From Bacillota bacterium (GTDB taxonomy: Bacteria; Bacillota; Clostridia; Peptostreptococcales; Anaerovoracaceae), in the NCBI GenBank assembly GCA_029008005.1, contig JAQXIX010000009.1, positions 1-54,173 of the forward strand: a stretch of 54,173 bases of DNA. Direction: 5' to 3'. Every line of letters begins with the position of its first letter. Position 1 is the first letter of the stretch. The position numbers and the translations under genes are program-made. The notes under the pieces are model-generated. The model made no database searches. It saw only the letters and a list, made by a program, of their open reading frames with translations, and was not told where the DNA came from. This document shows, piece after piece, positions 1 to 54,173 of this stretch.

Positions 1-1042
1 TTGGCGCTTCAACTCCTCCATTGAAGAAGAAAGTAACGTGCGCGTATTTCTCTGTTTCTGCTATTCTGAGCTGATTAAGACCCAGCGATGAAATATATTC
101 GCCGAGAGTGTTTGCCGGAGTTTCCGGAGGATAAGCCAGAATAACATTCGGCATAAGTGCATCGTACTGAGTCATGCATACATAGCAAAGATCCGATACA
201 ACTTTATTTCGCTTGAATCCGTCAAAATCCGGATCGACAAAGGCCCTGGTAATCTCTCTGGCCCTGTCGGGACGGAAATTGAACATTATCATACTGTCTC
301 CGTCTGATACAGGAATCATGCCTTCAACAGCAGTAGGCAGAACGAACTCATCGTTTTCGTCACGTTCGTAAGCGTTACTGATTGCTGAACTTCCGCTATC
401 TGCATGCTGACCGAGGCATAAAGTCATTGCGTCATATGCTTTCTCAAGTCTTTCCCAGCGTTTATCTCTATCCATTGCATAATATCTTCCGCTGACTACG
501 CCCACAGTGCCGATTCCGCGTTCTTCCATATGAGAGGTCAGGATATCCATATATTTGAGAGCGCATCTCGGAGGTACGTCTCTTCCGTCAAGGAAGCAGT
601 GAACGCAAAGGTTCTCAACACCTTTATCTGATGCCAGGTCAATAAGTGCTATAAGATGATTAATGTGGCTGTGAACGCCTCCGTCTGAAAGAAGACCGAG
701 AAGATGAAGTGTACCGCCTGTTTCTTTCACATGGTCTATTGCCTTTGCAAAAGCTTTATTCGCAAAAAAACTGCCGTCTTCTATTGCGTTCGTTATCAGC
801 GATAAGTCCTGATATACAATTCGTCCGGCACCTATATTGAGATGACCAACTTCGGAATTACCCATCTGTCCGTCAGGCAGACCAACATCACTTCCGCACG
901 CTTTCAGGGATGTCGAAGGGTAACTCGAGAAAATTCTGTCAAGGTTAGGCTTGTTCGCTGCCGCTATGGCATTACCCTGAGTGTGGGGATTCAAGCCGTA
1001 TCCATCGAGAATCATTAACATTGTCGGTTTTTTTATTGTCAT
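1..1042 (-). CDS. gpmI: 2,3-bisphosphoglycerate-independent phosphoglycerate mutase, C-terminus cut by window edge
   Basis: Interconverts 3- and 2-phosphoglycerate in glycolysis, cytosolic, using two metal ions and a phosphoserine. Reading the minus strand from the ATG at 1042 gives about 347 codons without a stop to the left edge; the family is about 510 residues, so roughly the last third is outside. Visible are the first metal aspartate in LDGYG (D13), the phosphoserine loop GNSEVGH (S63), and the conserved stretches GGVHSHINHL, DGRDVPP, GRYYAMDRDKRWER and FNFRPDRARE. The C-terminal metal-binding histidines and aspartates are not in view. A GAAAGGG ribosome site precedes the start. It may be the last or only gene of its transcript; no other glycolytic gene lies to its right. 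Confidence 0.96.
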   Translation of the reverse strand, partial: MTIKKPTMLMILDGYGLNPHTQGNAIAAANKPNLDRIFSSYPSTSLKACGSDVGLPDGQMGNSEVGHLNIGAGRIVYQDLSLITNAIEDGSFFANKAFAKAIDHVKETGGTLHLLGLLSDGGVHSHINHLIALIDLASDKGVENLCVHCFLDGRDVPPRCALKYMDILTSHMEERGIGTVGVVSGRYYAMDRDKRWERLEKAYDAMTLCLGQHADSGSSAISNAYERDENDEFVLPTAVEGMIPVSDGDSMIMFNFRPDRAREITRAFVDPDFDGFKRNKVVSDLCYVCMTQYDALMPNVILAYPPETPANTLGEYISSLGLNQLRIAETEKYAHVTFFFNGGVEAP

Positions 1043-1075
1043 GTTGTGTAGCCCTTTCTTGTTATTATCGATTAT

Positions 1076-1084
1076 ATTATAGCA
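1076..1084 (-). promoter_or_regulatory. Putative extended -10 promoter for gpmI
   Basis: On the minus strand this reads TGCTATAAT, an extended -10 element about 33 bases before the gpmI start. No convincing -35 is seen, as is usual for extended -10 promoters. It would separate gpmI from the DUF1847 gene upstream. Confidence 0.5.
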
Positions 1085-1109
1085 TAACATTGAACATTGT
1101 TGTGAAGGC

Positions 1110-1661
1110 TTATTTCATAAGCTTTTTGTAATATGACTTTGCCTGGTAAATAGCGCCTGCAGGATTATGAGCAAGAACCCTGTCTTTGGCAACAAGGGTT
1201 GTGACAGGCACTTTGGAATATTTGTAAAAGAGACTGTCGTGACCGACACACAGGCCCATGACGATATTGAATTCCGTTCCCGCTTCGTTCAGGGCTTCTG
1301 CCTGCATTATCGGGTTGCACATTATTTCGCTTGTATTTGTCATGTACTCTTCGCCGACTCCTACATCTGATTTCCTGAATCCGCATATCTTACAGGCAGC
1401 CATGGAAACCTCGAAGCCATTTTTTTTCAGTATTTCAGAGAGTACCATGCTTTCGTCTATTAATCCGACACAGGTGGCTATTCCTATTTTCCCGAATCCC
1501 ATGCGTTTCGCGAATTCCACCGTTTCTTCGACACGGGTGTATTTCAGATAAAATTCATTTTCAATCTCTGCGGAAACTCTTGATATCTGTCGATTCTCAT
1601 CTTCTTCATACAGCTTACGTACTTTTTTCACCTTATCAGGCGGCATTTTGTTTATTATCAT
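1110..1661 (-). CDS. DUF1847 family putative metal-binding protein
   Basis: I recognise the DUF1847 family, which has no established function. The 183-residue protein has the family core: KIGIATCVGL near residue 60, AACKICGFRK, then MGLCVGHDSLF and the C-terminal NPAGAIYQAK. These cysteines suggest a metal or iron-sulfur site, by inference. Family members usually begin with an extra cysteine-rich segment; here the first 60 residues contain no cysteine and are instead charged and helical. The start is supported by a GAGGAAAG ribosome site about 6 bases before the ATG, so the short N-terminus seems genuine. It lies upstream of gpmI on the same strand and divergent from addA. Confidence 0.8.
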   Translation of the reverse strand: MIINKMPPDKVKKVRKLYEEDENRQISRVSAEIENEFYLKYTRVEETVEFAKRMGFGKIGIATCVGLIDESMVLSEILKKNGFEVSMAACKICGFRKSDVGVGEEYMTNTSEIMCNPIMQAEALNEAGTEFNIVMGLCVGHDSLFYKYSKVPVTTLVAKDRVLAHNPAGAIYQAKSYYKKLMK

Positions 1662-1697
1662 TATCTTTCCTCATATTTCATTTGATGTATTTACTTT

Positions 1698-1706
1698 ATT
1701 ATACCA
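1698..1706 (-). promoter_or_regulatory. Putative extended -10 promoter for the DUF1847 gene
   Basis: The minus strand reads TGGTATAAT, an extended -10 ending about 37 bases before the DUF1847 start. No good -35 is seen. Confidence 0.45.
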
Positions 1707-1723
1707 CCCGGGATCCTTTATCG

Positions 1724-1752
1724 TTGCATATAAAATTTTCATAGGATAAAAT
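1724..1752 (+). promoter_or_regulatory. Putative SigA promoter for addA
   Basis: TTGCAT and TAAAAT are separated by 17 bases and end 35 bases before the addA start. It lies back to back with the DUF1847 promoter in the divergent gap. Confidence 0.5.
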
Positions 1753-1787
1753 GAAATGGTAAAAATAATGGAATTCAGGAGAAATCT

Positions 1788-4700
1788 ATGACCGAATGGA
1801 CTGAAGAACAAAAAAGAACAATAGAAGAAAGAGACAGAAATATACTTGTATCCGCGGCGGCAGGATCCGGCAAGACGACAGTAATGGTTGAGCGGATCAA
1901 GCAGCTGATACTTAAGGATAATGAAGACATAGACGGATTTCTTATAACAACGTTTACAAAGGCGGCAGCTTCGGATATGAAGCGTAAGCTCGAAAAAACC
2001 ATAAGAAATGAACTGAAAAGCAGAAGCGTCGGCGATCCGGAGAGAAGTTTTCTGCTGCGGCAGCTGTATCTTTTACCGTCAGCAAGCATAAGCACATTTC
2101 ATTCTTTCGCAATTAATATGATAAAGGAATATTTTTATCTGACAGACCTGAAACCGGGATTTGCAATCGGAGATGATGTGGAAACGGCAATAATGGAGAA
2201 AGAATCCGTTGACAGGGTTTTCGAGATGCACTATGAGGACAGAGAAGATAAAGAATTCCGGCAGTTCCTCATTAGAAGAAGCAGCGATCGAAACGACAAC
2301 AGGCTTAAGGATACGATCAGGGAAACATACAAAAAGATAAGGAGTGTTCCTGACTATTTCGAGTGGGCAGATAAAATGGCCGACCGTCTCGATTCAGACA
2401 ATGTGTATGAGGAGCTGGGAATAAACGGCTTTCTGGAAGAAGAGAGAGACAGGGCCATTGCCGGGGCAAAAGGGTATTTCGAAAAAGCGGCGGATTTTGT
2501 TGACGGCGGCGTTTTCCCCGATATTAAGCAAAAGCTAATGGGGGATATAATGATTCTGGAAGGTGCTGCAGATATGGATGAGGAGGCTTTCGGCGAGTTT
2601 GTCAGGAAACCGGGATTCGCAACTCTTCGCGCGGGAAAAGACAATAAAGTCAAGTGGGACGCAATTAAAGAACAGGTTACCGGAATACGAGACAAAGGGA
2701 AAAAATTCATTTCGGATCTTAAGAAAAAGTATTATTACGATACGCCTGAGGTGCTTGCAGAAGAGCTGTTTGCCGTCAAGCAGGACACAATGTATTTCAT
2801 CATGCTCATGAGAGAGTTTGAAAAGGAATACAGGGAACGGAAGATGCAGAAGAATATTCTGGATTTTGACGATGTAATGCATTATGCCATAGACATTCTC
2901 AAAGATGACAAGGCCGCCGAAGAACTGGGTAAGAGATACAGATATATATTTATTGATGAATATCAGGACAGTAATTTACTGCAGGAAGCGATAATAGGAA
3001 GAATATCAGGTCCTGATAATCTGTTTATGGTAGGAGATGTGAAACAGAGCATCTACAGATTCAGACTGGCTGAACCGGAAATCTTCAAAAAAACTGCGGA
3101 GGCATATCGGGCGAAAAGCAGCGAAAAAAGTACAGTAATAGATCTCAACAGCAACTTCAGGAGCAAAAAAAATGTAACAGATGCCGTAAACGCAGTGTTC
3201 AGCAATATTATGCCGGGATACGGCGATAAAGATGCTCTTCACTGTACGAGAGGTGCATCACCGTATAAGACTACACTCCACATTGTCGATGGCGATGCGG
3301 CGAAAATAAATGATATTGAACCTATTGAGGCCGAAGGGAAAACAGCAGTCGAGATAATTCGCCGCTGCCTGGCGGAAGGTTTCGATTACAGAGATATTGC
3401 TGTTTTGGCAAGAAACCGCAGCTCAGTCGGGGAACTTGAAAATCTCCTTATTAATGAGGAAATACCGGCATACGGAGAAAAAAACGAGGGATATTTCGAG
3501 TCTGTTGAAATCCGGATTTTCATTAATTTTCTCAGGGTAACAGATAATATGAGACAGGATGTTCCGCTTATTTCCGTAATGAGATCTGTGCTTTACAATT
3601 TTTCCTTTGAAGAGATGGCACGAATCAGAGCGGAATTTCCTGACGGAAGTTTTTGTGGTGCCCTTAGAGCCTACAGGGAAGATGGTGCTGATGAGACAAT
3701 AAGAAGCAAAATCATCAAACTGATTTCTTCACTGGAGTACTGGCGGGAACTCAGCAGAACCTTGAACCTTGAAGAACTGATAAAGAGGATGCTTTACGAC
3801 ACAGGCTACTACGATTACTGCAGCAGTCTGCCTGTTGGAAAACAGAGAATTTCCAATCTGAGGCTTATCGTAGAGAAGGCAGCCGTTTACGAGAAGACAA
3901 ATCACAGCGGTCTTCAGGGTTTTCTCAGATACATAGAAGCGATGAAGGACTCCAATCTGACCGTTTCAGAAGCAAAGACCCTGAGCGAAAACGAAAACGT
4001 TGTTCGCGTAATGACAATACACAAAAGCAAAGGCCTGGAATTTCCTGTTGTGATCATTGTCGGAGCAGGAAGAAACGCAGGCAGGAGCAAGACTGAAGAA
4101 ATCGCAATGCATAAGGATTTCGGCCTCGGAATCAAGCTGGTGTATCCGGACAGGAGGCAGAAACAGGATACAATTCTCAGAAATGTAATTTCCGGTAAAA
4201 AGAAACGAGAGGATTTCGAAGAAGAAATAAGAATATTGTATGTGGCAATGACGAGAGCAGAGGAACGGCTGGAGATTGTCGGTACGGCTTCGGCTGATAA
4301 CATCAATGATGAGCAGGAAGCAGTAAGCTACATTGATATGATATATCCGGCTCTAAATCAACTGGATACAGGAGAAACAGTCACTTATAATGACTTCGAA
4401 GCGATAACCGGGAAAAACTATAAGAGATTCCCGATAAAGCAGCTTCTGGAAGCGGCGAAGAATCCGCCTGAAAGCAATAGAGGCAAGGCTGCGGCAGAAC
4501 GGCTTTCATTTGTTTATCCGCACGAAAAAAGTGACACGAAACCGAAGTATTCAGTTTCCCAGCTTAACAGGAAAAATGAGATTGAAGAAATACCGCTTGC
4601 CGAATTCAGGCCGGAGAGACGAGACGGCAGGCTTACAGCTGCCGAGCGCGGGAATGTAATACATAAGGTAATGGAGCATATAGATTTCGCAAAGGCAGCA

Positions 4701-5138
4701 GCCGGAGGGAAAGCATATGTGGAAGCTTTTGCAGATGAAATGCATATGAAGGGAATGCTTACCGAAAGAGAACGGGAATCATTGGATTCAGACGGAATAG
4801 CCGGATTTTTTATGCAGGATCCCGGGCGCCGTGCAGCAGAAGCCTTTGCACAGAAAAAATTAAGGAGAGAGCAGGAATTTATTCTGAGGAAGGAAATTGA
4901 AGGAACATCTTCAATAGTCCAGGGTATCATCGACTGCTTCTATGAAAGCGACCGGGGAACAGTTCTGATTGACTATAAAAACAGCAGTATTTACAGCGAA
5001 GGCGAAGAAGAAATAAAAGAGCTGTACAAGGGGCAGATAGAGCTGTATAAGGAGGCTCTCGACAAGGCCGGAACATGTAGTGTGAATGAGGCTTACATCT
5101 ACCTGTTCAAATCAAAAAAATTTATTGATATGCTGTAA
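1788..5138 (+). CDS. addA: ATP-dependent helicase/nuclease subunit A (AddA)
   Basis: Helicase-nuclease subunit of AddAB, the Gram-positive counterpart of RecBCD that processes double-strand DNA ends for recombination. The 1116 residues are slightly short of the usual 1200. UvrD-type motifs are in order: Walker A AAAGSGKTT (about 24-31), ISTFHSFA, Walker B FIDEYQDSN (about 387), GDVKQSIYRFR, MTIHKSKGLEFPVV and motif VI YVAMTRAEERL (about 813). The C-terminal nuclease domain shows GIIDCF and LIDYKN near residue 1050 followed by KGQIELYKEAL. A CAGGAGA ribosome site precedes the ATG. The usual partner gene addB is not directly upstream, where a divergent DUF1847 gene sits; addB must lie elsewhere or be replaced. 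Confidence 0.95.
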   Translation: MTEWTEEQKRTIEERDRNILVSAAAGSGKTTVMVERIKQLILKDNEDIDGFLITTFTKAAASDMKRKLEKTIRNELKSRSVGDPERSFLLRQLYLLPSASISTFHSFAINMIKEYFYLTDLKPGFAIGDDVETAIMEKESVDRVFEMHYEDREDKEFRQFLIRRSSDRNDNRLKDTIRETYKKIRSVPDYFEWADKMADRLDSDNVYEELGINGFLEEERDRAIAGAKGYFEKAADFVDGGVFPDIKQKLMGDIMILEGAADMDEEAFGEFVRKPGFATLRAGKDNKVKWDAIKEQVTGIRDKGKKFISDLKKKYYYDTPEVLAEELFAVKQDTMYFIMLMREFEKEYRERKMQKNILDFDDVMHYAIDILKDDKAAEELGKRYRYIFIDEYQDSNLLQEAIIGRISGPDNLFMVGDVKQSIYRFRLAEPEIFKKTAEAYRAKSSEKSTVIDLNSNFRSKKNVTDAVNAVFSNIMPGYGDKDALHCTRGASPYKTTLHIVDGDAAKINDIEPIEAEGKTAVEIIRRCLAEGFDYRDIAVLARNRSSVGELENLLINEEIPAYGEKNEGYFESVEIRIFINFLRVTDNMRQDVPLISVMRSVLYNFSFEEMARIRAEFPDGSFCGALRAYREDGADETIRSKIIKLISSLEYWRELSRTLNLEELIKRMLYDTGYYDYCSSLPVGKQRISNLRLIVEKAAVYEKTNHSGLQGFLRYIEAMKDSNLTVSEAKTLSENENVVRVMTIHKSKGLEFPVVIIVGAGRNAGRSKTEEIAMHKDFGLGIKLVYPDRRQKQDTILRNVISGKKKREDFEEEIRILYVAMTRAEERLEIVGTASADNINDEQEAVSYIDMIYPALNQLDTGETVTYNDFEAITGKNYKRFPIKQLLEAAKNPPESNRGKAAAERLSFVYPHEKSDTKPKYSVSQLNRKNEIEEIPLAEFRPERRDGRLTAAERGNVIHKVMEHIDFAKAAAGGKAYVEAFADEMHMKGMLTERERESLDSDGIAGFFMQDPGRRAAEAFAQKKLRREQEFILRKEIEGTSSIVQGIIDCFYESDRGTVLIDYKNSSIYSEGEEEIKELYKGQIELYKEALDKAGTCSVNEAYIYLFKSKKFIDML

Positions 5139-5155
5139 AATCTTTTGCCAGAGTG

Positions 5156-5184
5156 TTGACACAAGTGGGCAAAAGTGGTACTTT
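5156..5184 (+). promoter_or_regulatory. SigA promoter of the hrcA operon
   Basis: A perfect TTGACA (5156-5161) is followed after 17 bases by a weaker -10, TACTTT (5179-5184). The predicted start of transcription is about 5191, placing the CIRCE element at the very 5' end of the message. Confidence 0.75.
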
Positions 5185-5195
5185 ATGTGTAGAGG

Positions 5196-5222
5196 TTAGC
5201 ACTCGCAGATAAAGAGTGCTAA
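5196..5222 (+). promoter_or_regulatory. CIRCE heat-shock operator (HrcA binding site)
   Basis: TTAGCACTC, nine bases, GAGTGCTAA: a perfect match to the CIRCE inverted repeat. HrcA, encoded by the first gene behind it, binds this element and represses the operon at normal temperature, giving autoregulation. Confidence 0.98.
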
Positions 5223-5241
5223 TAACAAAAGGAGGCTTACA

Positions 5242-6285
5242 ATGGATTTAACAGAGAGAAAATTAAAAATATTGCAGGCCGTAATAGCAGATTTCACCAG
5301 GACAGCGGAACCTGTCGGTTCAAGAACAATATCTAAGAATTATGAACTCGGAAGTCCTGCGACAATAAGAAATGAAATGTCCGACCTGGAGGAAATGGGA
5401 TATCTGACACATCCTCATACGTCTTCGGGCAGAGTTCCTTCAGAGAAAGCGTACAGACTCTATGTCAACGAAATGATGAAGAAGACTGAGCTTTCCGATG
5501 AACAGAAAAGGACGATTACAGACAGGCTGTACAGCAATATTTCAGAGCTTGACATGCTTGTTGAGAGGGCAGCCCATGTTCTCTCGGAAATTACTAATCT
5601 TACGGCTTTTGCTCTTACACCGGGCAAGGAGCAGGACAAGCTGAAATATGTTAATTTGCTGCCGGTAGACGATTATACTGTAGTGCTTATGCTTGTGTCG
5701 GACAGCGGCAAGGTAAGCAACGCTGCAGTACGGCTCAGGAAGCCTGCATCAGAGGAAACTCTCAGAGTTCTTGCCAAGAATATGACATACAATTACAGCG
5801 GCAAGACATTGAGCGAGGCTCTGAAACTTGACATCATCAAGACTTTTCAGACAGATGCCGAAGCCATGGCCATGTTTGAAAACAGCATAGCTCCAAGTTT
5901 CATGAGAACTCTTGAAGAGATGCTGAACGTAAATCTGTATATGGACGGGCTTACGAATATATTCTCACTTCCTGAATACAATGATATCGAGAAGGCAAAG
6001 TCCTTCTTCGAAATATTTAACAGGAAGCAGGAAATCACACAGAAGATTCGCGGAAGAGATGACGGAATAATGATTACCATCGGAGGAGAAAACGAAGATG
6101 AGAGTCTGGCAGACTGCAGTGTTATCTCAGCAACATATCATGTAGATGGAAAGCTGGTTGGCAAGCTTGGGGTTATAGGGCCGACAAGAATGAAATACGA
6201 TGAAGTCACGTCAGTAGTTGAATATCTGACAGACAATATTACAAGAGCATTCAGGCTTACAGAAGGAGACGATGATGACAGATAG
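5242..6285 (+). CDS. hrcA: Heat-inducible transcription repressor HrcA
   Basis: Repressor of class I heat-shock genes; its folding depends on GroEL, so unfolded protein titrates the chaperonin and relieves repression. The 347-residue length is typical. The N-terminus is a winged helix (LTERKLKILQAVIADF, then GSRTISKNY and SPATIRNEMSDLEEMGYL), followed by the HTSSGRVPSEKAYRLYV signature and the GAF-like and inserted dimerising domains. AGGAGG precedes the start. It is the first gene of hrcA-grpE-dnaK-dnaJ and its 3' end overlaps grpE by 14 bases, suggesting translational coupling. The perfect CIRCE just upstream makes the assignment secure. Confidence 0.98.
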   Translation: MDLTERKLKILQAVIADFTRTAEPVGSRTISKNYELGSPATIRNEMSDLEEMGYLTHPHTSSGRVPSEKAYRLYVNEMMKKTELSDEQKRTITDRLYSNISELDMLVERAAHVLSEITNLTAFALTPGKEQDKLKYVNLLPVDDYTVVLMLVSDSGKVSNAAVRLRKPASEETLRVLAKNMTYNYSGKTLSEALKLDIIKTFQTDAEAMAMFENSIAPSFMRTLEEMLNVNLYMDGLTNIFSLPEYNDIEKAKSFFEIFNRKQEITQKIRGRDDGIMITIGGENEDESLADCSVISATYHVDGKLVGKLGVIGPTRMKYDEVTSVVEYLTDNITRAFRLTEGDDDDR

Positions 6286-6820
6286 AGAAAAAACAATTAT
6301 GGAAGAACAGGAAGGTATTGAGGAAAAAGAGAAAGAGACGGTAGAGGATACCGAGAAGGAGGAACAGGGAAAAGAGAAAACAGAAGCTGAGACAGAGGGG
6401 AAGGAAGAACCTGCGGAAGACGAGGATACAAGATATCTGAGACTGATGGCAGACTTCCAGAATTACAAAAAGAGAGTAGAGAAAGAAAAATCAGATCTCC
6501 GTTCATATGCCAATGAGCAGATTATGAGCCAGCTGCTTGAGATTCTCGATAATTTCGAGAGAGCTCTTGAGCAGGATGCAGGGGAAGGCTTCAAAAAAGG
6601 AATGGAGATGATTTTCAAACAGCTGGGCGATGTGCTGAACAAATCAGGTCTGGCTGAAATACCTGCATTGGGTGAGGATTTTGATCCGAATTTCCACAAT
6701 GCGGTATTAACTGAGGAAACAGAAGAATATGAAAGCGGCAAAGTTTCCGGAGTGATGCAGAAAGGCTACACTCTCAACGGTAAAGTCATCAGACCTTCCA
6801 TGGTGAAGGTTGTAAACTGA
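6272..6820 (+). CDS. grpE: Nucleotide exchange factor GrpE
   Basis: Releases ADP from DnaK and so resets the chaperone cycle. Of 182 residues, about the first 50 are almost entirely acidic and lysine-rich ([16 protein letters not shown]), a disordered tail common in GrpE. The dimerising coiled coil begins near [21 protein letters not shown], and the C-terminal beta wing carries the conserved NPNFHNAV-like DPNFHNAVL and the end motif [10 protein letters not shown]. Two tandem ATGs (6272 and 6275) follow an AGAAGGAGA ribosome site inside hrcA; either could start translation. It is 37 bases upstream of dnaK in the same operon. Confidence 0.97.
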
Positions 6821-6857
6821 TAAGGCTGCTTTCGAAAAATACAAGGAGGAAAATAAC

Positions 6858-8756
6858 ATGGGAAAAGTAATAGGTATTGATTTAGGAACTACAAACTCAT
6901 GCGTTGCCGTACTGGAAGGCGGAGAGCCTACGGTTATCACTAACGCAGAAGGATTAAGAACAACTCCGTCCGTTGTCGGTTTTGCCAAGAACGGTGAGAG
7001 GCTTGTCGGAGAAACAGCCAAGAGACAGGCAATAACAAACCCGGAAAGAACAATCTCTTCAATTAAGAGACACATGGGTGAAGCATACGAAGTAACAATC
7101 GATGGTAAGAAGTATACGCCGCAGGACATCAGTGCCATGATTCTGTCAAAGCTTAAGGCCGATGCCGAAGCATACCTGGGTGAACCGGTGACAGAAGCTG
7201 TAATTACAGTTCCGGCATACTTCACAGACAGCCAGAAGCAGGCTACAAAGGATGCAGGTAAGATTGCAGGACTTGATGTTAAGAGAATTATCAACGAACC
7301 TACAGCTGCATCGCTGGCATATGGACTCGATAAAGATGAAGCAGCCCAGAAAGTGCTGATTTATGACTTGGGCGGCGGTACATTTGACGTATCCATTCTC
7401 GAACTGGCCGATGGCGTTTTCGAGGTTCTGGCAACAAACGGAAACAACAAGCTGGGCGGAGATGACTTCGATGAAGCACTGCTTAACTACATGGCAGATA
7501 CTTTCTCACAGGAAAACGGAATTGACCTGAGAAAAGACAAGATGGCAATTCAGCGTCTTAAGGAAGCTGCAGAGAAGGCGAAAAAAGAGCTTTCAAGTGC
7601 ACAGACTACAAACATCAATCTGCCGTTTATCACAGTAAGCGATGCTGGTCCGCTCCACATGAATATGGACATTACAAGAGCTAAGTTCGACCAGCTGACA
7701 GCAGACCTGGTAAATAAGACAATTGAGCCTATGCAGAAGGCAATGAATGATGCAGGCGTTTCAAACAGTGATCTTAACAAGGTTATCCTCGTAGGCGGAT
7801 CAACAAGAATTCCTGCTGTTCAGGAAGCTGTTAAGAGAGTAACAGGCAAGGAACCGTTTAAGGGAATCAACCCTGATGAATGCGTAGCAGTCGGAGCATC
7901 AATTCAGGCCGGCGTACTGACAGGTGAAGTACATGACGTACTGCTTCTGGATGTTACACCGCTTTCACTGTCAATTGAAACTCTCGGCGGAGTTGCTACT
8001 AAGCTGATTGAGAGAAACACTACAATTCCTACTAAGAAGAGCCAGATCTTTTCGACAGCGGCAGACAATCAGCCTGCAGTTGACATTCACGTAATGCAGG
8101 GTGAAAGAGATATGGCAGCAGGAAATACAACTCTCGGCAGATTCCAGCTGACAGGTATTCCACCTGCTCCACGTGGAGTTCCTCAGATTGAAGTTACATT
8201 CGACATCGATGCAAACGGTATCGTAAATGTAAGCGCCAAGGATCTGGGAACAGGAAAATCACAGAACATCACAATCACTTCTTCAACTAAACTGAGCGAA
8301 GACGAAATCAACGCCAAGGTAAAGGAAGCCGAACAGTTTGCAGAAGAAGACAAGAAGAGAAAAGAAGAAGTTGAAGTAAAGAATCAGGCTGAAACACTGA
8401 TTTACGAAACTGAAAAGAACATGAAGGAGCTTGAAACAGCTCTCTCAGAAGAAGAAAAGAACGACATTACAGCCGCTAAGGATGCCCTTCAGGCAGCGCT
8501 CAATGCAGGCAATATTGATGAAATCAAGGCTAAAACAGAAGCGCTTACAGAAAAGTTCCACACAATTTCGGCCAAGATGTATCAGCAGGCTCAGGCAGCA
8601 GGCGCAGCCGGCCCTGATATGAGCGGAATGGCAGGCGGACCTGGAGCTGCAGGTGCGGCAGGAATGAACCAGGGCGCAGGTCAGGCAGCAAGCAACTCAG
8701 ACGATACCATAGTAGATGCAGATTTTGAAGTAGTAGATGAGGATAAGTCCAAGTAA
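6858..8756 (+). CDS. dnaK: Molecular chaperone DnaK (Hsp70)
   Basis: ATP-driven chaperone that binds exposed hydrophobic peptides, working with DnaJ and GrpE. The 632 residues show the whole family plan: phosphate loop [10 protein letters not shown] (5-14), [30 protein letters not shown], interdomain linker [10 protein letters not shown] near residue 360, and substrate-binding domain with helical lid. The nucleotide-binding domain is the shorter Gram-positive type. The C-terminal tail is rich in Gly, Ala and Met and ends in acidic residues (VVDEDKSK). AAGGAGG lies before the start. The stop codon overlaps the dnaJ start (TAATG), giving coupled translation. Confidence 0.99.
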
Positions 8757-9898
8757 TGGCAGAGAAGAGAGATTTTTATGAGGTCTTGGGTCTTTCCAAG
8801 GGAGCCAGCGATGATGAGATAAAACGTGCTTTCAGAAAGCTCGCAATGAAATATCATCCTGATAAAAACCCGGGAGACAAAGAGGCCGAAGAAAAGTTCA
8901 AAGAGATAAACGAAGCTTACGCCGTACTCTCAGATCCTGAACAGAAATCCAAGTATGACAGATTCGGTCATGCGGGAGTGGATCCGAACAGCTTCGCGGG
9001 AGGCGGCGGCTTCGGCGGCTTCGGCGGTTTCGAAGATATTTTCGACATGTTCGGAAGTGCTTTCGGCGGCGGTTTCGGCGGCTTCGGAGGAGGCAGACGC
9101 AATAACGGTCCGATAAAGGGAAGCGATATTCAGAAATCCATGACAATTGATTTCGAAGAAGCGGCATTCGGAACGAAAAAGCAGATTCGTCTCACGAAGA
9201 ATGTGAAGTGTAAAACATGCGACGGAACAGGTGCAGCACCGGGAACTTCCAAGAAAACATGTCCGAAGTGCGGCGGAACAGGTGAAATAAGAACTCAGCA
9301 GAGGACTCCTCTTGGAGTTTTCCAGAGCTCATCACCGTGTCCTGACTGTAACGGTACCGGCGAAATAAATGAGAGCCCTTGCAGTGATTGCGGCGGTACA
9401 GGAAGAACGAGAGATACTGTTACGATTTCTGTAAACATTCCTGCAGGCGTTGATGACGGCTCTGTTATACCTATCAGGGGACAGGGCGAACCGGGCATCA
9501 ACGGTGGACCGGACGGAGATCTTTATATAGTTCTCAATGTCAGACCTCATAAACTGTTTGAACGAAGAGGACAGGATCTGTGGCTTGAGATTCCAATAAC
9601 CTTCAATCAGGCAGCACTGGGTGATGAAATAGTGGTTCCTACGCTGGAAGAAAAAGTATCTTATAAGATTCCTCAGGGAACACAGCCGGGAACAGTCTTC
9701 AGGCTTAAGGGCAAAGGCATCAAGAACGTTCGCGGAAGCCGCAAAGGCGATCTGTACGTTAAGGTAAGTCTGGAAGTGCCGACAAAGCTCAATAAAAAAC
9801 AGAAGAAGGCCATAGAGGCTATGGGCAAGGAAGTTAATGATGAATGCTATTCAAAGAAGAGCGGATTCCTTAACTCCCTCAAAGAGTTCTTTTCATAA
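8756..9898 (+). CDS. dnaJ: Chaperone protein DnaJ (Hsp40, type I)
   Basis: Co-chaperone that delivers substrates to DnaK and stimulates its ATPase. The 380 residues carry an N-terminal J domain with the HPD tripeptide (KYHPDKN), a Gly/Phe-rich linker from about residue 75 to 115, four zinc-binding repeats ([32 protein letters not shown]), and the C-terminal beta domains. This is a full type I architecture. It is the last gene of the CIRCE-controlled operon, followed 20 bases later by an intrinsic terminator. Confidence 0.99.
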
Positions 9899-9918
9899 AA
9901 TCAAAAAGAGGTAGTTTT

Positions 9919-9954
9919 GAAACCGATGCCAAAACAGCATCGGTTTCGCTTTTG
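9919..9954 (+). terminator. Rho-independent terminator of the dnaK operon
   Basis: An 11-bp perfect stem (GAAACCGATGC with GCATCGGTTTC) and a 7-base loop are followed by GCTTTTG. The T-tract is short but the position right after dnaJ fits. Confidence 0.85.
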
Positions 9955-9980
9955 CGTAAAAAGAAATAATATTGTATAAT
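9952..9980 (+). promoter_or_regulatory. SigA promoter for the VanY-type gene
   Basis: TTGCGT (9952-9957), 17 bases, then a perfect TATAAT (9975-9980). The -10 ends only 9 bases before the ATG at 9990, so the message would have about three leader bases. The -35 overlaps the tail of the dnaJ terminator. Confidence 0.65.
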
Positions 9981-9989
9981 AAACCCGTT

Positions 9990-10805
9990 ATGGGAAAAAG
10001 AAAAAAGAGGCGCAAAAAGAAATACAGAATCAGAAATAAAAGGCTGTTTATATCAGTTGTAGCAGCAGGAATACTTGTAATTTTCCTCGTTATTTTCGCC
10101 GCAGCAAGCATTATCGGAATGCTTGTTGATGATAAGACAGATAGCGAGAAGAAAGCTGTATCGAAGCAGACTGCAGAAAGCCGGGAGACTGAGAAAGAAT
10201 CAAAAGAAGTTGCCGAAGAAAAGCCTGACACATCAGACATTCTGATAGTAAATAAACATAACAGGCTTGAAAGCAGCTATGTTCCGGATGATCTGGTGCT
10301 GCCTGAGTCAACGCTTAACGGTAATGCCGGCAGGCAGTCGATGACGAGAGAGGCCGCTGAAGCAATGAATAATCTTACATCGGCAGCAGCTGCTGAGGGA
10401 TATATAATTAAAGTAAGAAGCGGATACAGAAGCTACAGCACACAAAACAGCCTGTTTAACAGCTATGCAGCCAAATCCGGAACTGCAAAGGCAGAAACCT
10501 ATTCTGCGCGCCCCGGATACAGTGAACATCAGACAGGTCTCAGTGCAGATGTAACCTCACCGTCCTGCGGATATTCGCTGTCCTATTCATACGGCGAGAC
10601 GAAGGAAGGAATATGGCTTGCAGAAAACTGCCATAAGTATGGATTTATTATAAGGTATCCGGAAGGAAAAACAGATATCACGGGGTATGTTTATGAACCG
10701 TGGCACGTACGTTATGTAGGTGTGGAGCATGCAGAAAAAATAAAGGAGTCGGGACTGACACTGGAAGAATACACAGGCAACGAACCGGCGCCTGACTATG
10801 AATGA
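9990..10805 (+). CDS. Membrane-anchored D-alanyl-D-alanine carboxypeptidase, VanY/M15B family
   Basis: Zinc peptidase expected to trim the terminal D-Ala from cell-wall stem peptides outside the cell. From the ATG at 9990 it has 271 residues: a very basic tail (GKRKKRRKKKYRIRNKR), one membrane segment (about 22-45), a charged spacer, then the M15B domain. Family motifs are GYRSYSTQNSLF, the zinc-binding SEHQTGLSADV (His and Asp) and EPWHVRYVG (His ligand). A longer reading from TTG at 9972 would put the start inside the -10 element and is unlikely. There is no Shine-Dalgarno sequence. It sits between dnaJ and prmA with its own promoter. Substrate role is inferred from family. Confidence 0.9.
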   Translation: MGKRKKRRKKKYRIRNKRLFISVVAAGILVIFLVIFAAASIIGMLVDDKTDSEKKAVSKQTAESRETEKESKEVAEEKPDTSDILIVNKHNRLESSYVPDDLVLPESTLNGNAGRQSMTREAAEAMNNLTSAAAAEGYIIKVRSGYRSYSTQNSLFNSYAAKSGTAKAETYSARPGYSEHQTGLSADVTSPSCGYSLSYSYGETKEGIWLAENCHKYGFIIRYPEGKTDITGYVYEPWHVRYVGVEHAEKIKESGLTLEEYTGNEPAPDYE

Positions 10806-10829
10806 TAAACGGAGGATAATACAGGAAAC

Positions 10830-11843
10830 ATGAAATATATAGAACTGAAAGTACACGCGAGCAGACAGGGCATCGAGGCACTTACCGAAATTTTTCTTAA
10901 GTACGGAATAGACAGACTCTCTATAGATGACCCTGCAGATATTGATGATATAATGAACAGCGAACATCAGTATGACTGGGATTATGTTGAAGACAGCCTT
11001 AAAGACAATTCAGGCAAGGAACCGACAGTCTCTGTTTATCTGAACGATAATGAAGGCGGTAAAGCGCTTCTTCAGAAACTTAAGCTAGATATAATGATGC
11101 TCAAGGGAAAAGAGCAGTATGGTGACTACGGCAGCGGTATAGATTTCGGCAGGCTGTATGTGGAAGACTGTATTGTTGACGATGAAGACTGGAAGGACAA
11201 ATGGAAGGAAAATTTTAAGCCGACAAGGGTTACAGATAAAATTGTTGTCAAGCCTACCTGGGAAGATTATGAAGCCTGCTCAGATGAAAAGATACTGGAA
11301 ATCGATCCGGGAATGGCTTTTGGAACAGGCACTCATGAAACTACAAGCCTTTGCATGAAGCTAATGGAAAAATATATAGGTCTCGGCAGCAAGCCGGCAA
11401 ATGAACTTAAGATATTGGATGTAGGATGCGGCAGCGGAATTCTCTCGATTGCAGCGGCATTGCTGGGATGCGGCAATGTTCTCGGGATTGAAATTGACGA
11501 AAATGCTCTGGAAGTGGCGAAGGAGAATGTAAGTCTCAACAATACAGAGGACAGAGTAAGGCTGCAGAAAGGGAACCTTGTTGAAGGAATAAGCTTCAAG
11601 GGCGACATAATGGTTGCCAATCTCATGCACAATCTTATTATAGAGCTGGCTCCTGCAGCAATGAAGCATCTTGTTAAAGACGGAATCTTTATTTCTTCGG
11701 GAATTCTTCTTGAAAAGAAAGACGCAGTGGCAGAGGCAATAACGAAGGCCGGTTTCGAAATTCTCGAAATTCCTGAAGACGGAGAATGGTGCGCTATTGC
11801 TGCAAAGGCAAAGAAAAGAGGACTGGCGAGAATTTTTGGATAA
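10830..11843 (+). CDS. prmA: Ribosomal protein L11 methyltransferase
   Basis: Trimethylates residues of ribosomal protein L11 using S-adenosylmethionine. The 337 residues have the N-terminal L11-recognition domain (beginning MKYIELKVHASRQGIEAL) and a Rossmann SAM domain with LDVGCGSGILSIAAA, the upstream DPGMAFGTGTHETT segment and VANLMHNLI. It ends with a basic KRGLARIFG tail. CGGAGG lies before the start. It is 10 bases upstream of rsmE, a pairing widely conserved in Firmicutes next to dnaJ; here a VanY gene separates it from dnaJ. Confidence 0.97.
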   Translation: MKYIELKVHASRQGIEALTEIFLKYGIDRLSIDDPADIDDIMNSEHQYDWDYVEDSLKDNSGKEPTVSVYLNDNEGGKALLQKLKLDIMMLKGKEQYGDYGSGIDFGRLYVEDCIVDDEDWKDKWKENFKPTRVTDKIVVKPTWEDYEACSDEKILEIDPGMAFGTGTHETTSLCMKLMEKYIGLGSKPANELKILDVGCGSGILSIAAALLGCGNVLGIEIDENALEVAKENVSLNNTEDRVRLQKGNLVEGISFKGDIMVANLMHNLIIELAPAAMKHLVKDGIFISSGILLEKKDAVAEAITKAGFEILEIPEDGEWCAIAAKAKKRGLARIFG

Positions 11844-11853
11844 GAGGAAAAAC

Positions 11854-12645
11854 ATGAGCAGATTTTTTGTCGGACCGGAGAATATCGGAGCCGGGACAAT
11901 AATAGTTGATAACAAAGATGACCTGCACCACATGATAAAGGTACTGCGACTGAAGGAAGGCGACAGTGTGGAGATATCAGACACTGTACAGTGGGAATAT
12001 GAAGGTGTCATCGAGTCTATCCACGAAGATGAAGCAGTATTGAGGATAACAGACAAGCAGGCTTTCGCGGCAGAGCCTGACGTAAGAGTAACATTATTTC
12101 AGGGAATACCTAAGCAGGGAAAAATGGAAACTATTGTACAGAAGTGCGTCGAGCTGGGCGTACATGAAATAGTACCTGTTTTCATGGAGAGAACCGTCGT
12201 TGTAGACAAAGGAAACTTCGGTAAAAAGGTAAGTCGCTGGAATAAGGTTTCGGCTGAAGCTGTCAAGCAATGTCGCAGAGGGATGATTCCTCAGGTGAAG
12301 GACCCGGTAAAGATGAAAGAACTCCTCGCAGACAGTACAGGAAGCGGAAGGCCGGATACATTTGAGGATTTCGACCTTGTGTTGTTCCCTTATGAAAATG
12401 AAAAAGGCACGACAATAAAAGAAATGCTCCTCACCGTTACGTCGCCTATGTACAGTGAAATAACAGGCGGAAGCATTGAAAATATAGCTGTAATTATCGG
12501 ACCGGAAGGCGGCTTTTCTCAGGAAGAAGCCGATGCCGTAATAAGCGGCGGAGGCAGCTCGGTAAGCCTGGGAAAAACAATTCTGCGAACCGAAACGGCC
12601 GGAATGGCAGCGCTGGCCATGATAATGTACGAGTTAGAGATGTAG
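11854..12645 (+). CDS. rsmE: 16S rRNA (uracil(1498)-N(3))-methyltransferase RsmE
   Basis: SPOUT-class enzyme that methylates U1498 of 16S rRNA. I chose the ATG at 11854 (MSRFFVGPENIG, 263 residues) because an AGAGGAAA ribosome site precedes it and the protein then starts like the family; the frame is open upstream into prmA but that stretch is not RsmE-like. Visible are the N-terminal PUA-like domain with LHHMIKVLRLKEGD, QGIPKQGKMETIVQK, RWNKVSAEAVKQCRR, and the trefoil-knot SAM site IIGPEGGFSQEEADAV plus LGKTILRTETA. The 3' end overlaps the convergent DUF523 gene by 12 bases. Confidence 0.96.
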   Translation: MSRFFVGPENIGAGTIIVDNKDDLHHMIKVLRLKEGDSVEISDTVQWEYEGVIESIHEDEAVLRITDKQAFAAEPDVRVTLFQGIPKQGKMETIVQKCVELGVHEIVPVFMERTVVVDKGNFGKKVSRWNKVSAEAVKQCRRGMIPQVKDPVKMKELLADSTGSGRPDTFEDFDLVLFPYENEKGTTIKEMLLTVTSPMYSEITGGSIENIAVIIGPEGGFSQEEADAVISGGGSSVSLGKTILRTETAGMAALAMIMYELEM

Positions 12646-13098
12646 CAGATATTCTGCTGCATCTTTTATTTCTTTTTCCGAGAAAACCTTAAAACCCTTT
12701 TCGCGCAAAAGCTTTACGGTAAGCCCCTCTCCCGGAATCTTGCAGCCTGAGAAAGAACCGTCGTAAATGCAACTGCTTCCGCAGGAAGGGCTGCCTTCCT
12801 TCATTATGCAGAAAGCTGCATCCTCATCGATTGCTCTTTTTACTGCAATTTCCGCTCCGGCTTTATAGGCGCCGGTGACATCAGTTCCTTCACTGTTGAT
12901 TATTCCGTTTACTGTAATCTCGGCAGGAGGGCGGGGAACGGGAAGTCCACCGTCAACCTCGGGACATACAGGTATAAGCATGCCTTCGTCACGCCATCTG
13001 CTGAAAATTTTATCGGTTTCTTCTTTTATTTTGCCGTCATATCTGACCGGCTCGCCTCCGTAGAGGCATCTGCTTACGAGTATTTTATGTTTTTTCAT
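12634..13098 (-). CDS. DUF523 domain protein
   Basis: A 154-residue member of the DUF523 family, function not established. Family signs are SRCLYGGEPVRYDGK at the N-terminus, PVCPEVDGGLPVPRPPAEI in the middle and CIMKEGSPSCGSSCIYDG with three close cysteines, followed by GEGLTVKLLREKGFKVFSEKE. The cysteines suggest a metal or cluster site, by inference. It is a stand-alone minus-strand gene between two plus-strand RNA-modification genes and overlaps the rsmE end, so the two transcripts converge. Confidence 0.88.
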   Translation of the reverse strand: MKKHKILVSRCLYGGEPVRYDGKIKEETDKIFSRWRDEGMLIPVCPEVDGGLPVPRPPAEITVNGIINSEGTDVTGAYKAGAEIAVKRAIDEDAAFCIMKEGSPSCGSSCIYDGSFSGCKIPGEGLTVKLLREKGFKVFSEKEIKDAAEYLLHL

Positions 13099-13181
13099 TT
13101 TTCGCTGTTTCTGTTACTTTTTGATTTAATAACTCTGAATCAATTTGTTAACGTCATTATACCCTAAAAGAGAGCACTTTG

Positions 13182-13190
13182 TGTTAAAAT
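13182..13190 (+). promoter_or_regulatory. Putative extended -10 promoter for mtaB
   Basis: TGTTAAAAT lies 21 bases before the mtaB start, in the divergent gap with the DUF523 gene. No clear -35 is present. Confidence 0.4.
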
Positions 13191-13211
13191 ATAGCGAACG
13201 GAGGATAATTG

Positions 13212-14549
13212 ATGAAAATAGCATTTCATACATTAGGATGCAAAGTAAATCAGTACGAGTCAGAGGCAATGGCAGCCTTATTCAGGGAGAGAGGTCATGA
13301 CATTGTCGACGAAAAAGATTTCGCAGATGCATATATAATAAACACGTGTACGGTTACGGCTGTCGCCGATAAGAAATCGAGACAGTTTATCAGACGGATG
13401 AAAAAAATAAATCCGGACAGTATTGTAGCTGTAACCGGATGTTACGCTCAGACTAAACCGGAGGAAGTCTCAGGCATTCAGGGAGTAGATATCGTAACAG
13501 GTACTAATGAAAAGGCTCGTCTCGTAGACGAAATATGCGCAATGTTTGAAGGGAAAACATCGGAAAGTTCCGTATGGGTACACAGCCGCGAAGAGCTTAC
13601 GGAATTTGAAGAGCTTGGGATTTTATCCGAGACAAAGGACAGAACACGTGCGTATATTAAAGTTCAGGAAGGCTGCAACAGATTTTGCTCATATTGTGTA
13701 ATTCCATATGCCAGAGGGCCTGTGCGCAGCAGAGAGCTTGATGATATTGTCAAGGAGGCGAAGACACTGGTTTCGGCAGGGTACAGAGAACTGGTGCTGA
13801 CAGGAATAAATACGGCGCTTTACGGCTTCGAAAGAGGCGGCAGCGGAATTGAAGAGGCTGTAGCGGCAATCGATTCTCTGAAGGGGGATTTCAGAATACG
13901 CCTCAGCAGTCTGGAACCGGCAGTTGTCAACCGTGATTATGTGAAGCGGCTTATCAGGTATGAGAGGCTGTGTCATCATCTGCATATGTCTGCACAGAGC
14001 GGAAGCGACAGGATACTGAAAAGGATGAACAGACCGTATGACAGCAGTGATTACTACAGAATGGTAAATACAGTCTTCGAATTCGACGACAGTTACGGAA
14101 TATCGACAGATATGATCGTAGGATTCCCCGGAGAAACGGAGAAGGACTTTGAAGATACCTGTCGAATGGTGGAAGAATGCAGTTTTTGCAAAACCCACAT
14201 ATTCAAATATTCGAAAAGGCCTATGACAGAAGCTGCAGGAATGAGCGGGCAGGTTTCTCCTCAGGTAAAAGACAGGAGAGCGGAAGAACTGAAGACAGTT
14301 GCAGACAAAAGTGCCGAAGGATTTTTTGAAATAAATCTGGCGGCAGCCGCAGACGGAAGAATAGAGACGGTGCTGCCTGAAGAGTATTCGGCAGATGGGC
14401 GTTTTCTGACGGGATACAGCGACAATTACATCAAAACGTACATTGATGCTGCAGATGTTTCGTGTGATAATGATTTGCGGGGCAGCTTAATTAATGTTAA
14501 GATGACGGATATATATAAAGATGGCATGAAAGGCGTTCCTGTGTTATAA
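13212..14549 (+). CDS. mtaB: tRNA t6A37 methylthiotransferase MtaB
   Basis: Radical SAM enzyme adding a methylthio group to t6A at position 37 of tRNAs reading ANN codons. ATG at 13212 follows CGGAGG; a TTG three bases earlier is less likely. The 445 residues contain the UPF0004 domain with three cluster cysteines (LGCKVN, NTCTV, GCYAQ), the radical SAM motif CNRFCSYCVIP near residue 155, and the MtaB-type MSAQSGSDRILKRMNR and DMIVGFPGETEKDF. The C-terminal TRAM domain is short. It belongs to the conserved dnaJ-prmA-rsmE-mtaB neighbourhood. Confidence 0.96.
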   Translation: MKIAFHTLGCKVNQYESEAMAALFRERGHDIVDEKDFADAYIINTCTVTAVADKKSRQFIRRMKKINPDSIVAVTGCYAQTKPEEVSGIQGVDIVTGTNEKARLVDEICAMFEGKTSESSVWVHSREELTEFEELGILSETKDRTRAYIKVQEGCNRFCSYCVIPYARGPVRSRELDDIVKEAKTLVSAGYRELVLTGINTALYGFERGGSGIEEAVAAIDSLKGDFRIRLSSLEPAVVNRDYVKRLIRYERLCHHLHMSAQSGSDRILKRMNRPYDSSDYYRMVNTVFEFDDSYGISTDMIVGFPGETEKDFEDTCRMVEECSFCKTHIFKYSKRPMTEAAGMSGQVSPQVKDRRAEELKTVADKSAEGFFEINLAAAADGRIETVLPEEYSADGRFLTGYSDNYIKTYIDAADVSCDNDLRGSLINVKMTDIYKDGMKGVPVL

Positions 14550-14550
14550 T
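14542..14550 (+). promoter_or_regulatory. Putative extended -10 promoter for the HIT gene
   Basis: TGTTATAAT spans the mtaB stop codon, 31 bases before the HIT gene start. The perfect -10 with the TG extension suggests a promoter inside the end of mtaB. Confidence 0.45.
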
Positions 14551-14581
14551 ATCAGCAGATTCAGAGAAAGGAAGTGATCTG

Positions 14582-14923
14582 ATGAAAGATTGTTTATTTT
14601 GTAAAATTATTGATGGCGAAATTCCATCAGGTAAGGTATATGAGGATGATAAAATCCTGGTATTCCATGATGTTAACCCTCAGGCTCCTGTACATGTACT
14701 GATTATTCCGAAAAAGCATATTGCATCAATGAATGATATCAGTGAAGAAGACAAGGACGTAATAGCATATATTATGCTTAAGGTTAAAGATATTGCTGCT
14801 GAACTTGGACTTTCCAACGGATACAGACTTGTGAACAACTGTGGAGAAGACGGACTCCAGACAGTGGAACACCTGCATTTCCACCTCTTAGGCAAAAGAA
14901 AAATGACATGGCCTCCAGGTTGA
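14582..14923 (+). CDS. HIT family nucleotide hydrolase (HinT-like)
   Basis: Small purine nucleoside phosphoramidase-type protein of the histidine triad family; exact substrate unknown. The 113 residues match HinT closely: CLFCKIIDGEIPSGKVYED at the start with a CxxC pair, FHDVNPQAPVHVLIIPKKH in the middle, and the triad EHLHFHLLG at the end carrying the catalytic histidines. AGGAAGTGAT precedes the ATG. The gene lies between mtaB and rpsU, a common order in Clostridia. Confidence 0.95.
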   Translation: MKDCLFCKIIDGEIPSGKVYEDDKILVFHDVNPQAPVHVLIIPKKHIASMNDISEEDKDVIAYIMLKVKDIAAELGLSNGYRLVNNCGEDGLQTVEHLHFHLLGKRKMTWPPG

Positions 14924-14934
14924 TCAAAAAAAAC

Positions 14935-14963
14935 TTGCACAAAATCATATTTAATTGTATAAT
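14935..14963 (+). promoter_or_regulatory. Strong SigA promoter for rpsU
   Basis: TTGCAC (14935-14940), 17 bases, perfect TATAAT (14958-14963). Transcription would start near 14970, about 60 bases before rpsU. Confidence 0.85.
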
Positions 14964-15031
14964 GGCAACGTTGTGAATAAAATACCGTTTTATGCAACAT
15001 GATTTTAACAGCGTCAGGAGGTGAAACGGGA

Positions 15032-15214
15032 ATGGCACAGGTCATAGTAAGAGAAAACGAAAGCCTCGAAAGTGCTCTTAAGAGATTTAAGAGATCATGC
15101 GCCAGAGATGGTGTTATGGCTGAAGTGAGAAAAAGAGAACACTACGAAAAGCCAAGTGTTAAGAGAAAGAAGAAGTCAGAGGCTGCAAGAAAAAAGGCTA
15201 ACAAGAAATACTAG
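15032..15214 (+). CDS. rpsU: 30S ribosomal protein S21
   Basis: Small basic protein of the 30S subunit. The start at 15032 gives 60 residues ([19 protein letters not shown]), as in other Firmicutes, and is preceded by AGGAGGTGA, a near-perfect ribosome site. The conserved [24 protein letters not shown] is present and the tail is lysine/arginine rich. It has its own strong promoter and a hairpin after the stop. Confidence 0.98.
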
Positions 15215-15227
15215 GCAGAACTGAAAC

Positions 15228-15256
15228 AAACGGCGTCATTTTTGGCGTCGTTTATA
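15228..15256 (+). terminator. Weak intrinsic terminator after rpsU
   Basis: AAACGGCGTC pairs with GGCGTCGTTT (10 pairs including two G-U) around a 6-base loop, followed by a mixed T/A stretch. The poor T-tract suggests partial read-through into yqeY. Confidence 0.6.
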
Positions 15257-15280
15257 TTATTTAAAAAAGGAGTATTCGCA

Positions 15281-15733
15281 ATGACATTAAAAGAACGACT
15301 TGACGCCGATTTCAAAGAGGCGATGAAAAATAAAGAAAAAGTTCGCAAGGAGACTATCAGCTTCGTGAGGGCTGCGATAAAACAGTTTGAAGTTGATAAC
15401 AGAGAAGAAATAGATGATTCCGGAATCGCATCTATTCTCGCGAAACAGGTGAAGATGAGAAAGGATGCTCTGGCAGATTTCGAATCAGCAGGAAGGACAG
15501 ATTTGCTGGAAGCTTATCAGGCGGAGATTGATGTGCTTCAGGATTATATGCCTAAGCAGCTGTCAGATGATGAAATTGCCGATATTATCGCAAAGACTGC
15601 TGAAGAAATGGGAATTGAAGCAGGAAGCGGCAAAGGTTCCATGGGCAAGCTTATGGGTCCGGTAATGGGAAAAGTCAAGGGCGTTGCCGACGGCGGCAAT
15701 GTTAAAAACCTGGTAATGAAGTTTCTGGGATAA
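15281..15733 (+). CDS. yqeY: GatB/YqeY domain protein
   Basis: A 150-residue protein related to the tail domain of the GatB amidotransferase subunit, thought to bind tRNA; no defined reaction is known. Typical are the start MTLKERLDADFKEAMKNKEK, the middle LLEAYQAEIDVLQDYMPKQLSDDEI and the end GKLMGPVMGKVKGVADGG. The start at 15281 follows AAAAAAGGAG. It directly follows rpsU, the standard rpsU-yqeY pair. Confidence 0.94.
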   Translation: MTLKERLDADFKEAMKNKEKVRKETISFVRAAIKQFEVDNREEIDDSGIASILAKQVKMRKDALADFESAGRTDLLEAYQAEIDVLQDYMPKQLSDDEIADIIAKTAEEMGIEAGSGKGSMGKLMGPVMGKVKGVADGGNVKNLVMKFLG

Positions 15734-15777
15734 TGTTTAAAAAAAACGAAAATAAAACGAAAATAAGGGGAAGTGAA

Positions 15778-17022
15778 ATGAAGAAAGCACTGTCGTTATT
15801 AACAGCGGTACTTCTGGCTATTACAATAATAACTCCGATTACGGTTTCCGATGTTTCGGCGGCTGATACTTTTGCTGTCAGAACTTCTATGCCTGCTTAT
15901 GATTCGGCCGTAGGCAAAAAGTATTACTATACAAACGGAAATATATTTTATCAGATCGGGCTGGCGCCAACCAGAAACAAGCTGTCGTCAAACAGCAAAT
16001 ACTACTGCAGAGGCAACTGCACATGGTATGCTTATGCGAGAGCCAGTGAAATACTCGGACATAACCTGAATACCAATTTCAGATGGGCAGCCGGTAAGTG
16101 GTGGTCGACAAACAAAAGCAAGAAAATATATCCTTACGGCTCTAAGCCTAAGGCAGGTGCAATTGCCTGCTTCAGCAATCACGTGGCAATCGTTGAGAAG
16201 GTTGAAGGCGGTAAAATATATTATTCCGAATCGGGATGGAGAACAACCACGAAAAAACCAACCTCGGCGTCAGATATTGAGTTCCAGTACGGAACAAAGG
16301 CGTGGGGAAAAACTTTCCAGGGGTACATTTACTTCACGGAAAAGACAAATAACAACAGCGAAGCTGACATTCCTTCAACAACAGTAAATTATCAGGTTAA
16401 GGTTTCCGTTAAAAGTCTGAACAGGCGAATAGGACCGGGAACGGGTTACGAGAAGGACGGATATGTTACGCCGGGAACGTATACTGTTGACAGAGAATAT
16501 AACGGATGGGGCAGAATAAATACGGGACACTGGATTTATCTTATATATACAGAAAAAATCAACAGCGGAACGAGTGCTTCTACTGCGCCTGCGCAGACTA
16601 CCTCAAAACCTTCGACGGCGTCAGCATCAAAGGGTATTTATACTGTTATAGTATCGGTATCGCAGCTGAACAGGAGAAAAGGCCCCGGTACAAATTACGG
16701 CAAGGTCGGATATGCCAAGAAGGGAACGTATACTGTTGTTGAGGAGAAGAACGGCTGGTGTAAGCTTTCGGACGGTTACTGGGTAAGCAAAAAATATGTA
16801 ACCGTTAAGTCGAATTCAGCGACATCAAATACACAGCAGGCAAAAAAAGTAAAAATAACTGTAACAAAGCTTAATATGCGCTCGGGACCGGGTACGAAAT
16901 ATTCGAAGAAAGGCTATGCTAAGCCGGGGACATATGAAGTATCACAGACGAGCGGAGCATGGATAAAGCTTAAGAGCAACGGATACTGGGTGTATTCCGA
17001 TTATGTTACATACGTAAAATAG
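15778..17022 (+). CDS. Secreted CHAP-domain protein with three SH3b repeats
   Basis: Likely a cell-wall amidase or peptidase acting outside the cell. The start at 15778 (after AGGGGAAGTG) gives 414 residues with a clear signal peptide (MKKALSLLTAVLLAITIIT, predicted cleavage after DVSA). A CHAP domain follows at about 80-190: catalytic cysteine in RGNCTWYAYARA, histidine in SNHVAIVEKV and the SESGW segment. Three bacterial SH3 repeats then occur, each with LN-R-GPGT-Y: LNRRIGPGTGYEKDGY, LNRRKGPGTNYGKVGY and LNMRSGPGTKYSKKGY, linked by Ser/Thr-rich spacers; these probably bind the wall. An in-frame ATG at 15733 has no ribosome site and would spoil the signal peptide. Catalytic specificity is not known. 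Confidence 0.92.
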   Translation: MKKALSLLTAVLLAITIITPITVSDVSAADTFAVRTSMPAYDSAVGKKYYYTNGNIFYQIGLAPTRNKLSSNSKYYCRGNCTWYAYARASEILGHNLNTNFRWAAGKWWSTNKSKKIYPYGSKPKAGAIACFSNHVAIVEKVEGGKIYYSESGWRTTTKKPTSASDIEFQYGTKAWGKTFQGYIYFTEKTNNNSEADIPSTTVNYQVKVSVKSLNRRIGPGTGYEKDGYVTPGTYTVDREYNGWGRINTGHWIYLIYTEKINSGTSASTAPAQTTSKPSTASASKGIYTVIVSVSQLNRRKGPGTNYGKVGYAKKGTYTVVEEKNGWCKLSDGYWVSKKYVTVKSNSATSNTQQAKKVKITVTKLNMRSGPGTKYSKKGYAKPGTYEVSQTSGAWIKLKSNGYWVYSDYVTYVK

Positions 17023-17042
17023 GATATATGAGGAATTGTCGG

Positions 17043-18863
17043 ATGTATTTACCTGTAGACAAATCTGATATGAAAGAGAGAGGATGGACAGAGACAGACT
17101 TCGTACTGGTTACGGGGGATGCGTATATTGACCATCCTTCTTTTGGTACTGCGATAATAAGCAGACTTCTCGAATCCAGAGGATATAAAGTTGCTGTTCT
17201 TTCTCAGCCGGGATGGAAGGATACAGAGGATTTCAAACGCTTCGGCAAGCCTCGCCTCGGATTTCTCGTAAACGGCGGAAATGTCGATTCAATGGTTAAT
17301 AATTATTCTGTTGCAAAGAACAGGAGAAAACGCGACTCTTATTCTCCCGGAGGAATTGCGGGAAAGCGACCTGACAGGGCAGTAATAGTTTACTGCAACA
17401 GAATAAGAGAGGCCTATGGTCGCGTTCCGATTATTATCGGCGGTCTTGAAGCAAGTCTTAGAAGACTGGGGCATTATGATTACTGGGACGATAAGGTGAG
17501 AAGGTCTGTTCTGATGGATTCCGGCGCAGATATTCTCATTTACGGAATGGGAGAAAAGGCTGTACTTGAAATTGCAGAGGCTCTTGACAGCGGTATAGAT
17601 GCAGGCGATATAGGCTGGATTCGCGGAACATGCACTAAGCAGAGACTTGAATCTGAAGGGGGAAGCCTTAATGTTTACGAAGATGATATTGTGCTTCCGG
17701 ATTTTGAGAGAATATCTAAGGACGATGAAGAAGGCAGAAGAGAGTACTGCAAAAGCTTCAGAATGCAGTATCGCAGCAATGATTCGGTAACGGGACGGAG
17801 AATACTGGAAAAGTACGGCAACGGCTGTTATATAGTTCAGAATCCGCCTCAGGCACCGCTTGAGAGAGAAGATCTCGATGATATTTACGCACTGCCGTAC
17901 ATGAGAAATTACCATCCTTCATATGAGCAGTACGGCGGTGTCCCTGCGATTAAGGAAGTGAAATTCAGTATTACTTCAAACAGAGGGTGTTACGGGGGAT
18001 GCAGCTTTTGTGCTATAACCTATCATCAGGGGCGCGAAGTGAGATCACGAAGTATTGAATCGATAAAAGCAGAAGCGCGTCTGATGACAGAGGACCCTCA
18101 GTTCAAAGGCTATATACACGATATAGGAGGACCGACAGCGAATTTCACCGGACCTTCCTGTGAAAAACAGCTTAAAAAAGGTATGTGCGGGGGAAAGGAC
18201 TGCCTTTTTCCCAAACCATGCAGTAATCTGAGGGCAGATCACACATATTATATGAAAATGCTCGATGAAGTCAGAAACATAGAGAAAGTAAAGAAGGTGT
18301 TCATCAGATCGGGAATAAGATTTGACTATCTGCTTGCCGATAAGAAAAGAGGCGAGGATTTTCTCGAAACTCTCTGTAAAAATCATGTGAGCGGAATTCT
18401 TAAGGTTGCTCCGGAGCATGCGTGCCCATCGGTTTTAAAGGCAATGCATAAGCCGGATATAAGTGTTTTTGACAAGTTCGGTAAAAAATATCGCGAGATG
18501 AACAAAAAGCTGGGAAAGAAACAGTATATGATTCCCTATTTCATAAGTTCTCATCCGGGAGCAACGCTGGATGATGCAGTTGATTTGGCAGTATATATGC
18601 ATGATACAGGATTTGTACCTGATCAGGTGCAGGATTTTTACCCGACACCCGGAACATTATCTACAGCCATGTACTATACGGGGATGGATCCTTTTACCGG
18701 TAAAAAAATATATGTTGCGAAATCACGTGAAGAAAAAAGAATGCAAAGAGCACTGCTTCACTTTAACAAGAAAGAAAACAGAAACACTGTTATTGAAGCT
18801 TTGAATAAAACGGGACGCAGGAATCTGATAAAAGTATTGACAGGTGGGAAACAGCATGGGTAA
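17043..18863 (+). CDS. ygiQ: YgiQ family radical SAM protein
   Basis: A large radical SAM protein of unknown reaction, widespread in bacteria. I start it at 17043 (MYLPVDKSDM), the usual family start, with GAGGA eight bases upstream; an ATG at 17028 would add five residues. About 606 residues. N-terminal B12-binding-like domain (VTGDAYIDHPSFG), then NPPQAPL, the cluster motif CYGGCSFCAITYHQGR and FTGPSCEKQ, and the C-terminal QVQDFYPTPGTLSTAMYYTG. It is 20 bases downstream of the CHAP gene and overlaps the next gene by 8 bases, so it heads a tight five-gene run. Confidence 0.94.
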   Translation: MYLPVDKSDMKERGWTETDFVLVTGDAYIDHPSFGTAIISRLLESRGYKVAVLSQPGWKDTEDFKRFGKPRLGFLVNGGNVDSMVNNYSVAKNRRKRDSYSPGGIAGKRPDRAVIVYCNRIREAYGRVPIIIGGLEASLRRLGHYDYWDDKVRRSVLMDSGADILIYGMGEKAVLEIAEALDSGIDAGDIGWIRGTCTKQRLESEGGSLNVYEDDIVLPDFERISKDDEEGRREYCKSFRMQYRSNDSVTGRRILEKYGNGCYIVQNPPQAPLEREDLDDIYALPYMRNYHPSYEQYGGVPAIKEVKFSITSNRGCYGGCSFCAITYHQGREVRSRSIESIKAEARLMTEDPQFKGYIHDIGGPTANFTGPSCEKQLKKGMCGGKDCLFPKPCSNLRADHTYYMKMLDEVRNIEKVKKVFIRSGIRFDYLLADKKRGEDFLETLCKNHVSGILKVAPEHACPSVLKAMHKPDISVFDKFGKKYREMNKKLGKKQYMIPYFISSHPGATLDDAVDLAVYMHDTGFVPDQVQDFYPTPGTLSTAMYYTGMDPFTGKKIYVAKSREEKRMQRALLHFNKKENRNTVIEALNKTGRRNLIKVLTGGKQHG

Positions 18864-20187
18864 CGGCCGTATTTACGATCTTCTTAATGGGCTGGAAACA
18901 GGAAGAAAACAATACAACGAAATAATGGAATCGCAATCATGCAGAAGTTTTTTTACAGATGAAGTATATGGCTGCAGAGATGCTGCCGAGTATTCGGGGG
19001 AAATATCTGCGGGAGATAATCTTGAATATATGGAATATCTCATAAAAGAAAGGAATATGAGGGGAAAACTTCAGCTTATTTATGTGGATCCTCCTTTTTT
19101 CTCAAACAGCAGGTATCAGGCATCTGTAAGGCTTCAAACAGAAAACCTGGGTACGTCACCTGTAATTAAGACAGGCGCATATGATGATAAATGGGAAGAC
19201 AGCATGGAGCAGTATCTGACAATGCTTACAGTCAGGTTTCTGATGATGAAGGAGCTTTTGTCGGACACGGGATGTATATGGGTTCATCTTGACTGGCATG
19301 GATCTCATTACGTGAAGATGATTCTTGACGAAATCTTCGGAGAAGACAACTTCGTCAACGAAGTGGCGTGGACATATAAATCCGGAGGTTCGGGAAAGAG
19401 AAGCTTTGCAAAAAAACATGATACCCTTTTGTTTTACGGTAAAACAAAAAAATACAAATTCAATCTTCTGAAGGAAAAATCCTATAACAGAGGGCTTAAA
19501 CCTTATCGGTTCAAGGGTGTGAAGGAGTATTGCGACGAAACAGGCTGGTACACCCTTGTAAACATGAAAGATGTATGGGCCATAGATATGGTGGGAAGGA
19601 CTTCTGGAGAACGTACCGGATATGCTACACAGAAACCCGAGAAGCTGCTGGAACGAATAGTGGAGGCATGCAGTGATGAAGGCGATTTATGTGCCGATTT
19701 TTTCGCCGGATCGGGCACCTTCGGAGCAGTGTGCACAGCAATGAACAGAGACTGGATTATGTGTGATGAAGGGAATGTGGCAGTTGCCAGCCAGATAAGA
19801 AGAATCACGGATTCGATTACAAAAAAAGAAAAGGCATTCAATGTAACAAGAGCATATTCCGCTGATGAAAAGGGGAATCCCGTAAAGGCGGAAGACAAGG
19901 GTTTTGTACGTGTTGCAAGTGAAATGGGAATGCTGAAAATTACTGAATACAAGCCGGATCTTTTTTCTCTGAGCCGGGAAGATGAAGAAATTGCCGCAAG
20001 ATATGCGGCAGATGACGGCGGGTCTCTTGTTAATTTCTGGAGTATTGACAGAAACTATGATGGGATGATACACAGAGGAGAGGGAATTATCGAAGGAAAG
20101 GATTTCGCTGCAGCGGGATCCGGAACAGTTAACATTATCGGATATGATGTTCTCGGAAACAGATTTTATCTGAAGAAGAAGGTGTGA
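18856..20187 (+). CDS. Orphan site-specific DNA methyltransferase (beta-class amino-MTase)
   Basis: Predicted to methylate adenine N6 or cytosine N4 in a specific DNA sequence. Motif order is beta class: catalytic motif IV as VDPPFF (about residue 78), motif VIII-like WVHLDWHGSHYVKMILDEIFG, target-recognition stretch, then the SAM motif I FFAGSGTFG (about 282). DPPF instead of the commoner DPPY is accepted in the family. The ATG at 18856 has AGGTGGG seven bases upstream; a GTG at 18844 is the alternative. The final 110 residues look unrelated to the catalytic core. No restriction endonuclease or specificity gene is nearby, so it seems solitary. It is coupled to ygiQ by overlap. Target unknown. 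Confidence 0.88.
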   Translation: MGNGRIYDLLNGLETGRKQYNEIMESQSCRSFFTDEVYGCRDAAEYSGEISAGDNLEYMEYLIKERNMRGKLQLIYVDPPFFSNSRYQASVRLQTENLGTSPVIKTGAYDDKWEDSMEQYLTMLTVRFLMMKELLSDTGCIWVHLDWHGSHYVKMILDEIFGEDNFVNEVAWTYKSGGSGKRSFAKKHDTLLFYGKTKKYKFNLLKEKSYNRGLKPYRFKGVKEYCDETGWYTLVNMKDVWAIDMVGRTSGERTGYATQKPEKLLERIVEACSDEGDLCADFFAGSGTFGAVCTAMNRDWIMCDEGNVAVASQIRRITDSITKKEKAFNVTRAYSADEKGNPVKAEDKGFVRVASEMGMLKITEYKPDLFSLSREDEEIAARYAADDGGSLVNFWSIDRNYDGMIHRGEGIIEGKDFAAAGSGTVNIIGYDVLGNRFYLKKKV

Positions 20188-20194
20188 CAGGTAT

Positions 20195-21322
20195 ATGGAT
20201 ATTAAGGTTTACAACAGCAGAGATTATAAAGAGAGTAAATGGTCAGGCGGAAATACGAGAGAAATGGCAATTTTTCCTGAAAATTCAGAGTATCTGGACA
20301 GAGATTTCATATGGAGACTAAGCTCGGCTGATTCTGAGCTTGAGGAGTCCTCATTTACAAAGCTGCCTGATTACGACAGAATTCTCATGGTGCTGGAAGG
20401 CAGTGTTGTTCTGGCTCACGGAGATGAGCGATCTGCCCGCCTGGGACCTCTTGAGCAAGATTGTTTTGACGGCAGTATTAAAACGAAATGTTTCGGTACG
20501 CTGAAAAAAGACTATAACCTGATAATGAGAAAAGGCTGCAGAGGGAAGATGTGCGTTATTGAACCTGAATCAACGGGAATCAGAACGGATATCGATACAG
20601 ATACTGCAGAAGGTGAGAGCATATCAGCGGGAATATACTGCCTGGAAGGATATGCTGTAGTATCAGCAGGCGGCAGGCAGGTTATGGTCAGGGAAGACGA
20701 GCAGCTTGTGTGCAGCTTTGAAAAAAACGAATCTCCGGAAATGACTGTTATGGGAGAAGGAAAGTGTATCTTCACTCAGGTGGTATATGCAGCCGATGAT
20801 TTCATATGCGAAGAAGTTCCTCCCGCAAAGGCTTCGGTCGATGACTTCAAAACAGCATATATGCTCGCCTTTGACAATAACAGATGGTCTAAGATTATGC
20901 GTCGCCACGGGGGCAGAAAGGCATCTTATTACAAGGACCCGGTTCTGGCAGAGAAACTGAGGAAGCTGGAGAAACACTACATTACGATGATAGTCTGGAT
21001 AATAGAGATGTGTATCTGTTTCCTGCCTGCATTTCTGGGTGTTTCTCTTGAGAAAGAGTGTATAATAGCAGGAATTGTTTCACTTATTCATATTTTTCTC
21101 ATCGGACCGCTTGTATATATGATTTTGCTTCCGAAGCCTATAAGGGCGCATATGAAGCGGCCTGAAGAACTGAATGCAATGGAAAGAAATATATATATGA
21201 AACAGAACGGAGAGGATGAACGTATGGACAGGCTGATGAAAAAATACAGCAGCACTGACGATGAGTATTTCGCGGATACAGATTCGCCTCTGTATAAATT
21301 TATGAAGAGAAATGACAGATAA
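20195..21322 (+). CDS. HutD/Ves-like cupin fused to a two-helix membrane domain
   Basis: Residues 1 to about 190 resemble the HutD/Ves cupin family: YKESKWSGGNTREMAIFP, FIWRLSSADSE, LPDYDRILMVLEGSV and a second cupin half with GIYCLEGYAVVSAGGRQ. HutD is tied to histidine use in other bacteria, but no hut gene is present here. After about residue 225 comes a basic stretch, then two hydrophobic helices (about 268-312) with a LLPKPIRAHMKRPEE exit and an acidic tail. The fusion to a membrane hairpin is unusual to my knowledge. It overlaps the next gene by 11 bases. Function unknown. Confidence 0.72.
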   Translation: MDIKVYNSRDYKESKWSGGNTREMAIFPENSEYLDRDFIWRLSSADSELEESSFTKLPDYDRILMVLEGSVVLAHGDERSARLGPLEQDCFDGSIKTKCFGTLKKDYNLIMRKGCRGKMCVIEPESTGIRTDIDTDTAEGESISAGIYCLEGYAVVSAGGRQVMVREDEQLVCSFEKNESPEMTVMGEGKCIFTQVVYAADDFICEEVPPAKASVDDFKTAYMLAFDNNRWSKIMRRHGGRKASYYKDPVLAEKLRKLEKHYITMIVWIIEMCICFLPAFLGVSLEKECIIAGIVSLIHIFLIGPLVYMILLPKPIRAHMKRPEELNAMERNIYMKQNGEDERMDRLMKKYSSTDDEYFADTDSPLYKFMKRNDR

Positions 21323-22451
21323 AATGGATTTTGAAATAACGGCAACGGCGACTTTCGGACTTGAAGCTGTTGTGCGCAGAGAGATAGAAAGCCTTGGATA
21401 CGAGGATATAACAACAGAAAACGGGAAAGTAACTTTCAGAGGAGGACCTGAAGCAGTGGCTGATGCCAATCTTAATTTAAGGTGTGCAGACAGAGTGCTT
21501 CTTAAAGTCGGGGAATTTCAGGCAAAGACTTTCGAAGAACTTTTTCAGGGAATGAGAAATATACCCTGGGAAAAATATATAGACAGAGACGGCAGATTTC
21601 CTGTTTCATGTACAACAGTCAAATCGAAGCTTCACAACCCGCCGGCAATACAGAGTATCGGCAAGAAGGCTGTGGCAGAGAGACTGGGCGAGGTGAGAGA
21701 AACATCCAGAGTCCCTGAAAGCGGTGCTTTGTATCCCATTAAGATTACGCTCCTTAAAGATACGGCTGCGATTACAATAGATACAAGCGGAGACGGACTC
21801 CATAAGCGTGGATACAGAACTGCCGGTGTAGATGCGCCGATTAAGGAGACACTTGCCGCTGCGATGGTGCTGCTTAGCTTCTGGAATGAAGACAGAATAC
21901 TGGTGGACCCATGCTGCGGCAGCGGAACCATACCGATTGAAGCGGCACTGATAGGAAGAAATATAGCACCGGGACTCGGGCGCAGTTTTATTTCCGAAGA
22001 GTGGGGAATAATCGGAGAGGCCATATGGAAAAATGCAAGAAAAAAAGCCTTTGATTCCATACGTTACGAAAGGGAACTGAATATAACGGCGGGAGATATA
22101 GATCCAAAAGCCGTAAAAGCAGCAATAGCAAATGCAGAGGAAGCCGGTGTGGACGACTGCATAAACTTCAGTGTTGCAAACGTAAGGGATTTGAAGGCAG
22201 AAGGCAATAACGGAATTATTGTAACCAATCCTCCTTACGGTAAAAGAATAGGTGAGGAGGAGGAAATCGATAAAGTATATAAAGCTCTTAAAAGTTTTTT
22301 AAGAGAGAACAGGGACTGGTCTCTCTTTATGATAACGACAGATAAAGATGCGGAAAAAAAGGTTATGGGCCGCAAGGCTGACAGACGCAGGAAGCTTTAT
22401 AACGGAAGGCTCGAAACAACTTATTATCAGTTTCACGGACAGAGAGTTTAA
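21312..22451 (+). CDS. THUMP-domain class I RNA methyltransferase (YpsC/RlmL-like)
   Basis: Predicted to make N2-methylguanosine in 23S rRNA, as the N-terminal half of E. coli RlmL does. The 379 residues contain an N-terminal ferredoxin-like part (FEITATATFGLEAVVRREI), a THUMP domain to about 155, and a Rossmann domain with DTSGDGLHKRGYR, VDPCCGSGTIPIEAALIG (SAM site) and the catalytic TNPPYGKRIG. The ATG at 21312 follows AAGAGA closely; 21324 is another possible start. It overlaps the HutD-like gene and is 15 bases before the MocR-like gene, all in one transcript. Confidence 0.93.
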   Translation: MTDKMDFEITATATFGLEAVVRREIESLGYEDITTENGKVTFRGGPEAVADANLNLRCADRVLLKVGEFQAKTFEELFQGMRNIPWEKYIDRDGRFPVSCTTVKSKLHNPPAIQSIGKKAVAERLGEVRETSRVPESGALYPIKITLLKDTAAITIDTSGDGLHKRGYRTAGVDAPIKETLAAAMVLLSFWNEDRILVDPCCGSGTIPIEAALIGRNIAPGLGRSFISEEWGIIGEAIWKNARKKAFDSIRYERELNITAGDIDPKAVKAAIANAEEAGVDDCINFSVANVRDLKAEGNNGIIVTNPPYGKRIGEEEEIDKVYKALKSFLRENRDWSLFMITTDKDAEKKVMGRKADRRRKLYNGRLETTYYQFHGQRV

Positions 22452-22466
22452 GAACATAAGGATAAT

Positions 22467-23927
22467 ATGAATATCAAAATCGACAGAAAAGGGAAAATAC
22501 CGGTTTATATGCAGATATTCACCGAAATCAGACAAATGATTTACAGCGGTAGATTTGCAGACGGATTTGAACTGCCTTCAGAACGAATTATGGCGCGGAA
22601 GCTCGATGTTCACAGGAATACTGTGACACGTGCATATGCAGAGCTTAAAGACGCAGGACTTGTTGAATCCAAGCAGGGCGTTGGATATACGGTATCCTTT
22701 AAACAGGATAAAACCGAAGAATACAGGAAAAAAGCTGTAAACTGGCAATCGCTTATGCGAGAGGAATATTTTACTTTCGAAAGTGACTTTGATTACCTTT
22801 ACAGCAGAAGCTTCGATGAGAAAATCATTTCATTCGGCGGCGGTGTTGCAGCCAGGGAAGTATATCCCATGGATGAGGTTTCCGCATATTTCGAGAAGGT
22901 GATTCGAAATGTTAACAAAAAATCTTATTTCCACATGCCTTATCAGGGAGACCTGGAGCTCAGAAAAGAAATATCATCTTTCATGAGACTTAAAGGAATA
23001 GATGCCAAGACATCTCAGATTCAGGTGTTCAGGGAGAACAACCAGGCAATGAACTTCGCTCTGTCGCTTTTGCTCGAACCGGGGGAAAAGGTAATTACTC
23101 CTGATGCCATGTCGGCAGACCTGTACAGAACAATAAGACTGGCAGGAGGTGAAGTAATACCTGTTCCGACAGACGAGGAAGGAATGATATGCGAAAATCT
23201 GGAGGCGATTCTGGAGAAGGAAAATCCTAAATTCATATATGTGGATTCCGGCTTTAACAATCCGGCGGGATGGGAGCTGAGCATCGAGAGGAGAAAAAGA
23301 ATTCTGGATTTATCTTACAGATACAGAATACCCATTATTGAGGAAGACGAAGGATCGGAACTGTATTATGAGGGAATATCCGCACCGTCGATGATGTCAA
23401 TGGATACGGAGGGTAACGTATTATATCTGTATTCGTTTTCACTTACAATGACGCCGGGAATAGGCCTGGCGTTTATTATTGCGCCGGATCTGATAATCGA
23501 GAGACTGAAGAATATGGCGTCTCTTCATACGACAAGTCCCGACTGGGTATCCCAGAGAGTACTCATGGAATATATGAAAGACGGTATTTACTTAAGACGA
23601 CTCGATGATTTCAGAAATGTGTGCAGGGAAAAGAGGAACCTCATGTGCGGGATTCTTGATGATATGAAGAACTACGGTATATCCTACATGAAACCGAGAG
23701 GTGGCGTTTACGTATGGATAAGGCTTCCGAAAGGTATCAGCTCGAGAGAATTGTTGAGATGCTGTCAGAAAAAGGGAATAACCTTTATGCCGGGATATGT
23801 GTTTTATTCCGTTAAAAATCTAGGAAACAATTATGTGAGACTGAATTATTCTTATCCGTCTTTGGAAGAAATAAGAGAAGGAATGGGGATATTCCGCGAA
23901 GTTCTGGGAGAAATAACTGGCACATGA
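22467..23927 (+). CDS. MocR-like GntR/aminotransferase-fold regulator lacking the PLP lysine
   Basis: Two-domain transcription factor: a GntR winged helix (about 10-75; PVYMQIFTEIRQMIYSGRF, LPSERIMARKLDVHRNTV) joined to a type I aminotransferase fold, 486 residues. In MocR regulators PLP is held by a lysine in a GSFSK motif and by Asp and Tyr in EDDYDSE. Here those read YSFSLTMTPG (Leu326) and EEDEGSE (Glu293 and Glu295). The FNNPAGWELS loop and the late arginine (YVRLNYSYP) are kept. The fold therefore seems intact while covalent PLP binding seems impossible. It lies just upstream of the arc operon, whose promoter has a direct repeat suited to such a regulator. Control of arc genes is inference. 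Confidence 0.9.
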   Translation: MNIKIDRKGKIPVYMQIFTEIRQMIYSGRFADGFELPSERIMARKLDVHRNTVTRAYAELKDAGLVESKQGVGYTVSFKQDKTEEYRKKAVNWQSLMREEYFTFESDFDYLYSRSFDEKIISFGGGVAAREVYPMDEVSAYFEKVIRNVNKKSYFHMPYQGDLELRKEISSFMRLKGIDAKTSQIQVFRENNQAMNFALSLLLEPGEKVITPDAMSADLYRTIRLAGGEVIPVPTDEEGMICENLEAILEKENPKFIYVDSGFNNPAGWELSIERRKRILDLSYRYRIPIIEEDEGSELYYEGISAPSMMSMDTEGNVLYLYSFSLTMTPGIGLAFIIAPDLIIERLKNMASLHTTSPDWVSQRVLMEYMKDGIYLRRLDDFRNVCREKRNLMCGILDDMKNYGISYMKPRGGVYVWIRLPKGISSRELLRCCQKKGITFMPGYVFYSVKNLGNNYVRLNYSYPSLEEIREGMGIFREVLGEITGT

Positions 23928-23956
23928 TTTTACAATAGAACTGGCACTTTGTTCTA
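23915..23956 (+). promoter_or_regulatory. Candidate operator of the arc operon: 9-bp direct repeat plus inverted repeat
   Basis: AACTGGCAC occurs at 23915-23923 and again at 23939-23947, 24 bases apart, the first copy running into the mocR-like stop codon. The second copy lies inside an inverted repeat TAGAAC-N9-GTTCTA (23936-23956) that covers the predicted -35. MocR regulators are known to bind direct repeats, so this may be the site for the adjacent regulator. Confidence 0.5.
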
Positions 23957-23976
23957 AGGCGCCGGTATAGTATATT
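23949..23976 (+). promoter_or_regulatory. Putative SigA promoter of the arc operon
   Basis: TTGTTC (23949-23954), 16 bases, TATATT (23971-23976). It lies 54 bases before arcB and overlaps the candidate operator. Confidence 0.55.
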
Positions 23977-24030
23977 CTAGGTAAGTTAAAACTTGTTTAA
24001 TAAATTTGAAAATAAAAGGAGAACAGGATA

Positions 24031-25029
24031 ATGGCAGTAAATTTGAAGGGTAGAAGTTTCTTAACACTTATGGATTTCACAGCAGAAGAAATCAGATACA
24101 TGCTTGATCTGGCACACGATCTCAAGGCAAAGAAGAGAGCCGGAATTCTTGGCGAAACAATGAAGGGAAAGAATGTTTGTCTGCTTTTCGAAAAAACATC
24201 AACAAGAACAAGATGTGCTTTTGAAACAGGTGCACTGGAAGAAGGCGCACACGTAACATTCCTGGACAGCAAATCATCACAGATGGGTAAGAAGGAATCC
24301 CTTGAAGATACAGCTAAAGTTCTCGGAAGATTCTACGATGGAATCGAATACAGAGGATATGATCAGAAAGTAGTTGAAGACCTTGCTAAGTATGCAGGAG
24401 TTCCTGTATGGAACGGTCTTACAGACGTTGACCATCCAACACAGATTCTGGCTGACATGCTCACAATCGAAGAGCACGTTGCTAAGCCGCTGAACAAGTG
24501 CAAGGTAGTATTCGTTGGTGACGTTAGAAACAATATGGCATATGCATGGATGTACGGCTGTGCAAAGATGGGAATGCACTTCGTAGCTTACGGTCCACAG
24601 GAACTGTGCGATCAGGTAGATGCTGACGTAGTTTCAAGAGCAAGAGCTGTTGCAGAAGAATCAGGCGCAGTAATCGAAGTAAGTTCAGATATCGAATCAA
24701 TCAAGGGTGCAGATGTTCTGTACACTGACATCTGGGCATCAATGGGTGAAGAAGACCAGATTCCTGAAAGAGTAAAACTCCTTACTCCTTTCAGAGTAAC
24801 TAAGGAAATGATGGCTGCAACAGGAAACGATGATTGCCTCTTCCTCCACTGCCTGCCTTCATTCCACGATTTCGAAACAACAATGGCAAAGACTCAGATG
24901 GAACTCGGCTATGACATCAGAGAGGTTACCGACGAAGTATTCAGAAGCAGAAACTCAAAGGTATTTGACGAAGCTGAAAACAGAATGCACACAATTAAGG
25001 CTGTAATGGTAGCAACAATAGGTAAATAA
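24031..25029 (+). CDS. arcB: Ornithine carbamoyltransferase (probably catabolic)
   Basis: Reversibly exchanges carbamoyl between citrulline and carbamoyl phosphate; in the ADI pathway it cleaves citrulline to ornithine and carbamoyl phosphate. The 332 residues show the carbamoyl-phosphate site [22 protein letters not shown], and the ornithine/cysteine loop HCLPSFHD. Sequence alone does not separate catabolic from anabolic enzymes, but the position directly before arcA and arcC favours arcB. AAAGGAGAAC precedes the start. First gene of arcB-arcA-arcC-lyase; codon choice (GAA, AAG, ACA, TCA rich) suggests high expression compared with the neighbouring mocR-like gene. Confidence 0.95.
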
Positions 25030-25071
25030 GATAAAGCTTACTGAGGAAAAGAATCAGAAAGGAGCAAAAAA

Positions 25072-26292
25072 ATGATACCTGGAATTCATAATTTCTCAGA
25101 AATCGGAAAGCTGAACAAGGTGCTTCTTCACAGACCGGGCCTTGAACTTGAAGCTCTGACACCATCGACAATGGAAAGACTCCTCTTCGATGACATACCT
25201 TATCTTAAGGTTGCTCAGGAAGAACATGATAGATTCGCTGAAATTCTCAGAGAAAACGGAGTTGAAGTTGTATACTATGTTGAAGAGGTTGCTAAGGCAA
25301 TCTCTTCACCTGAACTTCAGGAACAGCTTATTAATGATTTTCTTGATCTTAGTAATTTCACATCAATCGGGATGAGAGAAAATATGGTGAAATACCTTAT
25401 GAGTCTCTCTCCGGAAGAAATGGTTGCAAAGTTAATTGCCGGAATCAAGAAGAATGAGGTTCCTTCGGAGTCCGTAAGTTCCCTTATGGATCTTGTACAT
25501 GATGATTATCCGTACATTTCGGATCCAATGCCGAACCTTTATTTCACAAGAGATCCGGGCGCATGTGTAGGAAACGGAATAAACATTCATCACATGCATA
25601 CACAGGAAAGAAGAAGAGAATCTCTGCTTCTCAAGTACATGTACAAGTACAACAGAGATTTTGCAACAGAAGAAAACAAGCAGTGGTATGATGTAACAGG
25701 CGATTACTCCATCGAAGGCGGAGACGTTCTCGTTCTCTCGTCCGAAATGGTTGCAATAGGTTTTTCACAGAGAACTACAATTGCCGGAATTGAGCACTTT
25801 GCCAGAAATCTGCTTGCAAACTCATCATTCAAAAAGGTTCTCGTTTTCGATATTCCGAAGTCAAGAGCATTCATGCATCTTGATACTGTATTTACAATGG
25901 TTGACTATGATAAGTTTACTATTCATCCGGAAATCGAAGGCCCTCTGGGAGTATACGAAATAACTCTCGGCAAGGACGGAGAACTGAAATTCTCAGCAAT
26001 GAAGGATGAACTTCAGAACATCCTTGCAATGGAACTTAAGCTTCCGGCTGTAGAGCTTATCAGATGCGGCGGCGGTGAACTGCTTGCTGCTCAGAGAGAA
26101 CAGTGGAATGACGGTTCCAATACACTCTGCATTGCACCGGGAACAGTAGTTACTTATGAGAGAAACTACGTTTCAAATGAACTTCTTGACAGAAAGGGAA
26201 TCAAGGTTCTCACAATGCCAAGTGCAGAGCTTTCAAGAGGAAGAGGCGGCCCTAGATGTATGAGCTGCCCTGTGAACAGAGATGATTTATAA
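25072..26292 (+). CDS. arcA: Arginine deiminase
   Basis: Hydrolyses arginine to citrulline and ammonia, the entry step of arginine fermentation. The 406 residues carry the guanidino-group modifying fold motifs: NLYFTRDPGACVGNGI, EGGDVLVL, HLDTVFTMVDYDKF with the catalytic histidine, IRCGGG, and the catalytic cysteine in GRGGPRCMSCPV near the C-terminus. AAAGGAG lies before the ATG. It sits 42 bases after arcB and 17 before arcC. No arginine/ornithine antiporter (arcD) is found in the window. Confidence 0.98.
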   Translation: MIPGIHNFSEIGKLNKVLLHRPGLELEALTPSTMERLLFDDIPYLKVAQEEHDRFAEILRENGVEVVYYVEEVAKAISSPELQEQLINDFLDLSNFTSIGMRENMVKYLMSLSPEEMVAKLIAGIKKNEVPSESVSSLMDLVHDDYPYISDPMPNLYFTRDPGACVGNGINIHHMHTQERRRESLLLKYMYKYNRDFATEENKQWYDVTGDYSIEGGDVLVLSSEMVAIGFSQRTTIAGIEHFARNLLANSSFKKVLVFDIPKSRAFMHLDTVFTMVDYDKFTIHPEIEGPLGVYEITLGKDGELKFSAMKDELQNILAMELKLPAVELIRCGGGELLAAQREQWNDGSNTLCIAPGTVVTYERNYVSNELLDRKGIKVLTMPSAELSRGRGGPRCMSCPVNRDDL

Positions 26293-26309
26293 TAGGAGAA
26301 TTTAAGATA

Positions 26310-27254
26310 ATGGCAGAAAAAATTGTAATAGCTTTAGGCGGAAACGCCCTTCAGTCAGGTAAGGGTCCTGCTACGGCAGAGGCACAGCTTGAAGTAGTTA
26401 AGAATACATGTGAAAGAGTTGCTGAAATCAGCGAAATGGGATATGAACTTGCTGTTGTACACGGCAATGGTCCTCAGGTTGGAAGAATTGTAATGGCAAG
26501 TGAAGCAGCAAGAGAAGTTACTCCTGCAATGCCTTTTGACGTATGCGGCGCAATGTCACAGGGTTACATCGGATATCACATTCAGCAGGCTCTGACATAT
26601 GCTCTGAACAAGCAGAACAGAGACATTCCTGTAGTTACTGTTGCAACTCAGGTAATTGTTGATGAAAATGATCCTGCATTCAGCGCTCCTACAAAGCCTA
26701 TCGGACCTTTCTACAGTGAAGAAGAAGCAAAAGCACTTGCGGAAGAAAAGGGATGGACTGTTAAAGAAGATGCCGGAAGAGGTTGGAGAAGAGTTGTTGC
26801 ATCACCTAAACCGAAGGATATCGTTGAAATTGATGCAGTTAAGCAGCTCTGGGATAAAACAATCGTTGTAACATGCGGCGGTGGCGGAATTCCTGTAGTT
26901 GAGAAGATGGACGGACACCTTGAAGGTGTTGCAGCCGTAATCGATAAGGATTTTGCAGCAGAACTCCTCGCAGAACAGGTAGAGGCTGATATGCTTATTA
27001 TCCTTACGGAAGTTGAAAAGGTTGCAGTAAACTTTAATAAGCCTGATCAGAAGGATCTCGATTACATGACACTGAAGGAAGCTGCGGCTTACATCGAAGA
27101 GGGACAGTTCCCTGCAGGAAGCATGCTGCCTAAGGTTGAAGCTGCAATGAAGTTCGTAAGAAAGTATCCAGGCAAGAAGGCAATTATCACATCACTTGAT
27201 AAGGCCGTTGATGCACTTAACGGAGAAACTGGAACTGTCATTACATTTAACTAA
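26310..27254 (+). CDS. arcC: Carbamate kinase
   Basis: Transfers phosphate from carbamoyl phosphate to ADP, giving ATP, ammonia and carbon dioxide: the energy-yielding step of the ADI pathway. The 314 residues match the amino-acid kinase fold with IVIALGGNALQ at the N-terminus, VVHGNGPQVGRI, VCGAMSQGYIGY, GRGWRRVVASPKPKDIVE, CGGGGIPVVE and the end SLDKAVDALNGETGTVI. Start supported by ATAGGAGAA. Third gene of the arc operon, 21 bases ahead of the lyase paralogue. Confidence 0.97.
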   Translation: MAEKIVIALGGNALQSGKGPATAEAQLEVVKNTCERVAEISEMGYELAVVHGNGPQVGRIVMASEAAREVTPAMPFDVCGAMSQGYIGYHIQQALTYALNKQNRDIPVVTVATQVIVDENDPAFSAPTKPIGPFYSEEEAKALAEEKGWTVKEDAGRGWRRVVASPKPKDIVEIDAVKQLWDKTIVVTCGGGGIPVVEKMDGHLEGVAAVIDKDFAAELLAEQVEADMLIILTEVEKVAVNFNKPDQKDLDYMTLKEAAAYIEEGQFPAGSMLPKVEAAMKFVRKYPGKKAIITSLDKAVDALNGETGTVITFN

Positions 27255-27275
27255 TGCAGTCTGGAGGAGATAAAA

Positions 27276-28619
27276 ATGAAACTTAGTGCTAAAGAGTTCA
27301 TGGCTTCTATCAGAGATGATAATATCCTTTATCATGAGGAAATAGTATGCAGTATTGCCCACAGCAGAATGCTTGTGGAGCATGAAATGCTTTCCCGGGA
27401 GGAATCGGAACAGATAATAGAGGCACTTGAGGAAATTGACAGGGATATTAAGAACGGTAAAATAAGATTTGATACTGATGCCGAAGATATCCACGAATAT
27501 ATTGAGAATCTGCTGGTTGAAAGAGTAGGAACGATCGGAAGAAAGCTTCACAGAGCGAGAAGTGTAAACGATCAGGTTGTAATGGATTCAAGACTGTTCC
27601 TGAAGAATGAAGCAATATCATGCAGGGAAATGATAAACGACTTGCTTGATACTCTTGAAGTTCTCGCGACAGAACATCAGAATACTATAATTCCGGGTTA
27701 TTCGCATCTGCAGAGAGCACAACCGATTACTCTTGCATATCATTTGCTGGCATATTACCAGATGTTTAAGAGAGACGGTATCAGATTCGACAACTGTATC
27801 GAATGTATCGATATGATGCCGCCTGACAGTGGAGCACTTGCAGGAACAATTCTGGAAACAGACAGAAGCGAAATGATGAAGGAACTTGGATTCGCATCGA
27901 TGCTTCCAAACGCTATGGATGCAATCTCAGATAGAGATTTCGCCATGGAATTCACTAACTGCTGTGCGATTACTATGATGCATCTTTCCAGATTCTGCGA
28001 AGATCTTATTCTTTGGAGCTCTGTTGAATTCGATTTTATCGAAATTGCCGATAAATATACAACCGGAAGCAAAATGATGCCGAAGAAGAAGAATCTGGAT
28101 GTTGCGGAACTTATCAGAGGCAAGACAGGAAGAGTGTACGGAGATCTGATAAATCTTCTCACAGTTTTCAAGGGACTTCCTATGGCATATAACAGAGATA
28201 TGCAGGAAGACAAGTATGCAGTTCTTGATGCTGCGAATACTCTCGAAAGTTCACTTTCTCTCTTCGTTGAAATGGTTAAGACCATCAAGATTAACAGAGG
28301 AGAAATGCAGAAAGCCGCTAAATACGGATATATGAATGCGGTAGAACTGTCACAGTATCTGTATGATAAGGGCGTCGACTACGATGAAATACCTGAAATT
28401 GTAAGCAAAGTTATCGGATATGCCATCAACAGAGGTTCTGCAATTGAAGAACTGTGGCTTGATGATCTGAAAAACTTCTCACAGAAGTTTGACAGTGATG
28501 TATATGATGAAATCGCAATCAGAAATGTAATTGAGTCAAAGAAGTCAACAGGTTCCACTTCATTTAAGAGCGTTGAAGAACAGCTTGCTCAGATAAAGCG
28601 CGACAAAAAGAGAAAATAA
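27276..28619 (+). CDS. Divergent argininosuccinate lyase paralogue with altered active site
   Basis: A 447-residue member of the fumarase/argininosuccinate lyase superfamily, clearly related along its length to the canonical argH in this window. Key motifs differ. The signature loop GSSIMPQKKNPD of the canonical copy is GSKMMPKKKNLD, so the catalytic loop serine is Lys266. TARSRNDQ is RARSVNDQ (93-100), HMNIE is HEYIE (73-77), LPLGSGALAGTTY is MPPDSGALAGTIL, THLQRAQP is SHLQRAQP, and the N-terminal WKGRF segment is absent. The frame is intact and the ribosome site (TGGAGGAG) good, so it is not a decaying gene. It is the last gene of the arc operon, before a strong terminator. True reaction unknown; ordinary ASL activity seems unlikely. 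Confidence 0.85.
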   Translation: MKLSAKEFMASIRDDNILYHEEIVCSIAHSRMLVEHEMLSREESEQIIEALEEIDRDIKNGKIRFDTDAEDIHEYIENLLVERVGTIGRKLHRARSVNDQVVMDSRLFLKNEAISCREMINDLLDTLEVLATEHQNTIIPGYSHLQRAQPITLAYHLLAYYQMFKRDGIRFDNCIECIDMMPPDSGALAGTILETDRSEMMKELGFASMLPNAMDAISDRDFAMEFTNCCAITMMHLSRFCEDLILWSSVEFDFIEIADKYTTGSKMMPKKKNLDVAELIRGKTGRVYGDLINLLTVFKGLPMAYNRDMQEDKYAVLDAANTLESSLSLFVEMVKTIKINRGEMQKAAKYGYMNAVELSQYLYDKGVDYDEIPEIVSKVIGYAINRGSAIEELWLDDLKNFSQKFDSDVYDEIAIRNVIESKKSTGSTSFKSVEEQLAQIKRDKKRK

Positions 28620-28650
28620 GAAGCTAACATATAAACACCTTTATATCAAA

Positions 28651-28682
28651 AAAAACAGCTACGAGTATGTAGCTGTTTTTTT
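28651..28682 (+). terminator. Strong terminator of the arc operon
   Basis: AAAAACAGCTAC pairs perfectly with GTAGCTGTTTTT (12 bp) around a 6-base loop, with a run of seven T. It separates the arc operon from argG. Confidence 0.95.
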
Positions 28683-28716
28683 GTTGAGAAATAACAAATT
28701 TTTTTCTGAAAAAAGG

Positions 28717-28744
28717 TTGATGTTTATAAAATTATGTGTATAAT
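28717..28744 (+). promoter_or_regulatory. SigA promoter of argG
   Basis: TTGATG (28717-28722), 16 bases, perfect TATAAT (28739-28744), leaving a 70-base AT-rich leader before argG. I searched the leader for an ArgR box and saw none that convinces. Confidence 0.7.
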
Positions 28745-28819
28745 AATCATTGTTAAATAATAAATATTAAATAAATAGAATAAATATGCACGAATCGATA
28801 ATTATTTGGGAGGAACAAA

Positions 28820-30085
28820 ATGGCAAAAGAAAAAGTTGTACTGGCATATTCAGGCGGTCTTGACACATCGGTAATAATGAAGTGGCTCCAGGAAAACTAC
28901 GATTATGATGTAATTGCGGTATGCTGCAATGCGGGACAGAAAGAGGATTTCGATGCAATAGAGAAGAAAGCTATCGCATCAGGGGCATCAAAGGCGATTA
29001 CACTTGATATCAGAGAAGAATTCATTACAGACTACATATGGCCTACATTAAAGGCAGATGCCAAATACGAGCAGTATCTGCTGGGAACATCAATGGCAAG
29101 ACCGCTGATGGGTAAAAAGCTTGTCGAAATTTGTCAGCAGGAAGGAGCATATTACATAGCTCACGGATGCACCGGCAAGGGAAACGATCAGGTGAGATTC
29201 GAAAGTGCAATTAAAGCGCTGGATCCGTCAATTAAGATAATTGCTCCTTGGAGATTCTGGGATTTCCAGTCAAGAGAGGATCTTATAGCTTATGCATCCA
29301 AGCATAATATACCTATTGCACAGACAGAAGCCAAAATTTACTCCAGAGATGAAAATATATGGCACATCAGTCATGAGGGCGGAGAACTTGAGAATCCGTG
29401 GAATGAACATTATGACAGCATCCATGTTCTCAGTGTTCCTATTGAGAAAGCTCCGGACGAGCCGACTTATGTGGAAATAGATTTTGAGAACGGAGTTCCG
29501 GTAGGAATAAACGGAGAAAAGAAAGATCCGATTTCTCTTCTTACAGAACTTAATGAACTGGGAAGCAAGAATGGTGTCGGTACTATTGACATCGTTGAAA
29601 ACCGTCTCGTGGGAATGAAGTCAAGAGGCGTTTATGAAACTCCGGGAGGTACAATTCTCTATGCAGCTCATGCAGGTCTGGAGGAGCTTATCCTCGACAG
29701 AGACACAACTCATTATAAGGATATTGTAGCGCATAAACTTGCAGAGCTTCTCTATAACGGATTATGGTTTACACCATTGAGAGAGGCAATCAGCGCGTTT
29801 ATTGATAAAACACAGGAAAATGTGACGGGAACAGTGAAAATGAAACTCTACAAGGGTCATGCTGTCCCTGTAGCCAAGAAATCACCATTCTCTTTGTATA
29901 ACGAAGAATTTGCCACATTCAGTGCGGATGAAGTATACAACCAGAGTGACGCTGAAGGGTTTATCAATCTTTGGTCATTGCCTCTTAAGATTCGTGCAAT
30001 ACAGATGGAGACAGCCAAAGGAAACACGATGGAACGTGAAGGCCTGGAGAAGAAGGTCATCAAAGCAAGTGAGTTTGTTGAATAA
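28820..30085 (+). CDS. argG: Argininosuccinate synthase
   Basis: Joins citrulline and aspartate using ATP (to AMP and pyrophosphate) to give argininosuccinate. The 421 residues begin with the PP-loop [17 protein letters not shown] and include [28 protein letters not shown] with the substrate-binding region, and [21 protein letters not shown] lies before the start. It has its own promoter and is followed by a hairpin before carB. With ADI upstream producing citrulline it could recycle citrulline to arginine. Confidence 0.98.
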
Positions 30086-30098
30086 ATCCTTTACATTT

Positions 30099-30122
30099 AC
30101 AGGCGGCTTAACAGCCGCCTGT
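30099..30122 (+). terminator. Intergenic hairpin between argG and carB
   Basis: ACAGGCGGCT pairs perfectly with AGCCGCCTGT (10 bp) around the loop TAAC. Only a mixed CATTATTAG follows, so it may be a leaky terminator or a processing/stability hairpin within an argG-carB transcript. Confidence 0.6.
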
Positions 30123-30167
30123 CATTATTAGTACATAAAGCAATTGAAATAAAGAAAGAAGGTATTT

Positions 30168-33100
30168 ATGCCAAAGCAGGAAAATCTGAAAAAAATACTA
30201 ATTATTGGTTCGGGCCCGATAGTAATAGGTCAGGCAGCAGAATTTGATTATGCCGGAACGCAGGCGTGCAAGGCAATCAGAGAAGAAGGAATACGCACTG
30301 TTCTGATAAACAGCAACCCGGCAACTATAATGACAGACAAGGATGTTGCCGACGTTGTTTATCTGGAGCCTCTGACAGAAGAAGTGGTTGAAGAAGTAAT
30401 AAAAAAAGAGAAACCACAGGGGATGCTGGCCGGATTCGGAGGACAGACGGGTCTTAACTTAGCTATGGAACTTGACAGAAAAGGAATACTCAGCAAATAT
30501 AATGTCAAGCTTTTGGGAGTGAACAAAGAGAGCATCAAGAAAGCAGAGGACAGAGAAGCATTCAAGGCGCTAATGGAGGAAATTGGCGAACCGGTTCCTG
30601 CCAGTACGATAGCCACAACAATTGAGGAATGTCATGACTTTGTTGAAAAAGAAGGACTGCCTGTAATAATCAGACCGGCTTACACGCTGGGAGGCACAGG
30701 CGGCGGTATTGCGGAAACTCCTCATGAGCTTGATGAACTTTGCTACAAAGGCATGGAGAGCAGTTCCATAGGTCAGATTCTGCTTGAAAAATCAGTAGCC
30801 GGCTGGAAAGAAATAGAATATGAGGTAATGAGAGACAGTGCAGACAACTGCATCATAATATGTGATATGGAAAATGTGGATCCTGTGGGAGTGCACACAG
30901 GTGACAGCATAGTTGTTGCGCCGACTCAGACAATTACACCGGAAGAAAATCAGATGCTTAAAGACGCATCGGTGAAAATTATCAGAAGTCTCGGAATAGA
31001 AGGAGGGTGCAACATTCAGTTTGCCCTGAATCCGGACAACGGACAATACATTGTTATAGAGGTTAATCCGCGTGTGAGCAGATCATCGGCACTGGCATCA
31101 AAGGCAGCCGGATATCCTATAGCTAGAATTGCGGCAAAGATTGCTATAGGGTATAACCTGGATGAAATATCAAACAGCGTTGCGGGAAGCAGTGCGCTCT
31201 TTGAACCGTCCCTTGATTACATAGTCGTCAAATTCCCTAGATGGCCTTTTGACAAATTCAGAACGGCATCAAGAAAACTGGGAACACAGATGAAGGCAAC
31301 GGGAGAGGTTATGTCTCTGTGCAAGTCCTTTGAAAGTGCATTGCTTAAGGCGCTGACATCTGTTGAAATTAAATGTGACGGGCTTCACATTCCTTTTGTT
31401 TCGGGGCTTGGAGATGTGGATCTGATGGCAAAACTCAAGGCCTGTGATGACGAGCGGTTTTTCTGTATTGCGGAAGTGCTCCGCAGGGAACTTATGACAG
31501 TTGATGAAATCTATAACATAACAAAAATCAACAGCTGGTTCCTGAAGAAAATCGAATATCTGATCAATCTCGAAAAACAGCTTAAGAACGGTCACGTAAC
31601 GAAAGAACTGCTTATGGAGGTAGAAGCAAAGGGCTTTACCGACAACGAAATAATTCAGCTTTCGGGAGTTCCGAGAGAAGTAATTCAGGATATCAGAATT
31701 TACAATGATATCTACCCGGTTTACAAGATGGTGGACACAAGCGGAGGCAAGTCGGCTGTCTCAACACCGTATTATTATTCCTGTTACGAGGGTGAAGATG
31801 AAAATGCTGTAAGCGAAAATGAGAAGATACTTGTAATCGGCTCCGGTCCGATAAGAATAGGTCAGGGCATAGAGTTCGATTACTGTTGTGTTCAAGGTGT
31901 CAACGCAATTCGCGAACTGGGATATGAAGCAATTATTGCCAACAACAATCCGGAAACAGTAAGTACAGATTCCGACATTTCGGATAAACTCTATTTCGAG
32001 GCGCTTCATATAGACGATGTAATGAACATTATCAAGAAAGAAAGACCTTACGGAGTTATCCTTCAGTTCGGCGGTCAGACATCTCTTAATCTGGCAAGCC
32101 AGCTGAACAGCAGAATGATTAATATTCTGGGAACATCATTTAAGAGCATTGACCTTGCTGAGGACAGAGAAAAATTCAACGACCTTCTTAAGAAACTGAA
32201 TATCGCAACTCCTATGGGCTTTGCCGTAACAGATATGGATGAAGCAATGGAAGCTGCGGCTAAGCTGGGATATCCGGTTATGGTAAGACCTTCATATGTA
32301 ATAGGCGGTCGTGCCATGCAGGTTGTGTATAACGATGAAGAGCTTGTCAAATACATGAAAGAGGCAGTATCCCTTTCAAAGGAATATCCGGTGCTTATTG
32401 ACCAGTATATTACCGGTAAGGAAATAGAGGTCGATGCAATAGGTGACGGAGATGACATTCTTATTCCGGGAATTATGGAACATGTCGAACGGGCAGGCGT
32501 ACATTCCGGTGACAGCATATCTGTTTACCCAGACTTCTCGATTACCAAGGAAGTCGAAGATACACTTGCGGTGTATACGAGAAAAATCGCAAAAGCTTTG
32601 AACATAGTCGGTCTGGTAAATATTCAGTACGCTTATGACGGCAAAAATATTTATGTAATAGAAGTAAATCCGAGAGCATCCAGAACCGTTCCGATTTTAA
32701 GCAAAGTTACCGGAATACCGATGGTTAAGCTTGCCGTTTCCGCAATGATGGGACATAAGCTTAAAGACAGCGGATACGGAACGGGGCTTTATAAAAAAAG
32801 CGATTTCTATTCGGTAAAGGTTCCTGTTTTCTCCAGTGCGAAGCTTACGGATATGGATATTGCAGTAGGTCCTGAGATGAAGTCGACCGGTGAAGTGCTG
32901 GGAGTGGATAAAGACTTTGATAAAGCGGTATATAAGGGATTTATTGCCGCCGGAAGCAAAATACCGAAATCAGGAAATATTTTCGTGTCACTCAGAGAGT
33001 CGGAGCTTAACGAACATACGGCAGATATTCTCAAGGCGTATATTAAAGAGGGTTTCAATATATTCATGTCAGATGACAATATGGACTTTGCAGGTGAATA

Positions 33101-33365
33101 TGAGATACCGGCGAAGGAAATGGATTACGATACAGCCGTTGAGTGGCTTTCTAACCACAGCAGAGGCGATAGCAGGAAGCTGGCAATCGTAATGAATGTT
33201 CCGTCAGTTGTAAATAATAAGAAAAACGACAGTTTTCCTGTTAGAAGAAAAGCTGTTGAAAGGGGTATACCTGTATTTACATGTATGGATACTGCAGAAA
33301 TCTTTCTTAAGGCTGTTAAACTTAAGAAAGAAGGTGTAAAATTGTGTTATAATGCCATGAGCTGA
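30168..33365 (+). CDS. carB: Carbamoyl-phosphate synthase large subunit
   Basis: Makes carbamoyl phosphate from bicarbonate, ammonia and two ATP; ammonia normally comes from glutamine through the small subunit CarA. At 1065 residues it is complete: two ATP-grasp halves (each opening with a GSGPIxIGQ motif: IIGSGPIVIGQ at about 12 and VIGSGPIRIGQ at about 556), metal sites VIEVNPRVSRSSALASKA and VIEVNPRASRTVP, and the C-terminal regulatory MGS-like domain from about 935. GAAAGAAGG precedes the start. No carA is adjacent or anywhere in the window, which is unusual for an arg-linked carB. It lies between argG and argH. Confidence 0.97.
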   Translation: MPKQENLKKILIIGSGPIVIGQAAEFDYAGTQACKAIREEGIRTVLINSNPATIMTDKDVADVVYLEPLTEEVVEEVIKKEKPQGMLAGFGGQTGLNLAMELDRKGILSKYNVKLLGVNKESIKKAEDREAFKALMEEIGEPVPASTIATTIEECHDFVEKEGLPVIIRPAYTLGGTGGGIAETPHELDELCYKGMESSSIGQILLEKSVAGWKEIEYEVMRDSADNCIIICDMENVDPVGVHTGDSIVVAPTQTITPEENQMLKDASVKIIRSLGIEGGCNIQFALNPDNGQYIVIEVNPRVSRSSALASKAAGYPIARIAAKIAIGYNLDEISNSVAGSSALFEPSLDYIVVKFPRWPFDKFRTASRKLGTQMKATGEVMSLCKSFESALLKALTSVEIKCDGLHIPFVSGLGDVDLMAKLKACDDERFFCIAEVLRRELMTVDEIYNITKINSWFLKKIEYLINLEKQLKNGHVTKELLMEVEAKGFTDNEIIQLSGVPREVIQDIRIYNDIYPVYKMVDTSGGKSAVSTPYYYSCYEGEDENAVSENEKILVIGSGPIRIGQGIEFDYCCVQGVNAIRELGYEAIIANNNPETVSTDSDISDKLYFEALHIDDVMNIIKKERPYGVILQFGGQTSLNLASQLNSRMINILGTSFKSIDLAEDREKFNDLLKKLNIATPMGFAVTDMDEAMEAAAKLGYPVMVRPSYVIGGRAMQVVYNDEELVKYMKEAVSLSKEYPVLIDQYITGKEIEVDAIGDGDDILIPGIMEHVERAGVHSGDSISVYPDFSITKEVEDTLAVYTRKIAKALNIVGLVNIQYAYDGKNIYVIEVNPRASRTVPILSKVTGIPMVKLAVSAMMGHKLKDSGYGTGLYKKSDFYSVKVPVFSSAKLTDMDIAVGPEMKSTGEVLGVDKDFDKAVYKGFIAAGSKIPKSGNIFVSLRESELNEHTADILKAYIKEGFNIFMSDDNMDFAGEYEIPAKEMDYDTAVEWLSNHSRGDSRKLAIVMNVPSVVNNKKNDSFPVRRKAVERGIPVFTCMDTAEIFLKAVKLKKEGVKLCYNAMS
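33345..33353 (+). promoter_or_regulatory. Putative extended -10 inside the end of carB
   Basis: TGTTATAAT lies in the last codons of carB, 39 bases before argH. It could give argH and the fumarase genes a separate promoter. No -35 is seen. Confidence 0.35.
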
Positions 33366-33392
33366 TAAATGTCAATTGCAGGAGGGACAGAA

Positions 33393-34751
33393 ATGAAACT
33401 ATGGAAAGGCAGATTCGCTAAGGCATCAGCGACATCGGCAGATGAGTTTAATGCATCAATCGGGTTTGACAAAAGATTGTATAAAGAAGATATTACAGGA
33501 AGCATTGCTCATGCGCAGATGCTGGGGAAACAGGGAATCATTTCTCCTGATGAATCAGAGCTTATAATTAAAACTCTTAAAGAGATACTTGACGATATTG
33601 AAGACGGCAAGGTGGAGTTCACAATAGAAAGTGAAGATATTCATATGAATATCGAGACACTGCTTACAGAAAGAATAGGAGATACGGGCAAAAAGCTTCA
33701 TACGGCAAGAAGCCGTAATGACCAGGTCGCTGTGGATTTCCGCCTGTACCTTAAAAATGAAATAAAAGAGACGGACGAGAAAATCAAGATGCTTCTCGAA
33801 ACCCTCAAGAAACTTGCGGAGGAACATGTAGAAACCGTAATGCCGGGATATACTCACTTGCAGAGAGCGCAACCGGTTACTTTGGCATATCATCTGCTGG
33901 CCTATTACCAGATGTTTGCCAGAGACAGGGAACGGTTCGCAGACTGTATGACAAGAGTTGACAGACTTCCTCTCGGAAGCGGTGCTCTGGCAGGAACCAC
34001 ATATGATACCGACAGACAGTTTCTTAAAGAGCAGCTGGGTTTTGCCTCCGTACTTCCCAATGGAATGGATGCTGTGGCAGACAGAGACTTTGCGCTTGAA
34101 TTTCTAAGCTGCGTGTCAATTACGATGATGCATCTTTCGAGATTTTGCGAGGAACTGATTAACTGGAGTTCCGTTGAATTCGGTTTTATCGAAATGGACG
34201 ATGCATATTCTACGGGAAGCAGCATAATGCCTCAGAAGAAAAACCCTGATATGGCTGAGCTCATAAGAGGTAAAACAGGCAGAGCATACGGAGATATGAT
34301 GTCACTGTTTACTGTGTGCAAAGGCTTGCCGCTGGCGTACAACAAAGATCTCCAGGAGGATAAGGAGCCTGTGTTTGACGCTGCAGACACGATTAAAGCA
34401 TCTCTTGGCATTTTTACCGAAATGATATCAACCATGACGGTAAAAAAAGAGAATATGCGGGCTGCAGCCAGATATGGGTATATGAATGCTACGGATGCGG
34501 CAGATTATCTTGTATCGAAAGGAATTCCTTTCAGAGACTGTCATGCAATAATAGGCAATATGGTTCTTTACTGTATCAATAACGGTAAAGCTCTTGATGA
34601 ACTTACTATGGATGAATTCAAATCATTCTCTGAAGCCTTTGATGAAGATATCTACGAAGCGATTGATGTTGTAAACTGTATCAGAGCCAAAAAATCAGAA
34701 GGATCCACATCATTCGAAAGCGTTAAAAAACAGATTGAGGATTTGAAATAG
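33393..34751 (+). CDS. argH: Argininosuccinate lyase
   Basis: Splits argininosuccinate into arginine and fumarate. I chose the ATG at 33393 (MKLWKGRF, 452 residues) because GGAGGG precedes it; the frame is open 24 bases earlier. All family motifs are canonical: WKGRFA at the N-terminus, EDIHMNIE, HTARSRNDQVAVD, YTHLQRAQPVTLAYH, LPLGSGALAGTTY and the signature TGSSIMPQKKNPD (274-286) with its catalytic serine loop. This intact copy is the reference against which the arc-operon paralogue looks altered. Nine bases separate it from fumarase alpha, which would consume the fumarate it makes. Confidence 0.97.
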   Translation: MKLWKGRFAKASATSADEFNASIGFDKRLYKEDITGSIAHAQMLGKQGIISPDESELIIKTLKEILDDIEDGKVEFTIESEDIHMNIETLLTERIGDTGKKLHTARSRNDQVAVDFRLYLKNEIKETDEKIKMLLETLKKLAEEHVETVMPGYTHLQRAQPVTLAYHLLAYYQMFARDRERFADCMTRVDRLPLGSGALAGTTYDTDRQFLKEQLGFASVLPNGMDAVADRDFALEFLSCVSITMMHLSRFCEELINWSSVEFGFIEMDDAYSTGSSIMPQKKNPDMAELIRGKTGRAYGDMMSLFTVCKGLPLAYNKDLQEDKEPVFDAADTIKASLGIFTEMISTMTVKKENMRAAARYGYMNATDAADYLVSKGIPFRDCHAIIGNMVLYCINNGKALDELTMDEFKSFSEAFDEDIYEAIDVVNCIRAKKSEGSTSFESVKKQIEDLK

Positions 34752-34760
34752 GAAGTTATA

Positions 34761-35603
34761 ATGAAGATTATCAACGTCGGAAAAATTGAAGATGCTGTCA
34801 AAAGACTTTGCATTGATGCTAATTATCACTTAAGTGATGATGTGCAGCAGTGCATTCACAGATGTGCAGCCGAAGAACCTTGGCCGGTGGCCGCAGATGT
34901 TCTGGCAGACATAGAAAAAAATATTGAAATTGCCGGCAGGGGCGAGTATCCTCTATGTCAGGATACAGGAATGGCATGCGTCTTCATGGAAATCGGACAG
35001 GGTGTCGTAATTGAAGGCGGTTCTGCTGAAGATGCTGTAAACAGAGGGGTTAAGGCGGCATATGAAGAAGGCTATCTGAGAAAGTCTATTGTAGCGGATC
35101 CTTTGAGGAGAGTTAACACGGGCGATAATACTCCTGCAGCGATTTACTGGGATATTACAGCAGGGAGCAACCTTAAAATAACCGTGGCGCCTAAGGGATT
35201 CGGATCTGAAAATATGAGCAGGATCGCAATGCTTCCTCCTTCCGCAGGGGAAGAAGGCGTTAAGAACTTCATAGTTGAAACATGTGAGATGGCAGGTGCG
35301 AACCCGTGTCCTCCGATTGTTGTCGGCGTCGGAATAGGCGGTAATTTCGACAAAGCGGCGCTAATGGCCAAGAAGGCTCTGCTGAGACCGCTGGACAGCA
35401 GCAGCGAATCTGATTATTACAGAAAAATGGAGGAGGAACTGCTTGAGCAGATTAATTCACTTGGCATAGGGCCACAGGGATTCGGGGGCAGGACGACGGC
35501 TCTCAAAGTTAATATTCTCACAGCTCCCACACATATTGCGGGATTGCCGGTTGCAGTCAATATTAACTGTCATGTCTGCAGGCACAAGGAGGTGATTCTC
35601 TGA
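34761..35603 (+). CDS. Class I fumarate hydratase, alpha subunit
   Basis: Catalytic half of the oxygen-sensitive [4Fe-4S] fumarase that hydrates fumarate to malate (the family also includes tartrate dehydratases). The 280 residues have the three expected cluster cysteines: [13 protein letters not shown] near 62, [19 protein letters not shown] near 180 and the C-terminal NCHVCRHKE, plus [10 protein letters not shown] and [11 protein letters not shown]. The stop overlaps the beta-subunit start by one base. Placement directly behind argH supports fumarate as substrate rather than tartrate. Confidence 0.94.
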
Positions 35604-36172
35604 TGGAGCATTATCTCGAAGAGCCTTTTACCAAAGATAAGGTAAAGGAATACAAGGCCGGAGATACAGTGTATATAACAGGTACTGTTTACACAGCAAG
35701 GGATGCGGCTCACAAACGAATTTCAGAAATGATGGAAAGAGGCGAAAAGCTGCCTTTTGATATTAATAATTCCATAATATATTATGTTGGACCGACCCCG
35801 GCCAGACCCGGGAAACCTATTGGATCGGCAGGTCCCACAACAAGCTACAGAATGGATGCTTATGCGCCGGATTTTCTTGATTCCGGGCAGCTTATGATGA
35901 TAGGCAAGGGGTTGAGATCAGAGAAGGTTCTTGACGCTGCTCTGAGCAACGGCGCCGTATACTGCTGTGCCGTAGGAGGTGCAGCCGCACTTATGGCTCA
36001 ATCGGTTAAGTCATCGGAATTAATTGCCTTTGAGAATCTGGGCGCCGAAGCAGTCAGGAAACTCTATGTGGATAAAATGCCTGTTAAAGTAGTTTTTGAC
36101 ACAGACGGAGAGAATCTATATGAGAGTGGACGAAAATCATATCTTGAGTGGAATGAAAGGGGGATTCTGTGA
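35603..36172 (+). CDS. Class I fumarate hydratase, beta subunit
   Basis: The second subunit of two-part class I fumarase, 189 residues, corresponding to the C-terminal domain of single-chain FumA. Family features are AGDTVYITGTVYTARDAAHKR, YVGPTPARPGKPIGSAGPTT, GKGLRSEKVLDA and ENLGAEAVRKLYV. AAGGAGGTGATTC, one of the best ribosome sites here, lies inside the alpha gene end. Its stop overlaps the GTG start of the TetR gene. Confidence 0.94.
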   Translation: MEHYLEEPFTKDKVKEYKAGDTVYITGTVYTARDAAHKRISEMMERGEKLPFDINNSIIYYVGPTPARPGKPIGSAGPTTSYRMDAYAPDFLDSGQLMMIGKGLRSEKVLDAALSNGAVYCCAVGGAAALMAQSVKSSELIAFENLGAEAVRKLYVDKMPVKVVFDTDGENLYESGRKSYLEWNERGIL

Positions 36173-36723
36173 TTAATTATACAAAGAAAGCAATTCTTGA
36201 TACATTCTCGGAAATGCTTTCTGAGAAGCCCTTTGATAAGATAACTGTTTCATCGATAGTCTCGAAATGTGAAATCAGTTCCAACACTTTTTATTATCAT
36301 TTCAGAGATATATTTAACCTTCTTGATATCTGGATACGGAGAGAAGCAGAACGCGTAATTGATACACTTGAGGATAAGAACTCATGGACCGAAACATTGA
36401 GGGCTTTCCTTCACAAGATGCAGAATAATCCCGATAGGGTCTACAATATCTGGAATTCTGTATACCGCGAACGTATGGAAAGATATGTGTTTGAGTATCT
36501 GAAAGTTCAGCTTGGAGAATTTACGGAAAAATATACGGAAGGCATGGGGCTGAACGAAGATGAAAAGGCTTTGATTACAAGGTTCTGCAGTTATTCTCTG
36601 TTGGGATTTATTCTGGATTTTTTATGGAATAATCTTGATGGAAATGTTGACGAAGCAATTAAAAATCTCAATGAAATGTTTATCGGTGCGGTGAAGCGCA
36701 TTAGTAGAAAATCCGTTATTTGA
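36169..36723 (+). CDS. TetR/AcrR family transcriptional regulator
   Basis: A 184-residue regulator starting with GTG overlapping the fumarase beta stop by four bases. The N-terminal TetR helix-turn-helix is clear: KKAILDTFSEMLSEKPFDKITVSSIVSKCEISSNTFYYHFRD in outline, with KITVSSIVSKCEISSNTFYY as the recognition part. The C-terminal ligand domain (about 60-184) is helical and resembles the Clostridial TetR group that includes DhaS-like activators. It is co-transcribed with fumarase yet immediately precedes the bile salt hydrolase, whose promoter has a palindrome. Its likely target is therefore that gene, by inference. Confidence 0.88.
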   Translation: MINYTKKAILDTFSEMLSEKPFDKITVSSIVSKCEISSNTFYYHFRDIFNLLDIWIRREAERVIDTLEDKNSWTETLRAFLHKMQNNPDRVYNIWNSVYRERMERYVFEYLKVQLGEFTEKYTEGMGLNEDEKALITRFCSYSLLGFILDFLWNNLDGNVDEAIKNLNEMFIGAVKRISRKSVI

Positions 36724-36756
36724 CCTAATTTGTTATAAAATCGCCTTTTTTACAGT

Positions 36757-36784
36757 TTGATTTTTCAGAATTGTGAATTATCAT
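36757..36784 (+). promoter_or_regulatory. Putative promoter of the bile salt hydrolase gene
   Basis: TTGATT (36757-36762), 16 bases, TATCAT (36779-36784). Transcription would start near 36791, giving a leader of about 95 bases that includes the hairpin at 36824-36867. Confidence 0.5.
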
Positions 36785-36809
36785 TACACTAGGTAATGGG
36801 ATGGTGATA
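36779..36809 (+). promoter_or_regulatory. Candidate TetR operator upstream of the bile salt hydrolase gene
   Basis: CATTAC (36782-36787) and GTAATG (36793-36798) form a perfect 6-bp inverted repeat with a 5-base centre, overlapping the predicted -10 and start point. An outer pair TATCA (36779-36783) and TGATA (36805-36809) widens the symmetry. A site here would block initiation. Confidence 0.45.
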
Positions 36810-36823
36810 TATAGGTAACTGAT

Positions 36824-36867
36824 AAAAAACAGCTGCAGTGTTCACTGAACATCTGCGGCTGTTTTTT
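36824..36867 (+). terminator. Long terminator-like hairpin in the bile salt hydrolase leader
   Basis: AAAAAACAGC pairs with GCTGTTTTTT, and the inner part continues for ten more pairs with one bulged base and one G-U, closing on a 3-base loop. The final T6 makes it a typical intrinsic terminator. Only 18 bases separate it from the next start codon, so no promoter fits in between; it is either the end of fumarase-tetR or an attenuator of the gene behind it. Confidence 0.8.
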
Positions 36868-36885
36868 GAAAAAAGGGGGAGCAAA

Positions 36886-37863
36886 ATGTGTACGGCAGTA
36901 ACATATAAGACAAAAGATTTTTATATGGGAAGAAATCTCGATTATGAATTTTCGTATGGTGAGGAGGTCGCGGTAACTCCAAGAAACTTTTCGTATGATT
37001 TTCGCCATGACAGAAATGCTGATTCTCGTTATGCCATAGTGGGGATGGCTCATATTGAAGACGGATATCCGTTATACTATGATGCTGTCAACGAACAGGG
37101 GGTAGGCATGGCGGGACTGAATTTCGCAGGAAACGCTTTATATGGAAGACACAACAGTGAGAAGAGAAACGTTGCCCAGTTTGAGATTATACCGTGGATA
37201 CTGAGTCAGTGCGGAAATCTGGAGCAGGTGAGAGGGCTGCTGGAAGATACGAATATTACTGATGATGCTTTCAGCAGCAGCCTGCCTCCCTCTCAGCTTC
37301 ACTGGATTATTGCAGATGAAACAGGTGCAATAACTCTTGAAAGTACAGAAAAAGGATTAAAAGTATATGAAAACACAGCAGGTGTGCTTACAAATAACCC
37401 TCCTTTTGACATGCAGATGATGTACTTGAATAATTTTATGGGTTTATCGCCAAAGCAGCCTGATAATCGTTTTTCGGAGGAGCTTGAACTTAATCACTAC
37501 AGCCGCGGAATGGGAACAATGGGGCTGCCGGGAGACCTTTCGTCTTCTTCAAGATTCGTTAAAGCTTCATTCGTGAGAGCCAATTCCGTATCAGGCAGTG
37601 ATGAGATGAGCAGTGTCAGTCAGATGTTTCACATTCTGGCATCTGTTGAGCAGCAGAAAGGGTGTTGTGAAGTAAGCGAAGGCAAGTATGAATACACTAT
37701 ATATTCTTCCTGCTGGAATGCCAGACGAGGCATATATTATTATACAACTTATGACAGGCATATGATATCGGCAGTTAATATGCATGCCGAGGATCTTGAC
37801 GGAAAAGAAATCGTTACATATCCACTGATGGAGGGGGATCATATTCTTATGCAGAATTTGTGA
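36886..37863 (+). CDS. bsh: Choloylglycine hydrolase family protein, probable bile salt hydrolase
   Basis: Ntn hydrolase expected to cut the amide bond of glycine- or taurine-conjugated bile acids; relatives are penicillin V acylases. The start at 36886 (325 residues) is required because the catalytic cysteine must be residue 2 (MCTAVTY) and be exposed by removal of Met; AAGGGGGAG precedes it. Visible are MGRNLDYE (Arg16, Asp19), NEQGVGMAGLNF (Asn), LTNNPPFDMQM (Asn), and the bile-salt-type MGTMGLPGDLSSSSRF with the late arginine in SFVRAN. These last motifs favour bile salt hydrolase over penicillin acylase. No signal peptide, so cytosolic. Confidence 0.88.
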   Translation: MCTAVTYKTKDFYMGRNLDYEFSYGEEVAVTPRNFSYDFRHDRNADSRYAIVGMAHIEDGYPLYYDAVNEQGVGMAGLNFAGNALYGRHNSEKRNVAQFEIIPWILSQCGNLEQVRGLLEDTNITDDAFSSSLPPSQLHWIIADETGAITLESTEKGLKVYENTAGVLTNNPPFDMQMMYLNNFMGLSPKQPDNRFSEELELNHYSRGMGTMGLPGDLSSSSRFVKASFVRANSVSGSDEMSSVSQMFHILASVEQQKGCCEVSEGKYEYTIYSSCWNARRGIYYYTTYDRHMISAVNMHAEDLDGKEIVTYPLMEGDHILMQNL

Positions 37864-37887
37864 AAAATGACGTAAAAACAAAAAAAC

Positions 37888-37916
37888 TTGCCTTTATTAC
37901 TCGCAGGTGATATCAT
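37888..37916 (+). promoter_or_regulatory. SigA promoter of the CYTH gene
   Basis: TTGCCT (37888-37893), 17 bases, TATCAT (37911-37916), 38 bases before the start codon. Confidence 0.65.
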
Positions 37917-37954
37917 AGCACGGTATGTATTTCTAACTTTTAGAGGAAGGTGCT

Positions 37955-38572
37955 ATGGAAATTGAGCTTAAATACAATATTCCCGGGGAGAATATTGAGA
38001 AGGCAATATGGGAAAACGAACTGTTTTCTCAATACGAAGAAGAAGGATCCAGAGAAGAAGTAATGCTGGATAACCTGTATTTCGACACTGAAGAATGCGA
38101 TCTTGAAAAAAATGAGATAGCTTACAGAATAAGGTGTGAGAAAGACAGGCTGGTGGCGTCCCTTAAGTGGAAGGGACACAGCGAAGACGGACTTCATGTC
38201 AGAGAAGAGATAAATGTTCCTGTTACAAGCAGCGAACCGGATCCGGAGGTTTTTGAGGAAAGCAAGGTCGGAAGCGAATTCATGGAACTGGTTGACGGGA
38301 AGGAACTGAAATGTTTCATGGAAATGAAGGTCTTCAGAAGAAGGTTCAGAATCGACGTTGATGATGCTATTTTCGAGATTTCACTTGACAGTGGAGAAAT
38401 GATTACCGAAAAGGGCAATGCCGAAATACATGAAGTCGAAGTGGAACTGTTTTCAGGTGACACAGACAGTCTCGTGAAGGTAGGAAATCTTCTTCAGGAG
38501 AAATACGGACTTGAACCGGAAGATAAAAGTAAATACGCACGTGGAATAGAGCTTATAAAGAGACATAAATAA
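37955..38572 (+). CDS. CYTH domain protein (triphosphate tunnel family)
   Basis: A 205-residue protein of the CYTH superfamily, which includes inorganic triphosphatases, thiamine triphosphatases and class IV adenylate cyclases. The hallmark ExExK is at residues 2-6 (EIELKY). Alternating charged strands follow: LDNLYFDTEECDL, YRIRCEKDRLVASLKWKG, RRRFRIDVDD, EISLDSGEM and EVEVELFSGD, lining the expected tunnel with Arg, Lys and Glu. AGAGGAAGG precedes the start. It is a single-gene unit between a promoter and a terminator that overlaps its stop codon. Substrate not predictable; simple triphosphatase activity is most likely. Confidence 0.9.
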   Translation: MEIELKYNIPGENIEKAIWENELFSQYEEEGSREEVMLDNLYFDTEECDLEKNEIAYRIRCEKDRLVASLKWKGHSEDGLHVREEINVPVTSSEPDPEVFEESKVGSEFMELVDGKELKCFMEMKVFRRRFRIDVDDAIFEISLDSGEMITEKGNAEIHEVEVELFSGDTDSLVKVGNLLQEKYGLEPEDKSKYARGIELIKRHK

Positions 38573-38590
38573 CAATGTCTCTTTTTCTTT
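38559..38590 (+). terminator. Terminator of the CYTH gene
   Basis: AGAGACAT pairs with ATGTCTCT across an 8-base loop containing the stop codon, followed by TTTTCTTT. Confidence 0.75.
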
Positions 38591-38616
38591 ACTTTATGCC
38601 GATTACACAGTATAAT
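38588..38616 (+). promoter_or_regulatory. SigA promoter of tig
   Basis: TTTACT (38588-38593), 17 bases, perfect TATAAT (38611-38616). It abuts the CYTH terminator and lies 41 bases before tig. Confidence 0.7.
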
Positions 38617-38657
38617 ATAAAGAGTTATGCGCAAATTATTTAGGAGGAAGAACATAA

Positions 38658-39941
38658 ATGAAGTCAACACTAATTTCAAAAGAAAATAACGAAGTAAAAT
38701 TCAAGATGGAAATCACAGCAGAAGAATTCGAAAATGCTGTTGTAAAGGTTTACCAGAAGGAAAAGGACAAGTTTGAAATCGACGGTTTCAGAAAAGGTAA
38801 AGCACCGAGAAGTCTTATTGAGAAGAGATATGGTGAAGGCATATTCTTCGAAGATGCAATCAATAATCTTTTCAGCCTTAATTACCCTCTGGCTGTAGAT
38901 GAACTGGATCTTGACATTATCGATTACCCAAGAACAGAATTCGGTCAGATTAAAAAGGGTGAAGGATTCGAAATCACAGTAACAGTATCAGTATACCCTG
39001 AATTCGAGGTTAAAGATTATACAGGTGTTGAAATCGAAAAGGTTTCAGGCGAAGTGACAGATGAAGATCTCGAAAGAGAAATGAAGAACCTGGCAGACAG
39101 AAATTCAAGAATGGTCGAGGTTGACAGACCTGCGCAGGATGGAGATATGGTTCTCATTGATTATGCCGGTTTCGTAGGTGATGATCAGTTTGAAGGCGGT
39201 ACTGCAGAGAGACAGCCGCTCAAGCTTGGATCCGGTACATTTATTCCGGGATTTGAAGAACAGCTTATCGGAGCAGTTAAGGGCGAAGAAAGAGACGTTA
39301 AGGTTACTTTCCCTGAACAGTATCATTCAGAAGATCTGGCAGGCAAGGATGCAGTATTCAAGTGCAAAGTTCACGAAATCAAGGAACAGGAAATTCCTGA
39401 GCTTGATGATGACTTCGCTAAGGATGTAAGTGAATTTGATACTCTCGAAGAACTGAAAGCATCAAAGAGAGAAGATCTGGCCAAGGCAAAGGCAGCTCAG
39501 GCTGAAAGCTCAATGAAGAACAGTGTTATCGAGAAGGTATTCGAAGCAAACGATATCGATGTTCCGGAAGTTATGGTTCAGAGTGAAATCGACAGCATGA
39601 TCAGTGAATTCGATCAGCAGCTGAGAGCACAGGGAATGGATATTCAGAGCTACTTCCAGTATATGGGACAGGATCAGAATACATTCAGAGAACAGCTTAG
39701 AGAAGATGCATTAAAGAGAACAAAGACAAGAATGATCGTAAGCAAGATTGCCGATCAGGAAGACTTCGAAGTTACAGAAGAAGAAGTAAAAGAAGAACTC
39801 GAAAAGATGGCAGCAATGTACGGTCTCGAAGTTGAAAAGCTTACAGAAATGATTGGAGTACAGAACCTCAGCGCAATCAGAGGAGACATCAAAATCAGAA
39901 AAGCAATTGACTTCATGTTCGAAAAGGCAGTGATTAAATAA
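38658..39941 (+). CDS. tig: Trigger factor
   Basis: Ribosome-bound chaperone and peptidyl-prolyl isomerase that receives nascent chains at the exit tunnel. The 427 residues give all three domains: ribosome-binding N-terminus with the signature FRKGKAPRSLIEKRYG (about 44-59), FKBP-type isomerase domain (about 160-245, GDMVLIDYAGFVGDDQFEGG), and long helical C-terminal arms. AGGAGGAAG precedes the ATG. It heads the tig-clpP-clpX-lon run, a common Firmicute arrangement, with its own promoter. No CtsR site was recognised upstream. Confidence 0.98.
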   Translation: MKSTLISKENNEVKFKMEITAEEFENAVVKVYQKEKDKFEIDGFRKGKAPRSLIEKRYGEGIFFEDAINNLFSLNYPLAVDELDLDIIDYPRTEFGQIKKGEGFEITVTVSVYPEFEVKDYTGVEIEKVSGEVTDEDLEREMKNLADRNSRMVEVDRPAQDGDMVLIDYAGFVGDDQFEGGTAERQPLKLGSGTFIPGFEEQLIGAVKGEERDVKVTFPEQYHSEDLAGKDAVFKCKVHEIKEQEIPELDDDFAKDVSEFDTLEELKASKREDLAKAKAAQAESSMKNSVIEKVFEANDIDVPEVMVQSEIDSMISEFDQQLRAQGMDIQSYFQYMGQDQNTFREQLREDALKRTKTRMIVSKIADQEDFEVTEEEVKEELEKMAAMYGLEVEKLTEMIGVQNLSAIRGDIKIRKAIDFMFEKAVIK

Positions 39942-39967
39942 GAAACAGATAAAAGGAGGTCCGGATT

Positions 39968-40549
39968 ATGGCATTAGTTCCTTATGTAGTTGAGCAGACC
40001 GGTGGCGGAGAAAGATCCTACGACATTTACTCAAGGTTGCTCAAAGATAGAATAATATTCATAGGAGAAGAGATAAACGAGCATATTGCCAGTCTTGTTG
40101 TGGCACAGCTTCTCTTTCTGGAAGCCGAAGATCCGGATAAAGACATTAATCTCTACATAAACAGCCCCGGCGGTTCAGTAACCGCCGGTATGGCTATTTA
40201 TGACACCATGAGATACATAAAGCCTGATGTTTCTACAATATGCATGGGTATGGCTGCAAGTATGGGAGCATTCCTTCTTGCCGGAGGTAAAAAGGGCAAG
40301 AGATTTGCGCTTCCAAATGCAGAAATAATGATACATCAGCCTTTGGGAGGAGTTCAGGGACAGGCGGAAGATATCAGAATACATGCTGACTGGATTGTGA
40401 AGACGAGAGAAAAACTCAACAGGATTCTCAGTGAAAACACAGGACAGCCGCTTGAAGTAATATCCGCCGATACAGACAGAGATAACTTTATGTCTGCAGA
40501 AGAGGCCTGCAGATACGGCCTGATAGACATGGTAATCAAGGACAGATAG
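39968..40549 (+). CDS. clpP: ATP-dependent Clp protease proteolytic subunit
   Basis: Serine peptidase that forms the two-ring degradation chamber used with ClpX. The 193 residues contain the catalytic triad contexts: Ser in [14 protein letters not shown] (about 97), His in [10 protein letters not shown] (about 122) and Asp in [13 protein letters not shown] (about 171), plus the substrate strand [26 protein letters not shown] lies before the start. It follows tig by 26 bases and precedes clpX by 11. Confidence 0.98.
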
Positions 40550-40560
40550 GGAAATCACAG

Positions 40561-41835
40561 ATGGATAAATATAACGAAAATAACGAACTTCGCTGTTCAT
40601 TCTGCGGCAGACCGCAGAGTCAGGTAAAGCGTCTGATCAGCGGAGCCGGTGTATATATATGTGATGAATGCGTCGAAGTATGCGCGAATATACTTGAGGA
40701 TGAAAGGCGTTTGGAGAAATCCGGCAAATCGTCGGGCAAGCCTGCGGGAGGCAGGATACCGAAGCCTGCGGAAATCAGAGATACGCTGGACGATTATGTA
40801 ATAGGACAGGAGGATGCTAAGAAAGCACTTGCTGTTGCAGTTTACAATCATTACAAGAGAATTAATTTCGGAGATTCGGGAGACGATGTAGAACTTCAGA
40901 AGAGTAATATTGTAATGGTCGGTCCTACAGGATCGGGCAAGACACTGCTTGCACAGACCTTAGCGAGAATTCTTGATGTTCCTTTCGCAATAGCCGATGC
41001 GACAACAGTTACGGAAGCAGGTTATGTAGGAGACGATGTAGAAAATATTCTGCTTCGACTCATACAGGCTGCCGATTACGATATCGAGAAAGCGCAGCGT
41101 GGCATCATTTATGTTGATGAAATCGATAAAATTGCCAGAAAGTCGGAAAATCCGTCGATAACAAGAGATGTAAGCGGGGAAGGCGTGCAGCAGGCACTGC
41201 TGAAAATGCTTGAGGGCACAGTTGCGGATGTTCCGCCTCAGGGAGGAAGAAAGCATCCTCAGCAGGAGTTCATTCAGTTTGACACGACAGAGGTGCTGTT
41301 CATATGCGGAGGAGCCTTTGACGGACTCGAGAAGGTTGTACAGAAACGTATCGGAGAGAAAGTAATCGGGTTCAACTCGAATGTTGATACAAATAAAGTA
41401 GAGAAAGAAGAAATACTGAAACATGCTCAGCCGGAGGACCTTATGAAGTATGGCCTGATTCCGGAAATCGTCGGAAGACTTCCTGTACTTGTTACACTTG
41501 AGGAGTTTTCTAAGGATGCGCTTGTTGACATTCTTACTAAACCGAAGAATGCACTCGTTAAACAGTACAAGAAGCTGATTTCCATGGATGGTGTTGAGCT
41601 TGAGGTCAGAGATGATGCAATAGAAGCAATTGCGGACAAAGCACTTGAAAGAAAAACGGGGGCAAGAGGTCTGCGCGGCATCATGGAAAAAATAATGACG
41701 AATGTGATGTATGATCTTCCGTCGAGAAAAGACGTAAAAAAATGTATAATAACAAGAGAAACCGTAGATGCGGAAAGAGAGCCAGAGCTTGTTTATGCTG
41801 AAACGGACCAGGAGACTACCGGGACGGCTTCATAA
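40561..41835 (+). CDS. clpX: ATP-dependent Clp protease ATP-binding subunit ClpX
   Basis: AAA+ unfoldase that feeds substrates to ClpP. The 424 residues show the N-terminal zinc domain (CSFCGRPQ and ICDECVEVC), [17 protein letters not shown], Walker A GPTGSGKT (about 124), Walker [12 protein letters not shown], the [19 protein letters not shown] pore and sensor region, and the ClpP-contact IGF loop (KVIGFNSN). The stop codon lies inside a hairpin. Ribosome site is modest (AGATAGGGAAATC). Confidence 0.98.
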
Positions 41836-41847
41836 AGCCGTCTCTTT
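41821..41847 (+). terminator. Hairpin between clpX and lon
   Basis: GGGACGGCTT pairs with AAGCCGTCTC (ten pairs, one G-U) around loop CATA and is followed by TTT. It spans the clpX stop codon and lies 19 bases before lon, so lon must be reached by read-through or from an internal promoter that I do not see. Confidence 0.6.
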
Positions 41848-41865
41848 GACATAAATGGAGGTAAT

Positions 41866-44214
41866 ATGGAAGATAATATTAGAGAAAAAAAGATAACAGA
41901 ACTTGAATTCGTGGAACTTCCTATGATTCCGCTCAGAGGACTGTCCATTTTCCCGAATATGGTTCTTCATTTTGATATTGGCAGGGAAAAATCAATAAAC
42001 GCTTTGGAAAAAGCTATGGTAAATGACCAGTATGTTTTTCTTTCTTCTCAGAAAGACGAAAACGTTGAGCTGCCGACACCGAAGGATTTTTATAATACAG
42101 GAACCATTGTCAGAATCAAGCAGATGTTAAAACTGCCGGGAGATTCAATAAGAGTCCTTGTGGAAGGAATATCGAGAGGTGTCATTGAGGAAATTCTCTT
42201 TGAAGTTCCTTATTTTAAATGCAGAGTGAAGCCTTTGCCTGATGCTGAATGTGATGCAGACGATCCTGAAGCAGAAGCGCTTATGCGGACTGTATTGAAC
42301 AGCTTTGACAATTACGTGAGTATAAACAAAAATCTGCCGGCTGAAGTTTTTGCTTCAGTTGTAACGATAGATTCTCCGGGAAGAATGGCGGATGTTATCG
42401 GTTCTCATATTGATATGAAACTTGAAGATAAGCAGAAGCTTATTGAGATACTGGATCAGAAAGAAAGACTCAGTAAGCTTAACGAGCTGCTTCTTAAAGA
42501 AATCGAGATTCTCAATATTGAACATGATATTTCATCGAAAGTTAAAAACCAGATGGATAAGCATCAAAGGGAATATTACCTGAGAGAGCAGATCAGGGCT
42601 ATCCAGAGTGAACTCGGTGCAGGTGAAGATATAGATGATGAAGTTGCTTCTTTCAGGGAACAGCTTGAGAAGCTTGAACTGGCAGATGTTACAAGAGAAA
42701 AAATCGAAAAGGAAATAAGCAGATTTTCAAAGATGCAGCCGTCATCGGCCGAAGCGACTGTAAGCAGAACATATATAGAGACTGTTCTGGCACTGCCGTG
42801 GAATACCTTGAGTGAAGATAATCTCGATGTGGTAAGAGCAGAGAAAATTCTGAATGAGGATCATTACGGTCTGGAAAAGGTTAAAGAAAGAGTGCTCGAG
42901 TATCTGGCTGTTGTAAGCCTGTCAGAATCTCTCAAGGGACCTATTCTCTGTCTTGTCGGCCCTCCCGGAACAGGTAAGACTTCAATTGCGAAGAGCATTG
43001 CCAGATCTGTTGACAGAAAATTCGCCAGACTGTCACTGGGCGGTGTAAGAGACGAAGCCGAAATCAGAGGACACAGAAGAACATATATTGGAGCAATTCC
43101 GGGACGAATTATTAATGCCATAAAGGAATGCGGCACAAGAAACCCTGTGTTCCTCTTCGACGAAGTTGACAAGCTGGGATCCGATTACAAGGGTGATCCT
43201 GCTTCGGCTCTGCTTGAAGTGCTGGATCCGGAGCAGAATAAAGAATTCAACGATCATTTTCTGGAAGTTCCCTTCGACCTTTCACAGGTAATGTTTATTA
43301 CAACTGCGAATACGACAGAAACAATACCGGGGCCGCTGCTTGACAGAATGGAAGTAATTGAAGTAAGCGGTTATACGGAAGAAGATAAAGTAAGAATTGC
43401 GACTGAATATCTGGTTCCGAAGCAGATAAAGGAAAACGGTCTGAATAAAAAAATAATTACCTTTACAGAGAGTGGAATCAGAAGAATTATCAATAATTAC
43501 ACAAGGGAATCCGGAGTTCGAAATCTTGAACGTGAAATAGGCAATATATGCAGGAAGATTGCCAGAAAATACGTTGCCGGACAAATTGAAAAGGTCAGCA
43601 TAACAGCTAAACGCGTTGAGGAGCTTCTGGGAAAGAAGAGATTCCGTTTTGATGTAATAAAGGACAAGAAGGATGTTGGTGTTACGACGGGGCTTGCATG
43701 GACAGCTGTCGGAGGTGTTACTCTCTTTATTGAAACAACAGCTGTTCCGGGCAGCGGCAAGCTTGTGCTGACAGGACAGATGGGTGATGTAATGCAGGAG
43801 AGTGCGAGAGCCGGCATCAGTTACATTCGTTCAATGGCAGATAAACTCGGAATAGCTGAGGATTTTCATGAGAAGCTTGACCTTCACATTCATATTCCTG
43901 AGGGAGCAACTCCTAAGGACGGTCCTTCTGCAGGTGTAACTATGTGCACAGCAGTTATTTCAACGCTCACGGGTATTCCGGTCAGAAAAGATGTTGCGAT
44001 GACGGGAGAAATCACCTTGAGAGGCAGAGTTCTTCCGGTAGGCGGAATACGTGAAAAGGTAATGGCAGCCCACAGAGCGGGAATAAGAAAGGTTCTTATT
44101 CCCGCTGAAAATGAATCGGACATTCAGGACATTCCTGAGGCAGTCAGAGATGACATTGAATTTGTTCTTCTTCATAATGTGGAGGATGCTCTCAAACAGG
44201 TGCTGATTAAATGA
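41866..44214 (+). CDS. lon: Lon protease (LonA)
   Basis: ATP-dependent serine protease for damaged and regulatory proteins; cytosolic hexamer. The 782 residues hold the N-terminal LON substrate domain ([20 protein letters not shown]), a coiled region, the AAA+ module with Walker [10 protein letters not shown] (about 366) and Walker [13 protein letters not shown], and the protease domain with the catalytic serine in PKDGPSAGV (about 688) and lysine in [15 protein letters not shown] (about 731). Absence of a membrane insert makes this LonA rather than LonB. AATGGAGG precedes the start; the stop overlaps engB by four bases. Confidence 0.98.
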
Positions 44215-44813
44215 TAGTAAAAAAATCCGAATTGGAATGTGTTGCTGTAAGGTCGGAACAGTATCCCGGTCAGGATAAAGCCGAAATTGCCTTTGCGGGA
44301 AGATCTAATGTAGGTAAATCTTCACTGCTTAATCTTATTACGGGAAGAAAAAAACTGGCACGTGTAAGCGGAAATCCCGGCAAGACGAGAACCATAAACT
44401 TTTATCTGATAAATGATGATTTTCGCATTGTGGATCTGCCCGGATACGGGTATGCGAAGGTAAGCAGATCAATTTCCGAAAGCTGGGGAAAGATGATGAG
44501 TGATTATCTTGAGAACAGGCCGAATCTTGTTAGGGTTGTGCAGCTTGTTGATATTCGTCATACTCCTTCGGCTCAGGATGTGGAAATGTATGAATATCTG
44601 CGACATTTCGGCTTATCGGGAATAGTGGTCGCCACAAAAGCAGATAAGATATCATCAAACCAGAGACAGAAAAATATAAGCAATATCAGGAAAACCTTAG
44701 GCATGAGTGAAGAGGAAGTGGTTGTTCCCGTTTCCGCACTGAAGAAAACAGGACAGGATAAACTGCTGGAGGAAATTGAAAATGCAATTTTTGAGTTTCA
44801 GGGTACTTGCTAA
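44211..44813 (+). CDS. engB: Ribosome biogenesis GTPase YihA/EngB (YsxC)
   Basis: Essential GTPase acting in late 50S subunit assembly. The 200 residues contain G1 [12 protein letters not shown] (about 30-41), G2 [12 protein letters not shown]3 [11 protein letters not shown] and G4 TKADKIS. Start overlaps the lon stop (ATGA), so the two are coupled, and the lon-engB pair is widely conserved. The 3' end overlaps the DUF1232 gene. Confidence 0.97.
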
Positions 44814-45126
44814 AAGAATAAAAGCAATACGTTTTATGATGGTCGATAAAACAGTGCCGAAGAGAAAAAAAGCTCTGATCGTTATCGGAATACTATATCT
44901 GCTGTTTCCGATCGATTTAATTCCGGCACTGGTATTTCCTCTGTCGCTGATTGATGATCTGATTGTTTGGGCACTTATTTTGTGGTACTTAAGCAGCGAA
45001 CTTGACAAATACTGGCTGGGAGAAAAAACAAAGGATTTTTCCCGGAAATACAGTAGTGATAAAGTGGTTGATGACGTTGAATTTGAAGTTGAAGACGGAG
45101 AAGAACAGGAGAAGAAAGATGCATAA
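44782..45126 (+). CDS. DUF1232 (YkvA-like) small membrane protein
   Basis: A 114-residue protein with the DUF1232 core IGILYLLFPIDLIPALVFPL, whose PIDLIP motif is diagnostic, and a following hydrophobic SLIDDLIVWALILWYL. It probably inserts into the membrane; function unknown. The tail is acidic (EFEVEDGEEQEKK). I start it at ATG 44782, nine bases after GGAGG inside engB; a TTG at 44776 is too close to that site. Its end overlaps hpt by eight bases. Confidence 0.82.
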   Translation: MQFLSFRVLAKRIKAIRFMMVDKTVPKRKKALIVIGILYLLFPIDLIPALVFPLSLIDDLIVWALILWYLSSELDKYWLGEKTKDFSRKYSSDKVVDDVEFEVEDGEEQEKKDA

Positions 45127-45649
45127 GGATACTATCGGAACAGTCTTGATTACACAGGAACAGATTAATGCAAAAGCAACAGAAATAGGAAAGCAGATTA
45201 CAGAAGATTTTGCAGGCGAGGAGATTGTTCTCGTAGGAATTCTCAGAGGTGCTGTTCTGTGGATGGCCGACATAATGAAAAACGTTAATCTGGATACTAT
45301 AATTGACTTTATGGCTGTAAGCAGTTACGGAGCTGCAACAAAAACATCGGGAGTTGTCAAGATAAACAAAGACCTTGATACGGATATCGAAGGAAAGACA
45401 GTAATTATTGTTGAGGATATAATAGACTCAGGGGTTACGCTGAATTACCTTATGGGATATCTGGAAAGCAGAGGTGCGAAGACAGTAAAAATCTGCACTC
45501 TGCTCGATAAACCTGAAGGAAGAAGAGTGGATATCAATGTGGATTACATCGGATTCACAGTAGATGACAGGTTTATTGTTGGATACGGACTCGATTTCGA
45601 TCAGAGGTACAGGAATCTGCCGTATATTACATGGCTTAAGGAAGAATAA
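45119..45649 (+). CDS. hpt: Hypoxanthine phosphoribosyltransferase
   Basis: Salvages hypoxanthine and guanine to IMP and GMP with PRPP. The start at 45119 (MHKDTIGTVL, 176 residues) matches family length and has CAGGAGAAG upstream; the frame is open 117 bases further but that part is the DUF1232 gene read in another frame. Motifs: VGILRGAVLWMADI, DFMAVSSYG, the PRPP loop VIIVEDIIDSGVTL and the C-terminal VGYGLDFDQRYRNLPYI. Confidence 0.96.
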   Translation: MHKDTIGTVLITQEQINAKATEIGKQITEDFAGEEIVLVGILRGAVLWMADIMKNVNLDTIIDFMAVSSYGAATKTSGVVKINKDLDTDIEGKTVIIVEDIIDSGVTLNYLMGYLESRGAKTVKICTLLDKPEGRRVDINVDYIGFTVDDRFIVGYGLDFDQRYRNLPYITWLKEE

Positions 45650-45651
45650 CA

Positions 45652-47208
45652 ATGCGTCAGAAATTAAAAGGTGTGTGGAAGCTTCTGTTTGGGCGTACGA
45701 CAATCTTTGCTGTCCTGATTCTCGCCCAGGCAGTTCTTCTGTTTGGAGGTTTTGCAATAATAGACAAAAACATACTGATTATCAACCAGATAGTCGGTAT
45801 TGTTGCTGTCATAATACTGCTTTATTTGCTTAATACGAATATGAATTCCAGCTTTAAGCTTATGTGGATTATACTTATTTTCGCAACCCCTCTTATCGGG
45901 GTCCCTTTTTATATTTTCACAAAGCTTCAGCCGGGAACACGTTTTATCACGAAACGTATTTCAGATATAATCCAGGAGCAGGACAGGTATCTTGTACCTG
46001 AAGAAAACGTTACGAGAGAATTAATGACCGAGGGTGCTAAGGAATACGGCATCTTCAAGTACATATATGAAGAAGGGCATTATCCTACCTATGACAATTG
46101 CGGGGTAAAATATTTTCCTCTGGGAGAAGACAAATTCCGTGAAATGATATATCAGCTGGAAAAGGCGGAAAAATTCATTTTTCTCGAGTATTTCATAGTC
46201 GAAAGAGGAGAAATGTGGAACACTGTTCTTGAAATTCTCAAGAGAAAATCCAGAGAAGGTGTAGAGGTGAGATTTATGTATGACGGTACATGCATGATGT
46301 CGCTTCTGCCAAGGAAATATCCTAAGATAATTGAGTCGTACGGAATAAAGTGCAAAGTGTTTTCACCTATGAAACCGTTCCTGACAACTCACCAGAATAA
46401 CAGAGATCACCGTAAGATACTTGTAATAGACGGTCATACGGCTTTTACGGGAGGAATAAATCTGGCCGACGAATATATAAACAAAAAAGAACGCTTCGGC
46501 CATTGGAAAGATACGGCTATAATGGTAAAGGGAGAAGCTGTTGACAGTTTTACCCTCATGTTTCTCCAGATGTGGAACATAGATAACCCGAAGGGTGAAT
46601 TTTACGGTAAATACGTGAGACAAATGAAAAATTACCCTATGGATGACAACGTCAGACAGGGCGGATATATAGCTCCATACGGCGACAGTCCCCTTGACAA
46701 TGAGGAAGTGGGGAAAAAAGTATATCTGGACATTCTGAACAGAGCCGATGATTATGTTCACATAATGACACCATATCTGATTCTTGATGAGGAAATGGTG
46801 AATGCTCTTGTTTTTTCCGCTCAGAGAGGGATAGATGTTAAAATAATACTGCCTCACATACCGGATAAGAAATACGCGTATTACCTGGCACGCACGTACT
46901 ATGAGCAGCTTATCAGCGGCGGTGTGAAGATATATGAATACACACCGGGATTCGTTCATGCCAAGGTATTTACAAGTGATGATGAAAAGGCGGTAGTCGG
47001 TACGATTAACCTGGATTTCAGAAGCCTTTTCCTGCATTTTGAGTGCGGAACGTATATTTGGAAGAATGCGGTTATAGGTGAAATTGAGCATGATTTTAAC
47101 GAAACGTTAAAGCTGTGCAACAGGATTTCGCTTAAGGATTGCAGAAATTACAATCCAATCAGCAAGATTTGCGGAATGGCCCTCAGACTTGTGGCGCCGC
47201 TTATGTAG
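45652..47208 (+). CDS. cls: Cardiolipin synthase (phospholipase D type)
   Basis: Condenses two phosphatidylglycerol molecules to cardiolipin and glycerol in the membrane. The 518 residues start with two or three hydrophobic segments (about 12-35, 42-60, 65-82), then two HxKxxxxD motifs: HRKILVIDGHTAFTGGINLA (about 262) and HAKVFTSDDEKAVVGTINLD (about 437). This is the Firmicute Cls layout. It starts two bases after hpt, without an obvious strong ribosome site (GGAAGAATAAC). Confidence 0.96.
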   Translation: MRQKLKGVWKLLFGRTTIFAVLILAQAVLLFGGFAIIDKNILIINQIVGIVAVIILLYLLNTNMNSSFKLMWIILIFATPLIGVPFYIFTKLQPGTRFITKRISDIIQEQDRYLVPEENVTRELMTEGAKEYGIFKYIYEEGHYPTYDNCGVKYFPLGEDKFREMIYQLEKAEKFIFLEYFIVERGEMWNTVLEILKRKSREGVEVRFMYDGTCMMSLLPRKYPKIIESYGIKCKVFSPMKPFLTTHQNNRDHRKILVIDGHTAFTGGINLADEYINKKERFGHWKDTAIMVKGEAVDSFTLMFLQMWNIDNPKGEFYGKYVRQMKNYPMDDNVRQGGYIAPYGDSPLDNEEVGKKVYLDILNRADDYVHIMTPYLILDEEMVNALVFSAQRGIDVKIILPHIPDKKYAYYLARTYYEQLISGGVKIYEYTPGFVHAKVFTSDDEKAVVGTINLDFRSLFLHFECGTYIWKNAVIGEIEHDFNETLKLCNRISLKDCRNYNPISKICGMALRLVAPLM

Positions 47209-47223
47209 CAGAAGGAGAAGAAA

Positions 47224-48513
47224 ATGCTTTTTAAAAATGCAATGATTCTTGATGAGAATCTCAATCCGGTAGAAAACTGTTATGTCTCTGTTAAAGACGG
47301 AGCAATTTCATATGTTGGGAAAGAGAGACCGGAAGGTGTGTTCGGTTATGAGCGGGACTGCAGAGGGAAGCTGCTCATGAGCGGATTCTATAATGCCCAT
47401 GCCCATTCGCCGATGAGCCTTATGAGAGGATACGGCGAGAATATGATGCTTCAGGACTGGCTTTTTACAAGGATTTTTCCTTTCGAAGATAAACTTGACG
47501 GGAACGCGGTTTACTGGGGAACGATGCTGGCAATGGCTGAATCTGTGAAATACGGTATCGTGTCCACAAGCGATATGTATTACTTCTGTGAAGACATGGC
47601 GCGGGCAGTTGCCGATTCCGGAGCAAAGGCAAATATCTCCAGGTCCGTTGCCAATCCCACAGGGGATAAACCGGAAAATCTGCCAAGCATCAGGGAAACG
47701 CAGGATTTCTACAAAAACTTTCACAATTATTCAGATAACAGAATAAAAGTCGATATAAGCCTGCATGCCGAATATACATCTGATTTTAATACAGCCAAAG
47801 CGCTGGCAGAAATAGCAGCAGACATTAAAGATACAGTTATGCATGTGCATGTATCCGAAACCGAATCGGAGCACCGTGAGTGCATTGATAAATATGGAAT
47901 GACTCCGGCAGCATATCTGGAATCTGCAGGGTTATTTGATGTGCCGGCAATTGCCGCACACTGTGTATGGTCAACGGATGAGGATATGGAAATATTCAAG
48001 CGAAAGGGAGTAACAATCGCAACAAACACTGTAAGCAACATGAAGCTGGCCAGCGGCATTTTTAATGCTTCAAAAGCGGTTGAGAAAGGTGTCAAACTCG
48101 CATTAGGCACTGACAGTGTTGCAAGCAACAATAATCTCAATTTCTTCGAAGAGATGAAGCTATTGGCTATCGGAAGCAAAATAGCCAAAGGAAGCGCAGT
48201 GGCGCTTGCACCCGGTGAAATAATTTATGCTGCAACAGCCGGTGGTGCAGAGGCTCAGGGAAGAAAGGACTGCGGCAAAATAAAGGAAGGGAACAGGGCG
48301 GATCTTATTCTTATTGATATTAATACGGCAAATATGCATCCTGTTCACAACATCATCAATAATCTAGTGTATTCTTGTTCAGAGTCAAATCTCGAGATGA
48401 CAATGGCAGACGGTAAAATTCTCTGGGACAAGGGAGAATATACGACAATTGATATAGAAAAAACAATATTTGAAGCAGAAAAAGCAACGAAAGGAATACT
48501 CGAAAGATTATAG
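47224..48513 (+). CDS. mtaD: 5-methylthioadenosine/S-adenosylhomocysteine deaminase-type amidohydrolase
   Basis: Metal-dependent deaminase that probably converts SAH, methylthioadenosine or 5'-deoxyadenosine to inosine forms, helping to clear products of methylation and radical SAM chemistry. The 429 residues show the amidohydrolase barrel ligands: HAHSPMSLMRGYGE at about 59, HVHVSETESE at about 206, AAHCVW and LGTDSVASNNNLNFFEEM (Asp ligand). MTLMRG-like and LQDWLF features are typical of MtaD/SsnA relatives, so the exact substrate is uncertain. AGAAGGAG precedes the start. Confidence 0.88.
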   Translation: MLFKNAMILDENLNPVENCYVSVKDGAISYVGKERPEGVFGYERDCRGKLLMSGFYNAHAHSPMSLMRGYGENMMLQDWLFTRIFPFEDKLDGNAVYWGTMLAMAESVKYGIVSTSDMYYFCEDMARAVADSGAKANISRSVANPTGDKPENLPSIRETQDFYKNFHNYSDNRIKVDISLHAEYTSDFNTAKALAEIAADIKDTVMHVHVSETESEHRECIDKYGMTPAAYLESAGLFDVPAIAAHCVWSTDEDMEIFKRKGVTIATNTVSNMKLASGIFNASKAVEKGVKLALGTDSVASNNNLNFFEEMKLLAIGSKIAKGSAVALAPGEIIYAATAGGAEAQGRKDCGKIKEGNRADLILIDINTANMHPVHNIINNLVYSCSESNLEMTMADGKILWDKGEYTTIDIEKTIFEAEKATKGILERL

Positions 48514-48514
48514 T

Positions 48515-50146
48515 ATGGCAAAAAAATCTCTTGTGAAAAGTGCGGCGATATTAGCAGTCGCCGGGTTAATAGTGAAACTTTTGGGAGCATGTTTCAGAAT
48601 TCCCCTTGCTAACTGGATCGGCAATGAAGGAATGGCCAATTATTCTCCCGCATATCAGCTGTATGCCTTTCTTCTTGTAATTGCAACAGCCGGAATTCCG
48701 GTGGCAATCTCAAGAATGGTGGCGGAAAGAAACGCAGTAGGCAGATACAGAGAAGCAGAGAGGGTTTTTAAGCTTTCGAGAAACCTTATGTTTCTCATAG
48801 GACTTACAGGATTTGTTATTCTGTTTTTCTTTGCCGAACCTATAGCTGAAATAATAAACAATCCGGGTGCGGCGTTAAGTATGAAGACGACAGCTCCGGC
48901 ATTGCTTCTCGTACCGATAATGTCTGCGTACAGAGGATATTTTCAGGGAATGCAGGACATGAGTCCTACAGCCGTATCACAGATTTCCGAGCAGGTGTTC
49001 AGAGTATTTACGGGTCTGTTTCTTGCGTGGATGTGCATTAATGCAGGATGGTTGTCATTTCTTGATTACAATGTTTACGAACGAGGTGCGGCAGGTGCCT
49101 GCTTCGGTGCTTCGGCGGGAGCATTCGGCGGTATACTTGCAATGATGATAATCTATCTCGGCAGAAGGAAAGCTATAAAAAAGAATATTTCGCTGGATGA
49201 AACAAGGGACCACGAAACAGGAGGTCAGATTCTCAAGAAAGTCGTTGCGATAGCTGTTCCTGTAAGTATAGGATCTTCCATTATGCCTATTGTGAATCTC
49301 ACAGACGGGGCAATAGTTGTGTCAAGGCTTATGAACGGAGGATTCACACAGGATGTTGCAAAAGGCCTTTATGGTGATCTTTCGGGCTTCGCTCAGCCTA
49401 TCATTTCCTTCCCGCAGGTTTTCATGCAGGCGATAGTAATCAGCATTGTTCCGATGGTTGCAGCGGCAAACAAACTTAGGGATACGGAAGATTTGCATAA
49501 AAACTCAATAATGGGCATCAGACTTGCCGCATTGATTGCAATTCCATGTGCAGCGGGGCTTATTGCGCTGGCTGAACCTGTATTGCTTTTGCTTTATCCT
49601 GCTCAGACAGAAAGTGCGATTTCGGCGGCACCGTCTCTTCAGATACTTGCTGTGGGATTTATCTTTTCCGGATTTGCCACTGCAATGACAGGAATACTGC
49701 AGGGTATAGGTAAACAGAATTATCCGGTTATCAACTTGGCAATAGGCGTAGTGCTTAAAATAATCGGAACATGGTTCCTCACATCGATACCGGGACTTAA
49801 TATTAAGGGTGCGGCAATAGGAACAGCGCTGGCATTTACCATTGCAGCTGTACTGGACTATGTTTGTGTCAGGAGATTTACGGGAGTAAAGATTCCTGTT
49901 GGCAGTACAGTAGTGAAACCGACAGTTTCAGCGCTGGTAATGGGTGTGCTTGTTGCTCTTATATACAAAGGAGCATTTGCAGTCATGGGACACAACAGTG
50001 CAGCAGTACTGATATCGATACTGGCAGGGGTCTGCATTTACGGATTTATGATTATCAGAACCCATGCAATCAGCAGAGCGGAACTCCTTGAAATGCCTAA
50101 AGCTTCAAGGCTTGTAAGAATTTTTGATAAGCTAAAACTATGGTAA
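48515..50146 (+). CDS. SpoVB/YabM family polysaccharide-lipid flippase
   Basis: Multi-spanning membrane protein of the MOP/MATE-like superfamily, thought to flip lipid-linked wall precursors. From ATG 48515 it has 543 residues and about 14 hydrophobic segments. SpoVB-type signs are AILAVAGLIVKLLGACFRIPLANWIG, YQLYAFLLVIATAGIPVAIS and RGYFQGMQDMSPTAVSQI in outline. The position before HU and rqcP mirrors the Bacillus yabM-yabN-yabO order, though mazG/yabN is missing. Ribosome site weak; it starts one base after mtaD ends, so coupling is likely. Substrate (lipid II or another) not decidable. Confidence 0.88.
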   Translation: MAKKSLVKSAAILAVAGLIVKLLGACFRIPLANWIGNEGMANYSPAYQLYAFLLVIATAGIPVAISRMVAERNAVGRYREAERVFKLSRNLMFLIGLTGFVILFFFAEPIAEIINNPGAALSMKTTAPALLLVPIMSAYRGYFQGMQDMSPTAVSQISEQVFRVFTGLFLAWMCINAGWLSFLDYNVYERGAAGACFGASAGAFGGILAMMIIYLGRRKAIKKNISLDETRDHETGGQILKKVVAIAVPVSIGSSIMPIVNLTDGAIVVSRLMNGGFTQDVAKGLYGDLSGFAQPIISFPQVFMQAIVISIVPMVAAANKLRDTEDLHKNSIMGIRLAALIAIPCAAGLIALAEPVLLLLYPAQTESAISAAPSLQILAVGFIFSGFATAMTGILQGIGKQNYPVINLAIGVVLKIIGTWFLTSIPGLNIKGAAIGTALAFTIAAVLDYVCVRRFTGVKIPVGSTVVKPTVSALVMGVLVALIYKGAFAVMGHNSAAVLISILAGVCIYGFMIIRTHAISRAELLEMPKASRLVRIFDKLKLW

Positions 50147-50153
50147 ATTAAGC

Positions 50154-50182
50154 TTGACAAACTATTTGAAAGATGGGAAAAT
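50154..50182 (+). promoter_or_regulatory. Putative SigA promoter of the HU gene
   Basis: Perfect TTGACA (50154-50159), 17 bases, GAAAAT (50177-50182). The leader contains an inverted repeat AATAATT-ACGG-AATTATT (50206-50223) of unknown role. Confidence 0.6.
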
Positions 50183-50252
50183 AATCTCCGTAGAAAGTGA
50201 CATGTAATAATTACGGAATTATTGAAGTAGTTCGAAATAAGGAGGATGAATA

Positions 50253-50531
50253 ATGAATAAGGCTGAATTAGTAGCTGCAGTTGCAGAAAAAACAGGTTCA
50301 ACTAAAAAGGATGCAGAACTGGCAGTTAATGCCGTAGTATCAAGCATAGAAGAAGCACTTGTTAAAGGTGACAAGGTTCAGTTGATCGGTTTCGGAACAT
50401 TTGAGGTTCGTGACAGAAAAGCGAAGCAGGGAAGAAACCCTAGAAAGCCTGGTGAAGTTATTGATATCGCAGCATCAAAGGCTCCTAAATTCAAAGCCGG
50501 TAAAGCCCTCAAGGATGCAGTAAATAAATAA
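50253..50531 (+). CDS. hup: HU family DNA-binding protein
   Basis: Small nucleoid protein that bends and compacts DNA as a dimer. The 92 residues start [20 protein letters not shown] and carry the arm sequence [20 protein letters not shown] with the intercalating Asn-Pro tip, ending in [13 protein letters not shown]: a canonical HU. AATAAGGAGG lies seven bases before the start. It has its own promoter and terminator and lies between the flippase and rqcP genes. Confidence 0.98.
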
Positions 50532-50543
50532 GGAATATTTCAG

Positions 50544-50570
50544 ACGGGTAGCTGGGCTACTCGTTTTTTT
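50544..50570 (+). terminator. Terminator of the HU gene
   Basis: ACGGGTAGC pairs with GCTACTCGT (nine pairs, one G-U) around loop TGG and is followed by seven T. It ends only five bases before the rqcP start codon. Confidence 0.9.
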
Positions 50571-50575
50571 CAGTT

Positions 50576-50821
50576 ATGAGAATTGATAAGTTTTTAAAAA
50601 ACAGCAGAATAATAAAGAGAAGAACTGTTGCAAAGGAAGCGTGTGAACAAGGCAGAATTGAACTGAACGGCAAACCCGCCAAGCCGGGGGCTGAAGTTAA
50701 ACAGGGAGACATCATACAGGTTACTTTCGGAAACGGAAGCCTGACCGTAAGAGTTGAGAAGCTCCTTGAATCCTGTCGCAAAGAAGATGCGACTGATATG
50801 TATACAGTTATTGAACAGTAA
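50576..50821 (+). CDS. rqcP: S4-domain RNA-binding protein RqcP (YabO/Hsp15-like)
   Basis: Helps ribosome quality control by stabilising tRNA on the obstructed 50S subunit during alanine tailing. The 81 residues match YabO: MRIDKFLKNSRIIKRRTVAKEACEQGRIELNG in outline, with RIDKFL, KRRTVAKEAC and GDIIQVTFGNGSLTVRV. Start at 50576 fits the family, yet there is no Shine-Dalgarno sequence: the T-run of the HU terminator sits where it should be. Its transcript must pass through that terminator or begin elsewhere. CapA-family gene follows nine bases later. Confidence 0.92.
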   Translation: MRIDKFLKNSRIIKRRTVAKEACEQGRIELNGKPAKPGAEVKQGDIIQVTFGNGSLTVRVEKLLESCRKEDATDMYTVIEQ

Positions 50822-50830
50822 GGGTATCCC

Positions 50831-52045
50831 ATGAAACGAACAGTAGTATTAATTGTAACAGTGGCAGTACTGGTTATTTGTATGGGAGGCTTGCTCCTGT
50901 TTGGTTTTTCGGACAGGAATTCAGGTAATCATAGCGGTGATAAGAAAACATCTTCAACGAAGGAAGAGCCTGTTACTGTTACGATAGGAAGTGCCGGAGA
51001 CATTATTCTCCATGATCCTTTTATAAAGAATCCGGTATACAGGAGCGAAGGCGAATACGATTACAGCAAATGCTTCGAGGAAATCAGCGGAATATATAAC
51101 AGTTTCGATTATATGGTCGTTAACCTGGAGACAACTCTTGCAGGCAAAGAAGCAGGATACAGAGGTTATCCCGTGTTTAATTCCCCGGAAGTGATTGCCG
51201 CTAACCTGAAAGGAAGCGGTGTCGACATGTTCCTTCAGGCGAACAATCATATATATGACAGCGGCAAGGACGGATTTTTGCATACAGGTAATTATCTTAA
51301 AGATAACGGATATTCCTTCACGGGTATTAGAACATCAGAAGAGGAAGACCCGTATCTGATAGAAAACATTAAGGGAATTAAGGTAGGATTTATCAACTAT
51401 ACGTACGAGACACCTTATTCCGGCGGAAAAGCCGTAAACGCCAACCTGGTGGATGAAAGTGTGGCGCCTTTGCTTAATTCCTTTGACCCGGCGGATACAG
51501 AGAAATTTTACGCGGAATTTGAATCACGCATTAAAGAAATGAGAGACAAGGGTGCGCAGTTTATTATTTTCTATCCTCACTGGGGAAATGAATATGAACT
51601 GAAGCAGTGCGACTATCAGGAAGAAATGGCGCAAAGGCTTTGTAATATGGGAGTAGATGCGATTATCGGAAGCCATCCTCACGTTGTGCAGCCTGTTTCG
51701 GTTATTACATCAGAAAACGGAAAGCACGAAATGTTCTGTGCATATTCCATGGGAAATCAGCTTTCAAATCAGAGGAGAGCATATATTCCGATGATGTCTG
51801 ACGGACACACAGAAGACGGAATAATTTTCTCCCTTGAAATAACTAGGGACGAAAACGGAGAAACATCACTCACAGGTGTATCATACATTCCCACATGGGT
51901 ATCTATGGAGTCCGGATCAGTGCATTGCATAGTTCCGGCAGATGGGTCGGATGACGAATCAGCGAAGTCTTCGAAATCGAGAACCGACAGTATTGTAGGC
52001 GAAGGAATGAAGCAGGCTTCGGAAGTATTTGAGAACAGAAAATAA
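50831..52045 (+). CDS. CapA family (poly-gamma-glutamate-type) membrane-anchored phosphoesterase
   Basis: A 404-residue protein with an N-terminal membrane anchor (about 5-25), a short polar linker and a PGA_cap calcineurin-like domain. Metal motifs are visible: GSAGDIILHDPF, MVVNLETTLAG, QANNHIYDSG, FYPHWGNEYE and IIGSHPHVVQP. In Bacillus anthracis CapA belongs with CapB and CapC in capsule export, but neither is here, so a capsule role is doubtful and many Clostridia have lone copies of unknown function. The Ser/Lys-rich tail is probably disordered. Expressed with rqcP; a terminator follows. Confidence 0.9.
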   Translation: MKRTVVLIVTVAVLVICMGGLLLFGFSDRNSGNHSGDKKTSSTKEEPVTVTIGSAGDIILHDPFIKNPVYRSEGEYDYSKCFEEISGIYNSFDYMVVNLETTLAGKEAGYRGYPVFNSPEVIAANLKGSGVDMFLQANNHIYDSGKDGFLHTGNYLKDNGYSFTGIRTSEEEDPYLIENIKGIKVGFINYTYETPYSGGKAVNANLVDESVAPLLNSFDPADTEKFYAEFESRIKEMRDKGAQFIIFYPHWGNEYELKQCDYQEEMAQRLCNMGVDAIIGSHPHVVQPVSVITSENGKHEMFCAYSMGNQLSNQRRAYIPMMSDGHTEDGIIFSLEITRDENGETSLTGVSYIPTWVSMESGSVHCIVPADGSDDESAKSSKSRTDSIVGEGMKQASEVFENRK

Positions 52046-52053
52046 TATATTAA

Positions 52054-52079
52054 AAAGGGACGGTTGATTCCGTCCCTTT
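52054..52079. terminator. Bidirectional terminator between capA-like gene and folT
   Basis: AAAGGGACGG pairs perfectly with CCGTCCCTTT (10 bp) around a 6-base loop; A and T ends on both sides let it serve the converging capA-like and folT transcripts. Confidence 0.85.
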
Positions 52080-52103
52080 AATTGGATGTTTTTAGATTAT
52101 GTT

Positions 52104-52625
52104 TTAAGCTGTCTTAAGCGGAAGTCCCGGTATACGTATGATAATCTTGTTCCACACGAGTGGTATCAGCAATACCTGTATAGCGAACATTACGACACAT
52201 TTAAGTATTCTCGTAGGCAACAGAACCCAGAATCCCTGACCCATGAGAATCATAAGCCATATTGTGTCAAGAATCAGATTCAGTACAACCGAAATTATAA
52301 GGTTCGGCAGAATCGAGCTTTTAATTGTTACAGGACGGTTATGATAGAAGAATCCGTAAACGAGACCTGTAAGAAAAGCTGTCAGAGTGAATCCCGGGAA
52401 GAATGCTCCGGAAGGGAAAATCACCATACCGAGCACATCTGCCACGACATATCCTGCTCCGGCCCACAGAGGACCGTACATAATTCCCATGATGGCACAC
52501 GGGAGGAATCCGAATCCGATTCTTAGAATCGGAGTGTTAATGGAGCAGAATCGAGTGAGGATTATACTGATTGTAATCAGTATTGCCATAATAACTAATT
52601 GCTGCGTTTTACTGTTTCGTTGCAT
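52104..52625 (-). CDS. folT: Folate-specific ECF transporter S component FolT
   Basis: Membrane substrate-binding subunit that captures folate and docks on the shared energy-coupling module (EcfT and EcfA proteins, not in this window). The 173 residues contain five to six hydrophobic helices, with the ECF-S features ILRIGFGFLPCAIMGIMYGP, YVVADVLGMVIFPSGAFFPG and LILDTIWLMILMGQ. A minus-strand AAAGGAG lies eight bases before the ATG at 52625. The upstream THF riboswitch confirms folate as the substrate. Confidence 0.94.
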   Translation of the reverse strand: MQRNSKTQQLVIMAILITISIILTRFCSINTPILRIGFGFLPCAIMGIMYGPLWAGAGYVVADVLGMVIFPSGAFFPGFTLTAFLTGLVYGFFYHNRPVTIKSSILPNLIISVVLNLILDTIWLMILMGQGFWVLLPTRILKCVVMFAIQVLLIPLVWNKIIIRIPGLPLKTA

Positions 52626-52650
52626 TAAAAAAACTCCTTTCCCGTAGTAA

Positions 52651-52691
52651 CTACACTAAGAGTTAGAAGTTCCTGACTAATTCTTGTGTAG
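52651..52691 (-). promoter_or_regulatory. Expression-platform hairpin of the folT riboswitch
   Basis: On the minus strand CTACAC pairs with GTGTAG, with inner pairs from AGA/TCT and TTAG/CTAA. Its first base is also the last base of the riboswitch P1 stem, so the two may compete. It precedes the ribosome site by about ten bases; whether it acts on translation is inference. Confidence 0.5.
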
Positions 52692-52779
52692 TAGCGGACG
52701 CGATATTGCACCGCGGCAAAACCTTCGTTCATGAGCAACATCCCATCTCATGACACTTGACGCACAATATCTACTCTAC
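52691..52779 (-). promoter_or_regulatory. THF (tetrahydrofolate) riboswitch
   Basis: The minus strand gives a full match to the folT-type THF aptamer as I remember it: GTAGAGTAGA at the 5' end, GCGTCAAGTG, ATGGGATGTTGC, the loop AACGAAGG, GCCGCGGTGCAATATCG and closing CCGCTAC. P1 is GTAG/CTAC, P2 pairs GATATTG(T) with (G)CAATATC, and P3 pairs TCATGAG with CTCATGA. The element starts two bases after the predicted transcription start. It should switch folT off when reduced folates are plentiful. Confidence 0.93.
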
Positions 52780-52787
52780 GTAAGAAC

Positions 52788-52816
52788 ATGGTAACATATT
52801 GTATTTGATAATACAA
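52788..52816 (-). promoter_or_regulatory. Promoter of the folT transcript
   Basis: Minus strand TTGTAT (52816-52811), 17 bases, TACCAT (52793-52788). Transcription would start near 52781, at the 5' edge of the riboswitch. Confidence 0.6.
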
Positions 52817-52823
52817 TATGTTA
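52792..52823. repeat. 13-bp-arm palindrome between the divergent folT and MFS promoters
   Basis: TAACATATTGTAT (52792-52804) and ATACAATATGTTA (52811-52823) are perfect inverted copies around TTGATA. It overlaps the -35 elements read in both directions. It may be an operator, or simply reflect symmetric promoters; no regulator gene is adjacent. Confidence 0.8.
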
Positions 52824-52827
52824 TACA
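52799..52827 (+). promoter_or_regulatory. Putative promoter of the MFS transporter gene
   Basis: TTGTAT (52799-52804), 17 bases, TATACA (52822-52827), 43 bases before the start codon, inside the palindrome. Confidence 0.45.
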
Positions 52828-52870
52828 GCATAAAAACAATATAAAGACAAGTTTAAGAGGACTTCTGAAA

Positions 52871-54037
52871 ATGAGGCAAAACGGACTTTACAAAGGATTA
52901 TACACATTTTCATACATGGCCATAGGAGTTATGACTCCTATGATAGGGCAATACCTCAGCAGTATCGGATTCAGCGGTGCAGAGACCGGTGTGATTACCT
53001 CTGCAGGTACGTTTATGGGAATTCTGGCAGTTGCCTTTTGGGGCAGAGTGTTTAATGAATCTTCAAACAGGGAGGGTGTTATTGCATGTATTTGCCTGGG
53101 AGCAATAATATCCGCCGGGATTCTGAAGGAAGTTTCATCATTTGCGATTGTCACTGCATTATTCGTTATTATGTATTTTTTTCAGGCTCCCGTAATTTCA
53201 CTGACTGATGCATACACAGTAGGAACATCCGAAGGCTTCGGAGGGAAAAGAGCATGGGGAGCCGCTGGGTTTTCGGTCGGAGTCTTTATTACAGGTCTGC
53301 TGGCCGAGGAAACGGGGATATCAACCTTTTTTTATCTGTATATTGCAGCCTTTGCATTAACTTGCGCGGTAATATGGGATCTTAGAAGGACCGGAGGAGG
53401 CGGGAAAACTGCAAAGTCATCAGAAGGCAAGAAAAAGGGACGGTATTCAGATCTTCTTAAAGACCGAAAAACATGCATGTTTATTTTATGCACGTTTTTT
53501 ATGGGAGGCACTAATGTAGCGAATAATACATACTTCGGTTTTCTGTATACTGACGGAGGAGGAACACTGTCAGGGATAGGAGCTGCATTTCTCCTGATGG
53601 CAGGAAGTGAAATTCCCTTCATGGCATGGTGTGAGAAGCTGGTAAAAAAATTCACCGCCGAAAAAATGATAACTTTTGCCATGGTGATTTCAACAGGCAG
53701 ATTTCTTTTGTACGGAACAGGACTTCCCTGGTGGGTACTGCTGGCGACGTTTTTCCTGCAAGGAGCCGTTAACGGTATCATACTTGTTGAGTTCGTGCGG
53801 TATGTGGCAGCGATAGCTCCGTCAGGCTGTGAAAATCTGGCTATTTCAGCATACTATCTCTTCGGAAGCAACATCAGCACAATTGTGTGCCAGTTCGTTG
53901 GTGGGATTCTTTTGGATTCCTTTGGGGCAAGGGGTGTTTATATCTTCTTTGGCCTGTTCAATCTGGCAGGAATTCTGGTGTTTACAAAATTTAAAAGAAA
54001 ATCCAAAAAAGATGTTGACAAAGGGTACAGGTGGTAA
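52871..54037 (+). CDS. Major facilitator superfamily transporter (MFS_1-like)
   Basis: Probable secondary transporter with about 12 hydrophobic segments in 388 residues. The start at 52871 (MRQNGLYKGLYTFSYMAIG) follows AAGAGGAC; an in-frame TTG at 52799 lies in the promoter and is unlikely. The sequence resembles the MFS_1-like / phenylpropionate permease-type group (FSYMAIGVMTPMIGQYLSSIGFSG in outline, GKRAWGAAGFSVGVFITGLL, MAGSEIPFMAWCEKL). Substrate unknown; divergence from folT does not prove a folate link. Its last codons contain the -35 of a strong downstream promoter. Confidence 0.87.
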   Translation: MRQNGLYKGLYTFSYMAIGVMTPMIGQYLSSIGFSGAETGVITSAGTFMGILAVAFWGRVFNESSNREGVIACICLGAIISAGILKEVSSFAIVTALFVIMYFFQAPVISLTDAYTVGTSEGFGGKRAWGAAGFSVGVFITGLLAEETGISTFFYLYIAAFALTCAVIWDLRRTGGGGKTAKSSEGKKKGRYSDLLKDRKTCMFILCTFFMGGTNVANNTYFGFLYTDGGGTLSGIGAAFLLMAGSEIPFMAWCEKLVKKFTAEKMITFAMVISTGRFLLYGTGLPWWVLLATFFLQGAVNGIILVEFVRYVAAIAPSGCENLAISAYYLFGSNISTIVCQFVGGILLDSFGARGVYIFFGLFNLAGILVFTKFKRKSKKDVDKGYRW

Positions 54038-54043
54038 TATAAT
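54015..54043 (+). promoter_or_regulatory. Perfect-consensus promoter, probably of an rRNA operon
   Basis: TTGACA (54015-54020), exactly 17 bases, TATAAT (54038-54043): all 12 consensus bases. The -35 lies in the last codons of the MFS gene and the -10 begins right after its stop. Such promoters usually drive rRNA or tRNA genes. Confidence 0.85.
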
Positions 54044-54049
54044 AAAAAA

Positions 54050-54173
54050 GCTCGCTGAGAGCGAGACGGAGCGCTGAGGCGCTGCGAACATTGAAAACTT
54101 CATAGTGTAGAAATTTGAGTCAAAACATTCCGGCGAAGCCGGAAGAAGACAAAAATGAAATATGTAACCATGA
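54050..54173 (+). other. Probable rRNA operon leader, running off the right edge
   Basis: No reading frame is apparent. The stretch has three short GC hairpins (GCTCGC/GCGAGC-like at 54050, GAGCGC/GCGCT region near 54072, TCCGGC/GCCGGA at 54131-54145) and the phrase GAACATTGAAAACT, which resembles sequences found in Firmicute rRNA leaders and spacers. With the consensus promoter just upstream, a 16S rRNA gene probably starts just beyond the window. The 16S itself is not visible. Confidence 0.55.

Follow-up and report, generated by a model that had tools for sequence, protein, structure and literature searches.

A divergent argininosuccinate lyase paralogue with an apparently rebuilt beta-carboxylate pocket ends an arginine deiminase operon in a Bacillota bacterium

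Introduction

What role may a second gene of the argininosuccinate lyase (ASL) family play at the end of an arginine deiminase operon, a few kilobases away from an ordinary argH? This question is raised by a contig of a Bacillota bacterium of the family Anaerovoracaceae (JAQXIX010000009.1, assembly GCA_029008005.1), of which the whole stretch of 54,173 nucleotides, hereafter the window, was analysed. The initial annotation, made from the sequence alone, described an ASL paralogue with active-site changes linked to arginine catabolism, and our comparison supports that description through conserved and coordinated changes, the operon context and a clade of its own. Here we describe what this protein keeps and what it has changed with respect to ordinary ASLs, where it occurs, and which function may best explain these features. 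We found no paper on such a paralogue in the literature searched, whose coverage leaves out most subscription journals.

Results

The gene and its operon

The paralogue, named ASL2 here, is the open reading frame at 27276-28619 (+), which is unbroken and encodes 447 aa with the Pfam domains Lyase_1 (PF00206) and ASL_C2 (PF14698). It is the last gene of an operon with the order MocR-arcB-arcA-arcC-ASL2. A MocR-type regulator with GntR and aminotransferase domains (22467-23927, +; PF00392 and PF00155) lies upstream of arcB, which encodes ornithine carbamoyltransferase (24031-25029, +; TIGR00658, 380.9 bits, cut-off 280.85), and is followed by the genes of arginine deiminase, arcA (25072-26292, +; TIGR01078, 503.6 bits, cut-off 489.1), and carbamate kinase, arcC (26310-27254, +; TIGR00746, 417.6 bits, cut-off 358.25). 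Only 21 bases, containing a GGAGG box, separate arcC from ASL2, and the terminator scan of the window listed no terminator-like site in this gap. The gene is thus intact and at the end of the arcB-arcA-arcC operon, as had been proposed. In the genomes that carry ASL2, arcC immediately precedes it in 15 of 17 fetched loci, the two remaining loci beginning at a contig edge that falls at or within ASL2, and the MocR-type regulator is present in 13/17.

Downstream lie argG (28820-30085, +) and the argH proper (33393-34751, +; TIGR00838, 633.2 bits), an ordinary ASL that served for comparison and is 56% identical to ASL2. The distance from the end of ASL2 to argH is 4.8 kb, and the starts of the two genes are 6.1 kb apart, in agreement with the distance of about 6 kb given before. 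The differences that the initial annotation listed between both proteins were all found again: the signature loop reads GSKMMPKKKNLD in ASL2 vs GSSIMPQKKNPD in argH, three substrate motifs are altered (ARSVNDQ, HEYIE and MPPDSGA in ASL2; ARSRNDQ, HMNIE and LPLGSGA in argH) and the WKGRF start is missing. Genes for the alpha and beta subunits of a class I fumarase follow argH (33393-36172, argH included) and could use fumarate released by a lyase. Further on, at 36838-37863, there is a choloylglycine (bile salt) hydrolase-like gene (463.9 bits, cut-off 350), and a CYTH gene at 37955 in the window flanks the locus.

The catalytic residues are kept

We compared 17 ASL2 rows with 52 ordinary ASLs from the genus and family and 28 more from the class. 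These 80 are loci returned by the searches, mostly the best-scoring ones, and the class rows, 95 in total, include repeats of earlier genes. Duck delta-2 crystallin numbers correspond to ASL2 (query) numbers +18, according to the chain offsets in the alignment, and human ASL numbers to query +16; in this way His144, Glu278 and Lys271 of ASL2 become His162, Glu296 and Lys289 of the duck enzyme.

In CreD the loop base of the superfamily is Ser302, with Lys308 and Asn310 on the alpha-carboxylate (PMC13411527), and in AspB it is Ser318, with Lys324 and Asn326 (PMC11744663). By this numbering the base lies six residues before the Lys of GSSxxPxKxN, that is, at the first Ser. In ASL2 this position (Lys271 minus 6) is Ser265, which is identical in 17/17 copies, while Lys266 occupies the position of the second Ser. 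The earlier proposal that Lys266 stands in place of the catalytic serine of the superfamily did not hold, since the base is Ser265; the loss of the catalytic serine is rejected, and with it the argument built on that loss falls. The loop (residues 264-275; 28065-28100, +) contains Gly264, the base Ser265, Lys266, Lys271 and Asn273. Relative to the GSSxxPxKxN consensus, ASL2 has retained the first Ser, the Pro, the Lys and the Asn, the second Ser is Arg or Lys in 17/17 and the Gly is altered in 4/17.

The whole superfamily set, Ser265, Lys271, Asn273, His144 and Glu278 (Ser283, Lys289, Asn291, His162 and Glu296 in duck numbers), is identical in 17/17 ASL2 copies. The equivalents of Ser29, Asp33, Asp89, His91, Asn116, Tyr323, Gln328 and Lys331 are also identical in 17/17; we take these positions, in duck numbers, to have roles at the arginine end of the substrate. 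His162, Glu296 and Lys289 are named as active-site residues in the duck enzyme (PMC2779060). The retention of 13/13 active-site positions would have P ~0.001, but we do not rely on this value as the 13 were chosen from 18 considered, of which five are changed in ASL2. The W-x-GRF segment is a gap in 17/17 ASL2 and is present in 95/95 ordinary rows of the class (repeats included). Divergence is wide and goes beyond the active site, given that ASL2 keeps 128 of 209 columns that are near-invariant among ASLs.

An apparently rebuilt beta-carboxylate pocket

The 80 ordinary ASLs are uniform at Arg115, Thr161, Leu201, Gly202, Ser284 and Lys325, and also at Ser114. At the Arg115 site (residue 97, in the RSVNDQ motif, residues 95-100; 27558-27575, +), where 52/52 and 28/28 ordinary ASLs have Arg, ASL2 has Val in 16 copies, including Val97 of the window, and Ile in one. 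The Ser284 site (residue 266) is Arg in 14 and Lys in 3 of the 17, neither residue being found there in ordinary ASLs (0/52 and 0/28). Substitutions distributed in this way exceed what chance would give. Two more changes fall in the MPPDSGAL segment (residues 181-188; 27816-27839, +): the invariant Gly202 (residue 184; Gly in 52/52 ordinary ASLs) is Asp in 16 copies, as Asp184 here, and Glu in one, and the invariant Leu201 (residue 183; Leu in 52/52) is Pro in 17/17. Thr161 is replaced by Ser and Lys325 by Arg, each in 17/17, and Ser114 by Gly in 4/17. In the duck enzyme, the change T161S leaves about 70% of activity (PMC2779060). A subgroup of four rows (L019, L020, L025 and L026) lost the loop Gly (CT-x-S for TGS) and has the Gly for Ser114.

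On the ASL2 tree, position 266 switches three times, always between Arg and Lys; the nearby positions 264 and 267 underwent four changes each, towards varied residues. From these alignments, the positive charge at 266 looks to be itself under selection.

Evidence on the location of these sites comes from CreD. Its second Ser, Ser303, takes part in the binding of the C4 (beta) carboxylate, and the mutant S303A has no activity; Thr122 and Ser123 also bind this carboxylate, Ser123 from another monomer, and in simulations it contacts Ser123 of the other monomer, Ser303, also through its backbone, and Arg341' (PMC13411527). The same report equates Leu170 with the His of ASL (PMC13411527). Thr122 and Ser123 of CreD lie 48 and 47 residues before Leu170, and Ser114 and Arg115 lie 48 and 47 residues before His162. 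Given these contacts and the matching spacing, homology places Arg115 and Ser284 in the beta-carboxylate pocket, to which they should contribute from different subunits, and we infer that the two sites form part of one such pocket in ASL2. Positive charge appears to have moved from the neighbouring subunit (115) onto the loop (284), where the new Arg or Lys would take over from the lost Arg115, and the new Asp or Glu at 202 would be near both sites.

Other readings of these changes should be considered. The human mutation R113W, an ASL-deficiency mutation according to a title in the reference list of PMC2851718, affects Arg113, the same site as residue 97 of ASL2 (query +16), so the swap of Arg115 could also have killed the activity of ASL2. 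Moreover, the backbone contact of CreD Ser303 implies that the contact could survive any side chain at 284. The 115/284 swap arose once, and a mutual dependence of its two halves is not statistically demonstrable.

Distribution, phylogeny and selection

Of the 49 genomes of the genus, 17 contain a full-length ASL2, that of the window being one of them, and one more (G020) has a contig-edge fragment. Two of the eight named host records refer to goat gut; the others carry MAG project names such as RUG, which presumably indicate a rumen origin. In a tree of 69 rows with midpoint root, a 100/100 branch with a long stem separates the 17 ASL2 from all other rows; it joins at the point at which the argH of ASL2 hosts plus four sister species split off from the remaining genus and family. 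The simplest reading, with the caution due to long branches, is that ASL2 arose by duplication of argH within the genus.

Beyond the genus, no ASL2 was seen in a profile search of a sample of 393 genomes of the order, the loop being read in the best-scoring loci: 12 ASL2 rows scored at least 859 bits and the next row 697.5. In a sample of 391 genomes of the class, ASL2 was found only in the genome of the window, the next row being the argH of the window (655 bits). A more distant relative could score lower in these profile searches, in which the loop was read in the returned best-scoring loci, and the scan of genome contigs used short peptides of the query, which detect near relatives only.

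ASL2 is under purifying selection. Its median dN/dS is 0.084 (Nei-Gojobori, 103 of 136 pairs computable, the rest being saturated), with values of 0.04-0.11 in the six least saturated pairs, and the 17 full-length copies have no internal stop. Compared over identical genome pairs, its median non-synonymous change is higher than that of argH by a factor of about 1.5 and than that of arcA by a factor of 2.4, and the copy of G037 has a different C-terminal tail. We are not dealing, then, with a unique copy under relaxed selection, a possibility raised before, and in the literature searched we saw no homologue with these substitutions for which an assay is described.

Two hosts keep ASL2 without detectable argG or argH

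We found argG in 16 of 18 host genomes (the 17 full-length hosts plus G020); the search did not find it in G021 (96% complete, 7% contaminated) or G028 (84% and 1%). These two genomes also gave no second ASL, while argH was detected in 14/17 full-length hosts; in G037 no argH was seen, but the contig ends inside argG. Of the fetched loci, 13/17 have argG downstream of ASL2, and those of G029 and G007 reach a contig edge just after ASL2, with argG on another contig. In G021 (L076) and G028 (L075) the sequence is unbroken from ASL2 to the CYTH gene, and argG, carB and argH are missing from it.

In both genomes ASL2 retains all the residues named above as kept, and its dN/dS is 0.05-0.07 in pairs with G028 and 0.08-0.11 in pairs with G021, whose arcC is also high (0.13-0.15). 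That ASL2 is kept under selection where argG and argH are not detectable argues against a role that depends on ArgH and against a substrate made by ArgG, on the thin base of two draft genomes, one of them 7% contaminated. In this sense, the earlier suggestion that ASL2 pairs with the real ArgH is disfavoured.

The neighbouring arginine genes

The arc locus is shared by those congeners without ASL2 that were fetched, and it closes with arcC or, in two of them (G008 and G032), with another arcB. This additional arcB-like gene after arcC (L136, L137) is about 80% identical to the arcB of the window and stands at the place of ASL2. Identity to the window is 86-94% for arcB and 82-94% for arcC in ASL2 hosts, and 77-90% and 75-85%, respectively, in congeners without ASL2. 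For arcA it falls from 84-96% in hosts to 65-71% in congeners without ASL2. As arcA jumps while arcB and arcC do not (loci L083-L112), the middle gene of the operon appears to have been swapped in place. Within the genus the host-type arcA is found in the 17 ASL2 hosts and in G045 (68% complete; 87% identity), where the contig ends inside arcA and ASL2 was not found. In the arcA tree, the 15 rows from hosts group in a single clade that falls among sequences of other genera and not with arcA of congeners (SH-aLRT only). In the subclade in which ASL2 arose, arcA thus seems either to have been exchanged in place or to have diverged through old paralogy. A further arcA paralogue, distant (about 55% identical) and located outside the arc operon, occurs in some congeners (e.g. 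G012 and G014; L145, L146).

In G028 (L075, 8692-10953), ASL2 is directly followed by two genes, one resembling dimethylargininase (385.9 bits, cut-off 450) and the other an arginine-ornithine antiporter (371.9 bits, cut-off 591), which hints that arginine derivatives may be used. Both genes are found together elsewhere in the genus, and in some hosts (G033, G010 and G007) they are near argH. Dimethylargininase was discarded as a specific partner of ASL2, for it occurs in 11/18 hosts (87-100% identity), plus a contig-edge fragment, and also in 6 genomes without ASL2 (76-95%).

Discussion

Comparison with known systems

ASL2 shares with ArgH (TIGR00838; PF00206 plus PF14698) the fold family as judged by sequence, the length, and the acid-base and arginine-end residues. 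It differs in the absence of W-x-GRF, in the changes at 115, 284, 202, 201, 161 and 325, and in its place at the end of the arc operon. The argH equivalog is its best NCBIfam match, with 495 bits against a cut-off of 279.5, whereas the Arg115 of the RSRNDQ motif that marks ArgH is absent. By homology it belongs to the ASL family; given the state of Arg115 and of the loop, we do not file it as an argininosuccinate lyase. Duck delta-1 crystallin, an inactive ASL paralogue, is like ASL2 a duplicated ASL that diverged for another use. However, the two aligned delta-1 chains keep the GSS loop and the RSRN motif, and ASL2 changed exactly these.

The nitrosuccinate lyase CreD is another member of the superfamily, which holds the C4 carboxylate by a differently placed Arg (Arg341') and lacks one canonical catalytic residue (PMC13411527). 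It is very distant from ASL2, keeps both loop serines and lost the His that ASL2 keeps (PMC13411527). The coenzyme M enzymes XcbC and XcbD (NF052535, NF052536) are related to ASL by sequence, with other substrates judging by their names; ASL2 scores 154 and 45.9 bits against their cut-offs of 575 and 600, so we rejected its membership. We also rejected a role as stand-in for adenylosuccinate lyase. The PF00206 members seen in the genome of the window (G000, 86% complete) are only argH and ASL2, with no adenylosuccinate lyase, but ASL2 reaches 63.9 bits on the purB model (cut-off 326.2) and the nearest relative, G016, has a third member besides argH and ASL2.

Proposed function and rival explanations

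We consider that ASL2 is probably a catalytically competent lyase, derived from ASL and working in arginine catabolism, whose beta-carboxylate pocket was rebuilt and whose substrate changed. We give this reading a probability of roughly 55% from sequence comparison, and favour a changed substrate because it is this pocket that was rebuilt. In the proposed history, argH would have been duplicated inside the genus and the copy recruited into the arginine deiminase operon, in the same subclade in which arcA was apparently exchanged for that of another lineage. The usual chemistry would be retained in an active ASL2 tetramer, Ser265 taking the C-beta proton, the His144/Glu278 pair serving the leaving group and Lys271 and Asn273 holding the alpha-carboxylate. 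The pocket that was rebuilt would be the one for the second carboxylate, which stabilises the negative charge as elimination proceeds; there, the Arg of the neighbouring subunit (115) would be replaced by the Arg or Lys of the mobile loop (284), with the new Asp or Glu at 202. The substrate may be an arginine-type succinyl compound that does not come from ArgG but is imported, or arises from arginine plus fumarate by the reverse reaction. A more specific version is offered tentatively, as a possibility somewhat short of even odds: ASL2 might perform a new reaction in which the beta-carboxylate Arg has moved between subunits and, within arginine catabolism, either act on an arginine-type succinyl compound or join arginine and fumarate into argininosuccinate, in both cases with no need for ArgG or ArgH.

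It is less probable that ASL2 is an ordinary argininosuccinate lyase isozyme under arc control, the Arg swap being a neutral or kinetic rearrangement. The match to the argH equivalog, the retention of all acid-base and arginine-end residues and a net charge preserved by the gain of Arg or Lys where an Arg was lost would agree with an isozyme, but ASL2 differs at six positions (115, 161, 201, 202, 284 and 325) at which the 80 ordinary ASLs are all alike, most full-length hosts (14/17) already have a detected argH, and in G021 and G028 no ArgG was found to make argininosuccinate. We also regard as unlikely a pseudoenzyme that senses arginine or argininosuccinate, or that joins ArgH tetramers and damps arginine synthesis against a futile cycle. 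Three subunits contribute to each active site in the superfamily (PMC13411527), which would allow mixed tetramers to poison ArgH, and in such tetramers the 115/284 pairings would be mismatched; the altered hallmark loop and RSRNDQ motif point in the same direction. Nevertheless, a non-catalytic protein need not keep an acid-base set identical in 17/17 copies, and the two hosts without detectable argH keep ASL2 with dN/dS of 0.05-0.11, so that it is not solely an ArgH partner. Finally, the faster non-synonymous change and the different tail of the G037 copy might suggest a decaying duplicate heading for loss, which we find highly improbable in view of the median dN/dS, of reading frames free of internal stops, and of a charge at 266 held through three Arg/Lys changes.

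Significance

The curated argH model accepts ASL2, and automatic annotation would label it argininosuccinate lyase and hide it. If active, ASL2 would be a natural case in which the hallmark second loop Ser is replaced by Arg or Lys while the catalytic base is kept; it would also test how a beta-carboxylate can be held, and be a lead for the engineering of lyases. For the biology of these uncultured organisms, ASL2 points to a possibly undescribed step in the use of arginine by gut bacteria.
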